A DNA stretch of 64,000 bases. It comes from Corynebacterium fournieri. GTDB lineage: Bacteria > Actinomycetota > Actinomycetes > Mycobacteriales > Mycobacteriaceae. The notes under the pieces were generated by a model. That model did not search any database. It was not told the DNA's origin and saw only the letters and a program-made list of their open reading frames with translations. Both the position numbers and the translations under genes were made by a program. Shown one piece after another: positions 1-64,000 of the stretch. The first letter of the stretch is position 1. Each line of letters opens with the position of its first letter. Location: the NCBI RefSeq assembly GCF_030408775.1, contig NZ_CP047210.1, positions 2,108,001 to 2,172,000 on the forward strand, in the 5' to 3' direction.

Positions 1-2
1 TC

Positions 3-950
3 CCTCACTTCGACATCGACGACGTCTACCTCGGCAACGGCGTGTCCGAGCTGATCAGCATGACCACCCAGGCGCTGCTCAACGACGGCGACGAAATCCT
101 CATCCCCGCCCCCGACTACCCGCTGTGGACTGCCGCGTCCACGCTCGCCGGCGGCAAAGTCGTGCACTACAAGTGCGACGAGGAGGACGATTGGAACCCC
201 TCGCTCGAGGACATCCGGGAAAAGATCACCGACCGCACCAAAGCCATCGTGGTGATCAACCCCAACAACCCCACCGGCGCCGTGTACTCGCGCGAGGTGC
301 TCGAAGGCATCGCCGACATCGCGCGCGAGCACGAGCTCATGGTGCTTTCCGACGAGATCTACGATCGCGTGCTTTACGACGGAGCTTCGCACATCTCCAT
401 GGCAGAAATCGCCCCGGATCTCGTGTGCATCACCTTCAACGGCCTGTCCAAGGCGTACCGGGTGTGCGGCTACCGCGCCGGCTGGATGGTGATCACGGGC
501 CCGAAGCGCCGCGCAACCGGCTTCATCGAAGGCCTCGACCTGCTCTCCGGCACCCGCCTGTGCGCGAATGTGCCGGGCCAGCACGCCATCCAGGTCGCGC
601 TCGGCGGCCGCCAGTCCATCTACGAGCTCACCGCTGAGGGCGGGCGCCTGCACAAGCAGCGCAACGTCGCGGTGAAGAAGCTGCGGGAAATCCCCGGCAT
701 CTCCGTGGTGGAGCCGAAGGGTGCGCTGTACTGCTTCCCCAAGATCGACGCGGAGATGTACAACATCCACGACGACGAGAAGTTCATGCTGGACCTGCTC
801 AAGTCCGAGAAGATCCTCATGGTGCAGGGAACCGGCTTCAACTACCCCACCCCGGACCACTTCCGCGTGGTCACGCTGCCGTGGGCGTCCCAGCTGGAAA
901 ACGCGATCGAGCGGCTCGGCAACTTCCTAGTGGACTACCACCAGCACTAG
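3..950 (+). CDS. PLP-dependent aminotransferase (alanine type), 5' truncated by window edge
   Basis: C-terminal three quarters or so of a fold-type I pyridoxal-phosphate aminotransferase of the AlaA/AlaT kind, which exchanges amino groups between alanine or glutamate and 2-oxo acids in the cytoplasm. The open frame enters from the window edge (PHFDIDDVYLGNGVSELI), so the true start lies upstream. Family marks seen are NPNNPTGAVYS (PLP phosphate and cofactor region) and SKAYRVCGYRAGW, which holds the Schiff-base lysine (SKA). The final 105 bp recur almost exactly at 1771-1875. Substrate choice cannot be read from sequence alone; AlaA is my best guess from the overall pattern. Confidence 0.9.
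   Translation, partial: PHFDIDDVYLGNGVSELISMTTQALLNDGDEILIPAPDYPLWTAASTLAGGKVVHYKCDEEDDWNPSLEDIREKITDRTKAIVVINPNNPTGAVYSREVLEGIADIAREHELMVLSDEIYDRVLYDGASHISMAEIAPDLVCITFNGLSKAYRVCGYRAGWMVITGPKRRATGFIEGLDLLSGTRLCANVPGQHAIQVALGGRQSIYELTAEGGRLHKQRNVAVKKLREIPGISVVEPKGALYCFPKIDAEMYNIHDDEKFMLDLLKSEKILMVQGTGFNYPTPDHFRVVTLPWASQLENAIERLGNFLVDYHQH
846..950 (+). repeat. Direct repeat, copy 1 (native 3' end of the aminotransferase gene)
   Basis: The last 105 bp of the aminotransferase gene, from CCCACCCCGG to the CACTAG stop, are repeated in the same orientation at 1771-1875. The copies differ at two positions (GTGGTCACG here, GTAGTCACT there). The 820 bp between them hold gene fragments and a small-peptide unit. 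Confidence 0.95.
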
Positions 951-965
951 GTTCCGCTGTTCTAG

Positions 966-1172
966 ACAACTACCAAACTTCAGGCCGCAAGTTTGGTGGA
1001 AGGCTCTCGCGTCATCCTCACCGCCCGCAACGCGTTGGACCGCCTAGGAGCTGACGGCATTGCCGTGTCTGCCCGAGTGGACAAACGTCAGCGTGCCTGG
1101 CGCTCCCCTGACATACTTTCGCTTTTCGGCGACTTCGCTGTCGCAGCTGGTCTCCGGCCTACCGGCGACTAG
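966..1172 (+). pseudogene. Fragment resembling the C-terminal winged-helix end of a Fic-family protein
   Basis: An open stretch of about 68 codons without a plausible start reads LVEGSRVILTARNALDRL, then RVDKRQRAWRSPDILSLF, and stops at 1170-1172. This is the pattern of the helix-turn-helix tail of Fic/DUF4172-type proteins, where a helix with (N)ALDRL is followed by RKRNRVW-like and P(D/E)(I/V)L blocks. The Fic catalytic core is absent. It lies right after the aminotransferase stop, inside the repeat-bounded segment, and is best read as a remnant of a lost gene. It is not derived from the intact Fic gene at 6964, whose tail differs. Recognition is by pattern only. Confidence 0.5.
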
Positions 1173-1347
1173 GGCCGGAGCGCGCCTCGGCCTGAGCCAA
1201 AGCCGACTTCACCGAGCTGGCCAAAAGCGCCATCGAAAGAAGGAAGAGGATGACGTAGGCGCGACCTAACGCCACGATAAGGGCCACCGAGATAAATACC
1301 GCAAGGGTGGAGATACCGATCGCCATCTTCGAGTTACGCAGTTTCAT
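1159..1347 (-). CDS. Small two-helix membrane protein, unknown
   Basis: A 62-residue protein starting MKLRNSKMAIG. Two hydrophobic stretches (about residues 8-27 and 30-47) are separated by GRAY, so a small helical hairpin in the membrane is likely, followed by a polar tail (AEARSGPSRR). The start is supported by AGGGGAC 5-8 bases upstream. It begins 9 bases after the stop of the small secreted-peptide ORF (1357-1470), so the two probably form one transcript. The 3' end overlaps the Fic-like remnant on the other strand. I do not recognise a family; export helper, immunity protein or a simple membrane peptide are all open. Confidence 0.5.
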   Translation of the reverse strand: MKLRNSKMAIGISTLAVFISVALIVALGRAYVILFLLSMALLASSVKSALAQAEARSGPSRR

Positions 1348-1356
1348 GATCGTCCC

Positions 1357-1470
1357 CTAGCAGAAGGTGGTGGCGGTGCCCGCCATCGCCGGAGTCATGA
1401 CTGCAGCGGTCAGCGCTAGGGCGAGCGCGGGAGCGACAACCGCCTTGCGGACGGTCATTGAGTGATACAT
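1357..1470 (-). CDS. Small secreted peptide precursor, 37 aa
   Basis: A 37-codon ORF, MYHSMTVRK then an Ala/Leu/Val core (AVVAPALALALTAAVMTPAMA) ending GTATTFC-stop. It has the full layout of a Sec signal peptide: basic n-region, hydrophobic h-region, and an AMA-G signal peptidase I site. Cleavage there leaves only seven residues, GTATTFC, with a C-terminal cysteine. GAAAGG lies 7 bases before the ATG at 1470, and TACAAT about 25 bp upstream of that could be a -10 box. The downstream membrane-protein gene follows after 9 bases. The reading frame and ribosome site are seen; a signalling role is inference. It could equally be a leader for the next gene. Confidence 0.55.
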   Translation of the reverse strand: MYHSMTVRKAVVAPALALALTAAVMTPAMAGTATTFC

Positions 1471-1679
1471 GGGAAGCCTTTCACAAGTCGAGAAGCACAT
1501 CGTACTGGGAGGATTGTATGAGCGCTGTTGCAGGATGAACATGGCTAGCGCTGACTTTGGAACATTTGGTCCAAAAGCGGTACTTTCGGTCCCCCGGTAA
1601 CAACGAGCAAGACGGTATCTGACTCCGATTGGCTTCTCTCGAACGACGAAAGGCTCAGATTGAAATTTCTAGAGGCTCC

Positions 1680-1775
1680 GCCCCCAAACGCGTGGAGCTG
1701 CCAGCCGGCGTCTTGCCACGCGGGGCGTGTCGTCCGTCGATAAGCACCTGCCTCTCGACGAGCTTCGCCGCCCAC
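1680..1775 (-). pseudogene. Decayed 3' end of a UDP-glucose/GDP-mannose dehydrogenase gene
   Basis: On the minus strand this stretch encodes WAAKLVERQVLIDGRH in one frame and AWQDAGWQLHAFG in another. Together they match the last residues of the intact dehydrogenase at 5422-6771 (WAATLVAKQLLIDGRN ... TWRDAGWQMRALG). About ten bases are missing between the blocks, which breaks the frame. Nucleotide identity to the local ugd is only moderate, so it comes from a different copy or another strain rather than a recent local duplication. It abuts the second copy of the aminotransferase tail exactly at 1771-1775. Confidence 0.8.
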
Positions 1776-1875
1776 CCCGGACCACTTCCGCGTAGTCACT
1801 CTGCCGTGGGCGTCCCAGCTGGAAAACGCGATCGAGCGGCTCGGCAACTTCCTAGTGGACTACCACCAGCACTAG
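1771..1875 (+). repeat. Direct repeat, copy 2 (orphan aminotransferase 3' end)
   Basis: 105 bp repeating 846-950 with two substitutions. It carries the last 34 codons and stop of the aminotransferase with no gene attached. Its terminal CTAG also forms the stop codon of the convergent ABC-F gene (1872-1874), so this copy may preserve the original gene-gene junction. Confidence 0.95.
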
Positions 1876-3416
1876 GGCGTTTCCGCACCTCCCAGGGTGG
1901 TGACGGAAACGTCGCGGGTGAGTCCCACGCGCCCGCAAAAGTTCTCGTCGTGGCTGACCAAGATGATGGCACCTGCGTAAGCCTCCAAGGTTGAAACGAG
2001 CCAATCCACTGTCGCGATGTCGATGTTGTTGGTGGGTTCGTCGAGAAGTAGCAGCCTGGGTGCAGGATTGGAAAGCAAGATGCGGGCGAGCTCAACCCGG
2101 AATTTCTCTCCACCAGACAACTCGTCTACCTGCGCGTGCACCGTATCGTTTTGGAACAAGAGCTGAGCAAGCTGGTCACGAATGTACTGCGGGTCTGCCT
2201 CAGGGTTCGCCTCCGTTACCAATTCCAGAACCGTTTTCTCTCGGGGAAATGTCAGACGTTGACGTAGGTAGCCCGCCCCTTCGATGACGTAACCTGCCTC
2301 ATTGCTGGCGATGGAGTTGAGCAAGGTGGTCTTGCCGCTGCCGTTCGGCCCCGTAATTCGCACCCGCTCTGGCCCGACCACCGTGAGACCGGCGATGTCC
2401 AAGACCCGTGTGCTGTTCGCGAGCTCGGTTTCAGGCAAATCGATAAAAACGCCCTGGTCGTCCCGGACCTTTTCCTTTGCTTGGTTGTATGCGGCCCATG
2501 CCTGATCGACGGCACCCGCGTGCGCTGATCCCCTCCGTGCGGCAGTCTTTTCGGATCTGTCTTTATCCAAGCCCATCGTCATGCCGGGCTTGCGTTTTGA
2601 GGCAGCAAATTTCCTGCCGCGACGCGCATCGCGATCAATACGAGTTTGCATTGCCTCGCGTTCTCGCATCTGCTTGCGATGATTCGATTTCGTGTCCCGA
2701 ACCTCACGCATCGCCGCTTCCTGTTCCCGCGCCAGCGTTTCTTGGTAAGCGGAGTAGTTACCGGGAAACACTCGCAGCGTTCCGTTGTGCAGCTCCGCGA
2801 TTTCAGTCGCGGACTCCAGCAAATCGCGGTCGTGGCTGACAACGAGCGATGGAATCGGGGACGCCGCGAGGTGCTCAATCAGCTGAGCTTTCGCATCGCC
2901 GTCGAGATTGTTCGTGGGCTCATCCAGAACAATGAAGTCTGGGTTTCCCTGCAGCAGGGCGGCAATGGCGACTCGGACAGCTTCACCACCGGAGAGAGTG
3001 TCCATGGTTCTACTCAAGTCCAAGTCGAGACCATGGGCGGACAACGTGGCAGTAACGTCAGCGGCCACATCCCAACGGTCGCCGATTATGTCGTACAAGC
3101 TCGGATCAAAATCTCCTGCTTCTACTGCCTCAATAGCGGTCAGGATTTCCGAAACCCCGAAAACATCTGCCACAGTCGCATCTGACTTCAATGCCAGATC
3201 TTGCGGGAGGTACCCAATATTCGCTGGGCGTTCAACCGAGCCACCAGTGGGTTCAAGCTCGCCAAGAATGATCTTGATCAGCGAAGTTTTCCCGGATCCA
3301 TTATCGCCGATCAGGCAAGTAAGACCGCTTGAAAATACGGCACTTACGCCCGCAAAGCAGCTCGCGCCGTTCGGCCATTCGTGGGATACGTTGTTCAGTG
3401 AAATAGGCATGCTCAT
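1872..3416 (-). CDS. ABC-F family ATP-binding protein, possible ribosome-protection resistance factor
   Basis: A 514-residue soluble protein with two ABC ATPase domains and no membrane segment, the ABC-F layout. Domain 1 has Walker A GDNGSGKT (about residues 37-44), signature LSGGEAVRV and Walker B FIVLDEPTNN. Domain 2 has GPNGSGKT, LSGGEKFRV and LLLLDEPTNN. A charged linker (about residues 235-310) joins them. ABC-F proteins bind the ribosomal E site; some displace macrolides, lincosamides or streptogramins. The start MSMPIS follows AAGAAAG. The gene has its own promoter and a leader peptide upstream, which fits drug-inducible expression. Base composition is lower in GC than in neighbouring genes, suggesting transfer. 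Which drugs, if any, cannot be told. Confidence 0.88.
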   Translation of the reverse strand: MSMPISLNNVSHEWPNGASCFAGVSAVFSSGLTCLIGDNGSGKTSLIKIILGELEPTGGSVERPANIGYLPQDLALKSDATVADVFGVSEILTAIEAVEAGDFDPSLYDIIGDRWDVAADVTATLSAHGLDLDLSRTMDTLSGGEAVRVAIAALLQGNPDFIVLDEPTNNLDGDAKAQLIEHLAASPIPSLVVSHDRDLLESATEIAELHNGTLRVFPGNYSAYQETLAREQEAAMREVRDTKSNHRKQMREREAMQTRIDRDARRGRKFAASKRKPGMTMGLDKDRSEKTAARRGSAHAGAVDQAWAAYNQAKEKVRDDQGVFIDLPETELANSTRVLDIAGLTVVGPERVRITGPNGSGKTTLLNSIASNEAGYVIEGAGYLRQRLTFPREKTVLELVTEANPEADPQYIRDQLAQLLFQNDTVHAQVDELSGGEKFRVELARILLSNPAPRLLLLDEPTNNIDIATVDWLVSTLEAYAGAIILVSHDENFCGRVGLTRDVSVTTLGGAETP

Positions 3417-3428
3417 TCGACTTTCTTG

Positions 3429-3451
3429 TTCGTGTTACGCGGAAACACGAA
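3429..3451 (-). promoter_or_regulatory. Leader hairpin covering the end of the ABC-F upstream ORF
   Basis: Perfect 8-bp stem (TTCGTGTT / AACACGAA, 7-base loop) in the ABC-F leader. It includes the stop codon of the eight-residue leader ORF and ends one base before the AAGAAAG ribosome site of the ABC-F gene. A ribosome stalled on the leader ORF would melt it. Confidence 0.6.
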
Positions 3452-3461
3452 TCGTGAGCAC
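3435..3461 (-). CDS. Leader peptide (8 aa) upstream of the ABC-F gene
   Basis: GTG CTC ACG ATT CGT GTT TCC GCG TAA encodes MLTIRVSA. It has a strong ribosome site, GGAAAGGAG, six bases upstream of the GTG, clearly better than that of the downstream ABC-F gene. It lies in the short transcript leader predicted from the promoter at 3497-3525 and overlaps the hairpin at 3429-3451. Such tiny ORFs before erm and ABC-F resistance genes control expression by drug-dependent ribosome stalling. The peptide itself matches no leader I know; the regulatory role is inferred from layout. Confidence 0.5.
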   Translation of the reverse strand: MLTIRVSA

Positions 3462-3496
3462 GGCCTACTCCTTTCCTCGACAACAGGTCCTTCTTA

Positions 3497-3525
3497 AAAG
3501 TACGGCGGCTAGGCACGGGTGTCAA
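3497..3525 (-). promoter_or_regulatory. Sigma-A type promoter of the ABC-F gene
   Basis: On the minus strand: TTGACA (3520-3525), a spacer of exactly 17 bp, then TACTTT (3497-3502). Transcription would start near 3490, giving a leader of about 74 bases that contains the 8-codon ORF and the hairpin. Confidence 0.7.
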
Positions 3526-3554
3526 GGACATCAAAACGCCATGGCCCGCTCGCA

Positions 3555-3589
3555 ATCGTCTAGCAGATCCTTGTGTTCTGCTAGACGAT
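3555..3589. repeat. Intergenic palindrome A
   Basis: Perfect 13-bp inverted repeat, ATCGTCTAGCAGA with its complement TCTGCTAGACGAT, 9-base loop. It shares the core CTGCTANACGATC with palindrome B, 90 bp away, so the two look like copies of one element. No T-run follows on either strand. It lies in the 316-bp gene-free stretch 3417-3732, upstream of the ABC-F promoter. Confidence 0.8.
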
Positions 3590-3644
3590 CAAGGTCGGCG
3601 GGTCGCATTTCCCCAGGTGATGTCGACAGCGATTCCCAATTAGA

Positions 3645-3688
3645 AACGGATCGTATAGCAGGTCTGCCCGCCTGCTATACGATCCGTT
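3645..3688. repeat. Intergenic palindrome B, possible terminator
   Basis: Perfect 18-bp inverted repeat, AACGGATCGTATAGCAGG and its complement, with an 8-base loop. On the minus strand it is followed by TTTCTAATT, so it can end transcription from the glutamate synthase-like gene. Its arms share CTGCTANACGATC with palindrome A, which a plain terminator would not require. Confidence 0.8.
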
Positions 3689-3732
3689 GCCGGGACCAAA
3701 CCCCGTGTGTGGCAGCGCCGGTGAGGACCCGG

Positions 3733-5283
3733 TTAGGAGACTGCGCGGAAGGTATCCGGGGACGCCGCCTTCCAGTCGGGGGCCCAGGCCGAAGGTGCGT
3801 CTTCAAGCAACTGCCCCGGGCGCAGCCACTCGTAGATGGACGCATAGGAGCGAGACTCCGTCGCCGACACGCTGCGGCGCAGCATGTGCGGGGTGAGCTC
3901 GGACGGATCGGACACGCCCATGGACGCCATGAGGCGCACCGCGGTGTTGACGGTGGTCTTCTGGAAGTTGTAGACCGCCTTGGACTTGTCTTCCACGACG
4001 ATGGCACGGTTGCGGCGCGGATCCTGCGTAGCCACGCCCGTGGGGCACTCACCGGTGTGGCAACGCTGCGCCTGGATGCAGCCGGTCGCCATCATCATGG
4101 CGCGAGCGGAGTTGGTGTAATCCGCGCCCTGGATCATGCGCATGACAATGTCCGAGCCACCTGCGACCTTGCCGGACGCGCCGAGCTTGATTTGGTCGCG
4201 CAGGCCGGTGCCCACCAGTGCGTTGTGCACCAGCATCAGGCCGTGGGTCAGCGGCATGCCCATGTGGTCCTCGAAGTCGATCGGGGCGGCGCCGGTGCCG
4301 CCTTCGGATCCGTCAACGACGATGAAGTCCGGCGCGGTGCCGACCTCGCGGATTGCCTTGCAAATAGCCAGCACTTCCCTGCGGCTGCTAACGCACATCT
4401 TGAACCCGGCCGGCTTGCCGCCGGACAGCTCGCGCATCTGGGCAATGAACTCGATGAGCTCCACGGGAGTGCTGAACACGCGGTGCGCCGCCGGGCTGAT
4501 GCAGTCCACGCCCATGGGCACACCACGGATTTCGGAGACTTCCTTGGTGATCTTGTCGGCCGGCAGCACACCGCCGATGCCGGGCTTTGCACCCTGGCTG
4601 AGCTTGAGCTCCACCATCTTGACCTGGTCGTCCTGGGCCTTGTCGCGGAACTTGACGGGGTCGAAGTCGCCGTCTTCGGTGCGCGCGCCGAAGTAGCCGG
4701 TGCCCATCTGCCAGATCAGGTCGCCGCCGTGCTCCTTGTGGTACGGCGACACGCCACCTTCGCCGGTGTTGTGGGCGAACCCGCCCATGGCGGCGCCCTT
4801 GTTCAACGAGCGCACGGCATTTTTGGACAGGGAGCCGAAGGACATGGAGGAGATGTTGAGCATGGAGATGGAATACGGCTTGGTGCAGTCCTTGCCGCCG
4901 ACGAGTGCGCGCGGCGGTTCGGCCGGCTCTTCCACCGGCGCGATGGAGTGGACGAGGTGCTCGTGGTTGGTGTCGTAAACGTCCTGGACGGTGCCGAAGG
5001 AGGTCTCGCTCTGCTTGCCCTTCGCGCGCTCGTAGATGGCGTTGCGCTGGTCGCGGTTGAAGGGGCGGCCGTCCCAATCGCGTTCGATGAAGTACTGGCG
5101 CAGCTCCGGACCGATATCCGTGAGCAGGTAGCGCATGTGCCCCAGCACCGGGTAGTTACGAAGGATCGGGTACCTAGTTTGGGTGATGTCGTGGATGGCT
5201 ACCCCACCCAACGCTGCTGCGGCCGCGCCAAGCGCGCCCTTGGCAAAATTTCCTCGCTTCTCCTTGGACATGCGCACCATCAT
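3733..5283 (-). CDS. FMN-binding glutamate synthase-family protein
   Basis: A 516-residue protein matching the stand-alone FMN/glutamate synthase domain (GltS-like, large-subunit central part), which lacks the amidotransferase domain. An N-terminal Ala-rich stretch (about residues 12-30) may be a membrane anchor. The core has NISSMSFGSLS, NTGEGGVSPYH and DGSEGGTGAAP, then the iron-sulfur cysteine cluster GCIQAQRCHTGECPTG (about residues 400-415). Without a glutaminase domain it probably does not make glutamate from glutamine alone; the substrate is unknown for the family. Start MMVRMSKEK follows ATAAGGC. Perfect palindromes downstream may terminate it. Confidence 0.85.
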   Translation of the reverse strand: MMVRMSKEKRGNFAKGALGAAAAALGGVAIHDITQTRYPILRNYPVLGHMRYLLTDIGPELRQYFIERDWDGRPFNRDQRNAIYERAKGKQSETSFGTVQDVYDTNHEHLVHSIAPVEEPAEPPRALVGGKDCTKPYSISMLNISSMSFGSLSKNAVRSLNKGAAMGGFAHNTGEGGVSPYHKEHGGDLIWQMGTGYFGARTEDGDFDPVKFRDKAQDDQVKMVELKLSQGAKPGIGGVLPADKITKEVSEIRGVPMGVDCISPAAHRVFSTPVELIEFIAQMRELSGGKPAGFKMCVSSRREVLAICKAIREVGTAPDFIVVDGSEGGTGAAPIDFEDHMGMPLTHGLMLVHNALVGTGLRDQIKLGASGKVAGGSDIVMRMIQGADYTNSARAMMMATGCIQAQRCHTGECPTGVATQDPRRNRAIVVEDKSKAVYNFQKTTVNTAVRLMASMGVSDPSELTPHMLRRSVSATESRSYASIYEWLRPGQLLEDAPSAWAPDWKAASPDTFRAVS

Positions 5284-5303
5284 GCCTTATCTGTGTCCGC
5301 ATA

Positions 5304-5344
5304 CTAAGACAGACGCGCAGTTATGTGTTGTGCGTCCGTCTTAG
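5304..5344 (-). terminator. Stem-loop after ugd
   Basis: CTAAGACAGACGCGCA (5304-5319) pairs with TGTGCGTCCGTCTTAG (5329-5344) with one or two weak pairs and a 9-base loop. It sits between ugd and the glutamate synthase-like gene on the minus strand, in the place expected of a terminator, but lacks a clear T-run. Confidence 0.55.
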
Positions 5345-5421
5345 CTGGTCACAGGACCACTGTGCGGAGCTGCCCTCCCCGTAACGGGTGATTCTGCTCA
5401 TTAGCTCCGAAGCAGCACGCG

Positions 5422-6771
5422 TTAGAGACTGCGGCCGAGTGCGCGCATCTGCCAGCCTGCGTCGCGCCAGGTGTTGACGTCGAGGACGTTTCGGCCGTCG
5501 ATAAGCAGTTGCTTGGCGACGAGTGTTGCCGCCCACTTCGGGTCCATCTGCTTGAACTCGTTCCATTCGGTGGCCAGGATGACCAGTTCCGCCCCTGTTA
5601 GTGCGTCTTCGAGGCTGGTGGCGTAGTCGAGTGTGGGGAAGACCTTGCGGGCGTTGTCCATGCCTTGCGGGTCGTAGACGCGCACGCTTGCTCCGGCGAG
5701 GTTGAGCTGGCCGGCCACGGCCAGTGCCGGCGAGTCACGCACGTCGTCGGAATTCGGTTTGAACGCCGCGCCCAACACGGTGATGTTGCGCCCGATCAGG
5801 CTGCCGAGCTCCTCACGCGCAAGATCGATCACGCGCTGGCGACGGCGCATGTTGATCGCGTCGACCTCGCGCAGAAACGTCAGCGCCTGGTCTGCGCCGA
5901 CCTCGCCGGCGCGCGCCATGAACGCGCGGATGTCCTTGGGCAGGCACCCGCCGCCGAACCCCAAACCCGCGCCGAGGAACTTGCGCCCGATGCGGTCGTC
6001 GTAGCCGATGGCGTCCGCCAGCTGGGTCACGTCCGCGCCGACGTTTTCGCAGACCTCGGAAACGGCGTTGATAAACGAGATCTTCGTAGCGAGGAAGGCG
6101 TTGGCGGAGACTTTCACCAGCTCCGCGGTCTGCAAATCGGTCACGATAAACGGGGTGTTGTGCGACAGCGGGGTGGCGTAGACCTCCCGGGCGATCTCCT
6201 CGGCTCGGCTGTCGCCGTGCGTGGCGCTTGCGTCCTGGGCACGTGTGCCCAAAACGATGCGGTCCGGTTCGATGGTGTCTTTGACCGCGTAGCCTTCGCG
6301 GAGGAACTCCGGGTTCCACGCGATCTCGACCTGCGCCTTGTTGCCGTTGGCGGCGGCGAGTCTGTCTGCGCGCTCCTGCAGCGCGGCGGCGGTGCCGACC
6401 GGGACGGTGGACTTGCCCAAAATCAGGTGCTCGCCCTCGAGCTGGGGCACCAGATCGTCGATGACGGCCTCGACGTAGCGGGTGTCGGCTGCGTAGGAGC
6501 CGCGCTGCTGCGGGGTGCCCACACCGATGAAGTGGATGTTTGCGAAGGCGGCGGCCTCGGCGTAGTCGGTGGTGAAATCCAGCCGCCCGGCGTCGATGTT
6601 GCGCTCCAGCACCTCGGGCAGGCCCGGCTCGTAGAAGGGCACCTTCGAGTTCTTCAGCGCCTGGATCTTGCTTTCGTCAACGTCTACGCCCAGTACCTCG
6701 TGGCCCAATTCAGCCATGCACGCCGCATGCGTCGCGCCGAGGTAACCAGTACCAATCACAGTCATCCGCAT
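5422..6771 (-). CDS. ugd: UDP-glucose 6-dehydrogenase
   Basis: 449 residues of the UDP-glucose/GDP-mannose dehydrogenase family, which oxidises UDP-glucose twice with NAD to UDP-glucuronate for envelope glycans. The N-terminal Rossmann motif GTGYLGATHAACMAELGHEV and the catalytic cysteine loop GLGFGGGCLPKD (around residue 255) are intact. The C-terminal domain ends TWRDAGWQMRALGRSL, the same block seen decayed at 1680-1775. Start MRMTVIGTGYLG is fixed by the Rossmann strand; no strong ribosome site is visible. UDP-sugar specificity is inferred from overall pattern. Confidence 0.9.
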   Translation of the reverse strand: MRMTVIGTGYLGATHAACMAELGHEVLGVDVDESKIQALKNSKVPFYEPGLPEVLERNIDAGRLDFTTDYAEAAAFANIHFIGVGTPQQRGSYAADTRYVEAVIDDLVPQLEGEHLILGKSTVPVGTAAALQERADRLAAANGNKAQVEIAWNPEFLREGYAVKDTIEPDRIVLGTRAQDASATHGDSRAEEIAREVYATPLSHNTPFIVTDLQTAELVKVSANAFLATKISFINAVSEVCENVGADVTQLADAIGYDDRIGRKFLGAGLGFGGGCLPKDIRAFMARAGEVGADQALTFLREVDAINMRRRQRVIDLAREELGSLIGRNITVLGAAFKPNSDDVRDSPALAVAGQLNLAGASVRVYDPQGMDNARKVFPTLDYATSLEDALTGAELVILATEWNEFKQMDPKWAATLVAKQLLIDGRNVLDVNTWRDAGWQMRALGRSL

Positions 6772-6963
6772 AAGTGGCCATTATGCCGTGGGAGGGCGGG
6801 CGCGGCAGCGCAACCGCCGGAAGCGTACTTGCAGGAATGAGAATTCGAGCGCTGTGTGTGACGCCTATTCTGCAAAATCAAGGTTTTCCCACAAATAGAC
6901 CGACGCGAATATCGCTAAACTCCCAGAATTGAAAGTTCTGCCCCCACAAAGGACGATCCTCAA

Positions 6964-8175
6964 ATGAACAATTACAAAAGCCTGAAGACTGTGTTTCACA
7001 AATCTTCAGACGGCCAGCGGGCTGCGGAGACAGAATACTTCTCGAGATTTTCCTCTCCAGCCACGCTTCATTGGGACTTCGCGGTCGGCAAACATCAACT
7101 ATTCGCAGTGCTTACTGCGGAAAATCAATCCCTCTTGGAACAAGTCTGGCGGGCGGAGCTCCGAATTTCTCACAAGTGGTCCACGCTCCCAGGCGCAGCT
7201 GCCAGCCATTACCTGACTGGCCTGCTCATTGAGGAAATTAAATCGACCAACCAAATTGAGGGTGTGCATTCGACCCGGAGAGAAATTGCAGAAGCTCTAA
7301 CTCGCCCGTCAACCGGACCACATAAGCGTTTTCGCGAAATGGTTGCCTTCTACGAGTCGTTGCTCAACCCCAATGATCGACCGGAGTTTCCTAGGACCCC
7401 CGCATCCCTCCGGGCGGAGTACGACAAATTGCTCGCGAACGAAATCGATGAGGACGATCGTCCTGATGGGCATCTGTTCCGGGCAGGAACTGTAGAGATT
7501 CACGACGGCATCCAAGGGGTGCACAAGGCCCCCCTTGGCGAAGACAACATTGAAGAGCGAATGCAAACGTTCTTATCGACCCAGCACGATGAAACCCATG
7601 TCCTCATCAACGCGCTCATAGGCCACTTCATATTTGAATACACCCACCCGTTTTACGACGGTAACGGCCGCATGGGACGCTTCCTACTCGCTTTCAAGGC
7701 CCTCGAGGTCCTTTCCCCACCAACCTCAATGTCCCTCTCGCACCAGTTCTCACTCCAGCGGAAGAAGTATTACGCGGCGTTCGTAGAAGCCGAAAACCCG
7801 ATGAACTACGGGGAGGCAACCTTTTTTATCGAAGCCATGCTCGAGATGCTGATTGATGCCCAGAATGATTTGGAGACATCATTAGATCAAAAACACTTTC
7901 AGCTACGGAGTTTGCAAGATGTCTTATCATCCTTAGACCGTGACGAGTATGAACGCGACCTGCTTTTTTTAGCTGCACAAGCGTTTCTTTTTGGCCCGGA
8001 TTTACCCTTCCCCCTCAAGGACGCAGTATCAACGATGGGACGTTCGTGGAACACCATCCGGCCCGTGGCAGAAGACTTGGAAACGGAGGGACTCATCCAA
8101 TCGGCGTCGAAGCGCCCTCTCACTCTAGAACTGACCACTCGAGGCCGTGAATACTTGCATATATCAGAAGACTGA
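6964..8175 (+). CDS. Fic-family AMP-transferase with its own inhibitory helix
   Basis: 403 residues. The Fic core motif HPFYDGNGRMGR (residues 228-239) is complete, including the catalytic histidine and the anion-binding loop, so it should transfer AMP (or a similar group) to a target side chain. An inhibitory motif TNQIEG (residues 95-100, TxxxEG) lies N-terminal to the core, making it a class II, self-restrained Fic protein. The C-terminus has a winged-helix-like part (TMGRSWNTIRPVAEDLETEGLI). AAAGGA lies upstream of the ATG. Codon use is markedly less GC-rich than in ugd and dcd, which it separates, so it is probably an insertion. No separate antitoxin gene is seen. Confidence 0.9.
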   Translation: MNNYKSLKTVFHKSSDGQRAAETEYFSRFSSPATLHWDFAVGKHQLFAVLTAENQSLLEQVWRAELRISHKWSTLPGAAASHYLTGLLIEEIKSTNQIEGVHSTRREIAEALTRPSTGPHKRFREMVAFYESLLNPNDRPEFPRTPASLRAEYDKLLANEIDEDDRPDGHLFRAGTVEIHDGIQGVHKAPLGEDNIEERMQTFLSTQHDETHVLINALIGHFIFEYTHPFYDGNGRMGRFLLAFKALEVLSPPTSMSLSHQFSLQRKKYYAAFVEAENPMNYGEATFFIEAMLEMLIDAQNDLETSLDQKHFQLRSLQDVLSSLDRDEYERDLLFLAAQAFLFGPDLPFPLKDAVSTMGRSWNTIRPVAEDLETEGLIQSASKRPLTLELTTRGREYLHISED

Positions 8176-8219
8176 GTGGACTAGGGGCTACCGAAGATAG
8201 CGTCGATAGGCAATCGCGC

Positions 8220-8783
8220 CTACCGAAAGTTCAGGTACGCCTTCGAGGGGGTGGGGCCGCGCTGGCCCTGATACTTCGAACCGAGGGCGCCGCTGCCGTA
8301 TGGAGTGTCCGCGGGCGAGGACATCTTGAACAGCGCGAGCTGGCCGACCTTCATGCCCGGCCACAGCACGATGGGCAGGTTGGCCACGTTGGACAGCTCC
8401 AAGGTGATGTGGCCGGAAAAGCCCGGGTCGATAAAGCCGGCGGTGGAGTGCGTGAGCAGGCCCAAACGGCCGAGGGAAGACTTGCCCTCGAGGCGGCCCG
8501 CCAGGTCCGCAGGAAGCGAGAAGCATTCGAGCGTGGACGCGAGCACGAACTCGCCGGGGTGCAGGACGAAAGCGTCGTCGTCCGGCACCTCGACAAGGGT
8601 GGTCAGATCCGGCATCTCCTGCTTCGGGTCGATGTGCGTGTACTTCGAGTTATTGAAAACGCGGAAGAACTTGTCAATGCGCACGTCGATGGAACTCGGC
8701 TGAATCAACTCGGCGTCGAAGGGGTCGATGCCGAGGTGGCCGGAGTCGATTGCGTCGCGGATGTCGTGATCTGAAAGCAGCAC
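8220..8783 (-). CDS. dcd: dCTP deaminase
   Basis: 187 residues, the normal length. Converts dCTP toward dUMP/dUTP for thymidylate synthesis. Typical blocks are [24 protein letters not shown], the nucleotide-binding [20 protein letters not shown] (Arg, Ser and the catalytic Glu nearby in [12 protein letters not shown]) and the C-terminal [16 protein letters not shown] lid. Mycobacterial Dcd is bifunctional (deaminase plus dUTPase); which kind this is cannot be decided here. It lies next to a tRNA-Gly gene on the other strand. Confidence 0.95.
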
Positions 8784-8844
8784 GGCTCAAAGTGTACTTC
8801 CCCGTTTTGGGGTCCGAATCCGTGGTGCTAAAGTCATCAACGCT

Positions 8845-8915
8845 GCCGGCGTAGTTTAGTGGTAGAACATCAGCTTCCCAAGCTGAGAGTGCGAGTTCGA
8901 TTCTCGTCGCCGGCT
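8845..8915 (+). tRNA. tRNA-Gly (anticodon CCC)
   Basis: 71 bases fold into a standard cloverleaf: acceptor GCCGGCG/CGCCGGC, anticodon stem TCAGC/GCTGA around loop TTCCCAA (anticodon CCC), and T-arm GCGAG-TTCGATT-CTCGT. CCA is not encoded. CTCTTTTTTAT follows, a likely transcript end. Confidence 0.97.
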
Positions 8916-8952
8916 CTCTTTTTTATCTGGGGGAAGGCTGGGCCCGAGGGGC

Positions 8953-9531
8953 CTACGCGTGGCTACAAGGGCCGATCGGTTTGGATGAGACGACGCTGAC
9001 CGGGTATCCGTTACCGTTGAAGTCACCGCGCAGCACCGGCCACTCCCGGTTGTAGTACCTCGCGTTGGCGAGGCGCTCCGGGTCGTGGTTGTAGCAGGTG
9101 TACACGCCGTCTTCGGTGGAAAAGATCAGCTTGGTGCCGTCGTGCTCGATGATGGTGATGGGCAGCCAATCCTCTTTGGGGCCGTTGCCGGCGCGTAGTA
9201 CCGGAATCCAGTGAGGTTTGTGGCCGTTGGCGATCAGGTCGCACTCGTCGGGGCCGCACGGAATGCGTTCTGCGGGCGGCTCAGGCAGGGGAACGACGGT
9301 ACCGTTGGCGTCGCGGACCGCGCCCTCGATGGCGGAGTACTCAAATTTCGGGCCGGTGTGGCCCACGAAATCAAATGCCTCCATGGGCGAGGCGAATTCC
9401 GCGGTGACGGTCTCACCCGTGCTGTCGAGCCTGAACGTGACAGTGTTGATGTTGACGCTGCCGAGGGTCGCTGGAACCCAGTCATCGGCGAAGTCGAAGG
9501 GGTTGGACATTGCTGGCATGTCGGAAGACAT
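8953..9531 (-). CDS. Conserved-looking protein of unknown function, 192 aa
   Basis: I do not recognise a family. The 192-residue product has no signal peptide or membrane segment and looks like a soluble, mostly beta protein. It holds four cysteines late in the chain (CGPDEC, CYNHDP and PCSHA at the end), which could form disulfides or bind metal. The start MSSDMPAMSN is well supported by AAAGGAG seven bases upstream. It converges with tRNA-Gly and is divergent from the lipase gene. Codon use fits the host. The 221 bp upstream to 9752 show no other gene. Confidence 0.7.
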   Translation of the reverse strand: MSSDMPAMSNPFDFADDWVPATLGSVNINTVTFRLDSTGETVTAEFASPMEAFDFVGHTGPKFEYSAIEGAVRDANGTVVPLPEPPAERIPCGPDECDLIANGHKPHWIPVLRAGNGPKEDWLPITIIEHDGTKLIFSTEDGVYTCYNHDPERLANARYYNREWPVLRGDFNGNGYPVSVVSSKPIGPCSHA

Positions 9532-9752
9532 GGTTGATCTCCTTTGAAAATCGCGCTTCCGGCGCGGCGGTTGCTCGTGCCGGCGGATCTTCTCCCGGGG
9601 GCACCGTGCGCGATGTGCGCGGTTGCCAGCCGACGAGCCGGGAGGCTTCGCCCGCTTTTACTTGCGGGACCGTCGGACTTCGTGATCCGCAAAGAAGATT
9701 AACAGACAGCTTTGTCTAGTGCAAGTGGGACCGGAGAGCGTCGATTAGCAAT

Positions 9753-10586
9753 ATGCTCGACAGGATGAAACTGAGCAGCGCGATGATGACACTTGCAGCT
9801 GGCTACGGAGCAGTGCGCGGGCTGCAAAACCGCCCGCCGATGCCGTTCAACGACAGGTCGTTTGAGCCCGAGCACCCCACGCCGGTGATGTACGTACACG
9901 GGATCAACTCGCGCACCGCGGCGTTCGAATCCAACGCACACAGCCTGCGCGAGCAGGGCTTTTGGGTGTGGGGCTACGACTACGGGGACATGATCGCACC
10001 CGGATTCTTCGGCGTGGGCGACCTGAACTCGATCGTGTGCGACGTAGAGGAAAACGTGGACCGCGTACTGCGAAAAACCGGTGCCACGCAGGTGGATATC
10101 GTGGCGCACTCGCAGGGCGCGCTGATGACCAAGCTTTTCATCGCTCGCGGCGGCGCGGAAAAGGTGCGCCGCGTAGTGGCGATGGGAGGCAACTTCCACG
10201 GCACCGATTTCCGCGGCCTGGCGGGGCAGATGGGCGAATTCGCATCCCGCCACCCACACTTCACCGCACTGTTCGCGCCCGGCGCAGCCCAGCAGCTGGC
10301 AGGTTCGGCATGGCTACAGGAGTTCGCCAGCGGGCCAGACACCGTACCCGGGATCGTGTACACCTCCATCTACTCGCCCGCAGACACGGTGGTCACCCCC
10401 GCCTCCGCGTCCGCACTGCAGTCCGCGGACGGCGCCGATGTGGCCAACATCGACTCCGGGCAGTGGTACGACGGCTACGCGCCGATCCACTCGCTCATGC
10501 CTCGCGACCCGCTGTACGCGGAGCTCACTGCGTGGGGGCTGCTGCGAGACGTGGGCGACCACGTGCCGCCGCAGCGAGAAAGCTAG
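9753..10586 (+). CDS. Alpha/beta hydrolase, lipase class 2-like
   Basis: 277 residues with an alpha/beta hydrolase core. VMYVHGINS (oxyanion region), nucleophile elbow VDIVAHSQGALM (Ser in AHSQG, about residue 123), then likely acid and base residues near SPADTVV and APIHS. This pattern is that of triacylglycerol lipases/esterases of the LipA (lipase class 2) kind. An N-terminal hydrophobic stretch exists but no clean signal peptide, so location is uncertain. It could also be a polyester or acyl-lipid esterase. The ATG at 9753 is followed closely by another (MLDRMKLSS); the exact start is open. Confidence 0.78.
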   Translation: MLDRMKLSSAMMTLAAGYGAVRGLQNRPPMPFNDRSFEPEHPTPVMYVHGINSRTAAFESNAHSLREQGFWVWGYDYGDMIAPGFFGVGDLNSIVCDVEENVDRVLRKTGATQVDIVAHSQGALMTKLFIARGGAEKVRRVVAMGGNFHGTDFRGLAGQMGEFASRHPHFTALFAPGAAQQLAGSAWLQEFASGPDTVPGIVYTSIYSPADTVVTPASASALQSADGADVANIDSGQWYDGYAPIHSLMPRDPLYAELTAWGLLRDVGDHVPPQRES

Positions 10587-10635
10587 GCAGCGGCGGCTTG
10601 TCGACGGGCTAAAGCTGCAGCTTGGGCGGGATTAT

Positions 10636-10651
10636 TCGAACAAGTGTTCGT
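10636..10651. promoter_or_regulatory. Putative LexA (SOS) box upstream of the HNH gene
   Basis: TCGAACAAGTGTTCGT matches the actinobacterial LexA palindrome TCGAAC-N4-GTTCGA in all but the last base. It lies 82 bp before the HNH/DUF222-type gene and 50 bp after the lipase stop. Members of this HNH family in mycobacteria (13E12 repeat proteins) are known LexA targets. Confidence 0.75.
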
Positions 10652-10732
10652 GTGGGTGGTTTGTAGCGTCGGGCGGGGCCGTAGTGTGTCGGGTGTTCGC
10701 CTCGTGAAGGCTCTGAAGGGAGGGGCGCCGCC

Positions 10733-12256
10733 ATGACCAGGACAATCGACTACCACGTGGACCAAGTCGTCGCGGGGCTCGAAGCGCTCGAGGCGCTGAT
10801 GATGCAGCCGGAGTCCTACCAGCTCGCATCCACCCACCACGCGATGGAGCGCCTGCACGCCGCGCTACCCCTCCTATCCAACGCCAACATCGCCTTCGCT
10901 TTTGTTTGCGAGCGCGACGGCGCAGGACGCCTAGTTGGGGCCAACCATCCCGTTGAATACCTGACCAAGCAGCTCGGCCTTCCCCGCGCCGACGCGTTCA
11001 ACCTGCTCAGTCAGGCCAAGACGATGTTCGGCGAAGTGGAGGTGCCCACCCCGCCCTCCGACCCTTCCACCGGCGAGGAGGAGCGCCGGAAGCAGCAAGA
11101 GGAAGAGAAGCGGCGCAAGGAAGAAGCGCGCAAAGCCAAAGAGCGGGCCCGCAAAGCCGCTGCCAAAGCGAACGCAGAGAAAAAGCGCATCATCGACCGC
11201 GCACTGATGCAGCTCAACGAGCACGCCGACCCGGGCCGCGACGAAGTCTACGCCCGGGCGCTCGAGGCAGCAGAGACCATGTCCGCCGAGGAGCTGCGGA
11301 AATTCGTCACCAACCTGGTCAAACGCGCCAACCGAAAGGGCCGCGACTACTCGGGAAAGAAAGACCCCCTCGCCGCCTTTAAGAAGCGCACCTTGGTCTT
11401 CGGCGAAGAGGACAGCGACGGCGGAACCTGGGCCAAGATCTACCTTGACAAGGCCAGCCGCGCCGCCCTCGAGGCCGCCATCGCCGCCGGCGAAGCACCC
11501 GGCGCAAATTTGCCCGACGGGGTCGAGGACAAACGCACCCGCGGACAGCGCCGCTTCGACCAACTCATGGACATTGTGAACCGGCACGGCACATCCTCCG
11601 CCGCCGGGCGGCGCGGTCTCGGCACCGTGGTGCTGACCATGACGCTGGATGAGCTCCTCGGCGCCGACGCGTACACGGAGTTCGCCACCAACACCTCGGT
11701 GTCTTTGACCGCCCTGGACGTAGTGCGCCTGGGGTTGGCCGGCGACTCGTTCGCGCTCCAACTCGATTCGTGCACCGGGGTGCCGCTGTCGCTCGGCCGG
11801 GCACGTCTGGCCAGCATCGAGCAGAAGATGGTCCTGCTCGCCATGCAGCAAGTGTGCGCGTGGACCGGCTGCACCAAACCAGGCGTGGAGCTGGAGGCGC
11901 ACCACATTGAGGCCTACTTCCACGGCGGGCTGACCAACTTGGACAACCTCATCCTCCTGTGCCGCGAGCACCACAGGTGCAACAACGACAACAGAGATGG
12001 CGCCGGCGGGAAGGGGCACTTCGAAAAAGACCCCGCCACCTGGGATATCACCCACCACCCCGCAGATGGCGGACCGCCGGTATCTACCTCAACCCACCAG
12101 TACCAACAATCACCCGGTCAACGGACCATCCGGCGCGCACAGGAGAAATACCCGGCCTTCGACGACCCACCGAATGCGAGAGCGAGCGATCCGCCACTGT
12201 TTGAAGTCGGCGAAAACCGGAAGACCGCTCCAAAGCGGAAAGGCAATACAGCGTGA
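10733..12256 (+). CDS. HNH endonuclease-motif protein, DUF222/13E12-like
   Basis: 507 residues. An N-terminal helical DUF222-like part (residues 1-110) is followed by a long Lys/Glu/Arg/Ala coiled coil (about 115-150, EEERRKQQEEEKRRKEEARK), a middle helical part, and a C-terminal HNH nuclease motif CAWTGCTKPGVELEAHHI with NLILLCREHHR (about residues 375-415), with zinc-type cysteines. This is the architecture of the actinobacterial HNH/13E12 family, whose biological job is unsettled; DNA cleavage is expected. An SOS box lies upstream, so it is probably induced by DNA damage. The start is placed at MTRTIDYHVD after GAAGGGAGGGG. Confidence 0.85.
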   Translation: MTRTIDYHVDQVVAGLEALEALMMQPESYQLASTHHAMERLHAALPLLSNANIAFAFVCERDGAGRLVGANHPVEYLTKQLGLPRADAFNLLSQAKTMFGEVEVPTPPSDPSTGEEERRKQQEEEKRRKEEARKAKERARKAAAKANAEKKRIIDRALMQLNEHADPGRDEVYARALEAAETMSAEELRKFVTNLVKRANRKGRDYSGKKDPLAAFKKRTLVFGEEDSDGGTWAKIYLDKASRAALEAAIAAGEAPGANLPDGVEDKRTRGQRRFDQLMDIVNRHGTSSAAGRRGLGTVVLTMTLDELLGADAYTEFATNTSVSLTALDVVRLGLAGDSFALQLDSCTGVPLSLGRARLASIEQKMVLLAMQQVCAWTGCTKPGVELEAHHIEAYFHGGLTNLDNLILLCREHHRCNNDNRDGAGGKGHFEKDPATWDITHHPADGGPPVSTSTHQYQQSPGQRTIRRAQEKYPAFDDPPNARASDPPLFEVGENRKTAPKRKGNTA

Positions 12257-12300
12257 CAGCCGGGCCGGCCTGCTCGTGCCTGCCCGCGTCCGCCCGAGCC

Positions 12301-14017
12301 CTACCCGCAGCGCACGACCGGCTGCGGGTCGTACACCGTCGTCTGCGTCTCGCGGTTGAGCTCGTTGCCCGCGAGATCGTAGATGATCCGCGTGTCGGAA
12401 GTAGTGAAACCGGGCGCCCCCGACGAAGGCGCGCAGCTGTCGCCCGGCACGTTCATCGGCTGCGGCGAGGTCTGCGCCCAGCGCCCACCGTTGACGGATT
12501 CGACGGTGATGGACTTCACGCCCATGAGGCTCACCGTGACTTCGCCGCCGCCCACGTTGGTCGCGATACGGACCGGGTACGGGCTGTCGTTGCGGAACTG
12601 CAGATCGATGGCCCCCTCGTACACGGTGGCCTCGCGGCCAGCCGGGTAGCGGGAGATGTAGTACGAGTGCGGTGTGTGCGCCACATCCGTCATGCCCGCG
12701 AAGTACGAGGCGTTGTACAAGGTGGTGGCGAACTGAGAGATGCCACCGCCCACCGCGGTGTCCGCGTGGCCATTGAGGATGATGCCGGACTCCACGTAGC
12801 CCTGCGCGGTGCCGCGGGGGCCGGTGTAACCGTTCAAAGAGAACGTCTCCCCAGGGTTGACCACCGCACCGTTGACCGTCTGCGCCACCAGCGCGATGTT
12901 CGTGCCGGACGCGCCGGAAAAGCCGCCGGTGGTAAACGAGCCGACAACGTCATTGAAGGTGGCGTTTTGCGCCTGCTCGGTGGTGAACTCGGCGGGTACG
13001 TCCTTGTACACCGCCTCCCATGTGCGGGTCTCGGTGCCGTCCAGGCGCTTGTCCAGGGTTGCCAGGGTCGCGTCCCAGTCCACCACCGATCCGTCCACGG
13101 ATGGCTCAACCCCGCCGCCGGCGAGCACGCGGGCGTTTTTGCCCTCCACCTCGGTCGCGGCGAGCTGGTCGCCCAGGATGGTGCGGGCAGCGTCCGTGTT
13201 CACCTCGGGCTCGAGGCGGCCTTTCACAACGGGGAACTGCACGATCTCGCCCAGGCGGTCCTGCGGCACCGCGGCCGCCACGCCGTCCTTGCCGGTCACG
13301 GTGAGCGGCCCGTCCAGCGCGGCACGGACCGGGCCGCCGAGAGCCGCTTTCATAGCGTCGTCGTTGACGGCGGGCTGGACCTCGCTCGGTTCCACATCGA
13401 CGCCGTCGGGGTTGAGCCAGCCGGTGGTCACTTCGTCGCGAAGCAAAGAGCTTTCCACCTCTTGGCCCAGCTTCGGGTCGGAGGATTCGGCCTTGCCGCC
13501 TTCGATGCGGATGGTGCCGTCGACGGGGGTCGACGCGCAGCTCTTTTGCCATCCGGTCGAGCTGGCGGGTCAGGGCGGTGTCGTCGATGGTGGGAACGAC
13601 GTCCACCTCGTGGGTGGTGAACAGTCCGCGCAGCCGCTCGACCGGGTTGGCGGTCTCGATGCCAGCGGCATCTACGGTGGCATCGAAGTCAATGCCCAGG
13701 CCGGATTTGGCCGGGATGAACTCGGTGGACTTCTCCCCCGCGGTCACGGGGACGGCTTCGTCGGTGATGCCGCCGAGCTCAGCCTGAAGCTTGTCGCGCG
13801 CCTCCTGCGGAGCCATCGCCCCAATGTCCACGCCGCCGACGTGCGTGCCGCGCGGCACCTTGCCGCGGTGCGTGGCCAAGTCCGCCAGATACAGTGCGAG
13901 GGCCACAGAGAGAACGCCGAGGAGGATGCCGAGCGCGATCTTGGTGCCGCGGCCCATCACTCCCGCGCCGCCCGAGGCGGTCCCGGAGCGGCCTTTCCTG
14001 TGCGAGGTTGCCTTCAC
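12301..14017 (-). pseudogene. VanW-family envelope protein, frameshifted
   Basis: Two overlapping frames form one gene. The N-terminal part has a membrane segment (ALGILLGVLSVALALYLADL) and repeated PG-binding-like domains; the C-terminal part (from ESSLLRDEV) has the VanW domain with NPGETFSLNGYTGPR and GGGISQFATTLYNA. The frames join at a run of five G at 13525-13529: removing one base gives ELRVDPVDGTIRIEGGKAES and continuous reading. So this is either a one-base sequencing error, a recent mutation or a slippage site. VanW proteins are surface-linked and of unclear role. GTG at 14017 is the likely start (alternative GTG at 14026). It follows the NagZ-like gene by 46 bp in the same direction. 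Confidence 0.8.
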
Positions 14018-14063
14018 TGTAGTCACCCGAGACACAGTAATGGAGATCTTTAAAGTCGCATAG

Positions 14064-15293
14064 CTACAGCCCCACGTCAATGAGCTGCTGCTGCACCCTC
14101 GTGGCTGCTTCGTCGACGCGCGCCTCTGGGATGTAGCCGCCCTGCACGCACCACACGATGTGGTCGATGATGCCGGGCAGATCCGCCCCGGAGGACCACA
14201 GCGCCTGGTCCGCGCCGGAGCCGATTGCCCTGGCCACGGCGTCGCGGGTGGGGGCGTAGTCCAGGATGCCGCGCATACCGGAAAGGTCGTCGGTGACCAC
14301 GACGCCCTCGAACGGCGCGCCGCCCGGGTAGTCGCCGCTGCGCAACAGGCGGTAGGCGTCCGGGTTCATGGAGCTGGGTACCCCGTCGGGCCCAAGCCCC
14401 GGGACGATCATGTGGCCCATCATCACGCTTGCGCGGGGAAATTGGGTCAACAGCGGCCCGTAGGGGCGAAGGTCCAGCTCGCGCACCTGGTCCAGCGGCG
14501 GGGTGACGGCCAGCTGGTGGTGCGTGTCCCCGGAGGCGCGGCCGTGGCCGGGGAAGTGCTTGTAGGTGGGGGTGACCCCGGCATCCAGCAGCCCCTGGGA
14601 GAACAGCCCCGCCACGCGCACCACTTCGTCGGGGTTGCCGTGGAAGGAGCGGTCGCCCACGATGTCGAGGCCGTTGACGTCGAGGTCTAGAAGCGGCGCG
14701 TAGTCCACGTTGATGCCGTGGGCGCGCAGGGCGCGGCCGATGTCGTATCCGGTGCCGCGGATCACCTCCGGCGGTTGCCCGGCGAGCGAGCGCGGCGGCA
14801 TGAACTCGCCGAGCACGTTCGTATGGCGCTGCACCCGGCCGCCTTCGAAGTCGATGGCCACGGAAAACGGCCGGTTGTACTGCTCGCGCAGGGCGTTGAT
14901 GTTGCGTCCCGGCTCGGTCAAAAGCGCCGGGTCCGCCCAGCTGGGGATGATCAGCCCGCCGACGCCCTGGTCGAGGGCGAATCGCGCCTGGTCGTAGTTG
15001 GCCACGCCGACGATCATCAGCGACGCGACCTTTTGGCGCAGGTCAGCCGGCACGCGCTGCTGGGCGGGCGACAGCGGCGCGGGAGCTTCTGCCGGGGCCG
15101 GGGGCGCGACTGCAGGGGGCTGCTGCTTCTCGACGTCCTCCGGTTCCCCCGCGTCTGTGCTTGTCTGCAGCGCCTGCGTCTTAGCTGTCTCTTCTGTGCT
15201 TTCTGTGCTCTCTAGGGTTGAGGTGCACCCGGCGAAGCTCGCCGTCGCCAAGCACGCAAACGCAACCCCCACTGCGCCCGCTCGTGCCCGCAT
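14064..15293 (-). CDS. Beta-N-acetylhexosaminidase lipoprotein (GH3, NagZ/LpqI-like)
   Basis: 409 residues. A lipoprotein signal (ASFAGC lipobox, about residues 18-23) is followed by a Thr/Pro/Ala-rich linker and a glycoside hydrolase family 3 N-terminal domain. The NagZ-type catalytic loop KHFPGHGRASGDTHH is present, with the expected His; AIDFEGGRVQR is the substrate-binding block. NagZ enzymes remove N-acetylglucosamine from muropeptides during peptidoglycan recycling; in actinobacteria the enzyme is a surface lipoprotein (LpqI). AAAGGGG supports the start. It probably heads an operon with the VanW-family gene. Confidence 0.88.
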   Translation of the reverse strand: MRARAGAVGVAFACLATASFAGCTSTLESTESTEETAKTQALQTSTDAGEPEDVEKQQPPAVAPPAPAEAPAPLSPAQQRVPADLRQKVASLMIVGVANYDQARFALDQGVGGLIIPSWADPALLTEPGRNINALREQYNRPFSVAIDFEGGRVQRHTNVLGEFMPPRSLAGQPPEVIRGTGYDIGRALRAHGINVDYAPLLDLDVNGLDIVGDRSFHGNPDEVVRVAGLFSQGLLDAGVTPTYKHFPGHGRASGDTHHQLAVTPPLDQVRELDLRPYGPLLTQFPRASVMMGHMIVPGLGPDGVPSSMNPDAYRLLRSGDYPGGAPFEGVVVTDDLSGMRGILDYAPTRDAVARAIGSGADQALWSSGADLPGIIDHIVWCVQGGYIPEARVDEAATRVQQQLIDVGL

Positions 15294-15373
15294 GCTTGTG
15301 CCCCTTTGTCAGCTGTGGTTGAACCCGTTTCAAACCACCGCCACTGTACCCGCCGCTGGTATGCTGCACCGAC

Positions 15374-15583
15374 ATGTCCCACCGAGTATTCGCACTTCCG
15401 GCTTCGCTCGCCCGGCGCGCCACCGCGCCCGTTCTGGCCAGCACTGTTGTCGGCGTGGTGCTCGGTGTGGTGGGGGTGTTGGGCATCGCCGCGGTCTCCG
15501 GGCAGTCCACTGTGCCGCAGGGCTCGGCGGTGTCCGCGGACGAGGCGGTGCTGGGCGGGCCGGAGTACGGCTCGCGGAAGTAG
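15374..15583 (+). CDS. Small DUF2613-family membrane/secreted protein
   Basis: 69 residues: one hydrophobic segment (about residues 18-43, ATAPVLASTVVGVVLGVVGVLG) and a short outer tail ending GGPEYGSRK. The G(G)PEYGSR end and length match DUF2613, an actinobacterial family of tiny proteins. In Mycobacterium tuberculosis a DUF2613 gene (Rv0236A) sits directly beside aftD, as here, where aftD starts 6-15 bases after this stop. This conserved pairing suggests a shared role in arabinan synthesis; no function is proven. Confidence 0.85.
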   Translation: MSHRVFALPASLARRATAPVLASTVVGVVLGVVGVLGIAAVSGQSTVPQGSAVSADEAVLGGPEYGSRK

Positions 15584-15589
15584 GCCCCG

Positions 15590-18541
15590 GTGCGGGGGAT
15601 GCGCGCGCACCTCGCCGGCTGGCTCGTCCTGCTTGCCGTCGTGCTGGCCCAGCCGCCGGGTGAGGTGGCGGCCGACACGAAGTTCGACCTTGTTGCGGAC
15701 CCGCTGCGCTTTCTCACCCGCGCCACCCATGCCTACACCGACGAGTTCCCGCTGGGCCAGGTGCAAAACCAGGCCTACGGTTATCTGTTTCCGCAGGGGC
15801 CGTTCTTCCTTGCCGGTCACCTGTTGCATGTGCCTGAGTGGCTGATCCAGCGCGCGTGGTGGCTGCTGCTGCTGGGCCTGGCCTACTCCGGGACGCTCAT
15901 ATTGGCGCGGCGTGTAGGGATTAGGGGCACGTTTCCGCAGGTGCTTACCGCCGGAGTGTACGCGCTGAGCCCGCGCATCTTGACCACGCTCACCGCGATT
16001 TCTTCCGAGGCGTGGCCGGTGGCGCTCGTGCCGTGGACGCTGGTGCCGCTGACGCGCAAGCGTCCCCTGGTCGCGCCCGTGGTTGTCGCGGTTGCCTGCA
16101 TGGGCGCGGTCAACGCCACGGCCACCATCGCGGCGTGCCTGCCGGCGTTCGTGCTGCTGGTTGCCCGGCGGGCCTACGCGGCGGCGGGAAAGTTCGCCCT
16201 CGGCGCGGCCGCGGTGTCTGTGTGGTGGATCGGCCCGCTGCTGGTGCTGGGGCGCTACTCGCCGCCGTTTACAGACTTCATCGAATCCGCCGGCGTGACC
16301 ACCGCGTGGCTCAACCCGGTGGAGATTTTGCGCGGCACCACCAGTTGGACGCCGTTCGTGGACACCGAGCGCGCCGCCGGCCACCTGCTGGTCGGTGAGC
16401 CGGTGTTCATCCTCGCCACCTGCTTCGTCGCCGCGGCGGGGCTGGCGGGCCTGGCGCGGCGCGACATGCCGTGGCGCGGGCCGCTCCTCGCCGTGTTTGC
16501 GGTGGGGTTCTGGGTGCTGGGTTCTGCGCATATGGCCACATCGCTTTACGACGGCACCCTCGCCCCCTTCCGCAACCTCCACAAGTTCGACCCGCTGGTG
16601 CACCTGCCTCTCGCGCTCGGCGTGGGGCACGCGGCGGCGGCAGCGCACGGGGTAAACCGGCCGAAGGCGGTCGCACTGGCGCTGGCCGCAACGGTGGCGG
16701 TGGCCCCGGCGTGGTCGTTGCGCCTGCTGCCCCAGGGCACGTTCAGCGAGGTCTCTCAAGATTGGGTCGCGGCGGGTAAGTGGCTCGACGAGCACGCCGC
16801 CGGCACGCGCACCCTGGTGGTCCCGCCGGCATCGTTCGCGCGGCAGAGCTGGGGGTGGACGCGAGACGAGCCGATCCAGGCGTTAACCGGCGCGAGGTTC
16901 GTTTTCCGCGACGCGGTGCCCCTGGTGGACCCGGAGGCGATTCGGGGGTTGGACGGACAGACCGAGATCGTGGAGAGGCAAGCGCTGCGCTCTATCGGTG
17001 TGGGCGCGGTGGTGGTGCGCCACGATTTGGAGCAGCAACCTCCGACGCCGAATCTGGGCGAGCCGGACGCCAGCTTCGGCGAGGTGGACATTTTCCTGCT
17101 GGACCCGCAGGCGGACGTGATGGACACCGACCGCGAGCCGGTGGCCGTGGACGGCGGCGGCGAGGTCCTGCCGTTGCTGTGGCGCGAGCTGGGCTACTTC
17201 CCGGCGCGCCTGACCAGCGGGGACGCCGACGATGTCGACGCTGCCGACAATTTCGACAACGTCGACATTGTCACAGACACCCCAGCGCTGGCGGTACGAA
17301 ACTACGGCACGATCGACGGCCAATCCGGCTACCTCAACGTCGAGGGAGAGGACGCCACGGTGCGCAACAAGGTGAAGGACTACCCGTCCGACGGGCGGCG
17401 CACTGCGGTTTCCACCGACGGGCTCGCCCGCGCGTCTTCCTCGGCCGCGGACGCTGGTGCGTTCGGCGGGCCGGACCCGTCGAAGTCGCTCACCGCAGCC
17501 TTCGACGGCTTGGCGGAGACCGCATGGTGGCCCGCGCCGGGCGATGCGCACGCGTGGATCGAATTCGAGTCCGAGCAGGAGCAGGTCACCATCGCCTCCA
17601 CCGCGGACACCACCGTGAAGCTGTGCGACGGCAACCACAACTGCCGCAGCGTCACCCTGGTGAAGGACCAGCCGCGCAGGCTCACCCGCGGCGACGCCAC
17701 AATCGTGGAGCTCACCGAACCGGTTGGCATCCGCGAACTGGACGTGGGTGTGCGCCGCATCGTGGAGGTTGAAGGCACCGCGGACCGCTACTTCTTCCAG
17801 CGCCACTTCCCCGAAAACACGGTGATTCAGCGCCGCTTCACCACCGTCGAGGACGCCACCTGGCAGTTGTCCGCGCCCGCCACCATCGACGGGCAGCGCC
17901 ACGTGGGCACCGTGTCTCTCTCAGCGGGCACCCACGAGCTGTTCACCCGCGCCGACACTGTCATGCTCTCCCGCGCGCCGCTGCCGATGCGCCACGGCGA
18001 CCGGTTGATACTGACCACCCGCGCCTTTAACGACGGGCTTCGCGCCACCCTCGGCGGCACCGAGCTCGAGCCGGTGCGCATCGACGCCGGCGCCCAGGCC
18101 TTCCGCGTGCCCGAGGGCGCGACCGGCGAGTTCTCCATGCGCTTCGCCGGCGAGGGCGCCTACCGCTACTCCCTGATCTTCGGCGGGGCGTTGAGCCTGC
18201 TCGTGCTCGCAGGCTGCCTGTGGGTGCCGTGGCGACGCGAGCCAGACTCGCTGTACGCCCCTCCCGCCAGCGCGAACTGGGCGCCCACCCTTGCTGCCAT
18301 CGCCGCCTTCCCCGTCCAGGGCCTAGCCGCGGCGGCGTTGGCGTGGGTGGTGCGCCGCTTCACGGTGCTGCCGATGCACCGGGTCGCCGCAGCAGCCCTC
18401 GGGGTCTGCGGCCTGGTCCTCGCCCGCGCCCCATGGCCGGCGGCGAACTACGCGGGCTCCTCGACCTTTCTCGTAGTGGCCGGGTGCTTCGCCGTGGCCT
18501 GCCTGACCAACCGCGCGCCGGGCACCTCCACCAGCTCGTAG
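15590..18541 (+). CDS. aftD: Arabinofuranosyltransferase AftD-like (GT-C)
   Basis: 983 residues. An N-terminal multi-helix GT-C membrane part (about residues 1-390) has the family opening TKFDLVADPLRFLTRATHAYTDEFPLGQVQNQAYGYLFPQG, including the acidic residues of the first outer loop. A long exported part (about 400-860) with carbohydrate-binding-like beta domains is followed by further helices at the C-terminus. AftD adds alpha-linked arabinofuranose to arabinogalactan and lipoarabinomannan at the outer membrane face. GTG at 15590 or ATG at 15599 may be the start. The last 94 bp overlap the convergent acyltransferase gene. Shorter than mycobacterial AftD, as usual in corynebacteria. Confidence 0.88.
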   Translation: MRGMRAHLAGWLVLLAVVLAQPPGEVAADTKFDLVADPLRFLTRATHAYTDEFPLGQVQNQAYGYLFPQGPFFLAGHLLHVPEWLIQRAWWLLLLGLAYSGTLILARRVGIRGTFPQVLTAGVYALSPRILTTLTAISSEAWPVALVPWTLVPLTRKRPLVAPVVVAVACMGAVNATATIAACLPAFVLLVARRAYAAAGKFALGAAAVSVWWIGPLLVLGRYSPPFTDFIESAGVTTAWLNPVEILRGTTSWTPFVDTERAAGHLLVGEPVFILATCFVAAAGLAGLARRDMPWRGPLLAVFAVGFWVLGSAHMATSLYDGTLAPFRNLHKFDPLVHLPLALGVGHAAAAAHGVNRPKAVALALAATVAVAPAWSLRLLPQGTFSEVSQDWVAAGKWLDEHAAGTRTLVVPPASFARQSWGWTRDEPIQALTGARFVFRDAVPLVDPEAIRGLDGQTEIVERQALRSIGVGAVVVRHDLEQQPPTPNLGEPDASFGEVDIFLLDPQADVMDTDREPVAVDGGGEVLPLLWRELGYFPARLTSGDADDVDAADNFDNVDIVTDTPALAVRNYGTIDGQSGYLNVEGEDATVRNKVKDYPSDGRRTAVSTDGLARASSSAADAGAFGGPDPSKSLTAAFDGLAETAWWPAPGDAHAWIEFESEQEQVTIASTADTTVKLCDGNHNCRSVTLVKDQPRRLTRGDATIVELTEPVGIRELDVGVRRIVEVEGTADRYFFQRHFPENTVIQRRFTTVEDATWQLSAPATIDGQRHVGTVSLSAGTHELFTRADTVMLSRAPLPMRHGDRLILTTRAFNDGLRATLGGTELEPVRIDAGAQAFRVPEGATGEFSMRFAGEGAYRYSLIFGGALSLLVLAGCLWVPWRREPDSLYAPPASANWAPTLAAIAAFPVQGLAAAALAWVVRRFTVLPMHRVAAAALGVCGLVLARAPWPAANYAGSSTFLVVAGCFAVACLTNRAPGTSTSS

Positions 18542-19500
18542 GAGATGTACGCCACCGCGGTAGACGACAGGGCGGTCGCGGCGTAAACCGGCACGAACCC
18601 GCCGGAAAACATGGCAACCCCCAGCACCGGGAAGACGAAGTACAACACCGCCATGTGCCACAAGAACACCGAGTACGACCAGCGCCCCAGCGTGCGCATC
18701 ACCCGCGAGGACAGCACCGTGCCCTCCACCCGCTGCCCCAGCGCGAACGGTGCCACCACAAGCGCTGCGAACACCGCGCCGAGCAGGATGCGAACGTTGA
18801 ACTCCCCCGGCGAGGGGTGCGCCAGTCCGCGCGGGCCGATCACGCCGGCACACCACGCCACCGGCAGCGCCAGCAGCGCAATCGGCCACCGCGGCCCCGT
18901 GTAGCGCAGCCCGGCGCGCTCCAACTCCGCCAGCACGAGGCCGACGGCGAACCAGGGCGCGTAGGACGGCGGCCAGATCTGCAGGTTCAGCGTCGCCGGA
19001 TCCGCCACGCCCGCAACGGCCCAGGGCCAGCCCAGCCCCAGCACCACCGCGCCCGCCAACGCCGCGCGCCGCTGCCGTGCTCCGAGCCGCAGGTACAGCG
19101 GCAGGACCGCGTAGAAGGCGGCTTCGATGCATAGGGACCACATTTGCGTGAGCCCGTCGATAAGCGCATGCGGCACGTAGACCTGCACGAGCAACAGGTT
19201 CGCCACCGCCTGCTCCCATGTCACTCCCGCGAGCGGCGGCAGCGCGAGCAGCACCACCGCCGCGCACACGAGGTAGGCAGGCGCGAGGCGCGCCACCCTG
19301 CGCGAGTAGTAGCCCGGCCGCCGCCCGCCGCGCGCGAGCAAAAACGCTGAGAGCGCGAAGAAGACGGCCACGAAGTAGTCGAAGCGCTCCAGCACCGCGG
19401 AACCTGTCGCGGTTTGAAAGGCCACGTGCGTGGCCACGATGCCGTACGCGGCCACAGCGCGCAGGCCGTCGAGCTCGGGCAAAATGGCGGGTCTGTTCAC
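18448..19500 (-). CDS. Acyltransferase 3 family membrane protein, candidate TmaT
   Basis: 350 residues with about ten transmembrane helices and the acyltransferase-3 (OafA) opening ELDGLRAVAAYGIVATHVAF, which carries the family's catalytic histidine region, and RWSYSVFLWHM near the end. These proteins move acetyl or succinyl groups onto exported lipids and glycans. In Corynebacterium glutamicum a member (TmaT) acetylates trehalose monomycolate before MmpL export; its gene lies in the same general neighbourhood (near aftD and the MmpL gene). The assignment as TmaT is inferred from context. The 3' end overlaps aftD by 94 bp on the opposite strand. Confidence 0.7.
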   Translation of the reverse strand: MNRPAILPELDGLRAVAAYGIVATHVAFQTATGSAVLERFDYFVAVFFALSAFLLARGGRRPGYYSRRVARLAPAYLVCAAVVLLALPPLAGVTWEQAVANLLLVQVYVPHALIDGLTQMWSLCIEAAFYAVLPLYLRLGARQRRAALAGAVVLGLGWPWAVAGVADPATLNLQIWPPSYAPWFAVGLVLAELERAGLRYTGPRWPIALLALPVAWCAGVIGPRGLAHPSPGEFNVRILLGAVFAALVVAPFALGQRVEGTVLSSRVMRTLGRWSYSVFLWHMAVLYFVFPVLGVAMFSGGFVPVYAATALSSTAVAYISYELVEVPGARLVRQATAKHPATTRKVEEPA

Positions 19501-19537
19501 GATGGCGCAAGTCTAGCCACCCGGTAGGGTGACACGG

Positions 19538-20191
19538 GTGAACCTGCGACGCCGACTTGCCACCTGCCTGGGCATCATCGTCGCCTGCGGCGCGCTCAAC
19601 CTCGCCTCCCCCATCGTGATTGCGAAACAGCGCACGCTCGATCCGGGCGAGTACACGATGCTTTTCGACGGAGCTTCGCCCCGCACCCGCACCGTCACCT
19701 TGACCAAGGCACCGAAGAAGCTGGACGCGGTGGTGACCCTGGACGGCGAGGACATCGACGCCTTCCCCATCGACCCGTCCACCGCCTTCCCCGCGAAGGG
19801 GCGCGCCGGGCTCGGCCCGCTGATCCCTTACCGCCCGGAGCGGCGCACCTACCCCCTGTTCGACGCCGCGGCCGGCACCGATGTCCCGATGGATTTTCTC
19901 GGCCCGGGGTCGGTGCGGGGGCTGGACACTTTTAAGTATTCCGCCGAACTGTCGGGGGGATGCACCCGCACCGTCGACGCGGAGCGGCGCACCGGACGCA
20001 TCGTGGACGAAGTCTGGGACTGCCCGCCGCAGCAATGGGTGCTCGCGGAGGAGACCAAAGCCGCCCAGGTGGATGCGGCGCGGCGCGACGTGGCGTGGCT
20101 GCGGGCCCTGCAGGTGATGGCGGTGGTCACCCGCACGATCGCCGCGGCGGCGTTTATCACTGGCCTGGTGCTGTATGCGCGCCGCGGCTAG
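19538..20191 (+). CDS. DUF3068/PorA-family-type membrane protein
   Basis: About 217 residues with one N-terminal helix (LGIIVACGALNLASPIVIA), an extracytoplasmic domain of about 150 residues, and a C-terminal helix (TRTIAAAAFITGLVLYARRG). This two-anchor layout and the opening match DUF3068 (often labelled porin PorA family). The exported domain carries two cysteines (GGCTRT, WDCPPQ) that could form a disulfide. GTG at 19538 is preferred because TAGGGTGA lies upstream; GTG at 19529 is also open. Function unknown. Its 3' end overlaps the start of the next gene by 17 bp, so they are likely co-translated. Confidence 0.7.
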   Translation: MNLRRRLATCLGIIVACGALNLASPIVIAKQRTLDPGEYTMLFDGASPRTRTVTLTKAPKKLDAVVTLDGEDIDAFPIDPSTAFPAKGRAGLGPLIPYRPERRTYPLFDAAAGTDVPMDFLGPGSVRGLDTFKYSAELSGGCTRTVDAERRTGRIVDEVWDCPPQQWVLAEETKAAQVDAARRDVAWLRALQVMAVVTRTIAAAAFITGLVLYARRG

Positions 20192-21608
20192 CAGGTGGTG
20201 GGCGCCCGCGTACGGCGCCCTGCTAGTTGTACTGCTGACCTGGCCTTTTTTGGTGCCCGGCGAGGCGTTTGCGCTGCGCGACATGATGGTCTTCGATGCG
20301 ATGGCGCTGACCCGCGCCTCGCTGGGCTGGGGTGATCTGGCCGCGCGCAACGTGCCCCAGGACGCGCTGTTGGGCATCCTGCCGCGGCCCGTGCTGTTCG
20401 TGCGGGTGTTCATGGTGGCCGCCGCCGGGTGCGCCGCGTGGGCGGGGCACCGGCTGGGGCGCTCTCCGTTCGGCCGGGCGGCGGCGATGACGGTGGCGGT
20501 GTGGAACCCGTTCGTGGTGGAGCGCCTGCTGCAGGGCCAGTGGTCCTTGGCGGCCGCGGCGTGGCTGCTTCCGATGGTCGCACTCGGTGTGCCACCGGTG
20601 TCGGGTCTGGCGCACTGGTTGGCGTCGTTGACCCCCACCGGGGCGCTGGCCGCGGCGTGTTTCGCGCGCGGGCGCCGCGGTCTTGCGGTCTCCGTGCTCA
20701 CCTGTCTGCCGTGGGTGGTCGCCGGCGTGTTCGCGGGTACGCAGGGCACGTCTTCTGCGGCATCCGCGTCCGCCTTCGCCCCACGCGCGGAGGCGTATGC
20801 GGGCACCCTCGGCTCGCTGGCGGGGCTCGGCGGCATTTGGAACGGCCAGGCGGTCCCCGCTTCCCGCGAGCATGGGTTCGCACTGTTCGGGGTGCTGCTG
20901 TGCGTGCTCCTCGCGCTGGCGTGGAGGGCTGTGCCCCGGCGCTTCCTCCTCTGCGCTGCCGTGGGCTTTACGGTCGCGCTCGCCTCCTGGGCGGGTTTGA
21001 CTGCCCCGCTGGTCCAGCACGTTCCCGGCGCAGGGCTGCTGCGCGACGGGCAGAAGTGGCTCATCCTCGCCGTGCCCGCATTCGTGGCGGCCGCCGGGGG
21101 GTTGGAAGCTCGTCGGGCGCTAACTGCCGCGGCGTTTGCGCTGCTGCAGATCCCGGACGCGCCCGTGGCGCTCGCCGCGTTGGCCCCCACCGCCGTCGAG
21201 GTGCCTGCTGTCGACCACCGGGGCCGAGACGTGTTCTTCGAATCCCGGGACACGCTGCAGACAGTCGGCGGCGCTCCGGCTGTGGATCCCGCCCCCAAGG
21301 CCATGAACGTGGTTGAATCCGGTGCCTTAAGTGTGGACGGGGTTGCCGTGGATCTGCCGTCGTTGCGCTGGTCGGCGGCCCAGGCGGCCGTTTCCGGCGG
21401 GGAGGACTTGGCCCGCTTGCGCGAACTGGGCGTCGGGGTCGTGGTGCGCGCCGACGGCTCAGTAGAGGAAACGGGCGCGCCCGCGCGTGAGCTGCCGGTA
21501 CTGGGAGTCGCCCTGTTTGCCCTGTGGTGCATGGTGCCATTGACACAATGTGTCCAACATCACAGCTTCAACAGAAAAGCTTCCTACCTGGGCACTTCCG
21601 ACATTTAA
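20175..21608 (+). CDS. Polytopic membrane protein, GT-C glycosyltransferase-like
   Basis: 477 residues with about 9-10 hydrophobic helices and a final soluble part. An acidic outer-loop motif (ALRDMMVFD, near residue 33) and WNPFVVERLLQGQW (near 111) resemble actinobacterial GT-C-like membrane proteins, which use polyprenyl-phosphate sugars. The gene is coupled to the DUF3068 gene by overlap and belongs to the envelope block with aftD. No substrate can be assigned. The last 30 or so residues (CVQHHSFNRKASYLG) are less GC-rich and may be a changed end. Confidence 0.6.
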   Translation: MRAAASRWWAPAYGALLVVLLTWPFLVPGEAFALRDMMVFDAMALTRASLGWGDLAARNVPQDALLGILPRPVLFVRVFMVAAAGCAAWAGHRLGRSPFGRAAAMTVAVWNPFVVERLLQGQWSLAAAAWLLPMVALGVPPVSGLAHWLASLTPTGALAAACFARGRRGLAVSVLTCLPWVVAGVFAGTQGTSSAASASAFAPRAEAYAGTLGSLAGLGGIWNGQAVPASREHGFALFGVLLCVLLALAWRAVPRRFLLCAAVGFTVALASWAGLTAPLVQHVPGAGLLRDGQKWLILAVPAFVAAAGGLEARRALTAAAFALLQIPDAPVALAALAPTAVEVPAVDHRGRDVFFESRDTLQTVGGAPAVDPAPKAMNVVESGALSVDGVAVDLPSLRWSAAQAAVSGGEDLARLRELGVGVVVRADGSVEETGAPARELPVLGVALFALWCMVPLTQCVQHHSFNRKASYLGTSDI

Positions 21609-21700
21609 TTGGTCTACACCCATTAATGGAGCGCGCCAATCGTTGAACCTCTTGCACCTTCGCGCCTACACACCTTAAAGTGAACGAAAAGTTAACAACA

Positions 21701-21720
21701 GGTTACGTACACGCGTAACC
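21701..21720. promoter_or_regulatory. Palindrome in front of the three-helix-bundle gene
   Basis: GGTTACG-TACACG-CGTAACC, a perfect 7-bp inverted repeat, 50 bp before the gene at 21770. It may be an operator or a leader hairpin; nothing identifies the protein that would bind it. Confidence 0.4.
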
Positions 21721-21769
21721 CAGAACCGAGAAAAGGAGCAGATACCGCTTCTGCAAGGAGGAACACACC

Positions 21770-22006
21770 ATGGCTAACACTATTGACTTCAGCATCATCC
21801 GCGAGCGTGCCCTGCGCAACATCCGCGAGGACCTGCTCGCCGAGTTCGCCGGCAAATTCGACGCACTCGAGATCAACGACGCGTTCGATGCTGTCCTGCG
21901 CACCCACCGCAACACCGCGCTGATCGAGGACTTCATCCCGGTCCTCGTCGAAGCCGAGATGCGCGACCGTCTCCGCGACGGCGAGCTGTTCCCCTCCGCG
22001 GCATAG
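21770..22006 (+). CDS. Small all-helical protein, resembles three-helix-bundle dimerisation domain
   Basis: 78 residues, charged and helical throughout (MANTIDFSIIRERALRNIREDLLAEFAGKF ends the first helix, then INDAFDAVLRTHR and IEDFIPVLVEAEMRDRL). No membrane segment. The pattern resembles the short three-helix-bundle dimerisation domains seen alone or in regulators of actinobacteria. AAGGAGG eight bases before the ATG is a very strong ribosome site, and a strong terminator follows, so it is a highly expressed single-gene unit. Function unknown. Confidence 0.75.
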   Translation: MANTIDFSIIRERALRNIREDLLAEFAGKFDALEINDAFDAVLRTHRNTALIEDFIPVLVEAEMRDRLRDGELFPSAA

Positions 22007-22020
22007 ACCGCCTCACCCCT

Positions 22021-22060
22021 CAACGCCCAGCCCTTCCACGCGGCTGGGCGTTGTGCTATT
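22021..22060 (+). terminator. Intrinsic terminator
   Basis: CAACGCCCAGCC (22021-22032) pairs perfectly with GGCTGGGCGTTG (22042-22053), followed by TGCTATTTTC. It ends the transcript of the small helical protein gene. Confidence 0.85.
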
Positions 22061-22354
22061 TTCAGCTGCACATTGTCGGTAGCGGACGCTTCCCGGCACC
22101 CATCCAGCGAACGTCAACCCCGCGTTTGCCCGGGGAAAACGGCAAACTGCAAGGCGCCTTGTGGCCGCATCAGGGCTGAAGCGGTTCGATTCCGCTCACA
22201 CGCACAATGCACGCGGCCTGCACGACGCACACGGGCACGACCCCCACCACAGGGTTGCACCGAGCACTCTTTACTACCGCGACGTTGGGGATGGGCCGCC
22301 GGAGCTGCCGTGAGGGTCGGGTACGGGGACAACAACGTTTGCAAGGAGGCACAC
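22061..22354. other. Gene-free stretch with an isolated tRNA T-arm-like hairpin
   Basis: About 290 bp before the DIP1984-family gene. No convincing ORF. AGCGGTTCGATTCCGCT (near 22177-22194) is a perfect tRNA-type T-arm, but no matching acceptor, D-arm or anticodon arm lies upstream, so a functional tRNA is not supported. The end holds the strong AAGGAGG ribosome site of the next gene. Confidence 0.5.
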
Positions 22355-22807
22355 ATGCTGCTCGCAGAGGCACTGGCGCGCCGTGCAGAGGCGCAGGACC
22401 GCTTGAACAAGCTGCAGGAGCGCCTGGTCAAAGGCGCGATGATCCAGGAGGGCGACACCCCGGTGGAGGACCCGGCGGCGATGCTCGAGGAGGCAGCCGC
22501 GCTCCTGCAGGAGATCGAGACCCTCGTGCGCCGCATCAACCACACCAACGCGCAGACCCCCTTCGAGGGCGCCACGCTCACCGACGCCATCGCCCGTCGC
22601 GACGCCCTGCTGCGCTCCCGCCGCCTCTACGCCGCGGTCGCCGACGCCGGCACGATGACCAACCACCGCTACTCGCGCTCCGAGGTCCGCTTCGTCCCCA
22701 ACGTCGACGTCAAAGCGCTGCGCGACATGGCGGATAGCGCCTCCAAGGCCTACCGCGAGCTGGACACGAAGATCCAGCAGCTCAACTGGACCACACAGCT
22801 GCAATAA
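22355..22807 (+). CDS. DIP1984-family protein
   Basis: 150 residues, helical, starting MLLAEALARRAEAQDRLNKL and ending LDTKIQQLNWTTQLQ. The blocks QERLVKGAMIQEGD, RINHTN and GATLTDAIARRDAL mark the DIP1984 family (named from Corynebacterium diphtheriae; also labelled septicolysin-like). It is soluble, probably a coiled-coil dimer, with no proven role. The start at 22355 is fixed by AAGGAGG six bases upstream; longer reading frames upstream are not coding. The 3' end overlaps the convergent glycosyltransferase by 26 bp. Confidence 0.88.
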   Translation: MLLAEALARRAEAQDRLNKLQERLVKGAMIQEGDTPVEDPAAMLEEAAALLQEIETLVRRINHTNAQTPFEGATLTDAIARRDALLRSRRLYAAVADAGTMTNHRYSRSEVRFVPNVDVKALRDMADSASKAYRELDTKIQQLNWTTQLQ

Positions 22808-23846
22808 CGCGGGCGAACTTCCGGCCGGTTTCCTCCCAGGAAAACCGCCCCGCCCAAGCCCGCGCGGCGGGAGCCATTGCTTCTCGACGCCCAAGGGTCT
22901 GCCCCACCACCTCCACAAACTCCTCACCGGGCTCGACCAACCGGCCGGTGACCCCGTCGCAGATGGAGTCCGCGACACCTCCCGCGCTCGCGTACGCCAC
23001 GGTGGGCACCCCGTGCTGCGCCGCCTCGATCACCGCGATGCCCCAGCCCTCTTTCCGCGACGGCAGAAGGTGCAGCGCCGCCCGCTGAAGCAGTGCGTGC
23101 TTGTACGGCTCCGAGACGTGCCCGTGGAAAACCACCTTGTCGCCGTGCGGGGCTGCGTACTCGCGCAGCTCGTCTTCCCACCAGCCGGAGCCGATGATGT
23201 CCAGCACCGCACCGTCGATCTGCGAGACCGCATCAATCGCCTCCTCGATGCGCTTGTGCGGCACGAGGCGAGAGAGGGTGACTAGGTGCAACCTGTGGTC
23301 GTCGTGAAGCGTGGGCGTGTCGGCGGGCACGGGGTCGACGCCGTTTTCCACGATCTCGATGTCGCCGGCGCGCACCCCCAGCGCCACCAGGTCCCGCTTC
23401 GAGGCCTCGGACACGGTCACGTACTGCGCGCCCCGGTACACCCGCGGCGCCACCTTCGACTCCAACAACCAGCCCAGCCGCCCGATCACCGGGCCAGCCA
23501 CCGGCCACTGCTCCTTGTGGCAGTGGTGCGTCAGCAGCACCACCGGCTTGCGCGTGAACAGCCGCGCGAAAAACGGGATGCCGTTTTGGGTGTCCACCAC
23601 CACGTCCGGGCGGTTGCGCCACAACGACAGCGGCGCGGCCAGGTACACGCCGAATTTCCCGCCGGCGCGCTCGTAGCGCGCCCCGTTTCGCTTCGACCGC
23701 CGCGGCGCGTCCGTGTGCTTGGCGGTGCGGTAGATCACCTCGTGGCCCTGCGCCGCTAAGTATTCGCCGACGCGTTCCAGGTAGCGCTCCGAGCCGCCGC
23801 CCTGCGGGTGGGTGGTATCGCGCCAACACAGAAGCAGTATCTTCAT
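22782..23846 (-). CDS. GT4-family glycosyltransferase
   Basis: About 354 residues from MKILLLCWRD. GT-B fold of family GT4: the N-terminal loop HPQGGGSERYLERVGEYLAAQGHEV, acceptor-side HHCHKEQWP, then the donor-site blocks TLSRLVPHKRIEEAID and PSRKEGWGIAVIEAAQHGVPTVA (the EX7E motif). It transfers a sugar from a nucleotide donor to a lipid or glycan in the cytoplasm; the sugar is unknown, mannose being common in this family. The likely start lies only 4 bases from that of the divergent methyltransferase gene, and a TACGGT box at 23855-23860 suggests a leaderless transcript. Confidence 0.85.
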   Translation of the reverse strand: MKILLLCWRDTTHPQGGGSERYLERVGEYLAAQGHEVIYRTAKHTDAPRRSKRNGARYERAGGKFGVYLAAPLSLWRNRPDVVVDTQNGIPFFARLFTRKPVVLLTHHCHKEQWPVAGPVIGRLGWLLESKVAPRVYRGAQYVTVSEASKRDLVALGVRAGDIEIVENGVDPVPADTPTLHDDHRLHLVTLSRLVPHKRIEEAIDAVSQIDGAVLDIIGSGWWEDELREYAAPHGDKVVFHGHVSEPYKHALLQRAALHLLPSRKEGWGIAVIEAAQHGVPTVAYASAGGVADSICDGVTGRLVEPGEEFVEVVGQTLGRREAMAPAARAWAGRFSWEETGRKFARVIAAVWSS

Positions 23847-23860
23847 CGCTATGCACCGTA
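23838..23860. promoter_or_regulatory. Overlapping divergent -10 boxes for two apparently leaderless genes
   Basis: TATCTT (23838-23843, plus strand) ends 7 bases before the ATG at 23851. TACGGT (minus strand, 23855-23860) ends 8 bases before the ATG at 23846. Both fit TANNNT at the distance typical of leaderless actinobacterial transcripts, and each lies inside the other gene's first codons. No ribosome site precedes either ATG. Confidence 0.5.
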
Positions 23861-24603
23861 CCCGCCGGATGGCCACACTTCGTCGCTCACTCCGGCTTCT
23901 GCGCGCCTTTTCCTACGAGCAGTTCCGCCCGCGCATCTTCTACTCGCTGCTCGCCCGCGATACGCGCCTGCTTCTCGACGCCCTCCGGTCCGACCTCTCC
24001 TCATCCCCTGCTCCGAGCTTGCGAGGTGCAGCCGTCCTCGACGTCGGCGGCGGGCCCGGCTACTTCGCCGACGCGTTCGCAGACTGCTTCTACGTCGGGC
24101 TGGAACCAAACGTGTCCGAACTATCCGCTGCAGGTTTGACCGGTTTCAGCGCGGTGCGCGGCGACGGAGCGGCGCTTCCCTTCGCCGACGATTCCTTCGA
24201 CGTGGTGTACTCCTCCAACGTCGCCGAACACATCCCGAACTGGCAGGCCATGGGCGACGAGATGCTGCGCGTGGCCAAACCCGGCGGGCTGGTGGTGCTC
24301 AGCTACACGGTATGGCTCGGGCCGTTCGGCGGGCACGAGACTGGCTTGTGGCAGCACTATGTGGGCGGGCAGTATGCGCGTCGTCGATACGCAAAAGTGC
24401 ACGGCCGCGAACCGAAGAATGTGTTCGGCAAGTCCCTGTTCGCCGTCTCCGCGCGCGAGGGTCTCGCGTGGGCGGAAGGCACCGGCCAGCTCGCTGCGGC
24501 ATTCCCCCGCTACCACCCGTGGTGGGCGTGGTGGGTCACCCGCGTGCCGGTGCTGCGCGAATTCGCGGTGTCAAACCTCGTGCTTGTGCTGCGCAAGGGT
24601 TAG
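23851..24603 (+). CDS. Class I SAM-dependent methyltransferase
   Basis: About 250 residues. SAM-binding motif I is VLDVGGGPGYFADAFA (about residues 61-76), followed by GLEPN, GDGAALPFADDSFDVVYSSNVAEH and LRVAKPGGLVVLS, the UbiE/methyltransferase-11 pattern. No membrane segment except a weak one near the C-terminus. Substrate unknown; position beside a GT4 enzyme in an envelope block suggests a glycan or lipid. The likely start is MHRTRRMATL at 23851; MATLRRS (23869) is the alternative. Its stop overlaps that of the convergent Abi gene. Confidence 0.85.
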   Translation: MHRTRRMATLRRSLRLLRAFSYEQFRPRIFYSLLARDTRLLLDALRSDLSSSPAPSLRGAAVLDVGGGPGYFADAFADCFYVGLEPNVSELSAAGLTGFSAVRGDGAALPFADDSFDVVYSSNVAEHIPNWQAMGDEMLRVAKPGGLVVLSYTVWLGPFGGHETGLWQHYVGGQYARRRYAKVHGREPKNVFGKSLFAVSAREGLAWAEGTGQLAAAFPRYHPWWAWWVTRVPVLREFAVSNLVLVLRKG

Positions 24604-25394
24604 TACTGGGGCTTCAAAGCCAATGTCCGCTGCACACGGTCTAGCCGCTTCATCATCCCCAGCGACTGGGGAGCCATAGCGTGAGTCAGACCGTAGATCT
24701 CACGCAGACGCGCCGCGTGATCGACATAAAGGATCTGCTCCTGATGACTCACTCGATTGCGGAGCTTGCGCAAAGCATCCAAGCTGCACCCCACAGCGTA
24801 GGCGGCCTCCACTTCTTGCGGAACCGTAAAGCCGTAGGCGTACTTTGCGCTTTCCACGAACTTGGGGCTAAGTCCCGGAAATGCCTTTCGCAGTGCAAAA
24901 CGCCATAGATTCTCGTGCGCCGTGAAGCCCGAAGCAAGGTTTCCGCGGTGGGCCGGCACCTTTTGCGGAAAAAGCGCGGATAGGTTCCCAAATGTGAGCT
25001 GGGAAATCCTGTCGTCGAAGTTCACTTGTGCCCTAAATCGAGGATGAATCGGGGCACGCCTCCGCGCTGCTTTCTCAGCTGCACTCCGGCCGTCTTGAGC
25101 CATCCTTCCAACTAAGCCCCGTAGCGGCGTGGCGGCATCCTCGAGCCAATCTATAGTCCGTCCGTTATCCGCGTTCCATTTCCTCAACGCCACATCAATG
25201 CGGTTACGCATAAGCGGCTCAAACAACGCGATTGTCTCGTACCAAGCGGCCGCCACTGAAACCTGCCAGATGTACAGCGACTCGATCTCGCCTCTACCGA
25301 CCTCAGCTATAGCCCTCCCGCTTCGGGCTACAACATCAGCCTCATATGCTTGGATCCGAGCACTGCTAAGGCTTCTTACAAGTTCCCCCGCCAT
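24600..25394 (-). CDS. Abi-like (abortive infection, HEPN-type) protein
   Basis: 264 helical residues. The C-terminal block LRKLRNRVSHQEQIL (about residues 213-227) contains RNRVSH, an RX4H motif typical of HEPN RNases and of Abi-like proteins, which cut RNA to stop phage growth. The N-terminal part (YIWQVSVAAAWYETIALFEPLMRNRID) is the usual Abi-like opening. There is no paired antitoxin. Its codon use is less GC-rich than that of its neighbours, and it sits between a methyltransferase and pckG, so it was probably acquired. Function is inferred from the motif. Confidence 0.75.
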   Translation of the reverse strand: MAGELVRSLSSARIQAYEADVVARSGRAIAEVGRGEIESLYIWQVSVAAAWYETIALFEPLMRNRIDVALRKWNADNGRTIDWLEDAATPLRGLVGRMAQDGRSAAEKAARRRAPIHPRFRAQVNFDDRISQLTFGNLSALFPQKVPAHRGNLASGFTAHENLWRFALRKAFPGLSPKFVESAKYAYGFTVPQEVEAAYAVGCSLDALRKLRNRVSHQEQILYVDHAARLREIYGLTHAMAPQSLGMMKRLDRVQRTLALKPQY

Positions 25395-25411
25395 ACCGAT
25401 GAGAATAGCGA

Positions 25412-25435
25412 AAGGCCTGCCAAACGGCAGGCCTT
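25412..25435. terminator. Stem-loop between pckG and the Abi gene
   Basis: AAGGCCTGCC pairs with GGCAGGCCTT around AAAC. It lies downstream of pckG on the minus strand; the T-run after it is weak (TCGCTATTC), so termination may be partial. Confidence 0.65.
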
Positions 25436-25513
25436 AAGCTTTATTAACAACAGATCCTGTCTGAAGTTTTCCAGCAGCGACGTTACAGCATTACTGCCGT
25501 GCTACACAAGCGC

Positions 25514-27340
25514 CTACTTCGCTGCAGCCTGGACGCGCTCGTCGAGTTTCTTCAGCTGGTCAAAGATCTCCTGCGGCACGCGGGAGCCGAGACCCTCGAG
25601 GTAACGGCGGGAGTCCGCGACGTCTTCCTTCCACAGCTCCGGGTCGGCGGTGAGTGCTTCGCGCACGTCCTCGACCGGGGTGTCCAGGCCGGTCAGATCC
25701 AGGTCCTCGGCGCGGGCGGTGTAGCCGACCACGGTCTCGTCGGCGTCGACGTTGCCCTCGATGCGGTCGATGACCCACTTGAGCACGCGGGAGTTGTCGC
25801 CGAAGCCCGGCCACAGGAAGCGGTCGTCGTCGCCGCGGCGGAACCAGTTGACCAGGAAGATCTCCGGCATGCGGTCGCCGCCCTTTTCGCCCATATCCAG
25901 CCAGTGCTGGAAATAGTCGCCCACGTTGTAGCCCATGAACGGCAGCATGGCCATCGGGTCGTGGCGCAGGGAGCCAACCTTGGCTTCCGCGGAGGCGGCG
26001 GTCTGGCCGGAGGAGAGCATCGCGCCGATCATGGTGCCGTGCTCCCAGTTGTGGGCCTGCGTGACCAGCGGCACGGTGTCCGGGCGGCGGCCGCCGAAGA
26101 GGATGGCGTCGATCTTGACGCCCTGCCAGTCGTTGAACTCCGGTGCGGCGGCCGGGCACTGCTCGATGGCCACGCAGTAGCGGGAGTTCGGGTGGGCGGC
26201 CTTGGAGGAGGACTCAGGCGTCCAGTCCTCGCCGCGCCAGTCGATGAGGTGGGCGGGCGCCTCGCCGTCCATGCCCTCCCACCAGACGTCGCCGTCGTCG
26301 GTGAGCGCGACGTTGGTGAACAAGACGTTGCCCGGCTCCATGCTGCGCATGGCAATCGGGTTGGAGGCGTAGTTGGTGCCCGGTGCGACACCGAAGAAGC
26401 CGTTTTCGGGGTTGACGGCGTACAGGCCGTCTTCACGCAGGTGCATCCAGGCGATGTCGTCGCCGACGACCTCGGCGGTCCAGCCCTCGAGCGTCGGGGT
26501 GATCATGGCCAGGTTGGTCTTGCCGCAGGCGGACGGGAAGGCCGCCGCGACGTGGTAGTTCTTGCCCTCCGGCGAGGTGAGCTTGAGAATGAGCATGTGC
26601 TCGGCCATCCAGCCCTCTTCCCTGGCCATCACGGATGCGATGCGAAGCGCGTAGCACTTCTTGGCCAGGATGGCGTTGCCGCCGTAGCCGGAGCCGTAGG
26701 ACCAGATCTCCTTGGTCTCCGGGAACTGGGAGATGTACTTGGTGTCGTTGCACGGCCACGCCACGTCCTCCTGGCCCGGCTCCAGCGGGGCGCCGACGGA
26801 GTGCAGGCAGTGCACGAACTTGTCGCCCTCAATCTTTTCCAGGGCCTGGGTGCCCATGCGGGTCATGATGCGCATGGAGAGCACGACGTACGCGGAGTCG
26901 GTCAGCTGGACGCCCAGCTTCGGGTCCGGGTCGGAGATGGGGCCCATGCAGAACGGCACGACGTACATGGTGCGCCCGCGCATGGAGCCTTCGAAGTGCT
27001 CGAGCATCTCTTCTTTGAGCGCGTCCGGCTTCATCCAGTTGTTGGTCGGGCCTGCGTCCTCTTCGTTTTCGGTGGAAATGAAGGTGCGGGACTCCACCCG
27101 GGCGACGTCGGAGGGGTTGGAGCGGGCGAGGAAGGAGTTCGGGCGCTTCTCCTCGTTCAGCTTGATCAGGGTGCCGGACTCGACGAGTTCGGAGGTCAGG
27201 CGGTTCCACTCCTCATCGGAGCCGTCGGCGAAAACAACCTTGTCGGGCTGGAAAAGCTCGACCGCCTCGTTGATCCAAGCGATAAGCTGTTCGTTGTCGG
27301 TGGGGTTGTTGCCCTCCAGACGCTTAACTTCAGCGGTCAT
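25514..27340 (-). CDS. pckG: Phosphoenolpyruvate carboxykinase (GTP)
   Basis: 608 residues, the normal length. Converts oxaloacetate and GTP to phosphoenolpyruvate, CO2 and GDP, the first step of gluconeogenesis. The GTP/metal loop [12 protein letters not shown], the kinase-2-like block DDIAWMHL, and the [21 protein letters not shown] and NWFRRG blocks are all intact. Start [11 protein letters not shown] at 27340 follows AAGGAGA. It is divergent from trmB with 272 bp between, which contain a GC-rich near-palindrome (about 27500-27523) but no recognised regulator site. Confidence 0.97.
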
Positions 27341-27612
27341 AAGGTTCTCCTTGTTCAACTGGTTATGGCCAGTGCGCGTGCGAAATTCATCGTTGTTGCG
27401 CCCCAAGAGTATCGAAACGGGCGTTCATCTGGCCAAAAGTTCCGACCATTTCACGCCCCGTGGATATAACCAGTCGGCCCGAGCACGACCTTTACCGGAA
27501 ACGGGGGTGGCACGCTACCCCCGTTGCCCGTTCTTGCACCTTTGCTTTGCGACGCCTCCGGGGGTGCCCCGCGGAGCTTGCGTTTGCCCTGTTCATGTGG
27601 ACAATAAACGTG

Positions 27613-28383
27613 ATGAATAATACTGAAAACACCCGCCCGGGAACGGGCGAATTGCCGGCGGGCCGCCCGCTGCAAACCGAGTTCGACACCGGCCTGGACT
27701 ACCCGCGCCTCGGTTCCGTGACCTTCCGCCGCGGCACCTTGACGGAGAACCAGGAGGCCCTGTTCGAGGAGCACTGGCCGCGCCTGGGCCGCGTCCTGGC
27801 CGCCGGATCGGACGAGCCGATCGACGTCGACGAGTGGTTCGGCCGCTCTGGCCACCCCACCATCGTGGAGATCGGCTCCGGCACCGGCACCTCCACCGCT
27901 GCGATGGCACCGCTGGAGGCGGACACCAACGTCATCGCCGTGGAGCTGTACAAGCCGGGGCTGGCCAAGTTGCTCGGCTCGGTGGTGCGCGGCGGCATCG
28001 ACAACATCCGCATGGTGCGCGGCGACGGCGTGGAGGTACTGGCCCGTATGTTCGGCGAGGAATCCCTCGACGGCGTGCGCGTCTTCTTCCCGGACCCCTG
28101 GCCGAAGGCTCGCCACCACAAGCGCCGCATCATCCAGTCCGGCACCTTGAACTTGATCGCCACCCGGTTGAAGCCCGGCGGTGTGCTGCACGTCGCCACG
28201 GACCACGCGGGCTACGCCGAGTGGATCGACGAGCTGGTCGACGTGGAGCCGATGCTCGAGTACAAGGGCTGGCCGTGGGCGGACGCACCGTTGCTGACGG
28301 ACCGCCAGGTCATTACTAAGTTCGAGGGCAAAGGCTTGGACAAGGATCACGTGATCCGCGAGTACCTGTGGGAGAAGAAGTAG
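27613..28383 (+). CDS. trmB: tRNA (guanine-N7)-methyltransferase
   Basis: About 256 residues. Methylates G46 in the variable loop of tRNA with SAM. Motifs: [15 protein letters not shown] (SAM loop), [10 protein letters not shown], and the TrmB signature [19 protein letters not shown]. The N-terminal extension before [13 protein letters not shown] is typical of actinobacteria. The start is set at [10 protein letters not shown]; a GTG one codon earlier is possible, and there is no strong ribosome site. It heads the run trmB-NYN-mmpL-ybhN, the same neighbours as trmB has near mmpL3 in mycobacteria. Confidence 0.93.
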
Positions 28384-28385
28384 CC

Positions 28386-29060
28386 ATGGATCTGCAAGCG
28401 CTGTCGCACCCCTACACCCCCGGCGCGCCCGCCGGCCCGGAAAGCTACCTGCTGGTGTGGGACGCCCCGAACCTGGATATGGGCCTCGGCGCGATCCTCG
28501 GCGGGCGCCCGACCGCGGCGCACCGCCCGCGTTTCGACGCCATCGGCCGCTGGCTCATCGACGCCGCCGAGGACCGCTCCGACGAGCTCGGCCGCGACAT
28601 CGAGCCGGAGGCGACGGTGTTCACCAACGTCGCGGCCTCCGGCGCCGACGCGATCCGCCCGTGGGTGGAAGCGCTGCGCAACGTCGGTTTCGCCGTATTT
28701 GCCAAGCCGAAGAGCGACGAGGATTCGGACGTGGACCAGGACATGCTGGCCCACATCGAGCGCCGGCGCGAGGAGGGCGTGCTCCAGGGCGTCGTCGTGG
28801 CCTCGGCGGACGGGCAGAACTTCCAGGAGCCGCTGCTCGAGCTCATCGACGCCGGCATCCCGGTCACCGTCCTCGGCTTCCACGAGCACGCCTCCTGGGC
28901 CGTCAACTCGCCTGAGGTGGACTTCGTGGACCTGGAGGACATTCCGGGCGTGTTCCAGAACCCGTTGCCGCGTGTGAACCTGGACAAGCTGCCGGACGGC
29001 GGCGCCTGGCTGCAGCCGTTCCGCCCGCTGAAGTCCCTGCTGCGCAACACGCGCGACTAA
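28386..29060 (+). CDS. NYN-domain protein (Rv0207c-like)
   Basis: 224 residues with a NYN/PIN-like fold. LLVWDAPNLDMGLGAIL carries the first catalytic Asp, VDQDMLAHIE the second acidic site, and VVVASADGQNFQEPLLEL the third. NYN domains are metal-dependent RNases. In mycobacteria the same gene (Rv0207c) lies between trmB and mmpL3, so the link is old; its role is unknown. It starts 2 bases after the trmB stop and 12 bases before the mmpL start. Confidence 0.85.
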   Translation: MDLQALSHPYTPGAPAGPESYLLVWDAPNLDMGLGAILGGRPTAAHRPRFDAIGRWLIDAAEDRSDELGRDIEPEATVFTNVAASGADAIRPWVEALRNVGFAVFAKPKSDEDSDVDQDMLAHIERRREEGVLQGVVVASADGQNFQEPLLELIDAGIPVTVLGFHEHASWAVNSPEVDFVDLEDIPGVFQNPLPRVNLDKLPDGGAWLQPFRPLKSLLRNTRD

Positions 29061-29072
29061 GGGGGCGAGAAG

Positions 29073-31379
29073 GTGTTCTACAAGTGGGGCCGTTTCGCCT
29101 ACCGCCACCGCCGCATCATCCCTGTGGTGGTCATCGTGCTCATCCTGGCCATGCAGGTGCTCTTCGGCTCCAAGCTGGGCGAGCGCCTCTCCCAGGAGGG
29201 CTGGGAGGACCCGGGCGCGGACTCGACCACTGCCGCGACGATTGAGCAGGACACGTTCGGCCGCGACAACTCGGGCGACGTGATTGTGCTGGTCAGCGCC
29301 CCAGATGGGGTAGATAACCAAGAGCTCACAGACGCCGCGAACCGCCAAATCAGCGGCCTGCGCGAGCAGTTCCCCGACGAAATCGACCACATCACCAACT
29401 ACTTCGAGCGCCCCAACCCGCAGATGGTCAACGGCGACCACACCAAGGCCTTCGCCGCGATCGGGCTGAAGGGCGACGGCGAGCAAACCCTCAAAGACCT
29501 GCGCACCATCAAACCGGCGCTCGAAGCGATAGAGCTGCCCAGCGCAACCGTCCAGGTCGCAGGCGCCACCGCGGTCGCCGACGCGCTGGACGAAGGCATG
29601 ACAAACGACATCGCGCGCGCCGAAAAGGTCGGCCTCGTGTTCGTCGCCGCCATCTTGTTGTTCGTCTTCGGCGGTGTGGTGGCTGCAGCGATGCCGCTGA
29701 TCGTGGGCGTTTTGTCCATCATCGGCTCCCTGTCGCTGCTGGCGGTGCTGGCGCAGTTCCAGCAGGTCAACATCTTCTCCCAGTCCATCATCACGCTTCT
29801 GGGCCTGGGTCTGGCCATCGACTACGGCCTGTTCATGGTCTCGCGCTTCCGCGAAGAGCTGGACCGCGGCCGCGGCATCGAGGAGGCTGTGGCGGTGACC
29901 ACCAACACCGCCGGCAAGACGGTCTTCTTCTCCGCCTTGATGGTGGGGGTTGCCCTGTCAGGGCTGCTGATGTTCCCGCAGGCCTTCCTCAAATCCGTCG
30001 CCTACGGCGCGATGAGCGCGGTGCTGCTCGCCGCCGTGATCTCGGTGGCGGTGCTGCCGGCCATGTTCGGCATGCTCGGCAAGAAGATCGACGTCCTTTC
30101 CGTGCGCCGACGTCGCCCCCGCGGCGGCGATGAAAAAGCCTTCGAAGACACTGTCTGGTACAAGCTGCCCAGCTGGGCGATGCGCCACGCCAAGGCTGTC
30201 GTGGTCGGCTGCGCGGCGCTACTGCTGCTGCTCACCGTGCCGATGGTCGGCATCACCTTCGGCGGCATCAACGAGACCTACCTGCCGCCCGACCAGCACA
30301 CCCGCCAGGCCCAGAACGAATTCAACGAGGAGTTCCCCGCCTTCCGCACCGATCCCGTCAAGCTCGTGGTCACCGGCGCGGACAACCAGCAGCTGGTGGA
30401 CATCGTGGTGCAGACCCGCCAGGTCGAGGGCCTCGCCGGGCCGCTGAAGCCCGCCCACGCCACGCAGGACGGCACGACGGTGCTCTCCGCCCCGCTTGCG
30501 GATCGCACTGAAAGCGCGGACGTCGTCAAGCAACTGCGCGACATCGAAGCACCAGAAGGCGTGCAGACGTACGTTTCCGGCACCCCCGCCATGGAGGTCG
30601 AATCCATCGAAGCGCTGCTCAAGCGGCTGCCGTGGATGGCCCTGTACATGGTGATTGCCACCTTCCTGCTCATGGCGCTGGTGTTCGGCTCCGTGATCCT
30701 GCCGGCGAAGGCCGTGATCATGAACGTCCTCGGCATCGGCGCCACGCTCGGCTTCCTCACCGCCGTGTTCGTCGACGGCGTCGGCGCGGGCGCGCTGAAC
30801 TTCACCCCGGGACCACTGATGAGCCCGATCTTGGTGCTGATCATCGCGATCCTCTACGGCCTGTCCACGGACTACGAAGTCTTCCTCGTCTCTCGCATGG
30901 TGGAAGCGCGCCAAGATGGCGCCAGCACCGACGAGGCCATCAAACGCGGCACCGCCCACACCGGCGGCATCATCACCGCCGCAGCCGCCATCATGATCGT
31001 GGTCGCCGCCGCGTTCGCCCTGTCCGACATCGTGATGATGAAGTACATCGCCTACGGCATGATCTTCTCGCTAGCTCTCGACGCCACGGTGATCCGCCTC
31101 CTGTTCGTCCCCGCCGTGATGCACCTGCTGCGCGAGGACAGCTGGTGGGCGCCGCGCTGGGTCAACCGCGCCGCCGGTTCCTTCGGCAGTGGCTCGGGCG
31201 TATCTGCGCCTCCCTCTGACGAGCGCCCCATCGCCGACATGGTGCCCGACACCCAACCCGGCCGCGCCGGAGTGAGCGTGACCGAAAACGCCTCGCTGGT
31301 GCCGTTTAGCGACCTCATGCGCGACCTAGAACAGCGCCGCGCCATCGAGCAGCTGAAGAAGAAGGAACTTGAGCGCTAG
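29073..31379 (+). CDS. MmpL/RND transporter of trehalose mycolate (MmpL3/CmpL4 type)
   Basis: 768 residues, twelve predicted helices and two periplasmic porter domains, the RND layout. Proton-relay Asp-Tyr pairs are present in helix 4 (LGLAIDYGLFMVSRF, near residue 250) and helix 10 (YGLSTDYEVFLVSRM, near 600). Position after trmB and the NYN gene matches mmpL3 of mycobacteria and CmpL4 of Corynebacterium glutamicum, which export trehalose monomycolate. The C-terminal tail is short and charged. GTG start with GAGAAGG upstream. Other CmpL copies may exist outside this window. Confidence 0.9.
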   Translation: MFYKWGRFAYRHRRIIPVVVIVLILAMQVLFGSKLGERLSQEGWEDPGADSTTAATIEQDTFGRDNSGDVIVLVSAPDGVDNQELTDAANRQISGLREQFPDEIDHITNYFERPNPQMVNGDHTKAFAAIGLKGDGEQTLKDLRTIKPALEAIELPSATVQVAGATAVADALDEGMTNDIARAEKVGLVFVAAILLFVFGGVVAAAMPLIVGVLSIIGSLSLLAVLAQFQQVNIFSQSIITLLGLGLAIDYGLFMVSRFREELDRGRGIEEAVAVTTNTAGKTVFFSALMVGVALSGLLMFPQAFLKSVAYGAMSAVLLAAVISVAVLPAMFGMLGKKIDVLSVRRRRPRGGDEKAFEDTVWYKLPSWAMRHAKAVVVGCAALLLLLTVPMVGITFGGINETYLPPDQHTRQAQNEFNEEFPAFRTDPVKLVVTGADNQQLVDIVVQTRQVEGLAGPLKPAHATQDGTTVLSAPLADRTESADVVKQLRDIEAPEGVQTYVSGTPAMEVESIEALLKRLPWMALYMVIATFLLMALVFGSVILPAKAVIMNVLGIGATLGFLTAVFVDGVGAGALNFTPGPLMSPILVLIIAILYGLSTDYEVFLVSRMVEARQDGASTDEAIKRGTAHTGGIITAAAAIMIVVAAAFALSDIVMMKYIAYGMIFSLALDATVIRLLFVPAVMHLLREDSWWAPRWVNRAAGSFGSGSGVSAPPSDERPIADMVPDTQPGRAGVSVTENASLVPFSDLMRDLEQRRAIEQLKKKELER

Positions 31380-32364
31380 CAACGTCCGCCAGTGGGTGCG
31401 CTGGCTCGCCCCCGTGGCCGTCATGGCTGCGGTGCTGGTGATCCTGCGCGACGAGATGCCGTTTTTCGGGGAGGCGTGGCAGGCTGTCGGGGAGGCGCAG
31501 ACAGGCCCGCTGCTGGCCGCGGTGGCCACGGCGGTGCTGTCGCTGGCCGCGATGGCCGGGGTGATGCAGATCCTGCTCAACGTGGAAGGTCGCATCACCG
31601 GGGTGGCGCGCACCAACGCGATCACCTACGCCTCCAACGCCTGGTCCACAACGGTGCCGGGCGGGCCGGCGATTTCCGCGTGGCTGACGTTTCGGGTGCA
31701 CCGCACCTGGGGGGCGTCCGTGGGGCTGTGCGGCTGGTTCTTCGTGGTCTCCGGGGCGTTGTCCACGGTATGGATGGTGCTCATCGGCGTCGTCGCCGTA
31801 GCGCTGCTGGGCGCGGAGCTGTCCGTGTGGTCGCTGGTGGGCACGCTCGGTGCCGCGGTCGCGACGATCGGCGCGGTGTTCTGGGCGACCCTGCACCCGG
31901 CTGTGCTCAAACGGTGGGTGCGCTATCTGCCCGAGAAGGTCCGCGGGCGCGTGGTGGACGTGATTGACCAGGTTTCCGCCATCCGCATCTCCGCGCCGGC
32001 GTTCTTCGGGGCCGCGGCGCTGTCTCTGGCCAACCGGCTGTTGGACCTGGCCACCATGGTCTTCGCGGTGCAGGCGGTTGCGCCGGCCGGAATCTCGCTG
32101 CCGAGCGTGTGCCTGGCGTTCATCATGACCAAGTTGGCCGGATCCGCCCAGGTCACCCCCGGCGGGCTCGGCACCGTGGAGCCGGTGGCGGTGGGCATGC
32201 TCGTCGCCGGCGGGCTCCCGCTGGCAGCCGCGACGGCCGCGACGGTGGTCTACCGGGCGGTGTCGTTCGTGCTGATTACGGCCATCGGGTGGGTCATCTA
32301 CGCCGCCGTGTACGCGGGGCGCGGCTTTATGGTCGGGCGCCCGTCCGCTGGCGAAACCGTTTGA
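31369..32364 (+). CDS. YbhN/UPF0104-type membrane protein (LPG synthase TM-like)
   Basis: 331 residues with about eight helices, matching the lysylphosphatidylglycerol synthetase transmembrane-like (UPF0104, YbhN) family; blocks NAWSTTVPGGPAISAWLTFR and TPGGLGTVEPVAVGML are typical. Some members move lipids across membranes or transfer acyl/aminoacyl groups. A TTG start with AAGGAAC upstream overlaps the mmpL stop by 11 bp, so the two are co-translated and may work together in mycolate lipid traffic. The exact activity is unknown. Confidence 0.82.
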   Translation: MSASNVRQWVRWLAPVAVMAAVLVILRDEMPFFGEAWQAVGEAQTGPLLAAVATAVLSLAAMAGVMQILLNVEGRITGVARTNAITYASNAWSTTVPGGPAISAWLTFRVHRTWGASVGLCGWFFVVSGALSTVWMVLIGVVAVALLGAELSVWSLVGTLGAAVATIGAVFWATLHPAVLKRWVRYLPEKVRGRVVDVIDQVSAIRISAPAFFGAAALSLANRLLDLATMVFAVQAVAPAGISLPSVCLAFIMTKLAGSAQVTPGGLGTVEPVAVGMLVAGGLPLAAATAATVVYRAVSFVLITAIGWVIYAAVYAGRGFMVGRPSAGETV

Positions 32365-32422
32365 TCTGGCGTGACGTTTTATCTTGCGCGCGGTGCGCAA
32401 CTTGGGTCTAAGGTGGCCCTAC

Positions 32423-33874
32423 ATGAGCGTTTCCAGGATGTTTTACGGTCGCAGCGTTGATTTTGAACGTGTCGTGCCCGTCGGCTGGCACGCGCACGAA
32501 GAGGGGGTTGCCGCGCTCCTGGAAAGCTTCCGACGGGTGCCAGACGGACAGCGAGTGCGCCTGGCCAAGAAGACGTCGAACCTTTTCCGCTCCCGCGACG
32601 CTGGAAGCGCCGGGCTCGACGTGGCGGGCCTGCGCAGCGTCATCGCCGTCGACCCGGTGACGAAAACCGCCGACGTGCAGGGCATGTGCACCTACGAAGA
32701 CCTCGTCGACGCGACCCTGCCGTATGGCCTCGTGCCACTTGTGGTGCCGCAGCTGAAAACCATCACGCTCGGCGGCGCCGTCTCCGGCATGGGCGTGGAG
32801 TCCACCTCCTTCCGCAACGGCCTGCCGCACGAATCCGTGCTCGAGATGGACGTGTTGGTCGGCACCGGCGACATCGTCACCTGTTCTCGCGAGGACAACG
32901 TCGCGCTCTTCCGCGCGTTCCCGAACTCGTATGGCTCACTCGGCTACGCGGTGCGCCTCACCATCGAGCTCGAGGAGGTCGCGCCGTTCATCGAGCTCCA
33001 GCACGTGCGTTACGACGACCTCACGGCCTTCCAGGACGCCCTGGCCGACGCCGCCGCCACCGGCGAGTGGGGCGGACGCGCCCTGCTCGGCCTCGACGCC
33101 GTCGCGTTTTCCCCCACCGAGCAGTACCTCGTCTGCGCCTTCCAGGTGGGCGAGGCGCCGGGAACCTCCGACTACACGCGCGACGCCGTGTACTACCGCT
33201 CGCTGCAGCACCCGTCCGGCGTGCACCACGACTTCCTCACCATCCGCGATTACATCTGGCGCTGGGACACCGACTGGTTCTGGTGCTCTCGCGCCTTCGG
33301 CACCCAGAACCCCAAGGTGCGCAAGCTCTGGCCGCGCGAGCTGCGTCGCAGCGCGTTCTACTGGAAGCTCGTGGGCCTGGACAAGAAGTACGACCTGGAG
33401 TACCGGTTCCTGAAGAAGCCGAAGGGCCTGCCGCGCACTGAGCGCGTCGTGCAAGACATCGAGGTGCGCGACACGCAGGTCGCCGAGTTCCTCGAATGGT
33501 TCTTCCAGGCCAGCGACATCGAGCCGGTTTGGCTGTGTCCGATCCGGCTGCGGGACGGCGTCGACACGCTCGCTGGCGTCGGACTCGACGAGGAGGCGCC
33601 GTGGCCGCTCTACCCTCTCGAGCCGGCGACGACGTGGGTGAACGTCGGCTTCTGGTCCGGTGTCCCGGAAGTGGAGCCGGGGGCTTTTAACAAGGTCATC
33701 GAGCGGAAGGTCTCAGACCTTGGCGGGCACAAGTCCCTGTACTCGGAGGCGTTCTACGACCGCGCCGAGTTCGAGCGCCTCTACGGCGGGGACCTGCCGG
33801 AGCGGATGAAGGCCCAGTACGACCCGGGCCGACGCTTCCCCGGCCTCTACGAAAAGACAGTGGAAAACGCGTAG
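32423..33874 (+). CDS. FAD-binding reductase, likely 10-methylene fatty acid reductase (TmsA/BfaA type)
   Basis: About 483 residues of the FAD-binding type 4 (PCMH-like) family. The FAD domain has VDPVTKTADVQGMCTYEDLVDATLPYG and GGAVSGMGVESTSFRNG; the C-terminal part has WLCPIRLRDG. It is followed in an operon by a cyclopropane synthase-like methyltransferase and a DUF3054 protein. In actinomycetes this pair (TmsA/TmsB, also BfaA/BfaB) makes tuberculostearic acid: the methyltransferase adds a methylene to oleate and this enzyme reduces it. The start MSVSRMFYG follows AAGGTGG. The family assignment is firm; the pathway is inferred from the pair. Confidence 0.8.
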   Translation: MSVSRMFYGRSVDFERVVPVGWHAHEEGVAALLESFRRVPDGQRVRLAKKTSNLFRSRDAGSAGLDVAGLRSVIAVDPVTKTADVQGMCTYEDLVDATLPYGLVPLVVPQLKTITLGGAVSGMGVESTSFRNGLPHESVLEMDVLVGTGDIVTCSREDNVALFRAFPNSYGSLGYAVRLTIELEEVAPFIELQHVRYDDLTAFQDALADAAATGEWGGRALLGLDAVAFSPTEQYLVCAFQVGEAPGTSDYTRDAVYYRSLQHPSGVHHDFLTIRDYIWRWDTDWFWCSRAFGTQNPKVRKLWPRELRRSAFYWKLVGLDKKYDLEYRFLKKPKGLPRTERVVQDIEVRDTQVAEFLEWFFQASDIEPVWLCPIRLRDGVDTLAGVGLDEEAPWPLYPLEPATTWVNVGFWSGVPEVEPGAFNKVIERKVSDLGGHKSLYSEAFYDRAEFERLYGGDLPERMKAQYDPGRRFPGLYEKTVENA

Positions 33875-33884
33875 GAGAATGACC

Positions 33885-35177
33885 ATGCAGATGACCGTGG
33901 CGGATATCGTCGACACCCTCTTCCCCGCTGGCACCCCATTCAAGTGGGAAGCCTTCGACGGCTCATCAACGGGACCGGCGGATGCCAAGCACACTGTGAA
34001 GGTGAACAGCCCCGGGGGCCTGTCCTACATTGTCACCCACCCCGGCGACGTCGGCCTCGCCCGCGCCTGGGTCACCGATGGCTTGGCGGTTGAAGGCGCG
34101 CACCTCGCGCACCCCTACGACGTCTTCGACGACATGCGCACCCTCTACAACAACCACAAGCGCCCCAACCCGCGCGAGCTCGTCCGAATCGCGCGCGCCC
34201 TGCGCTCCATGGGCGCACTGCAGATCCAGCCAATCCCGGAGGCGGAGCAAGCGTCCTGGCTTGAGCGCACAATCCGCCAGGGCCTCGCCCCGCACTCGAA
34301 GGAACGCGACGCCCAGGTCATTTCGTCCCACTACGACGTGGGCAACGACTTCTACGAGCTGTTCCTCGGCGACTCCATGGCCTACACCTGCGCCTACTAC
34401 CCCACCCCGGACGCCACGCTCGACGAGGCGCAGGAAAACAAGTTCCGCCTCGTCTTTGAAAAGATGAACCTCAAGCCCGGCGACAAGCACCTCGACGTCG
34501 GCTGCGGCTGGGGCTCCATGGTGCGTTACGCAGCCCGCCGGGGCGTGAAGTCCCTGGGCGTTACCCTGTCGAAGGAGCAAGCCGAGTGGGCGCAGGCGAA
34601 GATCAAGGAGGAGGGCCTCGAGGACCTCGCGGAGGTGCGCTTCTTGGACTACCGCGACGTCACCGAGACCGGCTTCGACGGCATCTCTTCAATCGGTCTG
34701 CTTGAGCACATCGGGGTGAAGAATTTCGCCTCGTACTTTGAGTTCCTCGCCGGCAAGCTGCGCCCGGGTGGCGTGATGGTCAACCACTGCATCACCTACC
34801 CGGACAACCACAAGACGCCGCAGGGCGACTTCATCAACCGCTACATCTTCCCGGACGGCGAGCTCACCGGCTCCGGCACGATCATCCACGAGATGCAGGA
34901 CCACGGCTTCGAAGTCTTCCACGAGGAAAACATCCGCTTCGACTACATGCGCACGCTGCACGACTGGTGCGAGAACCTCAAGGCCAATTGGGACGAGGCA
35001 GTCGCGCTCGTCGGCGAGAACACCGCCAAGCTGTGGGGAATGTACATGGCGGGCTCCGAATGGGGTTTCGAGCACGACGTCGTGGAGCTGCACCAGGTCG
35101 TGGGCATCAAGCTTGCTAGCGACGGCTCCCGCGCCGGCACACCTGAGCGCCGGTGGTGGAACGACTCGGTGTTCTAG
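33885..35177 (+). CDS. SAM-dependent fatty acid methyltransferase (TmsB/BfaB, cyclopropane synthase family)
   Basis: About 430 residues of the cyclopropane-fatty-acid synthase family. Blocks: SSHYDVGNDFYELFLGDSMAYTCAYY, SAM loop LDVGCGWGSMVRYAARR, GVTLSKEQAEWA, and the catalytic-region ISSIGLLEHIGVKNFASYF and NHCITYP. An N-terminal extension of about 130 residues is as in UfaA1/TmsB proteins. It acts on phospholipid oleoyl chains, giving 10-methylene-stearate. AGGAGA before the ATG at 33885 supports this start over the ATG at 33879. It follows the reductase gene by 10 bp. Confidence 0.85.
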   Translation: MQMTVADIVDTLFPAGTPFKWEAFDGSSTGPADAKHTVKVNSPGGLSYIVTHPGDVGLARAWVTDGLAVEGAHLAHPYDVFDDMRTLYNNHKRPNPRELVRIARALRSMGALQIQPIPEAEQASWLERTIRQGLAPHSKERDAQVISSHYDVGNDFYELFLGDSMAYTCAYYPTPDATLDEAQENKFRLVFEKMNLKPGDKHLDVGCGWGSMVRYAARRGVKSLGVTLSKEQAEWAQAKIKEEGLEDLAEVRFLDYRDVTETGFDGISSIGLLEHIGVKNFASYFEFLAGKLRPGGVMVNHCITYPDNHKTPQGDFINRYIFPDGELTGSGTIIHEMQDHGFEVFHEENIRFDYMRTLHDWCENLKANWDEAVALVGENTAKLWGMYMAGSEWGFEHDVVELHQVVGIKLASDGSRAGTPERRWWNDSVF

Positions 35178-35178
35178 A

Positions 35179-35538
35179 ATGGCTGGCATGCGCAACACCA
35201 TCTCCAAGCCCTACGCCATCGCCGCCGACTACGTCGCCATCGCGGTGTTTGCCCTGCTCGCCCGCGCCGCCCACCAGACCGAGGAGATGCCGTTCAACTT
35301 CACCGGCTGGCTGTCCACCCTGTGGCCGTTTGCCCTGGGGGTCACGCTGGGTTGGCTGATCACGCGCAAGGACAACGGCGGGGTCATCTGGATCGTCACC
35401 GTGGTCACCGGCCTGGTCATCTGGGGCATCCGCAACCAGGACATCCCCCACTGGTCCTTCATCGTGGTCGCCACGGTGATGTCCGCGCTGCTTATGCTCG
35501 GCTGGCGCAGCGCGGCGAAACTCGTGCGCAAAAACTAA
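35179..35538 (+). CDS. DUF3054 membrane protein
   Basis: 119 residues, four helices. The layout matches DUF3054: DYVAIAVFALLARAAHQ, LSTLWPFALGVTLGWLI, VTGLVIWGIRNQDIPHWSFIVVATVMSALLMLGWR. Function unknown. It follows the fatty acid methyltransferase by one base and shares a strong terminator region, so it is the third gene of this operon. It may be a membrane partner of the pathway; similar small third genes occur in other tms operons, though I cannot confirm they are the same family. Confidence 0.82.
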   Translation: MAGMRNTISKPYAIAADYVAIAVFALLARAAHQTEEMPFNFTGWLSTLWPFALGVTLGWLITRKDNGGVIWIVTVVTGLVIWGIRNQDIPHWSFIVVATVMSALLMLGWRSAAKLVRKN

Positions 35539-35540
35539 AA

Positions 35541-35566
35541 CGCACCTGCCAAACAAGGCGGGTGCG
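35541..35566. terminator. Bidirectional terminator between the methyl-branched fatty acid operon and the mycolate operon
   Basis: CGCACCTGCC pairs with GGCGGGTGCG around AAACAA. On the minus strand it is followed by TTTTAGTTTTT, a clear T-run, so it ends the pks13-accD3 transcript after the 36-codon ORF. On the plus strand it lies just after the DUF3054 gene. Confidence 0.88.
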
Positions 35567-35581
35567 CGGGCTGCCGGCGGG

Positions 35582-35692
35582 CTAGAAGCCGATGCCGAAG
35601 TTCCAGGCCGGGTCGCCGGTCTGGATGCCGTTGACGAACCAGACAAGCATGCTGATGAGGTCGCCGACGATGTCGAGGGTGGAAGAGAGCAT
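35582..35692 (-). CDS. 36-residue amphipathic peptide coupled to accD3
   Basis: A 36-codon ORF, MLSSTLDIVGDLISMLVW, then FVNGIQTGDPAWNFGIGF. The first 24 residues form an amphipathic helix (L2, L6, V9, L12/13, L16, V20, I23 on one face; S, D, N, Q on the other); the tail is aromatic. Length, acidity and helix resemble corynebacterial PorA/PorH-type outer-membrane peptides, which have no signal sequence and carry mycolate on serine. AGAAAGG starts at the accD3 stop, 7 bases before the ATG, and the operon terminator follows the stop by 15 bp, so it is within the mycolate transcript. The ORF and signals are seen; porin or mycoloylated-protein identity is inference. Confidence 0.6.
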   Translation of the reverse strand: MLSSTLDIVGDLISMLVWFVNGIQTGDPAWNFGIGF

Positions 35693-35704
35693 GGGAAAAC
35701 CTTT

Positions 35705-37246
35705 CTAGAGGGGGCTAATGGTGTGTTTCTTCGGCAAGTCGAATTCCTGCTTGGAGGCTAGCTGCCGAAGGGCTCGTCGCAAAGCGACGCGGGTCTGCGA
35801 GGGCTCAATCATCTGGTCGATGTAACCGCGCTCCGCCGCGACGTACGGCGAGGTCATCTCGGCGTCGTAGAAGTCCATGAACATCTTCTTCATGGCCTCG
35901 CGCTGCGCCGGGTCCTCGATGGCCGCGAGCTGCTTGCCCTGCAGCATCACCACCGCCGCCGACGAACCCATCACCGCGATCTGGGCGGTGGGCCACGCCA
36001 GGTTGATGTCGCCGTTGAGGTTCTTCGACCCCATCACCGCGTACGCGCCGCCGTAGGCCTTGCGCACGACCAGCGTCACCTTCGGCACGGTGGCCTCCAC
36101 CCCAGCAAAGGCGAACTTCGCGCCGCGGTGGATCAGCCCCTCGCGCTCCTGGTCCACGCCCGGCAGGTAGCCCGGGGTGTCCACGACGTAGACAACGGGG
36201 ATGTTGTAGGCATCGCAGGTGCGGATGAAACGCGCGCCCTTGTCGGCGGCGTCCGCGTCGATGCAGCCCGCGGCGTACATCGGGTTGTTGGCCACGAACC
36301 CGACGGCGCGGCCGTCGATGCGCCCGAACGCGCAGATCAGGTTTTCCGCGTAGCCGGCCTGCACCTCAACCAGGTCCTCGTCGTCACCCAGCTGCACGAG
36401 CAGGTCCATCATGTCGTAGCCGGCGTTGGTGTCGTCCGGCATGAAGGTGTCCAGGGCGGTGTCGTCGAGGTCCTCGTCCGCCTGCGCCGCGACGACGGGT
36501 GCCGCGTCGAACGTGGACGTCGGCAGGTGCGCGAGCAGGTCCTTGACGTAGTCGAAAGCGTCCTCCTCGGAGGCGACCACGGCCTGGATGTTGCCGGCCG
36601 CCTCCTGCACGCGCGCGCCGCCGAGCTCGGCGGAGGTGATGTCCTCGCCGGTGACCTCGCGGATCACGTTCGGGCCGGTGACGTACATTTCGGACTCGCC
36701 CTCGACCGCGACGACGAAGTCGGTGGTCACTGGGGCGTAGACGGCGCCACCGGCGGACTTGCCCAGCATGATGGAGATCTGCGGCACACGCCCGGACAGT
36801 GGCAGCTGGCGCTTGGCAATCTCGGAGTACATCGCCAACGACGTCACCGCGTCTTGGATGCGCGCGCCGCCGGAGTCCTGGATGCCGATCACGGGGCAGG
36901 AGATCTTGATGGCAAACTCCATCACCTCGGTGACCTTGCGCCCGAACGTCACGCCGACAGAGCCGCCGTAGACGGTTTTGTCGTGGGCGTAAACGGCGAC
37001 CGGGCGGCCGTCGATGCGCCCGTAGCCGGTGACCACGCCGTCGGAGTACACCGCGTCGGGGTCGCCGGGGGTGCGTGCCAGCGCCCCGATTTCGACGAAG
37101 GAGCCTTCGTCCAGCAGCGCGTCGATGCGCTGGCGCGGGGTGGTGCGCCCGGCGTCGTCGCGGCGCTTGCGGGAGCGCTCGGAGCCGGGGTCCTGCGCCT
37201 TGTCCAGGCGCTCGCGCAGGTCGGCGAGTTTGTCTGCGGTACTCAT
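35705..37246 (-). CDS. accD3: Acyl-CoA carboxylase beta subunit AccD3 (mycolate synthesis)
   Basis: 513 residues of the carboxyltransferase type. Together with an AccA/BccA biotin subunit it carboxylates the long acyl-CoA that becomes the alpha-branch for Pks13. The oxyanion-forming Gly pairs occur in SGGARIQDAVTSLAMYSEI and in VVYVDTPGYLPGVDQEREG-like blocks; SAGGAVYAPVTTDFVV is also typical. The start ATG overlaps the pks13 stop (ATGA), with AGGGAAG upstream. The order fadD32-pks13-accD3 matches Corynebacterium glutamicum accD3 and mycobacterial accD4. Confidence 0.95.
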   Translation of the reverse strand: MSTADKLADLRERLDKAQDPGSERSRKRRDDAGRTTPRQRIDALLDEGSFVEIGALARTPGDPDAVYSDGVVTGYGRIDGRPVAVYAHDKTVYGGSVGVTFGRKVTEVMEFAIKISCPVIGIQDSGGARIQDAVTSLAMYSEIAKRQLPLSGRVPQISIMLGKSAGGAVYAPVTTDFVVAVEGESEMYVTGPNVIREVTGEDITSAELGGARVQEAAGNIQAVVASEEDAFDYVKDLLAHLPTSTFDAAPVVAAQADEDLDDTALDTFMPDDTNAGYDMMDLLVQLGDDEDLVEVQAGYAENLICAFGRIDGRAVGFVANNPMYAAGCIDADAADKGARFIRTCDAYNIPVVYVVDTPGYLPGVDQEREGLIHRGAKFAFAGVEATVPKVTLVVRKAYGGAYAVMGSKNLNGDINLAWPTAQIAVMGSSAAVVMLQGKQLAAIEDPAQREAMKKMFMDFYDAEMTSPYVAAERGYIDQMIEPSQTRVALRRALRQLASKQEFDLPKKHTISPL

Positions 37247-40200
37247 CGCTTCCCTTCGATCCATGCGTTCATGTGCTTGCCGACGATCCCCACCGCCGGC
37301 TCGTCCACCACCGCGAGGTGGTCGCCGGGCAGGTGGACGATAGTCAGGTCGTCCACGATAGCGCCCCAGCCGCCGTCCTCGTCGATGTGCGCGTAGTTCG
37401 GCTCGAGCTGGATCGCACCGTCGTGCATGCGCTCGGCGCGGAACAGCAGTACCGGCACCTCAACGTCGGCCCAGCGGGTGAAGTCCAGGTGGTTGAGGAT
37501 CTGGTTGTCCACGAAGCTGGCCCGCTGGTGCTCCAACACGCCGGCCGCCAGTCCGTGCTCGGAGGCGTCGGTGGTGGCGAGAAACTCGGTGAGCATCTGT
37601 AGCAGCGCGTCCTCGCCGGCGGTTTCGAGCAGCTCGTAGGGCACCTCGAAGTCCAGCCCGTACGTCTCCTTGGCAAAGGCGGCGTAGCGGCCCCAGCGCG
37701 CCTTCGTTTCCTCGAGCGTGTCCGGGATCGGCTCGGACGGCTGGGTGGTGTCCAACAGCGCGATGAACTCGATGCGCTCGTTGCCCAGCTGGTGCGCAAC
37801 CTCGTAGGCCAGCGCGCCGCCGAACGACCAGCCGGCCAGCACGACCTTGCGCTCGCCTGCGATCTGTTCGATGTCGCGGACGTACTGCGCTGCGCGCTCC
37901 TCCAGCGAGCCTTCGAGGCGCTCCACGCCGTAGACCGGCACATCGTCGTTCAAGCGGCGTGCGAGCGGGGCATAGACTGACGACGACCCACCTGCCGGGT
38001 GGAACACGAACACCGGGGGCGGTCCTCCTGCTTCGGCCCCATCCGGTTGATTGAAGACGCGGATGTTGCCGTCCACAGGCGTCTCCAGGCCCTCGCGGAC
38101 TTTGTTCGCCAGCGGCTCGAGCGTCTCGGCGGCGCGCACGTCGGCGGCGGTGACCTCGATGCCGGAGCGCTCCGTCAGGTGCGCGGCGATCTCGCCGGCC
38201 TGCTCGTCGGTGATCTCCGGCAGCGGCGACGTCACTCCGGCCGCGGCGGCACCGGCGTGCTTCGCCCAAGCACCGAAGACCATGCGTTCCGACGCGTCGC
38301 GCGGCGCAACACCAACGCCCTGCGCCTTTTCGGCGGCGGCCGCCGGGTCGCGGGCGTCGTTGTTTTCCGCCATCGGCTGCGGCGCGTCCGACTTGCCGGC
38401 GACGGCGTCTTCGACGATGCGGATCACGTCGGCGACGGAGGCGTCGCGAAGCGTCTGCACCTGCAACGGCGGGATCTGGAAGTCATTTTCCACGCGGTTT
38501 TTGATGCGCATGCCCATCAGGGAGTCGAGGCCGAGGTCGATCAGCGGCAGCTCGTCGGGCAGGTCCGCGGCGTCGTAGCCCATGGACTCGGAGACGATGT
38601 CGCGCAGGCGGTCCTCCACCGACTCGCCGGAGTTGGGGTCCCAACGCACGGCATCGTCGGTGTCGTTGATGTTTTCCTCGGAGGCGTCGAACACCGAAGG
38701 TTCGTCGTCAAGCGGTTGCTCCATGACCCCTTGCACCGGCGCCCGCTCGATGGTGGAGGCGAAGCCCTCTGCCACCAGCGCAGAACCGTCGTACACCTTG
38801 ACGGACACCCCGCCCAGCGAGGACGCGACCACCGTGGTCACCTCGCCGTCAGCGGGCAGGTAGCCATGCTCCTCGGTAGCCACCACGCGCGCCCCGGGGG
38901 CGACCTCCGCAGCGGCGGATTCGATGAGCTGGTGCGGGCTGAAGATCTGGTCCGCGGCGGTGGCGAACGCCACCTCGCCGCCAGGCAGCGTCACGCGCGA
39001 GCCCAACAGCGAGGCACGCGAGGACGACGGGCGCGCCGGCGTCCAGTGGTCCACCTGCTTGAACGCGGTCTTCGGCGCCTGCACCACGCGCCCATCGCCG
39101 TAGAACGCGCCGAAATCCACCGGCATGCCGCCGACGTACAGCTTCGCGGCCAGGTCCAGCAGGGACTCCAGCTCGTCCACCTTGCGCTTGGTGGTGTAGA
39201 GCAGCTGGGCGTCGGGCTTGCCGGAGGCGAACGCGGTGTTCATCATGCCCATCAGCGCCACCGGGTTCGGGGTGACTTCCACCAGCGTGGTGTGTCCTGC
39301 CGCGAAGGCCGCCTCGGTGGCGTCCTGGAAGTACACCGGCTGGCGGGTCATGCGCAGGAAGTAGGCGTCGTCGTGGACGATCTGGCCGGGCTGGTACACC
39401 TCGCCACGGTCCACGGAGGAAAACAGCGGCACGGTCAGCGGCTTGGCTTTAACACCTGCGATTTCGCCGGCGAGGTCGCCCATGATCGGGTCGAGGGCGC
39501 TGGTGTGGCCGGCGCCGCGCACGTTGAGCTTGCGCGCGAACTTCTCCTCGGCCTCCAGCGTGGCCACGAGGTAGTCGACGGCCTTGCCCGGCCCGCCGAC
39601 GGTGGTCATGCCGGGGCCTGCGTACACGGCCGGCTCAACACCCGCCGCCTGCGCATGCGTGGCGACGAACTCCGCCAGGTCATCCCGCGACAACTCCACA
39701 ACCGCCATCGCGCCTTCCTGGTCGGTGCCGGCGATCATGGCCTCGCCCTCGCCCATCAGGCGGGCGCGGGTGGTGGCGATGAGGATGCAGTCCTCCGCGC
39801 TCAAACCGCCGGCGCCGTAGGCCGCGGCGATCTCACCCATGGACATGCCCATCGTCGCGGCGGGGGTGATGCCGGCGGCGGCGAGCAGGTCGGTCTGGGC
39901 GATCTGGATGGCGGTGATGGTGACCTGGCCGTTTTCGGTGTCGTAGGTCAGCTCGTCGTTGTCGATGATCTCCAGGGCGGACCAGCCGGCCTGGAACTGG
40001 ATCATCTCATCCAACTCGCGCATGCGGCGCGCGAACAGCGGGGAGCGCGCGATGAGTTCCTTGGCCATCTTGCGGTGCTGGGAGCCGAAGCCGGAGTAGA
40101 CGAACACCGGCCCCATCGGCGTGGGCGCGTCGGCGGCGGCGATGCCGGGACCGATCTTGCCGTCGGCGACCTGGCGCAGGCGGCGCACGGCTTCCTCGAC

Positions 40201-41988
40201 GCCAGTCGCCTGCACAACGGCGGCGGAGCGACCGTGGTTGCGCTTGGCCAGGGAGCGCGCCACCGGGATCAGGTCCTCGTCGGCGCGGCCTTCGAGGAAG
40301 TCCGCCAGGTACCCGGCGGCTTCCTTGCGGCGCGACGGCAGCAGGCCGGTCACCGGCAGCGCGGCCGTTGCCACGCCCTCGAACGCCGGCGCCGCCTCGG
40401 GGGCATCGGAATCTGCCAGGTCGTAGTCGGCCGGGTCGTAGTCGGCCACCACCACGTGCGCGTTCGTGCCGCCGAACCCGAAGCCGGAGACGCCGGCGAC
40501 GCGGCGGCCGGAGTAGCGCGGCCACTCGCGCGGGTCCTGGACGACCTCGATGCGCTCGGCGTCGAAGTCGACGTAGTGGTTCGGGCCGGAGAAGTTGATG
40601 GACTCGGGGATGGTGTCGTGCTTGAGCGCCTCGAGCACCTTGATCATTGCCACCACACCGGCGGCAGATTCAGAGTGTCCGATGTTGGACTTCGCCGAGC
40701 CCAGCAGCAACGGCGCCTGTGCGTCGCGCCCGCGGCCGAGCACCTCGCCCAGCGCGGTCGCCTCGATCGGGTCGCCCAGGATGGTGCCGGTGCCGTGGGC
40801 CTCGACCAAGTCCACCTCGTGCGGGTCCACGCCGGCGTCAGCGTAGGCGCGGCGCAGCACGTCCACCTGCGCTTCCGGGTTCGGGGCGGTCAGGCCGTTG
40901 GAGTGGCCGTCGGAGTTCGTCGCCGTGCCCTTGATCACCGCCAGGATGTCGTCGCCGTCGCGCACCGCGTCCTCGACGCGCTTGAGCACGACGAATCCGG
41001 CGGCGTCGGCGCGGACGATGCCGTCGGCGTCGTCGGAAAAGGCGTGGATGCGCCCGGTCGGCGAGATCACGCCCAGCTCCGAAAACGCCAGGGAGGCAAA
41101 CGGGTTGGCCAGGATGTTCACACCGCCAGCCAGCGCGACGTCTGCTTCGCCGTCGCGAAGCGCGCGCACCGCGTGGTGGACGCTCACCAGCGACGACGAG
41201 CACGCCGTGTCCACGTTCATGGAGGGGCCGCGGAAGTCGAACGCGTAGCTGATCCGGTTCGGGATCACCGCGGAGGACGCGCCGGTCAGCGCGTAGGGGT
41301 GCGCCTCGTTCGGGTCGGCGGCGATGAGCATGCCGTAGTCGTTGTTGGACGAGCCCACGAACACGCCCACCGGCGCGCCGCGCAGCTCGCTCGGCGCCAG
41401 GCCAGCGTCTTCGAGCGCCTCCCACGCCACCTCGAGCATGATGCGCTGCTGCGGGTCCATGTTCTGCGCTTCAAGCGGGGAGATGCCGAAGAACTCGTGG
41501 TCGAAGGACGCGATGCCGTCCATGTACCCGCCGTTGGTGTTCTCCTCGGCCATTTTGGTGCGCACGACCGGATCGCCTAAGTATTCATCCCAGCGCATGG
41601 GAGGAAGTGGGCCGGTGGCGGAACGGCCGTCGAGAAGCATCTGCCAGAACTCGTCGTTGTTGCGCGCGCCCGGGAAGCGCCCCGCGGAGCCCACGACCGC
41701 GATGTCGTGGGTTGCGGGGGTGGCAGTTGCTTGACGACGCACCACCTCCGGCGCCTCCTGCTTCGACGCGAGCAGCGCCTTCGCCAGCGCCGCGACGGTC
41801 GGGTACTGGTACGCGATGGTGGGGTCCACCCGGCGGCCGAGGAGCTGCTCCAGCTCGCCGGAGAGGATCACCGCGTCGCGGGATGCCAGGCCGTAGGTTT
41901 CGAGCGGCGTGGTCGGGTCCACCGAGTCGACGCCCGTGGCGCGCTGGACCCAACTGGTGAGCCACTGGATCAGTTCATGCTCGTTCAT
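37243..41988 (-). CDS. pks13: Polyketide synthase Pks13, mycolate condensing enzyme
   Basis: 1,581 residues. Domains in order: N-terminal ACP (Ser in GLASRDA, about residue 36), ketosynthase with VDTACSSS (Cys near 258), acyltransferase with GMSMGE (near 714), second ACP with GLDSLMG (near 1154), and thioesterase with AGWSFGG (near 1388). It joins a FadD32-activated meromycolate-type chain to a carboxyacyl chain and passes the product to trehalose. Domain order and length are as in Pks13. It overlaps accD3 by 4 bases and follows fadD32 by 35 bp. All catalytic residues I looked for are present. Confidence 0.97.
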   Translation of the reverse strand: MNEHELIQWLTSWVQRATGVDSVDPTTPLETYGLASRDAVILSGELEQLLGRRVDPTIAYQYPTVAALAKALLASKQEAPEVVRRQATATPATHDIAVVGSAGRFPGARNNDEFWQMLLDGRSATGPLPPMRWDEYLGDPVVRTKMAEENTNGGYMDGIASFDHEFFGISPLEAQNMDPQQRIMLEVAWEALEDAGLAPSELRGAPVGVFVGSSNNDYGMLIAADPNEAHPYALTGASSAVIPNRISYAFDFRGPSMNVDTACSSSLVSVHHAVRALRDGEADVALAGGVNILANPFASLAFSELGVISPTGRIHAFSDDADGIVRADAAGFVVLKRVEDAVRDGDDILAVIKGTATNSDGHSNGLTAPNPEAQVDVLRRAYADAGVDPHEVDLVEAHGTGTILGDPIEATALGEVLGRGRDAQAPLLLGSAKSNIGHSESAAGVVAMIKVLEALKHDTIPESINFSGPNHYVDFDAERIEVVQDPREWPRYSGRRVAGVSGFGFGGTNAHVVVADYDPADYDLADSDAPEAAPAFEGVATAALPVTGLLPSRRKEAAGYLADFLEGRADEDLIPVARSLAKRNHGRSAAVVQATGVEEAVRRLRQVADGKIGPGIAAADAPTPMGPVFVYSGFGSQHRKMAKELIARSPLFARRMRELDEMIQFQAGWSALEIIDNDELTYDTENGQVTITAIQIAQTDLLAAAGITPAATMGMSMGEIAAAYGAGGLSAEDCILIATTRARLMGEGEAMIAGTDQEGAMAVVELSRDDLAEFVATHAQAAGVEPAVYAGPGMTTVGGPGKAVDYLVATLEAEEKFARKLNVRGAGHTSALDPIMGDLAGEIAGVKAKPLTVPLFSSVDRGEVYQPGQIVHDDAYFLRMTRQPVYFQDATEAAFAAGHTTLVEVTPNPVALMGMMNTAFASGKPDAQLLYTTKRKVDELESLLDLAAKLYVGGMPVDFGAFYGDGRVVQAPKTAFKQVDHWTPARPSSSRASLLGSRVTLPGGEVAFATAADQIFSPHQLIESAAAEVAPGARVVATEEHGYLPADGEVTTVVASSLGGVSVKVYDGSALVAEGFASTIERAPVQGVMEQPLDDEPSVFDASEENINDTDDAVRWDPNSGESVEDRLRDIVSESMGYDAADLPDELPLIDLGLDSLMGMRIKNRVENDFQIPPLQVQTLRDASVADVIRIVEDAVAGKSDAPQPMAENNDARDPAAAAEKAQGVGVAPRDASERMVFGAWAKHAGAAAAGVTSPLPEITDEQAGEIAAHLTERSGIEVTAADVRAAETLEPLANKVREGLETPVDGNIRVFNQPDGAEAGGPPPVFVFHPAGGSSSVYAPLARRLNDDVPVYGVERLEGSLEERAAQYVRDIEQIAGERKVVLAGWSFGGALAYEVAHQLGNERIEFIALLDTTQPSEPIPDTLEETKARWGRYAAFAKETYGLDFEVPYELLETAGEDALLQMLTEFLATTDASEHGLAAGVLEHQRASFVDNQILNHLDFTRWADVEVPVLLFRAERMHDGAIQLEPNYAHIDEDGGWGAIVDDLTIVHLPGDHLAVVDEPAVGIVGKHMNAWIEGKR

Positions 41989-42023
41989 AACAGTTCAGAC
42001 TATCGGCCTTGCCGGCGGTTGCG

Positions 42024-43841
42024 TTACTGCGTTGCAGCGTGTTCGCGTTCGGTGAACTGCTTAGCGTTGACGCGGCGGGCGATTTTTCCGGCGGTGGAGC
42101 GGGCCACCCCGCCCGGCGCGCGGAACTCCACGACCTCCGGGGAAATGCCGTGGTTGTTGGTCACCGCGGAGCGGATCGCGTCTTCGGCGGCGGCGTCGCC
42201 GTCTTCGGTGGCGCCGTCGGCGCGCTCGGCGAGGATGATCAGGCGCTCCACGTCGTCGCCGGGCACCGCGAAGGCTGCGACGGAGTCCTTGCGCACGTGG
42301 TCGGTGGCCTCCATGACGGAAGCCTCGATGTCCTGCGGGTAGTGGTTGCGCCCCGCCACCACGACGAGGTCCTTGACGCGGCCGGTGATGTAGAGGTGGC
42401 CGTCGAGCACGGCTCCGAGATCGCCGGTGGCGCACCAGTTGTCCTTGGGCAGGCCGTCCTGGAGGGTGGCGCCGATGGTGTTGCGGAAGGTCGCCTCGGT
42501 CTCCTCCGGGCGGTCCAGGTAGCCGGCGGCGACGTTGTTGCCGTTGACCCAGATTTCGCCGATGCTGCCCTCGGGCAGCTCGTTTTTGGTCTCGGTGTCC
42601 ACGATGGCAAAGTGCATCCACTTCACCGGCTGGCCGTTGGAAGCCATGGGCACGCCGCCTTCGGCGGGCACGGCCTTGCCCTCGGCGAGGGCGGCGCGGT
42701 CGAACTCGACGAACTTCGGGCGTTCATCGGTGCGGTCCGTGGACACCAAAAGGGTCGTCTCCGCCAAGCCGTAGGAGGGGCGCAGCACGGTGCGGTCCAG
42801 GCCGGATTCGCCCAACGCGCCGATGAAGGCCTCGACGCCCGGCTTGGTCACGGATTCGGAGCCGATGATGATGCAGTCCACCGCAGAAAAGTCGTACTGC
42901 TCGGCGCGTTCCGGCGCAGCGTAGCGGGCTGCCAGGTCGAGCGCGAAGTTCGGGATGCAGGTGTAGATGTGCACGTCCGCGGGGTCGGCGTTTTCGCGGT
43001 TGAGCTTTTCCACCCAGCGCTTCGGGTTCTGCAGGAAGTCGCGCGGGCTCATGATGTCCAGCGCCTGTCCCAGCACGACGCCGAGGATGGCGACGATGAC
43101 GCCCATGTCGTGGTGCTGCGGCAGCCAGGTGGGGATGCGCAGCGGAGCTTCGAAGCGCAGCGCCTCGTTGATCTGCAGCACGTCGGTGACCAGGGCCTTA
43201 TTAGTGATCATCACGCCGGCCGGGTTGCGGGTTGAGCCGGAGGTGTACTGCAAAAAGCAGATGTCGTCTGCGGTGTCTTCGCCGTCGACCGGGGCGATGG
43301 GTTCGAAAGAGGCGGCCAGCGTGTCCGGCAGGGAGTCCACGGAGAGGATGCGCGGGCGCTGCGTACCCGGCCGGTCGGCGAAGAAGGCGCGCACGGCGGG
43401 CGCGCCGGCGGAGTTGGTCACCACGAGGCGCGCGTTCGCGTCGTCGAGCACGGCGCGCAGGTGCGCCTCGTGGCCGGGCTCGTTGGGGTCGTACAGCGGC
43501 ACCGGCACCAGCCCGGCGTAGAGCGCGCCCATGAACGCGAAGAGGTATTCGGCCGAGTTCGGCGCCATGATCGCGACGCGCTCGCCTGGATGGCCGATCT
43601 GCGCGAGCCGCGCCGCGACGGCCTTGATGCGGGTGTTGACCTCCGTGCGGGTGAAGGTGCGTGCCTCGCCGTCCGGGTTGGCGGTGTAGTCCCAATCGCG
43701 GATGTTGACCGCGTCTCCGCCGCCTGCGGCGAGGTGGGCCTGGTAGATCGTCTCGCTGAGACGCGGGAGGGTGAAGTGCTCCGGCAGGGCGATCTGCCCG
43801 TTGTCGTCGAAAAACTGCGCGATGAGCTGCTGCAGATCCAT
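42024..43841 (-). CDS. fadD32: Fatty-acid--AMP ligase FadD32
   Basis: 605 residues of the fatty acyl-AMP ligase type. The adenylation loop is FLQYTSGSTRNPAGVMIT (about residues 196-213), followed by GSESVTKPG, LRPSYGLAETTL, and the hinge block CATGDLGAVLDGHLYITGRVKDLVVV. It activates long fatty acids as acyl-AMP and loads them on the N-terminal ACP of Pks13. Position directly before pks13 is the conserved one. Confidence 0.96.
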   Translation of the reverse strand: MDLQQLIAQFFDDNGQIALPEHFTLPRLSETIYQAHLAAGGGDAVNIRDWDYTANPDGEARTFTRTEVNTRIKAVAARLAQIGHPGERVAIMAPNSAEYLFAFMGALYAGLVPVPLYDPNEPGHEAHLRAVLDDANARLVVTNSAGAPAVRAFFADRPGTQRPRILSVDSLPDTLAASFEPIAPVDGEDTADDICFLQYTSGSTRNPAGVMITNKALVTDVLQINEALRFEAPLRIPTWLPQHHDMGVIVAILGVVLGQALDIMSPRDFLQNPKRWVEKLNRENADPADVHIYTCIPNFALDLAARYAAPERAEQYDFSAVDCIIIGSESVTKPGVEAFIGALGESGLDRTVLRPSYGLAETTLLVSTDRTDERPKFVEFDRAALAEGKAVPAEGGVPMASNGQPVKWMHFAIVDTETKNELPEGSIGEIWVNGNNVAAGYLDRPEETEATFRNTIGATLQDGLPKDNWCATGDLGAVLDGHLYITGRVKDLVVVAGRNHYPQDIEASVMEATDHVRKDSVAAFAVPGDDVERLIILAERADGATEDGDAAAEDAIRSAVTNNHGISPEVVEFRAPGGVARSTAGKIARRVNAKQFTEREHAATQ

Positions 43842-43876
43842 ACCCTGACTCCTTAGCTAAGAAAAACTATTTTGGA

Positions 43877-44833
43877 CTACAAACTTTCTACCACGTTCCG
43901 GATCCAACCTACAGTCCACTCCGGCGTCGTCGTCCCGGGAATCACGGCTGGGTTGGTGGCGTACATCGCGTGGTTGCCGTTCGCGGCGATGAGCGCCTGC
44001 GCCCGGTCGATGGCGTTGCCCACGCCCTGCGGGGCGTCGCAGACCGTGTCGTCCGGCGCGCAGATCTCAAAGGCGCGGTCCTCCACCAGACCAAAGCCGC
44101 CGGGGCGCGGCCCGGTCATGGTCGCACCCGGCGTGGCGGCGCTGACCAGGCGTTGCAGCGGCAGCATCGCAATCTCCGCGCCCACGCCGCCGACCTCGGC
44201 GCCGGGGTTGACGCCCACGCCGTTTTCGCGCCGCCCGTCGGCGATCATCACCGCGCCCAGCAGCCGCTCCGGGTTGATCGGACCGGCGCTGTTGCCGATC
44301 TGGGAGGCCACATCGCCCACAATCACCGCGCCCTGGGAGAAGCCGGCGATGATGAACTTCGTCGACGGGCAGGTCTCCGCCACGAACCGCAGCTCGCCGC
44401 TCAGCTTGGCGGTACCCTCGGCGCGCGAGTCGTCGTACGTCATCTCCGCGCGCCCGCGCTCCGTCTGGATGTTCCTGAACTGCGCGGTATACGGCACGGT
44501 GAACACGCGCACGTGGTTGATGTCGTACATCTGCTGCAGCGGCTGGGTGATGGAGAGCATGAAGCTCGCCGGGTTGGCCTGCGGGTTGAACGGGTCGTCG
44601 TCCGCGGCGGATTCCCAGGTGCCGGGCACGGAGACCACCTCGACCGCGGGGCACCAGTCCGGCTCGGCCGGTGCGTCCTTTTCTGGCTGCGTTTCGGATT
44701 CGGATGTCTCAAGCGGCCCGTCGGCGGACGGCAGCCCGGTCTCGCCGGAGCGCCACTGGTAGATCCCCAGCCCGATCAGAGACAGCACCACAATCACTGC
44801 GGCGACGACAAACACGTTGCGCGAAGTGCGCAT
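43877..44833 (-). CDS. Cutinase-family lipase (Rv3802c-like), membrane anchored
   Basis: 318 residues. One N-terminal helix (VFVVAAVIVVLSLIGLGIYQW), a Glu/Pro/Ser-rich linker, then a cutinase/serine esterase domain with nucleophile FIIAGFSQGAVIVGDV. Likely catalytic Asp lies in APDDTVCD (Cys flanked), and His in GNHAMY near the end. The mycobacterial homologue Rv3802c, in the same place beside fadD32, is a phospholipase/thioesterase needed for envelope integrity. It lies 25 bp after the DUF732 lipoprotein and 36 bp before fadD32, in the same direction. Confidence 0.9.
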   Translation of the reverse strand: MRTSRNVFVVAAVIVVLSLIGLGIYQWRSGETGLPSADGPLETSESETQPEKDAPAEPDWCPAVEVVSVPGTWESAADDDPFNPQANPASFMLSITQPLQQMYDINHVRVFTVPYTAQFRNIQTERGRAEMTYDDSRAEGTAKLSGELRFVAETCPSTKFIIAGFSQGAVIVGDVASQIGNSAGPINPERLLGAVMIADGRRENGVGVNPGAEVGGVGAEIAMLPLQRLVSAATPGATMTGPRPGGFGLVEDRAFEICAPDDTVCDAPQGVGNAIDRAQALIAANGNHAMYATNPAVIPGTTTPEWTVGWIRNVVESL

Positions 44834-44857
44834 GAGCCAGGGCTCCCTTCTGTACTG

Positions 44858-45346
44858 CTAGGAGCAGAGGTTGGTGCGGGCGGCCTCGCTGATCAGCGCC
44901 GCCACACCCGCCGCGTCCATGTCGGTGCGACGCTGCTCCACAAGCTGACCTGCCACCGCGTCGCGGGTGATCAGGTTGTCGGCGCACACGGTAGCGCCGG
45001 TGGCTGTGAGCTGGTCTTCAATACCGTCGACGTTGACTCCGCTTTCCCTGAGTTTGGCCAGGTAGGCCTCCTCCTGAGGCGAAAACGCGCTCGCCTGCTG
45101 CGGCACGCCAGTCACCTCGCGGGCGGGCTGGTCGTCGACGCGGTTGCCTGACGACGCGTTCCGCTCCCCCGCTGCCGGCGCCGCCGACGAGGAGGTGGGG
45201 GTTGCGGTGGAAGAGGGCGCCTCAGTCGTTTCCTCGGCAACGGTCGGGGTGTCCGTCACGTCCTCGGATTCCACGGTGGTGCCGCCGCATGCGGTAAGGG
45301 CGGCGGCGCTGGCGGCCGCAACCAGGCTCAATGCAACCTTGCGCAC
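44858..45346 (-). CDS. DUF732-type lipoprotein
   Basis: 162 residues. Lipoprotein signal MRKVALSLVAAASAAALTAC, a Thr/Ser/Pro/Ala-rich linker (residues 22-70), and a C-terminal helical DUF732-like domain (EEAYLAKLRESGVNVDG; Cys in ATVCADN and at NLCS form a likely disulfide). Function unknown. The GTG start overlaps the stop of the mycolyltransferase gene by one base (TAGTG), so translation is coupled; a role near mycolate transfer is plausible but not shown. Confidence 0.8.
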   Translation of the reverse strand: MRKVALSLVAAASAAALTACGGTTVESEDVTDTPTVAEETTEAPSSTATPTSSSAAPAAGERNASSGNRVDDQPAREVTGVPQQASAFSPQEEAYLAKLRESGVNVDGIEDQLTATGATVCADNLITRDAVAGQLVEQRRTDMDAAGVAALISEAARTNLCS

Positions 45347-47301
45347 TACTTCTTCCTCACATTGACGTTGCCGTTGACCTGCTCGATCGTGCCGTGCTGG
45401 AAATCGATGGTCAGACCGCCGGCCGGGATCTTCGCCATGTCCTTGACCGGCCAACCCAGCTCGCCCTGCTCGTAGCCGCGCTTGCCCCACTCGTCGAAGA
45501 TCTCGCCGGTGAGAATCGTGTGCGCGCCCGTCGCGGCGGACCAGTAGATGTTGCCGTGCTCGAACGGCTGGAAGAAGCCGCCCTTGACCGCAACCTCGTT
45601 GCCGGTCGGGTAGCCCAGCTCGGAGGTGGCAGTGCCGATCTCGCCGTACTTCTCGGCGATCGCGCCGTGGACCACGAAGTGCTTGCCGTCCGGGTTGCGG
45701 GTGAGGAAGCCGCCCTGGAACTGCTGCACGTAGCCCTGGCCCACCTGGTTGGCCTCGGCCACCGGGTACTTCAGGTCGCCGGTTTCGTAGCCGTTTTCGC
45801 CCCAGGCACCGAACATGTCGCCCGGAATGGCGTACGCGCCGGTCTGCGGGGTCCAGTACACGGAGCCGTGCTCGAAGTGCACGAAGCGGCCCACGCCGTC
45901 CGGCGCCGCCGTCTCGCCCGTAGTGGGGAAGCCCAACCAGCCAGCCGGGCCGCCGAGCGCGTTGTACTTTGCCAGGATCGCACCGTACAACGCGTGCGCG
46001 CCGGTCTCCGGGGACCAGTAGGCGGTGCCGCCGCGGAAGTCCTGGGCCTTGCCCTTGGTGTCCTTGCCCGCGTCGTACTCGTCGTTGACACAGGTGCCGA
46101 TCACGCCGGCCTTCGTCTCCTCCGCAATGGCGCCGATCGGGGTGCAATCGGAGCCGCGGCCCGCTTCCGGCACCTTCAGCGCGTTGGCGATGTACGGCCA
46201 CGCCTGGGCCATCTCGAACTGCCAGTACTCCCAGGAGTGCACGCCGGACGGGCGGAAGCGCACGATCGGCTTCACCGGGGTGCGCGAGGCGTAGTCCACG
46301 AAGGTCTGGGTGGACAGGCGCGACAGGACCTCCAGGCCGACACCGGCCGGGTTGGCCTGACCCTTGGCCACAGACTCGGGGTTGCCAAAGTCGTCGCGGC
46401 CGGAGCCGGCGGAGACGTAAACCGTCATGTCCTTGAGGTTTTCGATGCCCAGCTTCGGGTCGTGGTCGATCCAGTCCTGCGAGCCCAGCGGGCCCCACAT
46501 CGCCTCAGCGTTGTAGCCGCCGGCGTCCATCTGCGCCGCGCGGATGGCGGTGGGCATACCGGTGGTGGTGGTGTCCAGGTAGCCGGAGAAGGAGCCGACG
46601 AAGTCGAACAGGTGCGGGTTGCGCTCCGCCAGGTTGACTGCGGCAGTGCCGCCCATGGACAGGCCCACCACAGCACGCGAGTCGTTCGAGCGGAACTCGT
46701 TGTTCAGCACCGGGATGAGCTCCTTGGTCAGGAACGCCTCCCACTTGTAGTGCTTGCCGTTGTCCTCTCGCTGCCAGTCGGAGTAGAAGGAGGACTCGCC
46801 GCCGACCGGGAGGATGACGTTGACGTTCTTGTCGGCGTAGAACTGCTCGATGTTGGTCTCGATGGTCCAGCCGTTTTCGTCGTCACGCGCGCGCAGGCCG
46901 TCCAGCGCCCAGACCTCCGGGAACTTCGCGGTTGGGTTGGAGTGCCAGTCGCGAGCCAGCAGGATCTGCACCTGGATCGGGTGATCCGGCATGGACGGAG
47001 AGTTGATGAACACGGCCACACGCCGGCTGGTGATCCACTCGATGCGGTCCACCTTCACGCCGTCGGGCAGGCCCGGGATCTGCGGGTTCTTCTCCACCTC
47101 GATCGGGGTGCGCTTCGGCGGGTCGTGCGGGCGCAGGCCGTCGGAGATACCGCGGTTGGAGGAAAGCTGCGAGGACAGATCGCCCGGCAGGCTCGACTGT
47201 GCGCCTGCGGCCGGCGCGGCTACCGGGGCCAGCGTGAGAGCAAGGGCGGCGGGCAGCACAGCGGCGGCGAGCCGCGTGGGGGTGGTTCGGTTGTCTCGCA
47301 T
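45346..47301 (-). CDS. Mycolyltransferase with C-terminal LGFP repeats (Cop1/PS1 type)
   Basis: 651 residues. Signal peptide MRDNRTTPTRLAAAV...APAAGA; esterase domain of the antigen 85 type with nucleophile VGLSMGGTAAVNLAERN (near residue 212) and likely His in GVHSWEYW; then about four LGFP repeats (for example WLGFPTTGETAAPDG, GARNYW-like aromatic blocks) covering residues 400-640, which bind the cell wall. It transfers mycolate between trehalose and arabinogalactan or trehalose monomycolate outside the cell. The start follows AGGAGAC. The pairing with a shorter paralogue downstream fits Corynebacterium. Confidence 0.93.
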   Translation of the reverse strand: MRDNRTTPTRLAAAVLPAALALTLAPVAAPAAGAQSSLPGDLSSQLSSNRGISDGLRPHDPPKRTPIEVEKNPQIPGLPDGVKVDRIEWITSRRVAVFINSPSMPDHPIQVQILLARDWHSNPTAKFPEVWALDGLRARDDENGWTIETNIEQFYADKNVNVILPVGGESSFYSDWQREDNGKHYKWEAFLTKELIPVLNNEFRSNDSRAVVGLSMGGTAAVNLAERNPHLFDFVGSFSGYLDTTTTGMPTAIRAAQMDAGGYNAEAMWGPLGSQDWIDHDPKLGIENLKDMTVYVSAGSGRDDFGNPESVAKGQANPAGVGLEVLSRLSTQTFVDYASRTPVKPIVRFRPSGVHSWEYWQFEMAQAWPYIANALKVPEAGRGSDCTPIGAIAEETKAGVIGTCVNDEYDAGKDTKGKAQDFRGGTAYWSPETGAHALYGAILAKYNALGGPAGWLGFPTTGETAAPDGVGRFVHFEHGSVYWTPQTGAYAIPGDMFGAWGENGYETGDLKYPVAEANQVGQGYVQQFQGGFLTRNPDGKHFVVHGAIAEKYGEIGTATSELGYPTGNEVAVKGGFFQPFEHGNIYWSAATGAHTILTGEIFDEWGKRGYEQGELGWPVKDMAKIPAGGLTIDFQHGTIEQVNGNVNVRKK

Positions 47302-47424
47302 GAGTCTCCTACCTCGTCTGGCTACTGGTGTCACAAGAGTATCGACCAAAAGCTTAAGTTTCACTTGAAGGTTTAGTCGTGTGCGACACGCGCGGCGTTA
47401 CATTGCGAGAGCAAGGCAGAAGAA

Positions 47425-47463
47425 AACCGGCCCCTGCCAGATACGATCCGCAGGAAGCCGGTT
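47425..47463 (-). terminator. Intrinsic terminator after the second mycolyltransferase gene
   Basis: AACCGGC (47425-47431) with inner CCTGC pairs with GCAGG and GCCGGTT (47457-47463); on the minus strand TTTTCTTCT follows. It separates the arabinogalactan half from the mycolate half of the cluster. Confidence 0.85.
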
Positions 47464-47481
47464 GCCAGGAAAGCGCGAGTT

Positions 47482-48495
47482 CTACCAGGCGTTCATCACA
47501 TTCAGGATGCGACCCTTGTTCGCCTCGAGCTGGGAGCCGAACTGGTCCCAGTTGTGCAGGCCGGTCGGCGTGAACACGGCGGTGTGCTGCACGCCGGTCA
47601 CGGTCGCCTTCGCGGACCACAGGCGGGTGGTAAAGCTTGCGATAGTCTCCAGCGCAATGCCGGCAGCACGGTGCTGCGGCAGGTACTTCTCGTCGGCCGG
47701 GCCCGGCACGCCGGAGCCGGCGGAGACGTACACGTCGCGGCCGCGCAGGTTACCCATGTTCAAGAACGGGTCGTTCTCGTAACGGCGCGGGTTGAGCACG
47801 GAGCCCCACATGGCGTTGAGGTTGTACAGTCCGCCGTCAAGAAGCGCGGCACGCAGCGCGGTCTGGCCGCCCGGGATGGTGGTGGTCAAGTAGCCGGAGA
47901 AGGACAGCACCTGGCGGAACTGCTGCGGGTGCAGGGCGGCCAGGTTGATCGCGGCGGTGCCGCCCATGGACAGGCCGAGGATGGAGTTGTTCGTCGGGGA
48001 CACACCGAAGTGGGTCTGCAGGTAGGACGGCAGCTCCTTGGACAGGAAGGTGTCCCACTTGTACGTCACCGGGTGGTTGAAGTCGTAGGTCGCCGGGGCG
48101 TTCCAGTCGGTGTAGAAGGAGGACTGGCCGCCAACCGGCATGACCAGAGTGATGTTGTTGTCCTTGAAGGTCCGCGCGGCGTTGACGTCGTTAACCCACG
48201 CGTTAGTGATCTCGGTCGCGCGCAAGCCGTCGAGCATGTACAGGCCCGCGTTGCCGCCGCGCTGCGCCGGCTGGATCTGGACGGTGATGTGGCGGCCCAT
48301 CGCCGGGGACCACACCGTGCAACGCTGCACCCAGAAGCCCACCCGGTCCCACTCGCAGGTGCCGGTGGAGTCCGGGCGCAGCCAGTCGCGGTGCGCCGCC
48401 GACGCCTGCGGGGCGCCGACCACCATGGAAACGGCACTGAGCAGCGCCATGAGCAGTGCGGTGAGCTTGCGGCGCACGGAATTTTTGGAGTTCAT
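47482..48495 (-). CDS. Mycolyltransferase, antigen 85 type without repeats
   Basis: About 337 residues. Signal peptide (residues 1-33, ending APQASA), then the esterase domain: nucleophile LGLSMGGTAAINLAALHP, Glu/Asp and His regions in GSGVPGPADE and PTGLHNWDQFG. Same reaction as its neighbour: mycolate transfer using trehalose monomycolate. It has no LGFP repeats. Start MNSKNSVRR follows GAGGGGAC. It is followed by a strong terminator. Confidence 0.92.
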   Translation of the reverse strand: MNSKNSVRRKLTALLMALLSAVSMVVGAPQASAAHRDWLRPDSTGTCEWDRVGFWVQRCTVWSPAMGRHITVQIQPAQRGGNAGLYMLDGLRATEITNAWVNDVNAARTFKDNNITLVMPVGGQSSFYTDWNAPATYDFNHPVTYKWDTFLSKELPSYLQTHFGVSPTNNSILGLSMGGTAAINLAALHPQQFRQVLSFSGYLTTTIPGGQTALRAALLDGGLYNLNAMWGSVLNPRRYENDPFLNMGNLRGRDVYVSAGSGVPGPADEKYLPQHRAAGIALETIASFTTRLWSAKATVTGVQHTAVFTPTGLHNWDQFGSQLEANKGRILNVMNAW

Positions 48496-48561
48496 AGGTC
48501 CCCTCAAAACGTGTTTTCAGGCAAAAGACACGTTTACGTTACCAATTCGATACTCAACCCG

Positions 48562-50373
48562 CTATTCCCCGGCGTGGGCATCGACCGGCCACGCGATGCG
48601 TTCGCCGTCCATACCGGGGTTCTCCCCGTGGCGGATCGCGCGGCGGGTGTCGGCGTCGATGTAGACCCCCGGATCGCTGGAAAGCTGCAGCGTACGGCCC
48701 TTACCCAGGGAGTAGCGGACGTTGGCCCAGAAGCGCTGCTGGCTCATGGGTTCGCGGGAGGTGGCCAACAGTTCGGCGATCTCGGGGCTGCGCAGTGCGG
48801 CGCGGGCCTGCTTGGCGCGCATGGTGCTGATAAACGGGGGCAACCCGTCCAAGGTGGTGTCGGAGTCAGCGGCCTGCCAGATGGGGTCGAGGAATTTGTC
48901 GTGGCCGACGCGGCCGTCCGGGTCCCGCGGCATCCGGGCCGCGATAGGGGTGGCCAGGCCGACGGTGTCCAGAATGCGGACGTCGAGAGGCGCATTCATG
49001 CTCGTCATACCCAGGTTGATCAGGTAAGCGGTCAGCGGCAGGTTGCGCAGGTCTGAGTCTTGCTCTTCGCGGTCGCGGTAGAACCAGCTGTAAATCTCCG
49101 GCTCGGCGGAGACGTATGCGAGGTTGAGCTGCGCGGCGTCCGCGTCGTCGGCGTCTTCGAGCGCTTCCTCCCAGTTGCGCATGAGTTTGGAACCGAGGAA
49201 ATCTTCGGCGTAGCGCGGCGGGTCGGCCGGCTCGCGGCCCACGGCGAGCGTCCAAAACTCGCGCTCGTCCACAATGCCGAGTTCCTTCTCGCCGGTCTGG
49301 TACGCCTCCCAGTCGATGGGGTGCGCGCGCACGATGGTCACGCCTGCCCACACCACGACGGCGGTGGTCACGGCCACGCTCACGCGGGTCAGCGGCACGG
49401 CCATCACGGGCAGAAGCAGCGCGAACAGCGGCAGCAGCCACATGCGCCCGTGCATGAAGTCGCCGCCGACGCGCAGCACGTAGAGGATGTGCACCAGCGC
49501 GCAGCCTGTGGCCACCAGCACAATTGCTAAGCGACGTCCTCCGGCCTCCCGCAGAAACCACCACCCCAGCACTGCGGCGGCGAGAACCGGCAGCCACAGC
49601 CAGTAGTAGCCCACAAAGTCGCCGAAGTACTCGAACCCGCGCGCCCACTCGGAGTCGGACGCGGACTTGGCCACGGCAGTGTGCGGGGTGAGCAGGCCGT
49701 AGTAGCCCATGCGGAAGATCTGGTAGGCCGCGGGCACGGGCAGCGCGGCGGCGAGGATGCCGGCCGCCTTGCGCGGGTTGTACGCCAGCAGCAGGATGCC
49801 GGTCACGCCGCCGTAGAGCGCGAGCTCGGGGCGCACCAGCCAGGACAGGCCGCACCAGAAGGCGAGGAAGTAGCCGACACCGGGGGCGCGGCGACGCAGG
49901 GGCTCGGCCCAGGCGACGAGCGCGGCCCACCATCCGGCGATCCACAGCAGTGATAGGCCCCACTCCAGGCCCGAGGTGGCGAAGTCGCGCGCCGGCGGCA
50001 GCGCCAGGTAGATCACGATGCCGAGGGGGAAGACGGGCCCGACCTTGCCCCAAAACCGGCCCGCGGAGTAGGTGGCCAGCGCTGCAGCTGCGACGGTGCA
50101 GATCAGGGCCAGCCACATGGCCACGTCCTCGAGGCGGGCGCCGGTGAGCCAGGCGAAGGCGGTGATGAGGTACTGCCAAAGCGTGGAGGTGTTCGCCTCC
50201 ACGCGCTCGCCTGCGTTAAACACCGGACCGTTGCCGGCGAGCAGGTTGCGCACGGTGCGCAGAACGATCAGGCCGTCGTCGGAGATCCAGCGGCGGGTCC
50301 ACCCGCCCCAGAACGCGAATACGCCCGCAACTGCGGCTGCGGCGAGCGCGGAGATGCGGGCGTGTTGTGTCAT
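48562..50373 (-). CDS. aftB: Arabinofuranosyltransferase AftB (GT-C)
   Basis: 603 residues, about ten helices and a C-terminal exported domain. The first outer loop GGWTRRWISDDGLIVLRTVRNLLAGNGPVFN contains the Asp-Asp pair that marks the active site. AftB uses decaprenyl-phosphoryl arabinose to add the terminal beta-1,2 arabinose of arabinogalactan. The position before ubiA and glfT2 matches Rv3805c-Rv3808c. Length is normal. Confidence 0.95.
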   Translation of the reverse strand: MTQHARISALAAAAVAGVFAFWGGWTRRWISDDGLIVLRTVRNLLAGNGPVFNAGERVEANTSTLWQYLITAFAWLTGARLEDVAMWLALICTVAAAALATYSAGRFWGKVGPVFPLGIVIYLALPPARDFATSGLEWGLSLLWIAGWWAALVAWAEPLRRRAPGVGYFLAFWCGLSWLVRPELALYGGVTGILLLAYNPRKAAGILAAALPVPAAYQIFRMGYYGLLTPHTAVAKSASDSEWARGFEYFGDFVGYYWLWLPVLAAAVLGWWFLREAGGRRLAIVLVATGCALVHILYVLRVGGDFMHGRMWLLPLFALLLPVMAVPLTRVSVAVTTAVVVWAGVTIVRAHPIDWEAYQTGEKELGIVDEREFWTLAVGREPADPPRYAEDFLGSKLMRNWEEALEDADDADAAQLNLAYVSAEPEIYSWFYRDREEQDSDLRNLPLTAYLINLGMTSMNAPLDVRILDTVGLATPIAARMPRDPDGRVGHDKFLDPIWQAADSDTTLDGLPPFISTMRAKQARAALRSPEIAELLATSREPMSQQRFWANVRYSLGKGRTLQLSSDPGVYIDADTRRAIRHGENPGMDGERIAWPVDAHAGE

Positions 50374-50398
50374 TGCGACGATGTTAGTGGCTCACGGC

Positions 50399-51394
50399 CT
50401 ACCAACCTAAGTTCGGCACGATGTAGACGGCCATGGCGACGCAGAAGATCCACACCAGGGCCAGCAGCTGCAGGACGCGGTCCTCCAGCGCGATCTCGTC
50501 CGGGGCGCCGCCTTGGCCGCCGTCGACCACGGAGGCGTAGCGCAAAATGGCGATGACGAACGGGACCATGGAGATCTGGTACCAGATGCCAGCGGTGCCC
50601 TCGACGGAGTTGGACAGCTGGAAGCCCCACAGCGCGTACGACATGACCACGGCGGTGGCCGATAGCGTCCACACAAACCGCAGGTAGGTCTCGGTGTAGC
50701 CCTGCAGCGAGCGACGGATTTCCGCGCCAGTCTCCTTGACCAGCAGCAACTCGGCATAGCGCTTGCCGGAGGCCATGAACAGGGAACCGAACGCAGCGAC
50801 CAGCAGGAACCACTGCGACAGAGAGATGCCGGCGGCCACACCACCGGCCATAGTGCGCAGCATGAAGCCGGAGGACACGAGCGCGATGTCGATCACCGGG
50901 ATGTGCTTCCAGCCGAAGCAGTAGCCCAGCTGCAGCGCAATGTAGATGCCGATGACCCAGGCCAGCGAGCCGCCGTCGGTAGCCAGCAGCGACAGCCCCA
51001 GCGCTAGCGCGATGAGCAACGCCGCCATGACGTACGCCAGGTTGATCGGCAGCATGCCGGAGGCGATCGGGCGGAAGCGCTTGGTGGGGTGGCGGCGGTC
51101 GGATTCGACGTCGCGCGCGTCGTTGATCAGGTAAATCGAGGATGCGCCGAAGCAGAACACCACGAACGCCAGCACGATGTCCCAGGCGGTGCGGGAGTTG
51201 AATGAATCCGCGCCGGCGGCCAGCGGCGCGGCCAGCACCAGGACGTTTTTGACCCACTGCTTCGGGCGCAGGCCCTTGAGCATCGCATCCGGCAGGTTCT
51301 TCGGCGGAGCCTTCTTCATCACTTGATCCACGCCGGAGGTATGCGGCTCCGACTTGATCAGGGGCTCGTCCACAGGTTCACGGGTGTTTGCCAC
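50399..51394 (-). CDS. ubiA: Decaprenyl-phosphate phosphoribosyltransferase UbiA
   Basis: 331 residues, nine helices, UbiA prenyltransferase family. The metal-binding motif NDARDVESD (residues 91-99) and following RRHPTKRFRPIASG are the phosphoribosyltransferase type. It joins decaprenyl phosphate and phosphoribosyl pyrophosphate, the first step to the arabinose donor. The start overlaps the PAP2 gene stop by one base. Confidence 0.95.
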   Translation of the reverse strand: MANTREPVDEPLIKSEPHTSGVDQVMKKAPPKNLPDAMLKGLRPKQWVKNVLVLAAPLAAGADSFNSRTAWDIVLAFVVFCFGASSIYLINDARDVESDRRHPTKRFRPIASGMLPINLAYVMAALLIALALGLSLLATDGGSLAWVIGIYIALQLGYCFGWKHIPVIDIALVSSGFMLRTMAGGVAAGISLSQWFLLVAAFGSLFMASGKRYAELLLVKETGAEIRRSLQGYTETYLRFVWTLSATAVVMSYALWGFQLSNSVEGTAGIWYQISMVPFVIAILRYASVVDGGQGGAPDEIALEDRVLQLLALVWIFCVAMAVYIVPNLGW

Positions 51395-51912
51395 TAGATC
51401 CTCTTCTCCGCCTCGATGGCCGCCTTCGCCGTTACTGCCCCGAGGGCGGCGCCGGCGAGGGTGTCGGTTGGGTAATGCACGCCGAGCACGTTACGCGAGA
51501 GCATCATCACCGGCACGAGCAGCCACGGCCACTTTGTGCCCGTGATATCCGCCAGGTGCACGGCAGCCGCGCCGGTGTTCGCTGCGTGCGAGGAAGGAAA
51601 CGACAGCTGGGACGGTGTTTTCACACCGATCTTCACGCGCGCGTCGTGCGGCCGGGGGCGTCGCACGATGCGCTTGAGCACCACGGTCGCGGCGTGCGCG
51701 GCGAAGGTGCCGGCGCCCAGGGCGAGCCACTTGGAGCGGCGTCGCTTATCCGTGTCGCCGATGCTCGTTGCGATGACGCCAGCCGTCGCAACCGCCAGCC
51801 ACCCGAGGTCGTGCTCGCCGAAGTAGCTCAAGCACCGAGCCGCCTTCGCGGATTCGGGGGTGTACAGCGCATCTTGGATGGCCACGAGCAGGTCTGTTTC
51901 TTTACTGGGCAT
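51394..51912 (-). CDS. PAP2-family phosphatase (Rv3807c-like)
   Basis: 172 residues with the three PAP2 motifs: KRIVRRPRP, SFPSSHAANTG and SRNVLGVHYPTDTLAG. It is the likely phosphatase that removes the 5-phosphate from decaprenyl-phosphoryl-5-phosphoribose made by UbiA. The start overlaps the glfT2 end by 11 bp, so glfT2, this gene and ubiA are co-translated. Confidence 0.9.
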   Translation of the reverse strand: MPSKETDLLVAIQDALYTPESAKAARCLSYFGEHDLGWLAVATAGVIATSIGDTDKRRRSKWLALGAGTFAAHAATVVLKRIVRRPRPHDARVKIGVKTPSQLSFPSSHAANTGAAAVHLADITGTKWPWLLVPVMMLSRNVLGVHYPTDTLAGAALGAVTAKAAIEAEKRI

Positions 51913-53869
51913 CGAAGATCCTCCCCCAGTTTTCGTGGCTGGTCAGCTCGCCTCGCGCGTCGCGGTAGGCGCGCTTGAGCTCCGGCCAGCGGCGCTTGAT
52001 CTCGGCCTGCAGCTGCTTGGTTTCCTTCAGCAGGTCGTCGCTGAGCTGCTTGTTGCGCTTGCGGAACGCCACGCCGGTGCCGCCGGCGGTGGACACGGTG
52101 GCGGAATCCACGCGCGCCAGGGTGTACCAGCGGGCCTCGTCGGCGGTGAGGTTGAGCTGCGGCGCCTCCCAGTGAGCACGGTCTTCCTGATTGCGCTGGT
52201 GCAAAAGCGCCTTCGCCGCCCACGGCAGCTTCTTGATCTTGGCCAGGCGCCCACCGATGTTTCGGGTGGGCACGCCCGGCGCGCCGGTGGGTGCGGGCAG
52301 GTCGGTCGCAGACGAGAGCACCTGCGCGTCCGAGTATTCCTTCCTAATCGCTTGAATCCGAGGCAACGAGGATTCAAGGATGTCGAACAGCTGGTCCGGG
52401 CCTGCCAGGAAGTCCTTCATGGCCTCGATCTGGATGGCCATGGTGGAGTACTCCATGCACATGATGTGCTTGTGGGTGGACTTCAGCATGTTCTTCAGCA
52501 TCGCGTCCGGGTTGTCCGGGCCGTAGATGCTGGCCACGATGAGTCGGTTGCGCATGTGGAAGTACGCCTGCCAGTCAATCGCGTCGTCCTTGTCGGCCCA
52601 GGCCATGTGCCAGATGGCCACACCCGGCCACGTCACCGTGGGAAAGCCTGCTTCTTTGGCGCGCAGGGCGTATTCGTTGTCGTCCCACTTGATGAACAGG
52701 GGCAGTGGCAGGCCCATCTTCTCCGCCACCACGCGCGGGAACAAGTTCATCCACCAGCCGTTGTAGTCCACGTCCACGCGGCGGTGCAGCGCGCGCGAGG
52801 TGGTCTTACGCGGGTCCATCTCCTCTTCCTGCGTGCCCACGTAGCCCAGCGGGTATTTGGCAAAGTCGTGGTCGTAGACGCCGTGCTCGGCGGCGCGGAA
52901 CATGAAGATGTCTTTGTCCACCGCCTCGCCGGAGGTGCGCAGCTGCGCGCGGTCCTGCAGGTTGAGCATCTGCCCGCCCACCAGGATCGGCTTTGCCGCG
53001 TAGCGGGCGGCCTGCACTGCGCGGACGATGGAGTCCGGCTCGATGGCGATGTCGTCGTCCATGTACAGGATGAACGGCGCGTCGGTGCGGTTCAGCGCCT
53101 CGTACATGATGCGGGAGTAGCCGCCGGAGCCGCCCAGGTTGCCTTGCTGGAAGATTTCCAGCTTCCCGCCGAGCTTTCGCTCGGCTTCGGCGAAGTCCGG
53201 CTCGTCCGCCGGGTGCTGGTTGCCTTGGTCTGGCATGAGCACATTGCTAATCGACGCCTCCACGTACGGGTCTTCCGCCAACGCGTGCAGCGCGTTGACC
53301 GAGTCGCGCGGACGGTTGAACGTGGGGATGCCGACGGCGACCTGCTTGGGCTGCGGCGGAACGACTGTGCCGTCGTCAAGCACCTGCTCCTTCGGCTCCT
53401 GCGGCGAGCACCACGCGGCGTCGCGGATGCGGGTGTCGTCCTCGGCGGTGATGTCGAACCAGAGCCAGCCGCCGTCTTCGAAGTTGGATAGCTTCAGCGG
53501 GATTTCGGTGGTCCCGGTGGCCTCGACGTTGGTGACGCCGACGCGGGTGCCGTCGTGCTTGGAGCGGTAGACGGAGATGGTCGCGCGGCCCTCGACCTCC
53601 ATGGCCAGCACCACGGAGTCCAGCTGGGACCAGCGGCGCCAGTAGCTGGCCGGGAAGGCGTTGAAGTAGGTCTCGAAGGACACTTCGTTGCCCGCGGGGA
53701 CCTCGAAGCTGGTGCGGTCCGACCAACGCAGCCGCTGCTTGTTCTGCTCCTGCTCGATGAGGTAGAGCATGCGCACGTCGTGCGGCTCGCCCTTCTTTGG
53801 CATGAGGACGCGCTGCAGCGTGTCCACAGCGAGGTTCTTCGTTGTCTGCTGCGTTTCCTGTGTTTGCAC
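51902..53869 (-). CDS. glfT2: Galactofuranosyltransferase GlfT2
   Basis: 655 residues. An N-terminal beta domain (about residues 1-160) precedes the GT2 catalytic domain with VGIPTFNRP, the metal site LYMDDDIAIEPDS (near residue 270) and the acceptor-side WDDNEYALRAKEAGFPTVTWPG. It polymerises the galactan of arabinogalactan using UDP-galactofuranose on a lipid carrier. The GTG start at 53869 (VQTQETQQTTK) follows GAAAGAGAG and fits the usual length; the reading frame continues upstream without being coding. Confidence 0.95.
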   Translation of the reverse strand: MQTQETQQTTKNLAVDTLQRVLMPKKGEPHDVRMLYLIEQEQNKQRLRWSDRTSFEVPAGNEVSFETYFNAFPASYWRRWSQLDSVVLAMEVEGRATISVYRSKHDGTRVGVTNVEATGTTEIPLKLSNFEDGGWLWFDITAEDDTRIRDAAWCSPQEPKEQVLDDGTVVPPQPKQVAVGIPTFNRPRDSVNALHALAEDPYVEASISNVLMPDQGNQHPADEPDFAEAERKLGGKLEIFQQGNLGGSGGYSRIMYEALNRTDAPFILYMDDDIAIEPDSIVRAVQAARYAAKPILVGGQMLNLQDRAQLRTSGEAVDKDIFMFRAAEHGVYDHDFAKYPLGYVGTQEEEMDPRKTTSRALHRRVDVDYNGWWMNLFPRVVAEKMGLPLPLFIKWDDNEYALRAKEAGFPTVTWPGVAIWHMAWADKDDAIDWQAYFHMRNRLIVASIYGPDNPDAMLKNMLKSTHKHIMCMEYSTMAIQIEAMKDFLAGPDQLFDILESSLPRIQAIRKEYSDAQVLSSATDLPAPTGAPGVPTRNIGGRLAKIKKLPWAAKALLHQRNQEDRAHWEAPQLNLTADEARWYTLARVDSATVSTAGGTGVAFRKRNKQLSDDLLKETKQLQAEIKRRWPELKRAYRDARGELTSHENWGRIFDAQ

Positions 53870-53990
53870 AGTGCTCTCTTTCTTGCCGTTTTTGTCTCGG
53901 CGTTCGCCGGCGGGCAGTCGAAACCAAGCGTAATAGTCGGGAGGGGCATCTCTTGGTGTGGCTCGCGGTGTTGTCAGGCACAGTTGGGGC

Positions 53991-54752
53991 ATGACTTCGT
54001 TGGCATACAAAGATTTCGGCCCTCGCGACGCGCACCCGGTGGTGTTTTCCGGCTCCATCGCCTCCACCACCGACATGTGGCTGCCGCAGCTGGACGCGCT
54101 GTCGGACACATTCCGCGTGATCGCGCTCGACCACCCCGGCCACGGTGCGACGCCTGACGCGCCGCACTTTTCGACGATCCCCGCGCTGGCCGGCGCCGCC
54201 TTGGACACGCTCGATGAGCTGGGGGTAGACGAGTTCTCCGTCGTCGGGCTCTCCCTCGGCGGCGCGATCGCGCAGTACCTGGCCGCAACGAGCCCGCGGG
54301 TGCGCCGCGCGGTGTTCATGTGCACCGGCGCGAACCTCGGCGGCGCCGACACCTGGACCCCGCGGGTGGAGCAGACCCGCGCCCACGGTGTGGCCCCGCG
54401 CGTCGATGGCGCGGTCGCGCTGTGGGTCACCGAGGCGTTCCGCGAGTCGCGCCCGGCCACCGCCGACGCGCTGGCCCGCATGATCGCCTCCACCACTGGC
54501 GAGGGCTACGCCACCTGCGCCGAAGCCCTCGCGCAGTGGGACTTCGCCGCCGAGCTTTCCCGCATCACCGCCCCGGTGCTCACCATCGCCGGGCCCGACG
54601 ACACCTCCACCCCGCCAGAGGTGGTCCACGCCATCGCCGACCGGGTTGGCGGGCCTTCCCAGACGCTGACGCTGACCGCCGGTGGCCACGTGCCCACCGT
54701 GGAGGTTCCCGGCGAGGTCAACGCGGCGCTGCGCGGGTTCCTCGCCCGGTAG
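53991..54752 (+). CDS. Alpha/beta hydrolase (PcaD/enol-lactonase-like)
   Basis: 253 residues. Alpha/beta hydrolase fold with VVFSGSIASTTDMW, ALDHPGHGATPD, nucleophile VVGLSLGGAIAQYLA (Ser near residue 87), acid GPDDTSTP and His in TAGGHVPTVE. This is the 3-oxoadipate enol-lactone hydrolase-like subgroup, but no other catabolic genes are near, so the substrate is unknown. It is divergent from glfT2 (121 bp between). GTTGGGG precedes the ATG; a weak site. Confidence 0.85.
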   Translation: MTSLAYKDFGPRDAHPVVFSGSIASTTDMWLPQLDALSDTFRVIALDHPGHGATPDAPHFSTIPALAGAALDTLDELGVDEFSVVGLSLGGAIAQYLAATSPRVRRAVFMCTGANLGGADTWTPRVEQTRAHGVAPRVDGAVALWVTEAFRESRPATADALARMIASTTGEGYATCAEALAQWDFAAELSRITAPVLTIAGPDDTSTPPEVVHAIADRVGGPSQTLTLTAGGHVPTVEVPGEVNAALRGFLAR

Positions 54753-54762
54753 GCTGCGGGCC

Positions 54763-55146
54763 ATGCAGAACAAGGGTTTTGACGGCTTCGACGGCTTTGA
54801 CGGTTTTGACGCAGACGGTCTCCCCCACGACCCGGCCGGCGAACGCCGGTCCGCCGGCCGCTCCACGGGCGCGAACTACGCCATCGGCGCGGCGTTGATC
54901 GTGGTGGCCGTGCTGTCGTTTGTGTTCCTCAGCGGCGCAACAGCCGTCTTCATTGGCGTCGCCGCTGCCGTCGCCGGCGCTGTATTCGTGCTCATGGGCA
55001 TCCAGGGAACGACCGAAAACGGCCCGGACATGCTGGCCGAGGACTACTACGGGCAGCAGCGCTACAACCCGCTGCCGGACCCTGCCGCGGACTACGACTG
55101 GGACGGCAGCTTCCGCCGCGAATTCGGCGACGACCAGCACAGGTAG
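54763..55146 (+). CDS. Small membrane protein with N-terminal FDG repeats
   Basis: 127 residues. The N-terminus reads MQNK then GFDGFDGFDGFD, four tandem GFD units from near-identical 9-bp repeats at 54777-54812. Two hydrophobic helices follow (about 48-92), then an acidic tail (EDYYGQQRYNPLP, DWDGSFRREFG). It starts 10 bp after the hydrolase stop, probably the same transcript. I do not recognise a named family; corynebacterial genomes often carry such DUF3040-like small two-helix proteins. Confidence 0.7.
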   Translation: MQNKGFDGFDGFDGFDADGLPHDPAGERRSAGRSTGANYAIGAALIVVAVLSFVFLSGATAVFIGVAAAVAGAVFVLMGIQGTTENGPDMLAEDYYGQQRYNPLPDPAADYDWDGSFRREFGDDQHR

Positions 55147-55201
55147 AGCCTTGCCCCAAGGTGTTGCCCGGTGGCGGCGCCGTAACCTAAAATGACCGGC
55201 A

Positions 55202-55220
55202 TTAGCTTAGGCACACCTAA
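55202..55220. promoter_or_regulatory. Putative DtxR (iron) box before the siderophore-binding protein gene
   Basis: TTAGCTTAGGCACACCTAA matches the DtxR consensus TTAGGTTAGCCTAACCTAA at 15 of 19 positions. A likely -10 box TAAAAT (55188-55193) lies just upstream, so bound DtxR would cover the transcription start. Confidence 0.8.
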
Positions 55221-55257
55221 CCTAGGGTGCTTCCACCCCTGACCGAAAGGCCGAATC

Positions 55258-56205
55258 TTGACCCGTGTTTTCCCACTGCCGCTGAAGCGTCTGACGGCAA
55301 CCTTCACTGCAGCTGCACTGCTCCTCACCGGCTGCTCCAGCGAGTCCGCAGACTCCGGCGAATACACCAGTGCGGCGGGTTCAAACGACCGCATTGTCAC
55401 GCTGGGGCTCGGCGACGTCGACACCGTCCTCGCGCTGGGGGAGCAGCCAGTCGGCTACGCTTCCTGGGAGGCTGAGGGCTCAGGCGATCCGTCCGGTCTC
55501 GGACCGTGGGCGAAGGATAAACTCACCGCTGAGCCGAACCCGATCCGCAACACCACCACCGAGTTCAGCACCGACACCGCAGAGCAGGTCGCATCGCTGA
55601 ATCCGACCAAGATCATCGCCGTCAATAGTGGTCTGGACAGTGACAAACAGGCTCTGCTACAGCAGATCGCGCCGACGACCTTCCATTCCGACCAGTACGC
55701 AGACTGGCAGGTGCCGTGGGACGAGCAGATCAAACAGATCGCAGCAGCGTTGGACCAGGAAGCTGAGGGCGAAAAGCTGATCGAAGAGTCCGAGCAGGCT
55801 TTTGCGGACTTCCGGCAATCGCACCCGGAGCTGCAGGGTAAAACAGCGGCAATCGGGATGCCGTACGACGGCAAGATCGGCGTGTATACGGCAGGCGACG
55901 GCCGCGGCTCGTTCCTTGAGAAGCTCGGGTTCACAATCCCGGACACGTTCAACGGTGACGGCTCCAGCTTCTTCGTGGACTGGTCCCCGGAGAACTACTC
56001 CGACTTCAACGGTGTGGATTACGTGTTCATCTTGGACTACTACGGCGCGATCGATGCGCTGAAGAACGATGCCGCGTTTGCGAACCTCGATGTGAACAAG
56101 CGCGGAGGCATGCACTGGCTCGACACCGACACCGCCAATGCAATGAGCATGCCCAACCCGTTGACCATTCCGTACGCGATCGAGCAGATCGAGCGGGAAC
56201 TCTAG
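55258..56205 (+). CDS. Iron-siderophore ABC transporter substrate-binding lipoprotein
   Basis: 315 residues. Lipoprotein signal with lipobox LLTGC (about residues 22-26); then a periplasmic-binding domain of the FepB/FecB type: NDRIVTLGLGDVDTVLALGEQPVGYASW, SLNPTKIIAVNSGLD, and the long middle helix DQEAEGEKLIEESEQAFADF. It captures an iron-siderophore outside the cell for the permease pair downstream. TTG start with GAAAGG upstream. It has its own DtxR-like box and converges with the ATPase gene, with only 6 bp between stops. Confidence 0.9.
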   Translation: MTRVFPLPLKRLTATFTAAALLLTGCSSESADSGEYTSAAGSNDRIVTLGLGDVDTVLALGEQPVGYASWEAEGSGDPSGLGPWAKDKLTAEPNPIRNTTTEFSTDTAEQVASLNPTKIIAVNSGLDSDKQALLQQIAPTTFHSDQYADWQVPWDEQIKQIAAALDQEAEGEKLIEESEQAFADFRQSHPELQGKTAAIGMPYDGKIGVYTAGDGRGSFLEKLGFTIPDTFNGDGSSFFVDWSPENYSDFNGVDYVFILDYYGAIDALKNDAAFANLDVNKRGGMHWLDTDTANAMSMPNPLTIPYAIEQIEREL

Positions 56206-56211
56206 CCCAAG

Positions 56212-56979
56212 CTAGCGGGGCACGATCATCGGCCCGCCGGCCACCGGGTCCTCGGTGACGACGGCGGGCAGAGAAAACACCTCGCCAAGCAACCGCTCTG
56301 AAATAACCTCTGCGGGCGTGCCCGCGGCTTTCACCTCGCCGCCTTTCATCACGACCAGCTGGTCGGAGAAGCGCGCCGCGAGGTTCAAGTCGTGCAGCAC
56401 CATGACGACGGTGCGCCCCATGTCATCGGCGAGACGACGCACAAGCGAGAGCACCTCCATCGAGTGGGAAAGATCAAGATAGGTCGTCGGCTCATCCAAG
56501 AACACAAGCGGGGTGTTTTGGGCGAGCACCATCGCGATCCACGCACGCTGCCGCTGCCCGCCCGAGAGCCGCTCGAGCGGGCGCTCCGCGAACTCGGCCA
56601 CCTGGGTCAGCTCCATCACCTCGTCCACCATCGCGCTGTCTTTCTCCGAGGTCTGGCGCAGCCACGTCTGGTGCGGGTGGCGCCCGCGCCCGACCAGGTC
56701 ACGCACCGTCAGCCCGTCCGGCGCTACGGGGGTTTGCGGCAGCACCGCGAGCGTGCGGGCGATCTCGCGGCGTTTCATCTCCGCGGTGTTTCGGCCGTCC
56801 AAGACCACCTCGCCGCGCTCACGCGGGATCAGGCCAGCAACCGCGCGCAACAACGTTGATTTACCGCAGCCGTTCGGCCCGACGATGGTGGTGACGCCGC
56901 CGCGCGGGACGTCGAGGCCGAGCCCGTCGATAATCGTTGCCGCACCGTAGCTGACGGTGAGATCACGCACGTGAAGCAT
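56212..56979 (-). CDS. Siderophore ABC transporter ATPase (FepC/FecE type)
   Basis: 255 residues. Walker A GPNGCGKST, signature LSGGQRQRAWIAMVLAQ, Walker B PLVFLDEPTTYLD and the H-loop MVLHDLN are intact. Powers iron-siderophore import through the two FecCD permeases. The start overlaps the permease stop (TAATG). Confidence 0.95.
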   Translation of the reverse strand: MLHVRDLTVSYGAATIIDGLGLDVPRGGVTTIVGPNGCGKSTLLRAVAGLIPRERGEVVLDGRNTAEMKRREIARTLAVLPQTPVAPDGLTVRDLVGRGRHPHQTWLRQTSEKDSAMVDEVMELTQVAEFAERPLERLSGGQRQRAWIAMVLAQNTPLVFLDEPTTYLDLSHSMEVLSLVRRLADDMGRTVVMVLHDLNLAARFSDQLVVMKGGEVKAAGTPAEVISERLLGEVFSLPAVVTEDPVAGGPMIVPR

Positions 56980-57977
56980 TACAAGGTCACCTTTCTGGTC
57001 GCGCGCATCAGCGCGTAGAGCAAGGCTGCCCCGCCGAACGCTGACGTGGCCACGCCTACCGGCAAGTCTCCCGGCACAACGGTGCGCACCGCGAGGTCCG
57101 CACCGGCGACGATCAGCGCGCCGGCAATCATCGCGGTGCCGAGTGGGGGCGTGGGGGCATGCGCTAATCGACGGCCCACGTGCGGCGCCACAAACGCCAC
57201 AAAAGCAATCGGACCTGAAGCCGCCACCGCCGTCGATGTCAACGCCACGGCAAGCACCATGAGCACAAGCTGGGTGCGCCGCGGATCGACGCCCAGCCCC
57301 GCAGCCGTGTCGTCCCCGAGAGAGAGGGCTTCGAGCTGGAATGACGCCCAGCGCAGAAGCGGCACAACCAGCGCGAGCGCCACCAACACAGCGGCGGCGT
57401 CACCCCAACCTGAGGATCCGACCGAGCCGGTCACCCACGCCTGGGCTTTGCCCACATCGCGGTAGTCCGCGCGGACGAGGAGGAACGAATTGTACGCCAC
57501 CGCCAAGGCGTTGAGGATGATGCCGGCGAAGATGAGCTGAAACGATCCCAGGCCGCCGGCGCGGCTGAGCCACCACATCGCACCGGAGACCGCTATCCCG
57601 CCAACAAACGCGCTCAGCGGCACCCCGAGCGCGCTGAGCAGCGCCCCGGTACCGCCACCCGCGAGCAGCGCTGTAAGTGCGAACGCCGACGCACCTGAAA
57701 CAACGCCCAGGATGTCTGGGCTGGCCAGCGGGTTACGAGTGATCGTCTGAAAGATCGCGCCCGCGAATCCGAGCGCGGCCCCCACCGCCAGCGCCGTGGC
57801 AACACGCGGCAGGCGCCACTCGACGACCACGGTGCGGGCCATGCCGGTGGACTGTCCAGTAAGGGCGGCGAGGACGTCATGAAGCCCAAGCCCGAATTCA
57901 CCCACCATGATGCCGCCGAGCGCGACGGCGAGCCCGCACGCCGCGAGCACGACATTGACTGCGAACGTGCGGGTCAC
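56979..57977 (-). CDS. Siderophore ABC permease, FecCD family (FepG type)
   Basis: 332 residues, about nine to ten helices, FecCD signature WRLPRVATALAVGAALGFAGAIFQTITRNPLASPDILGVVSGASAF. Forms the membrane channel with the next permease. Overlaps its upstream partner by 4 bp (ATGA) and the ATPase gene by one base. Confidence 0.94.
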   Translation of the reverse strand: MTRTFAVNVVLAACGLAVALGGIMVGEFGLGLHDVLAALTGQSTGMARTVVVEWRLPRVATALAVGAALGFAGAIFQTITRNPLASPDILGVVSGASAFALTALLAGGGTGALLSALGVPLSAFVGGIAVSGAMWWLSRAGGLGSFQLIFAGIILNALAVAYNSFLLVRADYRDVGKAQAWVTGSVGSSGWGDAAAVLVALALVVPLLRWASFQLEALSLGDDTAAGLGVDPRRTQLVLMVLAVALTSTAVAASGPIAFVAFVAPHVGRRLAHAPTPPLGTAMIAGALIVAGADLAVRTVVPGDLPVGVATSAFGGAALLYALMRATRKVTL

Positions 57978-58993
57978 AGCTTCGCCCCCTTCCGCAGCAG
58001 GTACAGGGCGAACGGGGCGCCGACGAATGCGAGGGTGATGCCAACTTGCAGCTCACCGGGGCGGGCGATGACTCGGCCGGCGACATCCGCGAGGAGCAGC
58101 AGCGTCGCACCGGCAAGCGCGGAGCACGGCAGCACCAGCCGGTAATCCGGCCCGGTCAGGGAGCGGACGATATGCGGCACGACCAAGCCGACAAACCCGA
58201 TCGGGCCCGCCCCCGCCACAGCCGCACCGGCAAGCAGGGCGACCAGCAGGATCCCCACCGCGCGTGCAGCCGCGACGTTGACGCCGAGGGAGTGCGCGAC
58301 GTCATCGCCCAGGTTCAGCATGTTCACCCGGCTCGCCGTGGCGAACGCGGCGACTAGGCCGACCAGTACGACCGGGGCGACGGCGGCGACGATGTGCATG
58401 TCCCGGCCCGCGACGGAGCCCGCCGTCCAAAACCGCATGTCATTGAGGCTTTGCGTGCTGGTGAGCACGATGCCGCTGGTCAGCGCGGAACACACCGCTC
58501 CGAGCGCGGACCCGCCGAGTACCACCGTGATCGGAGTGGAACCGCGGCTTCGCGCGCTCAGTACGAAGACGAGCGCTACCGCCATTGTCGCGCCGAGGAA
58601 ACCGACCCCCACCGCGACCAGCACCGGCAGCGAGCCAAACACGGCAGTTGCCGCAGCCACCGCAAGCGCCGCCCCCGGGGCGATGCCCAGCAGGTTTGTG
58701 TCGGCCAGCGGGTTGCGTGTGTGCCCCTGGAGCAGAGCTCCCGCTGTGCCTAGCGCCGAGCCTGCGAGCAGGCCGAGCAGCGTGCGTGGAACCCGCAGTT
58801 GGGCAACCACTTGCGCTTCCTCACTGGCCTGCCCAGATTCGGTGTGGAACGCGAGGGCAAGCCCGTCACGCACAGCGCTGACGCTTTCTGCCACGCTCAT
58901 CTGCCGCGCGCCGACGGCGAGCGAGAGCAACACCGCGGCGACAGCCGAAATCCCGAGCGCAATGGCAAATCCCGCGTGTTTAGTCGCACTCAT
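57974..58993 (-). CDS. Siderophore ABC permease, FecCD family (FepD type)
   Basis: 339 residues, FecCD family with LRVPRTLLGLLAGSALGTAGALLQGHTRNPLADTNLLGIAPGAALA. First permease of the operon; it starts 6 bp after the siderophore-interacting protein gene and overlaps the second permease by 4 bp. Confidence 0.94.
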   Translation of the reverse strand: MSATKHAGFAIALGISAVAAVLLSLAVGARQMSVAESVSAVRDGLALAFHTESGQASEEAQVVAQLRVPRTLLGLLAGSALGTAGALLQGHTRNPLADTNLLGIAPGAALAVAAATAVFGSLPVLVAVGVGFLGATMAVALVFVLSARSRGSTPITVVLGGSALGAVCSALTSGIVLTSTQSLNDMRFWTAGSVAGRDMHIVAAVAPVVLVGLVAAFATASRVNMLNLGDDVAHSLGVNVAAARAVGILLVALLAGAAVAGAGPIGFVGLVVPHIVRSLTGPDYRLVLPCSALAGATLLLLADVAGRVIARPGELQVGITLAFVGAPFALYLLRKGAKL

Positions 58994-58999
58994 AGCCTG

Positions 59000-59902
59000 T
59001 CACCGCCAATACCCCATGAACGAGACATGCTGGCGCGGCAACCCCGCCTCCTTAACCAACAGGCGGCGCATCGCTTTCACCGAAGTGTTCTTGCCGGCGA
59101 TCCAGTAGTAGGTGTGGCCGGACGCGCCCGCCCCACCGTTGACGGGTTCCCCGCTTCCCGAATACGTCGGGGTTTCCCAGACATTGTCTCGCTGGAGGCC
59201 ACCGTCGTTATCGGGCTCATCGGTGGTCGGACCTACTGGGCCCCGCAGCGGCTCAATGTCCTGTTTGAGCTGCGTGTAGAGCATGTCCCCATGCCCGGCT
59301 TCGGGCTCGGTGCGGAAGTGCCAGCGGACGTCAACGTGAGCAGGCGCATCGATTTGGAGGCTGTTGCCCACCGGCACCTCAATGTCAGCGGAACCGGCGA
59401 GGTCTTCGGGCCAGTCCTCCAGCACTCGGGAAATCGCTGGAAGAGCAGTTTCATCGCCGTACAGTCGAGCAGCCGCGGCAGCGCCGGGAGCGAATTCGAT
59501 GCCGACGCCAGACGTGTCATCGCGGGTCGGCCCGATGATCCACAGCGCCTGCCCGGGCAGCGCGCTTTCCGCCCATGCGGAGGCCGGCCCAGCGTTGTGG
59601 CTGTGCAGTACGAAATCCACATCGAGTTCGTCCGGGTCACCGTCGTTGCGCCGGAGGTCGCGAATGGAGTAGGTGCGGAGATGCCCGCGCGTGTGTTCCG
59701 GCATGGCGCGCCAGAGGTCCCACCACCCCTCGGCCGGCAAATCAACAAGCCCTGCCGCGGACGGGATGATGAGCTTGATCCGCAGATCCATGATGGGCAC
59801 AGCGGGGCCCATTGCGTCGACACCAGTGAACGTCACACGTTGAAAATTCGGTGCGATGCGCTCGCTGCGAACGACTGTTGCAAGGAAGGGCCGGAAACTC
59901 AC
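59000..59902 (-). CDS. Siderophore-interacting FAD reductase (ViuB family)
   Basis: 300 residues. The FAD-binding motif RTYSIRDLRR and C-terminal VYYWIAGKNTSVKAMRRLLVKE-like block (YYWIAGK) mark the siderophore-interacting protein family, which reduces ferric siderophore in the cytoplasm to release iron. GTG start (MSFRPFLATVV). It heads the operon sip-permease-permease-ATPase and has a DtxR-like box 13 bp upstream. Confidence 0.92.
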   Translation of the reverse strand: MSFRPFLATVVRSERIAPNFQRVTFTGVDAMGPAVPIMDLRIKLIIPSAAGLVDLPAEGWWDLWRAMPEHTRGHLRTYSIRDLRRNDGDPDELDVDFVLHSHNAGPASAWAESALPGQALWIIGPTRDDTSGVGIEFAPGAAAAARLYGDETALPAISRVLEDWPEDLAGSADIEVPVGNSLQIDAPAHVDVRWHFRTEPEAGHGDMLYTQLKQDIEPLRGPVGPTTDEPDNDGGLQRDNVWETPTYSGSGEPVNGGAGASGHTYYWIAGKNTSVKAMRRLLVKEAGLPRQHVSFMGYWR

Positions 59903-59914
59903 CGCACGGACTAT

Positions 59915-59933
59915 ATAGGATTGCCTAACTTAA
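59915..59933. promoter_or_regulatory. Putative DtxR (iron) box before the siderophore operon
   Basis: ATAGGATTGCCTAACTTAA matches TTAGGTTAGCCTAACCTAA at 15 of 19 positions, 12 bp before the GTG start of the siderophore-interacting protein, so the operon should be repressed when iron is plentiful. Confidence 0.8.
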
Positions 59934-59970
59934 CAAAAGTGGGGGGCTTGTCGATTAGCAAAAACGCTTA

Positions 59971-60123
59971 CTACTGCCCCCTGCTCGGAGCCGCCAGCGC
60001 CTTGCAGTCGCGCGCGAGAATGAGGCTGTCCACGCGCACTTCAGCCGCGAGTCCGGCGGCGCGCTCAGGGTGGTTCAGCAGGCGAGCGGTGAAAGCGCTT
60101 ATCCAATACGCTCCCTTACTCAC
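59971..60123 (-). CDS. Possible small ORF, 50 aa
   Basis: GTG-started frame, VSKGAYWISAFTARLLNHPE and on to LAAPSRGQ-stop, 50 codons with host-like GC-rich third positions. No family recognised and no clear ribosome site, so it may also be a gene remnant. Its start overlaps the inverted GAACGTAGGT motif at 60122-60131. It fills most of the gap between the iron locus and the accessory island. Confidence 0.3.
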   Translation of the reverse strand: MSKGAYWISAFTARLLNHPERAAGLAAEVRVDSLILARDCKALAAPSRGQ

Positions 60124-60131
60124 CTACGTTC
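60122..60131 (-). promoter_or_regulatory. GAACGTAGGT motif, inverted copy
   Basis: ACCTACGTTC on the plus strand is the complement of the GAACGTAGGT core repeated at 61005-61119. It lies 47 bp before the zinc-ribbon gene, so the same regulator could control both ends of the island. Confidence 0.5.
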
Positions 60132-60178
60132 GATACGTTAGAAGGTGTCATTTCCCCCAGATCTTTTCAACGTTTGCA

Positions 60179-60988
60179 ATGGCGAAAACTCAAAAGGTGT
60201 CCCGGCCGCAGTTCAGAACCCCTGATCCCACGCAGAAGACCACCAGAACATCCAACTCACAAGGTTCAGCAGCTGCAGAACCAACGCGCCCATCCAGCGC
60301 CACTCTCCCCCACCTCCCACCTAGTGAGTTAAAAAACGTAACCTGCAGTGTCTGCGCAGGAACATGCAACCTTTCGTCGACGGGAGTTTTCCCCGATCAC
60401 TTCTTCAATTTCAGGGCCATGCGGAAGCCGTGCAGCGGAAGCGGAAAACGCTACGCACACCTACAGAAGTCACCAGCTCCGACGCCATCCGCAAAGAAGT
60501 ACCCCGCAGTCCAAAAACAATCAAACAAACAAGTTCCAGCGCCAAGCTATCCGCGGCTGAAACTCTCTAAACACGGCAAAGTCGAATGCCCAGCTTGCCA
60601 CAGGGCTTTGACCCCGAATCTGAAGAACAACTCCCTGCCCGTACACAAAAACAATGGCGAATCGTGCCGGATGAGCAACCGGAAGTTTGACTTTGTTGCG
60701 AAGAACAACAAGGCGGCCAAGAAAGTCTCTCCGGCTGCGCAGTCCTACGCAGAGAAATACAAGGTCCGCTCCCCGGAGCAAATCCGCAAAGAGAAACAAC
60801 GAAGCCAACGTTCGGCGAAGGACCGCAAACAGGAACAACGCAAAGCACGCCGACGCCAGCGGCGCCACTCCGACAGCTACGCCCTCGACTGCTACGACAG
60901 CTGGGGCATAGACGACCACAGCGTTGACCAGGGGGTAAGCGTCAGAACGTACCGAGGCGGACTTCCCGGCCAAGGGAAACGCCGGTAG
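60179..60988 (+). CDS. Double zinc-ribbon protein, basic, unknown
   Basis: 269 residues. Two similar metal-site units are visible: CSVCAGTC...PDH...PCSGSG (about residues 60-95) and CPACHRAL...PVHKNNGESC (about 137-165). Each is CxxC followed by His and Cys, the CxxC-H-C form common in phage and mobile-element proteins. The rest is basic and disordered-looking (SAKDRKQEQRKARRRQRRHSD). A nucleic acid-binding role is likely. No clear ribosome site precedes ATG 60179. Codon use is less GC-rich than the iron locus, a sign of transfer. The GAACGTAGGT motif lies on both sides of the gene. Family not recognised; enzymatic activity cannot be claimed. Confidence 0.6.
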   Translation: MAKTQKVSRPQFRTPDPTQKTTRTSNSQGSAAAEPTRPSSATLPHLPPSELKNVTCSVCAGTCNLSSTGVFPDHFFNFRAMRKPCSGSGKRYAHLQKSPAPTPSAKKYPAVQKQSNKQVPAPSYPRLKLSKHGKVECPACHRALTPNLKNNSLPVHKNNGESCRMSNRKFDFVAKNNKAAKKVSPAAQSYAEKYKVRSPEQIRKEKQRSQRSAKDRKQEQRKARRRQRRHSDSYALDCYDSWGIDDHSVDQGVSVRTYRGGLPGQGKRR

Positions 60989-61004
60989 GCCAAAACAGCA
61001 CCAT

Positions 61005-61119
61005 TGTGAACGTAGATACACAATGCGGTAATCGGTGTGAATGTTTGACAAAACGTGCGTCTACCTGGCGATTAAATATGTGAACGTAGGTCATGTTGAC
61101 ACGATTGTGAACGTAGGTT
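61005..61119 (+). repeat. Repeated TGTGAACGTAG(G/A)T motif upstream of the NYN gene
   Basis: Direct copies at 61005 (TGTGAACGTAGAT), 61079 (TGTGAACGTAGGT) and 61106 (TGTGAACGTAGGT), plus a partial one at 61036 (TGTGAATGTTT). They fill the 180-bp gap between the zinc-ribbon gene and the NYN gene. The layout suits an operator array for the downstream genes, or iterons of a mobile element. The binding protein is unknown. Confidence 0.75.
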
Positions 61120-61168
61120 AATCTTCATTCTTGTAAGCAACGCCAACACAAAGAAAGATGCTCACAGA

Positions 61169-61729
61169 ATGAACGCCATCAAGGCCCCACAGTCCCAGAC
61201 CAAAGAAAACCCCAGACGCTTGATTCTCGTCGACATCGAGAACTTCAATGGCCTGGCCGTACAGAGCGCCGCACAAGCAAAGTGGTGCAAAAAGATGCTC
61301 ACCCTCTGGCTCGACATCAAGGAAGGCGAGATCGTGGTCATCGCCTCCGACCAGAGCGGACTCTTCAACGTGAACGCAGGTTGGAAGGGTCCGAGACTCC
61401 TCATGGGAGAAGGACCCAACGGTGCCGACCGCCGACTGGTTGAGGAGATCGAGCGAATGAACATCGGTCAGTTTGATGAGATCGCTCTCGTCTCCGGAGA
61501 CGGGATCTTCGCTGAACCAGTAGCCCGAGCCGCGGACCAGGGAATCACTACCACGGTCTATGCCCACGGATTCCAGCTTTCTAGGCGACTACAGCTCGCC
61601 GCAGCACAGGTGCACATCTCGGAGGACGGCTACCTAACGGCCGCACACGCACCGAAGACAAACCCTTCCCTACCGGACAACGTCATCCAGCTCAACCAGA
61701 TCAACCAGACCAACCAGGAGGCAGCGTAA
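61169..61729 (+). CDS. NYN-domain RNase-like protein
   Basis: 186 residues. NYN/PIN-like fold with all three acidic sites: D22 in LILVDIENFNGLA, D87 in GADRRLVEEIE and D111 in VSGDGIFAE. Expected to be a metal-dependent RNase. It ends Q-rich (NQINQTNQEAA). It is directly coupled to the next gene (TAA then ATG), with shared upstream motifs. Distinct from the NYN protein at 28386. Link to DNA modification genes suggests a defence role; that is inference. Confidence 0.82.
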   Translation: MNAIKAPQSQTKENPRRLILVDIENFNGLAVQSAAQAKWCKKMLTLWLDIKEGEIVVIASDQSGLFNVNAGWKGPRLLMGEGPNGADRRLVEEIERMNIGQFDEIALVSGDGIFAEPVARAADQGITTTVYAHGFQLSRRLQLAAAQVHISEDGYLTAAHAPKTNPSLPDNVIQLNQINQTNQEAA

Positions 61730-63643
61730 ATGAACACCGCAACCGGACACCTCACGCTCAAAGACATCGCCGAGCTGGCGCAGGTCAGCCGGCCGGCCGT
61801 CAGCAACTGGCGCAGCCGCTACAACGACTTCCCCGAGCCCGTCAAAGAATCCACAGCCCGCAAACCGCTCTTCGATGCAGACGCGGTGGTTGCTTGGCTC
61901 AAACAGAACGGCTTCTTCCCCGAAGGAGCGGAGGAAGACCTCAAACTGGCTTCGCTCTGGGCAACGGCAAACCTGCTGCGCAGCCACCTCCCGGTAGATG
62001 AGATCCCACTCGTCATCCTTTCGCTGCTGGCGCTCGACCAAGACCCCTCGTTCGAGGTATCTGCCGAGTTCGACCAGATCACCGGCCGCCTGAACGAAGA
62101 CACGCTGGATGAAGTCAAGCGTGGCATCGCAAGCCTGAGCATCACCGACTATGCCCAAGCCGCCAACCAAGTCGTGGACCGATTCCTCGGAGTAGGTTCG
62201 CGCGGCGAACGTAGCCAGTACGGCACGTCCACGTCGCTTTCAAGCGCAGCGCTGATCTCGGCAGCCTCTACCACCTTGGAGGGTGTCCAGACCGTCTTGG
62301 ACCCCGCGTGCGGTATCGCCGGCACGCTGCTGGGGATCGGGGAGGCGGCCCCCGAAGCGAAGCTCTTGGGAGCCGAGCTAAACCCCTCCATCGCAGCACT
62401 CGCGCGGTTGTTGGGACACTTCGCTGACAGCACGGTGACCATTCACACCGGGGATTCCATCGTCCACGATCCGTTCCCGAAGACAAAAACGGACCTTGTG
62501 GTGTGCGAACCTCCACTGGGTGTCCGTATCCCCCGAGAGCAGCTAGGCAACCTGGAGGAGCTCTTCGGTTCACTCCGGGGCCTGTTTAGTGACGACCTTT
62601 TCCTGCTTCACGCAGCCCACCACCTATCGCCGGACGGGCGCGCCTACATCCTCACCGGCCTAAACCCCACGTACCGGCCCTCGTTCAGGGAACACCGCCA
62701 GCGCCTCGTCGCTCAGGGCCAGGTCGAAGCCATCGTTGAACTGCCGGCTGGAATGTATGCAGCCACCCGCATCCCCGCAGTGTTGTGGGTGCTGCGCGCC
62801 AAAGGCGCAGATGAGCCGTTGCTTATCGACGCCTCCGGTGAAGCCCCGGAAACCATCCCCGCCCGAATCGCCGAGTGGCTCACCGCTGCGCGCAACCGCG
62901 AAGCCACCGACGTGCCATACAAGGCGATCACCTTGGCCGACGTTGTCACCAACGACGGCTCATTTTCCCCATCCACTTACCTTGCTGAGCCCCTCAGCAC
63001 TGATGAGGCGGGTTCCGAATTCGATTCCGCCCTCCAATCCCTCGCAGCAACAACTAAGGACCTCATGCGTATCCGCACCCCCCGCGTCACCGCAGACGCC
63101 ATCCCCACGTCCACCACGTCCACCATGCTCGCCGACCTGATCAAGAGCGGGCACTTCACACGCATCAACGGCACCTACCGCGCCGACAAGCACCTCGAAT
63201 CCGGCGATGTCTACCTTGCTCGCCCCAACCGAAACACCGCTCCCGCGTTCGTAGCGGACCACGATGCAGCGGATGCCCTTCGCCCCGGCGACATTGTGAT
63301 GCCCCGAATTGGCGAGCTCCCTGCCTGGGTTCACCAGGACGATGGCAAGACCTGGGTCCCCTCCGACTCAGTCATCGTTCTCCGCCCCACCTCGGATGAG
63401 TACGAGCCCGACTTCATCGCCGCTTGCCTGAACGCGGCTGTGAACATCGATACCCGCACTACATTGCCGAGGCGTCACCCGGTGGCCCGCATCGCGATCC
63501 CGGAGCTCAGCAGTGACCAGCAAGCAGTCGTCGCACAAGCGCACCGCTCGCTCGACAACGCCCGCACGGCGGCACGCAAGCTCGAGCGTGAAGCCGAACA
63601 CGCAAGCGACGCCCTGATCAACCTCGTCTTCTCCGGAAAGTAG
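61730..63643 (+). CDS. N-6 DNA methylase-like protein with N-terminal HTH and altered catalytic motif
   Basis: 637 residues. A winged helix-turn-helix (LTLKDIAELAQVSRPAVSNWRSRYNDFP, residues 8-35) is followed by a helical linker, then an N6_Mtase-type domain with SAM motif I VLDPACGIAGT (189-199). The catalytic NPPY/F motif is replaced: the sequence there reads VVCEPPLGV (residues 257-265), so Asn is Glu and the aromatic is Leu. The C-terminal 180 residues resemble a type I target-recognition (HsdS-like) half with a trailing coiled coil. Methylation is therefore doubtful; DNA binding and recognition look intact. It is coupled to the NYN gene and followed by a normal type I HsdM. Confidence 0.78.
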   Translation: MNTATGHLTLKDIAELAQVSRPAVSNWRSRYNDFPEPVKESTARKPLFDADAVVAWLKQNGFFPEGAEEDLKLASLWATANLLRSHLPVDEIPLVILSLLALDQDPSFEVSAEFDQITGRLNEDTLDEVKRGIASLSITDYAQAANQVVDRFLGVGSRGERSQYGTSTSLSSAALISAASTTLEGVQTVLDPACGIAGTLLGIGEAAPEAKLLGAELNPSIAALARLLGHFADSTVTIHTGDSIVHDPFPKTKTDLVVCEPPLGVRIPREQLGNLEELFGSLRGLFSDDLFLLHAAHHLSPDGRAYILTGLNPTYRPSFREHRQRLVAQGQVEAIVELPAGMYAATRIPAVLWVLRAKGADEPLLIDASGEAPETIPARIAEWLTAARNREATDVPYKAITLADVVTNDGSFSPSTYLAEPLSTDEAGSEFDSALQSLAATTKDLMRIRTPRVTADAIPTSTTSTMLADLIKSGHFTRINGTYRADKHLESGDVYLARPNRNTAPAFVADHDAADALRPGDIVMPRIGELPAWVHQDDGKTWVPSDSVIVLRPTSDEYEPDFIAACLNAAVNIDTRTTLPRRHPVARIAIPELSSDQQAVVAQAHRSLDNARTAARKLEREAEHASDALINLVFSGK

Positions 63644-63653
63644 GCTCCCAACT

Positions 63654-64000
63654 ATGACTCCCACCCCCGTCAAAGAGTTCCAGGACACCCTGTGGAAAGC
63701 CGCCGATAAGCTGCGCGGTTCCATGGATGCCTCGCAATACAAAGACATCGTCCTCGGACTCGTGTTTCTCAAGTACGTCACCGATGCATTCGATGCACGC
63801 CGCCAAGAGCTCCAAGCCGAGCTCGAGGAGGAAGGCGCCACCGAGGAGGAGATCCTGGAGGAGCTTGAGGACCGCGACGCCTACCTGGAAAAGAACGTCT
63901 TCTGGGTCGCACCTGCTGCCCGCTGGGACTTCCTGCAACGCCACTCCAAGGGCAAGACCGAAGAGGCCGGCGGCGAGTTCAAGGCGATAGGCAAGCTTAT
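63654..64000 (+). CDS. hsdM: Type I restriction-modification methylase HsdM, cut by window end
   Basis: The first 115 residues: KEFQDTLWKAADKLRGSMDASQYKDIVLGLVFLKYVTDAFDARR is the HsdM N-terminal (N12 class I) domain, and the acidic stretch EEEGATEEEILEELEDRDAY follows. The catalytic part lies beyond the window. HsdM with HsdS methylates adenine at a split site; HsdR would cut unmodified DNA. HsdS and HsdR are not in view. It follows the altered methylase gene by 10 bp, in the same direction. Confidence 0.9.
   Translation, partial: MTPTPVKEFQDTLWKAADKLRGSMDASQYKDIVLGLVFLKYVTDAFDARRQELQAELEEEGATEEEILEELEDRDAYLEKNVFWVAPAARWDFLQRHSKGKTEEAGGEFKAIGKL

Follow-up and report, generated by a model that had tools for sequence, protein, structure and literature searches.

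The restriction-associated systems closest to the locus described here include PrrC, M.SsoII, and RptR. In the parts of the sources available, PrrC is described as a second line of defence that is freed upon inhibition of restriction (PMC2610378, PMC3874165, PMC3710099), M.SsoII as a repressor of its own gene via a regulatory site in its promoter region (PMC3978073), and RptR as the repressor of a type I restriction-modification (R-M)/DarTG2 island acting from three direct repeats (PMC12255303). The available text of PMC3874165 also defines motif IV of type I methylases as NPP[YFW]. Among the matches listed, the open-access literature contained nothing on the NYN-pMT gene pair described below, which is weak evidence of absence; in the accessible text, NYN is absent from the main body of PMC12839542 and is found in PMC10853773 solely within the reference list.

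The window (the whole stretch analyzed, 64,000 nucleotides of Corynebacterium fournieri) ends within an operon of the order NYN → pMT → hsdM → hsdS → hsdR, where pMT is an HTH/N6-methylase/TRD protein. From NYN through hsdR the genes overlap or are separated by at most about 10 bp. The features are as follows.

61005..61017, + strand: putative operator repeat 1, TGTGAACGTAGAT (exact match)
61079..61091, + strand: putative operator repeat 2, TGTGAACGTAGGT (exact match)
61096..61124, + strand: promoter-like TTGACA - 17 nt - TAATCT with repeat 3 in the spacer (own relaxed pattern)
61106..61118, + strand: putative operator repeat 3, TGTGAACGTAGGT, inside the promoter-like spacer (exact match)
61169..61729, + strand: NYN-family RNase-like protein, 186 aa (Pfam NYN, invariant acidic residues, fold)
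61730..63643, + strand: pMT, 637 aa (Pfam, alignments, model, PDB matches)
63654..64000, on to 65240 beyond the window, + strand: hsdM, normal type I methylase, 528 aa (domain calls, NPPF)
65240-66439, outside the window, in L002: hsdS, type I subunit
about 66444-69620, outside the window, in L002: hsdR, type I subunit
about 69620-70306, outside the window, in L002: 228-aa protein without an assigned role

The initial annotation had joined NYN and pMT by a TAA-ATG junction, had called a normal type I HsdM, and had proposed looking beyond position 64,000 for HsdS and HsdR. The coupling is exact (61729/61730), hsdM starts at 63654 with its NPPF motif intact, and both further subunits are present, followed by the 228-aa protein. 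The downstream genes constitute a type I R-M system with the expected domains in each product, namely N6_Mtase and HsdM_N in HsdM and Methylase_S in HsdS, and HSDR_N, SWI2_SNF2, and a T1RH-like C-domain in HsdR. All three scored highest as type I subunits in PADLOC, where the 228-aa product of the last gene had no match.

By family match and fold, the first gene product is a member of the NYN RNase family, with predicted RNase activity. It matches Pfam NYN with 27.4 bits (cutoff 24.2) and no other Pfam family up to E 0.1, and its AlphaFold model (pLDDT 86.6) matches VPA0982 and the MARF1 NYN domain with TM-scores of 0.51-0.64. Residues D22, E24, D87, and D111, which we take to be catalytic, are invariant in 31/31 aligned homologues, a count that, like the other alignment counts out of 31 given below, favours conservation because the A3/A4 alignments (31 rows) omit the four most divergent loci (L064, L065, L165, and L182). 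The earlier description of an RNase-like NYN protein with all of its acidic residues is thus borne out.

The second gene product, pMT, begins with an HTH (about residues 8-60), backed by the predicted model (pLDDT 89.7) and by sub-threshold Pfam HTH matches, followed by a helical linker and a methylase fold (about 161-400; Pfam N6_Mtase, 62 bits). The C-terminal portion (about 401-637) consists of an HsdS-like TRD plus a long helix, neither of which had been annotated before. Ranked by E-value, the first Foldseek match of the pMT model is 7eew (TM-score 0.40), a structure of a type I methylase together with Ocr. Motif I reads DPACGIAG, and motif IV reads CEPPLG in place of NPP[FYW], in agreement with the initial annotation of a methylase-like protein with an N-terminal HTH and a broken catalytic motif. 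With this motif IV, no HsdM_N match in Pfam, and an equivalog score far too low (TIGR00497, 24.7 bits versus the required 242.75), pMT does not classify as an HsdM. On alignment, nearly all members have another residue, mostly E, at the catalytic N/D position of motif IV: of the 35 distinct pair loci, 33 lack the canonical residue and 30 have E there. The two exceptions carrying a canonical motif IV, L065 (NPPF) and L165 (DPPY), show that the pairing does not depend on loss of catalysis.

It is quite improbable that pMT is instead an active adenine methylase in which the N/D to E change (EPP[FY]) is tolerated, adding a second self-contained modification activity. Glutamate resembles the D of DPPY, motif I is kept in 31/31 aligned pMT proteins, the aromatic residue of motif IV is retained in 20/31 (17 F and 3 Y), and L065 and L165 carry canonical motifs, all of which would suit such an enzyme. 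However, the aromatic residue is replaced by L, I, or M in the window pMT and 10 others of the 31, the family includes EPT, ELP, EAP, EGP, and QLP variants, and neither EPPY nor EPPF was found among the literature matches listed, which was counted against this explanation.

The NYN-pMT pair is real and conserved, as judged by its recurrence across genomes. NYN was found in 15 of 242 Corynebacterium genomes (E ≤ 1e-4), and pMT adjoins it in 15/15. The distinct pair loci number 35 and so are not a single occurrence; they comprise 16 from Corynebacterium (the 15 genomes plus G042, where the NYN in L065 falls below the cutoff), 17 from a contig scan, and L165 and L182. The scan gave 18 loci, reduced to 17 because L088 duplicates L054; L066-L071 also duplicate Corynebacterium loci, and L178, L179, and L181 duplicate L063, L080, and L076, respectively. 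As it covered the best 80 of 239 relatives, the share of NYN in the contig scan is no measure of prevalence. At the order level, 5/7 NYN matches lie beside a pMT-family methylase and 2/7 do not, so that within genus and order the two genes are not usually found apart. A further search for NYN relatives returned 15/17 without an adjoining pMT, most of the 15 being weak matches. Close pMT relatives without NYN occur at L078, L083, and L104, and at L079 and L081 the two genes are paired head-to-head.

Two elements of the initial annotation stood only in part. A low-GC island had been proposed for all four genes; GC is about 0.56 across 60-62 kb of the window versus 0.62-0.63 across 62-64 kb, so that a clear drop below most of the window is confined to the first genes. 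A double zinc-ribbon gene had been counted as a component, and a zinc-ribbon-like ORF does exist, with no Pfam family at or above its cutoff. Its membership of the module was rejected, as near-full-length homologues exist without the NYN-pMT pair: the two best are in G140 and G116, genomes in which no NYN was found. Outside the window, fragments alone lie near the pair or its remnants (G009, G218, and G017).

The three putative operator repeats upstream of NYN, also written TGTGAACGTAG, appear private to this operon, as the form TGTGAACGTAGNT has three copies in the 2.39-Mb genome, all upstream of NYN. Repeat 3 lies within the promoter-like spacer, and L048, L049, L050, and L051 show a similar placing in which the boxes or repeats vary. 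Of 17 stretches, 12 fitted the relaxed promoter pattern, a count without a chance control, and a stricter scan of 60900-63700 reported no promoter-like site. A core, TGTGWAY, precedes NYN in 23/31 loci, with no site in 8/31 (scans that omitted L079, L081, L165, and L182). In a held-out test on the 23 loci other than the eight from which the core was derived, 32 sites were counted; 1259 permuted motifs averaged 2.46, and none scored as high. The test was not blind, because the core was picked after the repeats of all 31 loci were visible. The pattern TGTGWACRTAGNT gave 18 matches in 37 genomes; 11 lie no more than about 200 bp ahead of a NYN, in 7/15 pair genomes (the other 8/15 have none near NYN), and seven lie elsewhere. 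The reversed control pattern gave seven matches. The TGTGA in the repeats suggested a CRP/GlxR-type operator with the GlxR consensus TGTGA-N6-TCACA; an operator of this type was rejected, since by eye the window repeats have no second half at that spacing.

With private repeats upstream and an HTH in pMT, binding of the repeats by pMT is predicted, and the private repeated operator points to regulation besides sensing. TGTGWAY also precedes the NYN-less pMT genes at L078, L083, and L104. As repeats precede both NYN and some NYN-less pMT genes, pMT is probably an autorepressor and a sensor guarding an RNase effector. An adjacent gene pair with a putative operator in its promoter region is also the layout of a type II toxin-antitoxin system. 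A plain system of this kind, with NYN as toxin and pMT as antitoxin and autorepressor, would stabilize the type I island or itself with no phage sensing. The coupled genes, the repeated operator, and the loss of both genes together agree with this, as do an NYN adjoining a RelB-domain gene at L163 and, in place of NYN at L078, a small ORF that is RHH antitoxin-like by eye. It is nonetheless rather unlikely, as a 637-aa pMT that has kept the complete methylase fold, with motif I in 31/31 and a TRD under purifying selection, goes beyond what neutralization seems to require.

Distances within the pair and across the operon were compared by Mantel correlation. For NYN-pMT, r was 0.771 over 31 pairs and 0.908 over 20 hsdR-bearing loci (20 of 22; L065 and L165 are not in A3), where HsdM-HsdR gave 0.909, cross-module values were 0.70-0.77, and NYN and pMT each versus HsdR gave 0.74-0.77, below NYN-pMT. 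The partial correlation of NYN-pMT given HsdR was 0.786, and that of NYN-HsdR given pMT was 0.159. In four pairwise comparisons for each gene, pN/pS was 0.25-0.37, with pS near saturation in several; these values ruled out pMT as a pseudogene. In both G218 and G017, NYN and the greater part of pMT are gone but hsdM and hsdR are retained, and L053 of G042 has hsdMSR beside pair remnants, with an intact pair elsewhere in that genome. Collectively, these sequence comparisons show that the two genes co-evolve, are subject to purifying selection, and have been lost or exchanged separately from hsdMSR.

The proposed placement beside a type I system holds at most readable loci, with hsdR within the stretch read at 22/35 (BLAST at 1e-8, six references); at the other 13/35 the stretch read has no hsdR, some of these being on short contigs or followed no further. 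The pair is not strictly a type I accessory, as some pairs have no hsd genes nearby. Both genes are kept with no hsdR in the stretch read, and not on short contigs, at L052, L055, L057, L059, L062, L063, L064, and L092. For L057 and L059, a BREX neighbourhood suspected from gene sizes was rejected (no BREX match in PADLOC, E 1e-8); the proteins scanned there (three from L057 and one from L059) gave an ATPase like mad3/LmuB/AriA. These observations bear on a further explanation, in which pMT is a C-protein-like repressor of NYN-pMT-hsdMSR and NYN trims or decays the mRNA of the operon with no killing. The operator upstream of NYN and the tight spacing or overlap from NYN to hsdR are consistent with such control, which has precedents, as far as the available text goes, in RptR (PMC12255303) and M.SsoII (PMC3978073). 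We consider it unlikely, since the eight hsdR-less loci keep both genes, seven of them with TGTGWAY (not L055), and remnants of the pair are accompanied by surviving type I genes, hsdMSR in L053/G042 and hsdM and hsdR in G218 and G017.

Our tentative reading, to which we assign a little less than an even chance, is that NYN-pMT is an exchangeable two-gene guard module, often placed before type I R-M operons, in which pMT restrains NYN. We infer roles for the pair in repression, toxicity, and defence and, as had been proposed before, control of the NYN protein by pMT. pMT would bind the repeat array via its HTH and repress the operon, and the methylase-TRD portion of pMT, which would have stopped working as a normal methylase, would sense what a type I methylase meets; candidate signals, which are a guess, include foreign DNA, SAM shortage, and phage anti-restriction DNA mimics. 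NYN would be restrained by pMT until the restriction layer was attacked or bypassed, and the freed NYN would then cut RNA, halting the infected cell. A more specific decoy-and-guard version is doubtful, in which a dead copy of a type I methylase would bait Ocr/ArdA-like mimics or SAM depletion and, once the bait was engaged, pMT would leave both operator and NYN, resulting in RNA cleavage and growth arrest.

If the guard reading is correct, actinobacterial type I restriction can come with an exchangeable second layer, where an ex-methylase acts as sensor and repressor for an RNase, and the PrrC example would be widened to a different RNase fold. NYN together with an EPP methylase and TGTGWAY operators would then form a search signature, and the type I methylase label, the best PADLOC match of pMT, would be a misreading.

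Among known families, pMT matches mad2 of MADS (2.5e-22) and, weakly, mad1 (1.4e-4) in PADLOC, and the type I methylase model is the better match (1.6e-27). MADS systems are made up of a set of mad genes; membership was rejected, as HsdM, HsdS, and HsdR are best as type I models and the last gene is matchless. The Streptomyces/Nocardiopsis HTH-methylase-like family (PADLOC MTase_I PDLC03037) has the same HTH and methylase architecture as pMT and forms a separate clade beside the NYN-linked pMT clade in a quick-mode tree with long branches at L062, L165, and HsdM, built with a random draw of 16 of the 51 NYN-less sister rows. No NYN was found in this family. Its motif IV is [DE]PP (one EPS) with a non-aromatic residue next in nearly all, and the neighbours scanned are convergent McrBC/AAA genes (L108) or a UvrD-like helicase (L105); no housekeeping role was found among the gene neighbours of the Streptomyces sister clade.

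M.SsoII and M.Ecl18kI share with pMT a DNA-binding N-terminal region fused to a methylase, but are active type II C5 methylases with no RNase, whereas pMT is of the N6 class with an altered motif and a TRD. RptR, unlike pMT, is a small E. coli protein with a TAGCTA site and is not a methylase relative. PrrC/EcoprrI, a type IC R-M system with an anticodon nuclease, shares an RNase-like gene within the hsd operon. PrrC itself is an ABC-ATPase with HEPN, a combination that the NYN protein does not have, and the type I enzyme keeps PrrC silent; the RNase-like protein of the present locus is an NYN with no ATPase, and it has its own altered methylase partner, with which it moves apart from hsdMSR. 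Since pMT would free NYN once restriction was attacked, the pair would work like PrrC beside EcoprrI.

The Corynebacterium genome containing the window is a single contig of 2.39 Mb, in which NYN, a 186-aa RNase-like protein, and pMT, an HTH/N6-methylase/TRD protein, are encoded at the head of an operon with the order NYN, pMT, hsdM, hsdS, hsdR and a 228-aa gene, the genes overlapping or being separated by gaps of no more than about 10 bp. The features concerned are as follows (window coordinates, except L002, the operon read past the window end):

60179-60988: zinc-ribbon-like ORF, basic
61169-61729, + strand: NYN-family protein, first gene of the operon (Pfam NYN)
61730-63643, + strand: pMT, 637 aa (Pfam N6_Mtase)
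from 63654, + strand: hsdM, normal type I domains by Pfam
L002:11621-12307: 228-aa gene, last of the operon

The TAA-ATG coupling of NYN and pMT described in the initial annotation was borne out, with NYN ending at 61729 and pMT beginning at 61730, and extension past 64000 revealed the anticipated hsdS and hsdR after hsdM, both with normal type I domains (Pfam). For the final 228-aa gene, neither Pfam nor PADLOC gave a match at E 0.001. The zinc-ribbon-like ORF, originally counted as part of the module, is not conserved alongside the other genes; near-full-length homologues were found in genomes G140 and G116, and G009, G218 and G017 have fragments of it adjoining the pair or what is left of the pair.

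The NYN-pMT pair, first noted at this one locus, recurs. NYN was found in 15 of 242 Corynebacterium genomes (E 1e-4 or better), with pMT adjoining in all 15. An order-level profile search (397 genomes, 1e-10 or better) gave seven NYN matches, five of which adjoin a methylase of the pMT family, four of these being loci already in the set. At the phylum level (396 genomes), 17 had a NYN match at 1e-5 or better, with a pMT-family methylase adjoining only at the window's own locus and L149 (and, taken more widely, L165); more distant NYN relatives are therefore found in other contexts. A scan of named genomes (best 80 of 239 relatives) found NYN and pMT together at 18 of the loci L072-L145 (including one Corynebacterium copy), in Microbacterium, Mycobacterium, Mycolicibacterium, Williamsia, Dietzia, Rhodococcoides, Curtobacterium, Aurantimicrobium, Nocardioides and several MAGs. 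In two of the 18, on short contigs filed as Acidobacteria (L079) and Gemmataceae (L081), the genes are head-to-head. NYN-pMT is a real, conserved module, and no description of it was found in the open-access literature searched.

The surroundings of these genes vary. Two hsdM-like ORFs follow pMT in L072, L074, L084, L085, L086 and L091, and may be M1/M2 subunits like those of PacII (compare PMC9613975). A gene divergent from the pair in L057 (5808-9449) and L059 (14993-18586) encodes an ATPase of about 1200 aa, for which PADLOC gives matches to mad3, LmuB, AriA and GajA. L078 has an 88-aa ORF (8619-8882), ribbon-helix-helix antitoxin-like by eye, in the place of NYN, preceding pMT and then HsdM-like, HsdS-like and HsdR-like ORFs. 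In L163 (6039-9062) a NYN of the same family stands without pMT; downstream of it is encoded a 331-aa protein matching RelB, and upstream lies a divergent AAA_21 gene. A sister clade of HTH-methylase-like proteins in Kitasatospora, Actinomadura and Streptomyces (L105, L108, L131), in which no NYN was found, carries [DE]PP with V, A, T, P or S as the next residue; its scanned neighbours, all convergent, are McrBC and AAA genes (L108) and a UvrD-like helicase (L105), which the L131 neighbourhood resembles by eye only.

In the AlphaFold model of pMT (31-sequence alignment; mean pLDDT 89.7, pTM 0.70), a predicted HTH at the N terminus is joined by a helical linker to a methylase fold, after which comes a TRD with a long helix at the C terminus. 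In profile searches of solved structures, EcoR124 HsdM, PacII M1/M2 and other HsdM chains matched the middle of the protein and HsdS chains its C terminus. The top Foldseek match by E-value (1.2e-21) was 7eew, the structure of a type I methylase together with Ocr, although whole-chain TM-scores were only about 0.4, as expected since the domains are movable. The alignments omit the four most divergent pairs, so that counts of 31 favor conservation. The acidic residues of NYN, the fold of which resembles VPA0982 and the MARF1 NYN domain, are present in 31/31 (Asp22, Glu24, Asp87 and Asp111), as is motif I (DPxxG) of pMT. The alteration of the catalytic motif was confirmed: the first residue of motif IV is Glu in 30/31 and Gln in one, and across all 35 distinct pair loci it is Glu in 30, with single cases of Gln (L079), Val (L064), Ile (L182), Asn (L065) and Asp (L165). 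The aromatic residue is present in 20/31 and is Leu in the window protein. Members retaining it may possibly be active EPP[FY] methylases; in the window lineage both the catalytic Asn/Asp and the aromatic residue have been lost.

Three copies of TGTGAACGTAGNT lie within 165 bp upstream of NYN and none elsewhere in the genome, where the reversed-pattern control gave no match. Across 37 genomes (15 with the pair, three with remnants or another copy, and 19 chosen without it), TGTGWACRTAGNT gave 18 matches against seven for its reversed control; 11 lie within about 200 bp upstream of NYN, in 7/15 pair genomes, and seven elsewhere, four of them in pair-less genomes. The window and seven other loci suggested the core TGTGWAY, chosen with the repeats of all 31 in view, which occurs 62 times in the 31 upstream stretches (2.47 expected from the loci's own rate), with at least one site in 23/31. 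In a non-blind test on the other 23 loci, 32 sites were found in 15 loci (mean 2.46; 0/1259 permuted motifs as high). In 56 NYN-less relatives, the repeats of which had not been seen beforehand, 32 sites were found in 25 loci (2.44 expected; permuted mean 3.59; 1/1259 as high); among these, the Streptomyces rows are closely related and so amount to few independent cases, and some of their sites may coincide with the gene start or fall inside it. The core directly precedes pMT in L078, L083 and L104, NYN-less close kin of NYN-linked proteins. One window repeat sits inside the 17-nt spacer of a promoter-like TTGACA-TAATCT, a placing seen with variant boxes in L048, L049, L050 and L051; a stricter promoter scan reported no promoter-like site. 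On the simplest reading, the pMT HTH would bind these sites and repress its own operon.

The pair and hsdMSR behave as two modules. NYN and pMT distance matrices correlate at 0.771 over 31 pairs (0/5000 permutations as high). In 20 hsdR-bearing loci, correlations were 0.908 for NYN-pMT, 0.909 for HsdM-HsdR and 0.70-0.77 across modules, with partial correlations of 0.786 (NYN-pMT given HsdR) and 0.159 (NYN-HsdR given pMT). L051 and L054 share 53% (NYN) and 46% (pMT) identity as against 25% (HsdM) and 20% (HsdR), whereas L054 and L058 have the reverse pattern (HsdM and HsdR 62%; NYN 47%, pMT 34%); these comparisons show the modules being exchanged. In four comparisons of close relatives, identities were 87-95% for HsdM/HsdR, 63-72% for NYN and 60-82% for pMT, and pN/pS, with several pS values near saturation, was 0.25-0.37 for NYN and pMT and 0.07-0.13 for HsdM and HsdR; the pair is therefore fast-evolving yet under purifying selection. 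HsdS of L002 (7241-8440) is 28-32% identical to that of L048, L049 and L050, where HsdM/HsdR are 87-95% identical, a replacement of specificity. The type I genes seem able to do without the pair, because they persist where it is lost: G218 and G017, with a zinc-ribbon fragment fused into the final 131 aa of pMT (a remnant with a stop), retain hsdM (97% identical) and hsdR, and one G042 copy, missing NYN and the pMT 5' end, has hsdM, hsdS and hsdR, with an intact pair elsewhere in the genome.

A role for pMT as guard of NYN is favored, because methylase-like features are retained while, in the window lineage, the catalytic Asn/Asp and the aromatic residue are lost. DNA, SAM or a DNA mimic would still meet pMT as they meet a methylase, and pMT would repress the operon and hold NYN through a putative contact; NYN, the presumed effector, would be released when restriction is attacked or when unprotected DNA is present. 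Much of this evidence would also be explained by a plain toxin-antitoxin module or by an expression controller, and several observations weigh against a guard: canonical motif IV in two pair loci, close pMT relatives without NYN, absence of the operator core in 8/31 loci, and several pairs with no type I genes nearby (hsdR is within the stretch read in 22/35). For the favored guard role, the closest comparison is PrrC, an RNase whose gene lies within a type I operon; the type I enzyme keeps this RNase silent, and phage inhibition of restriction frees it (PMC2610378, PMC3874165, PMC3710099). There the type I enzyme itself does the silencing, whereas here a dedicated methylase-like protein stands between the RNase and the type I genes. 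For the regulatory half, M.SsoII (PMC3978073) and RptR (PMC12255303) are known precedents. The parts of NYN-pMT are of known kinds, and together they form a new variation on the theme of an RNase accompanying restriction.
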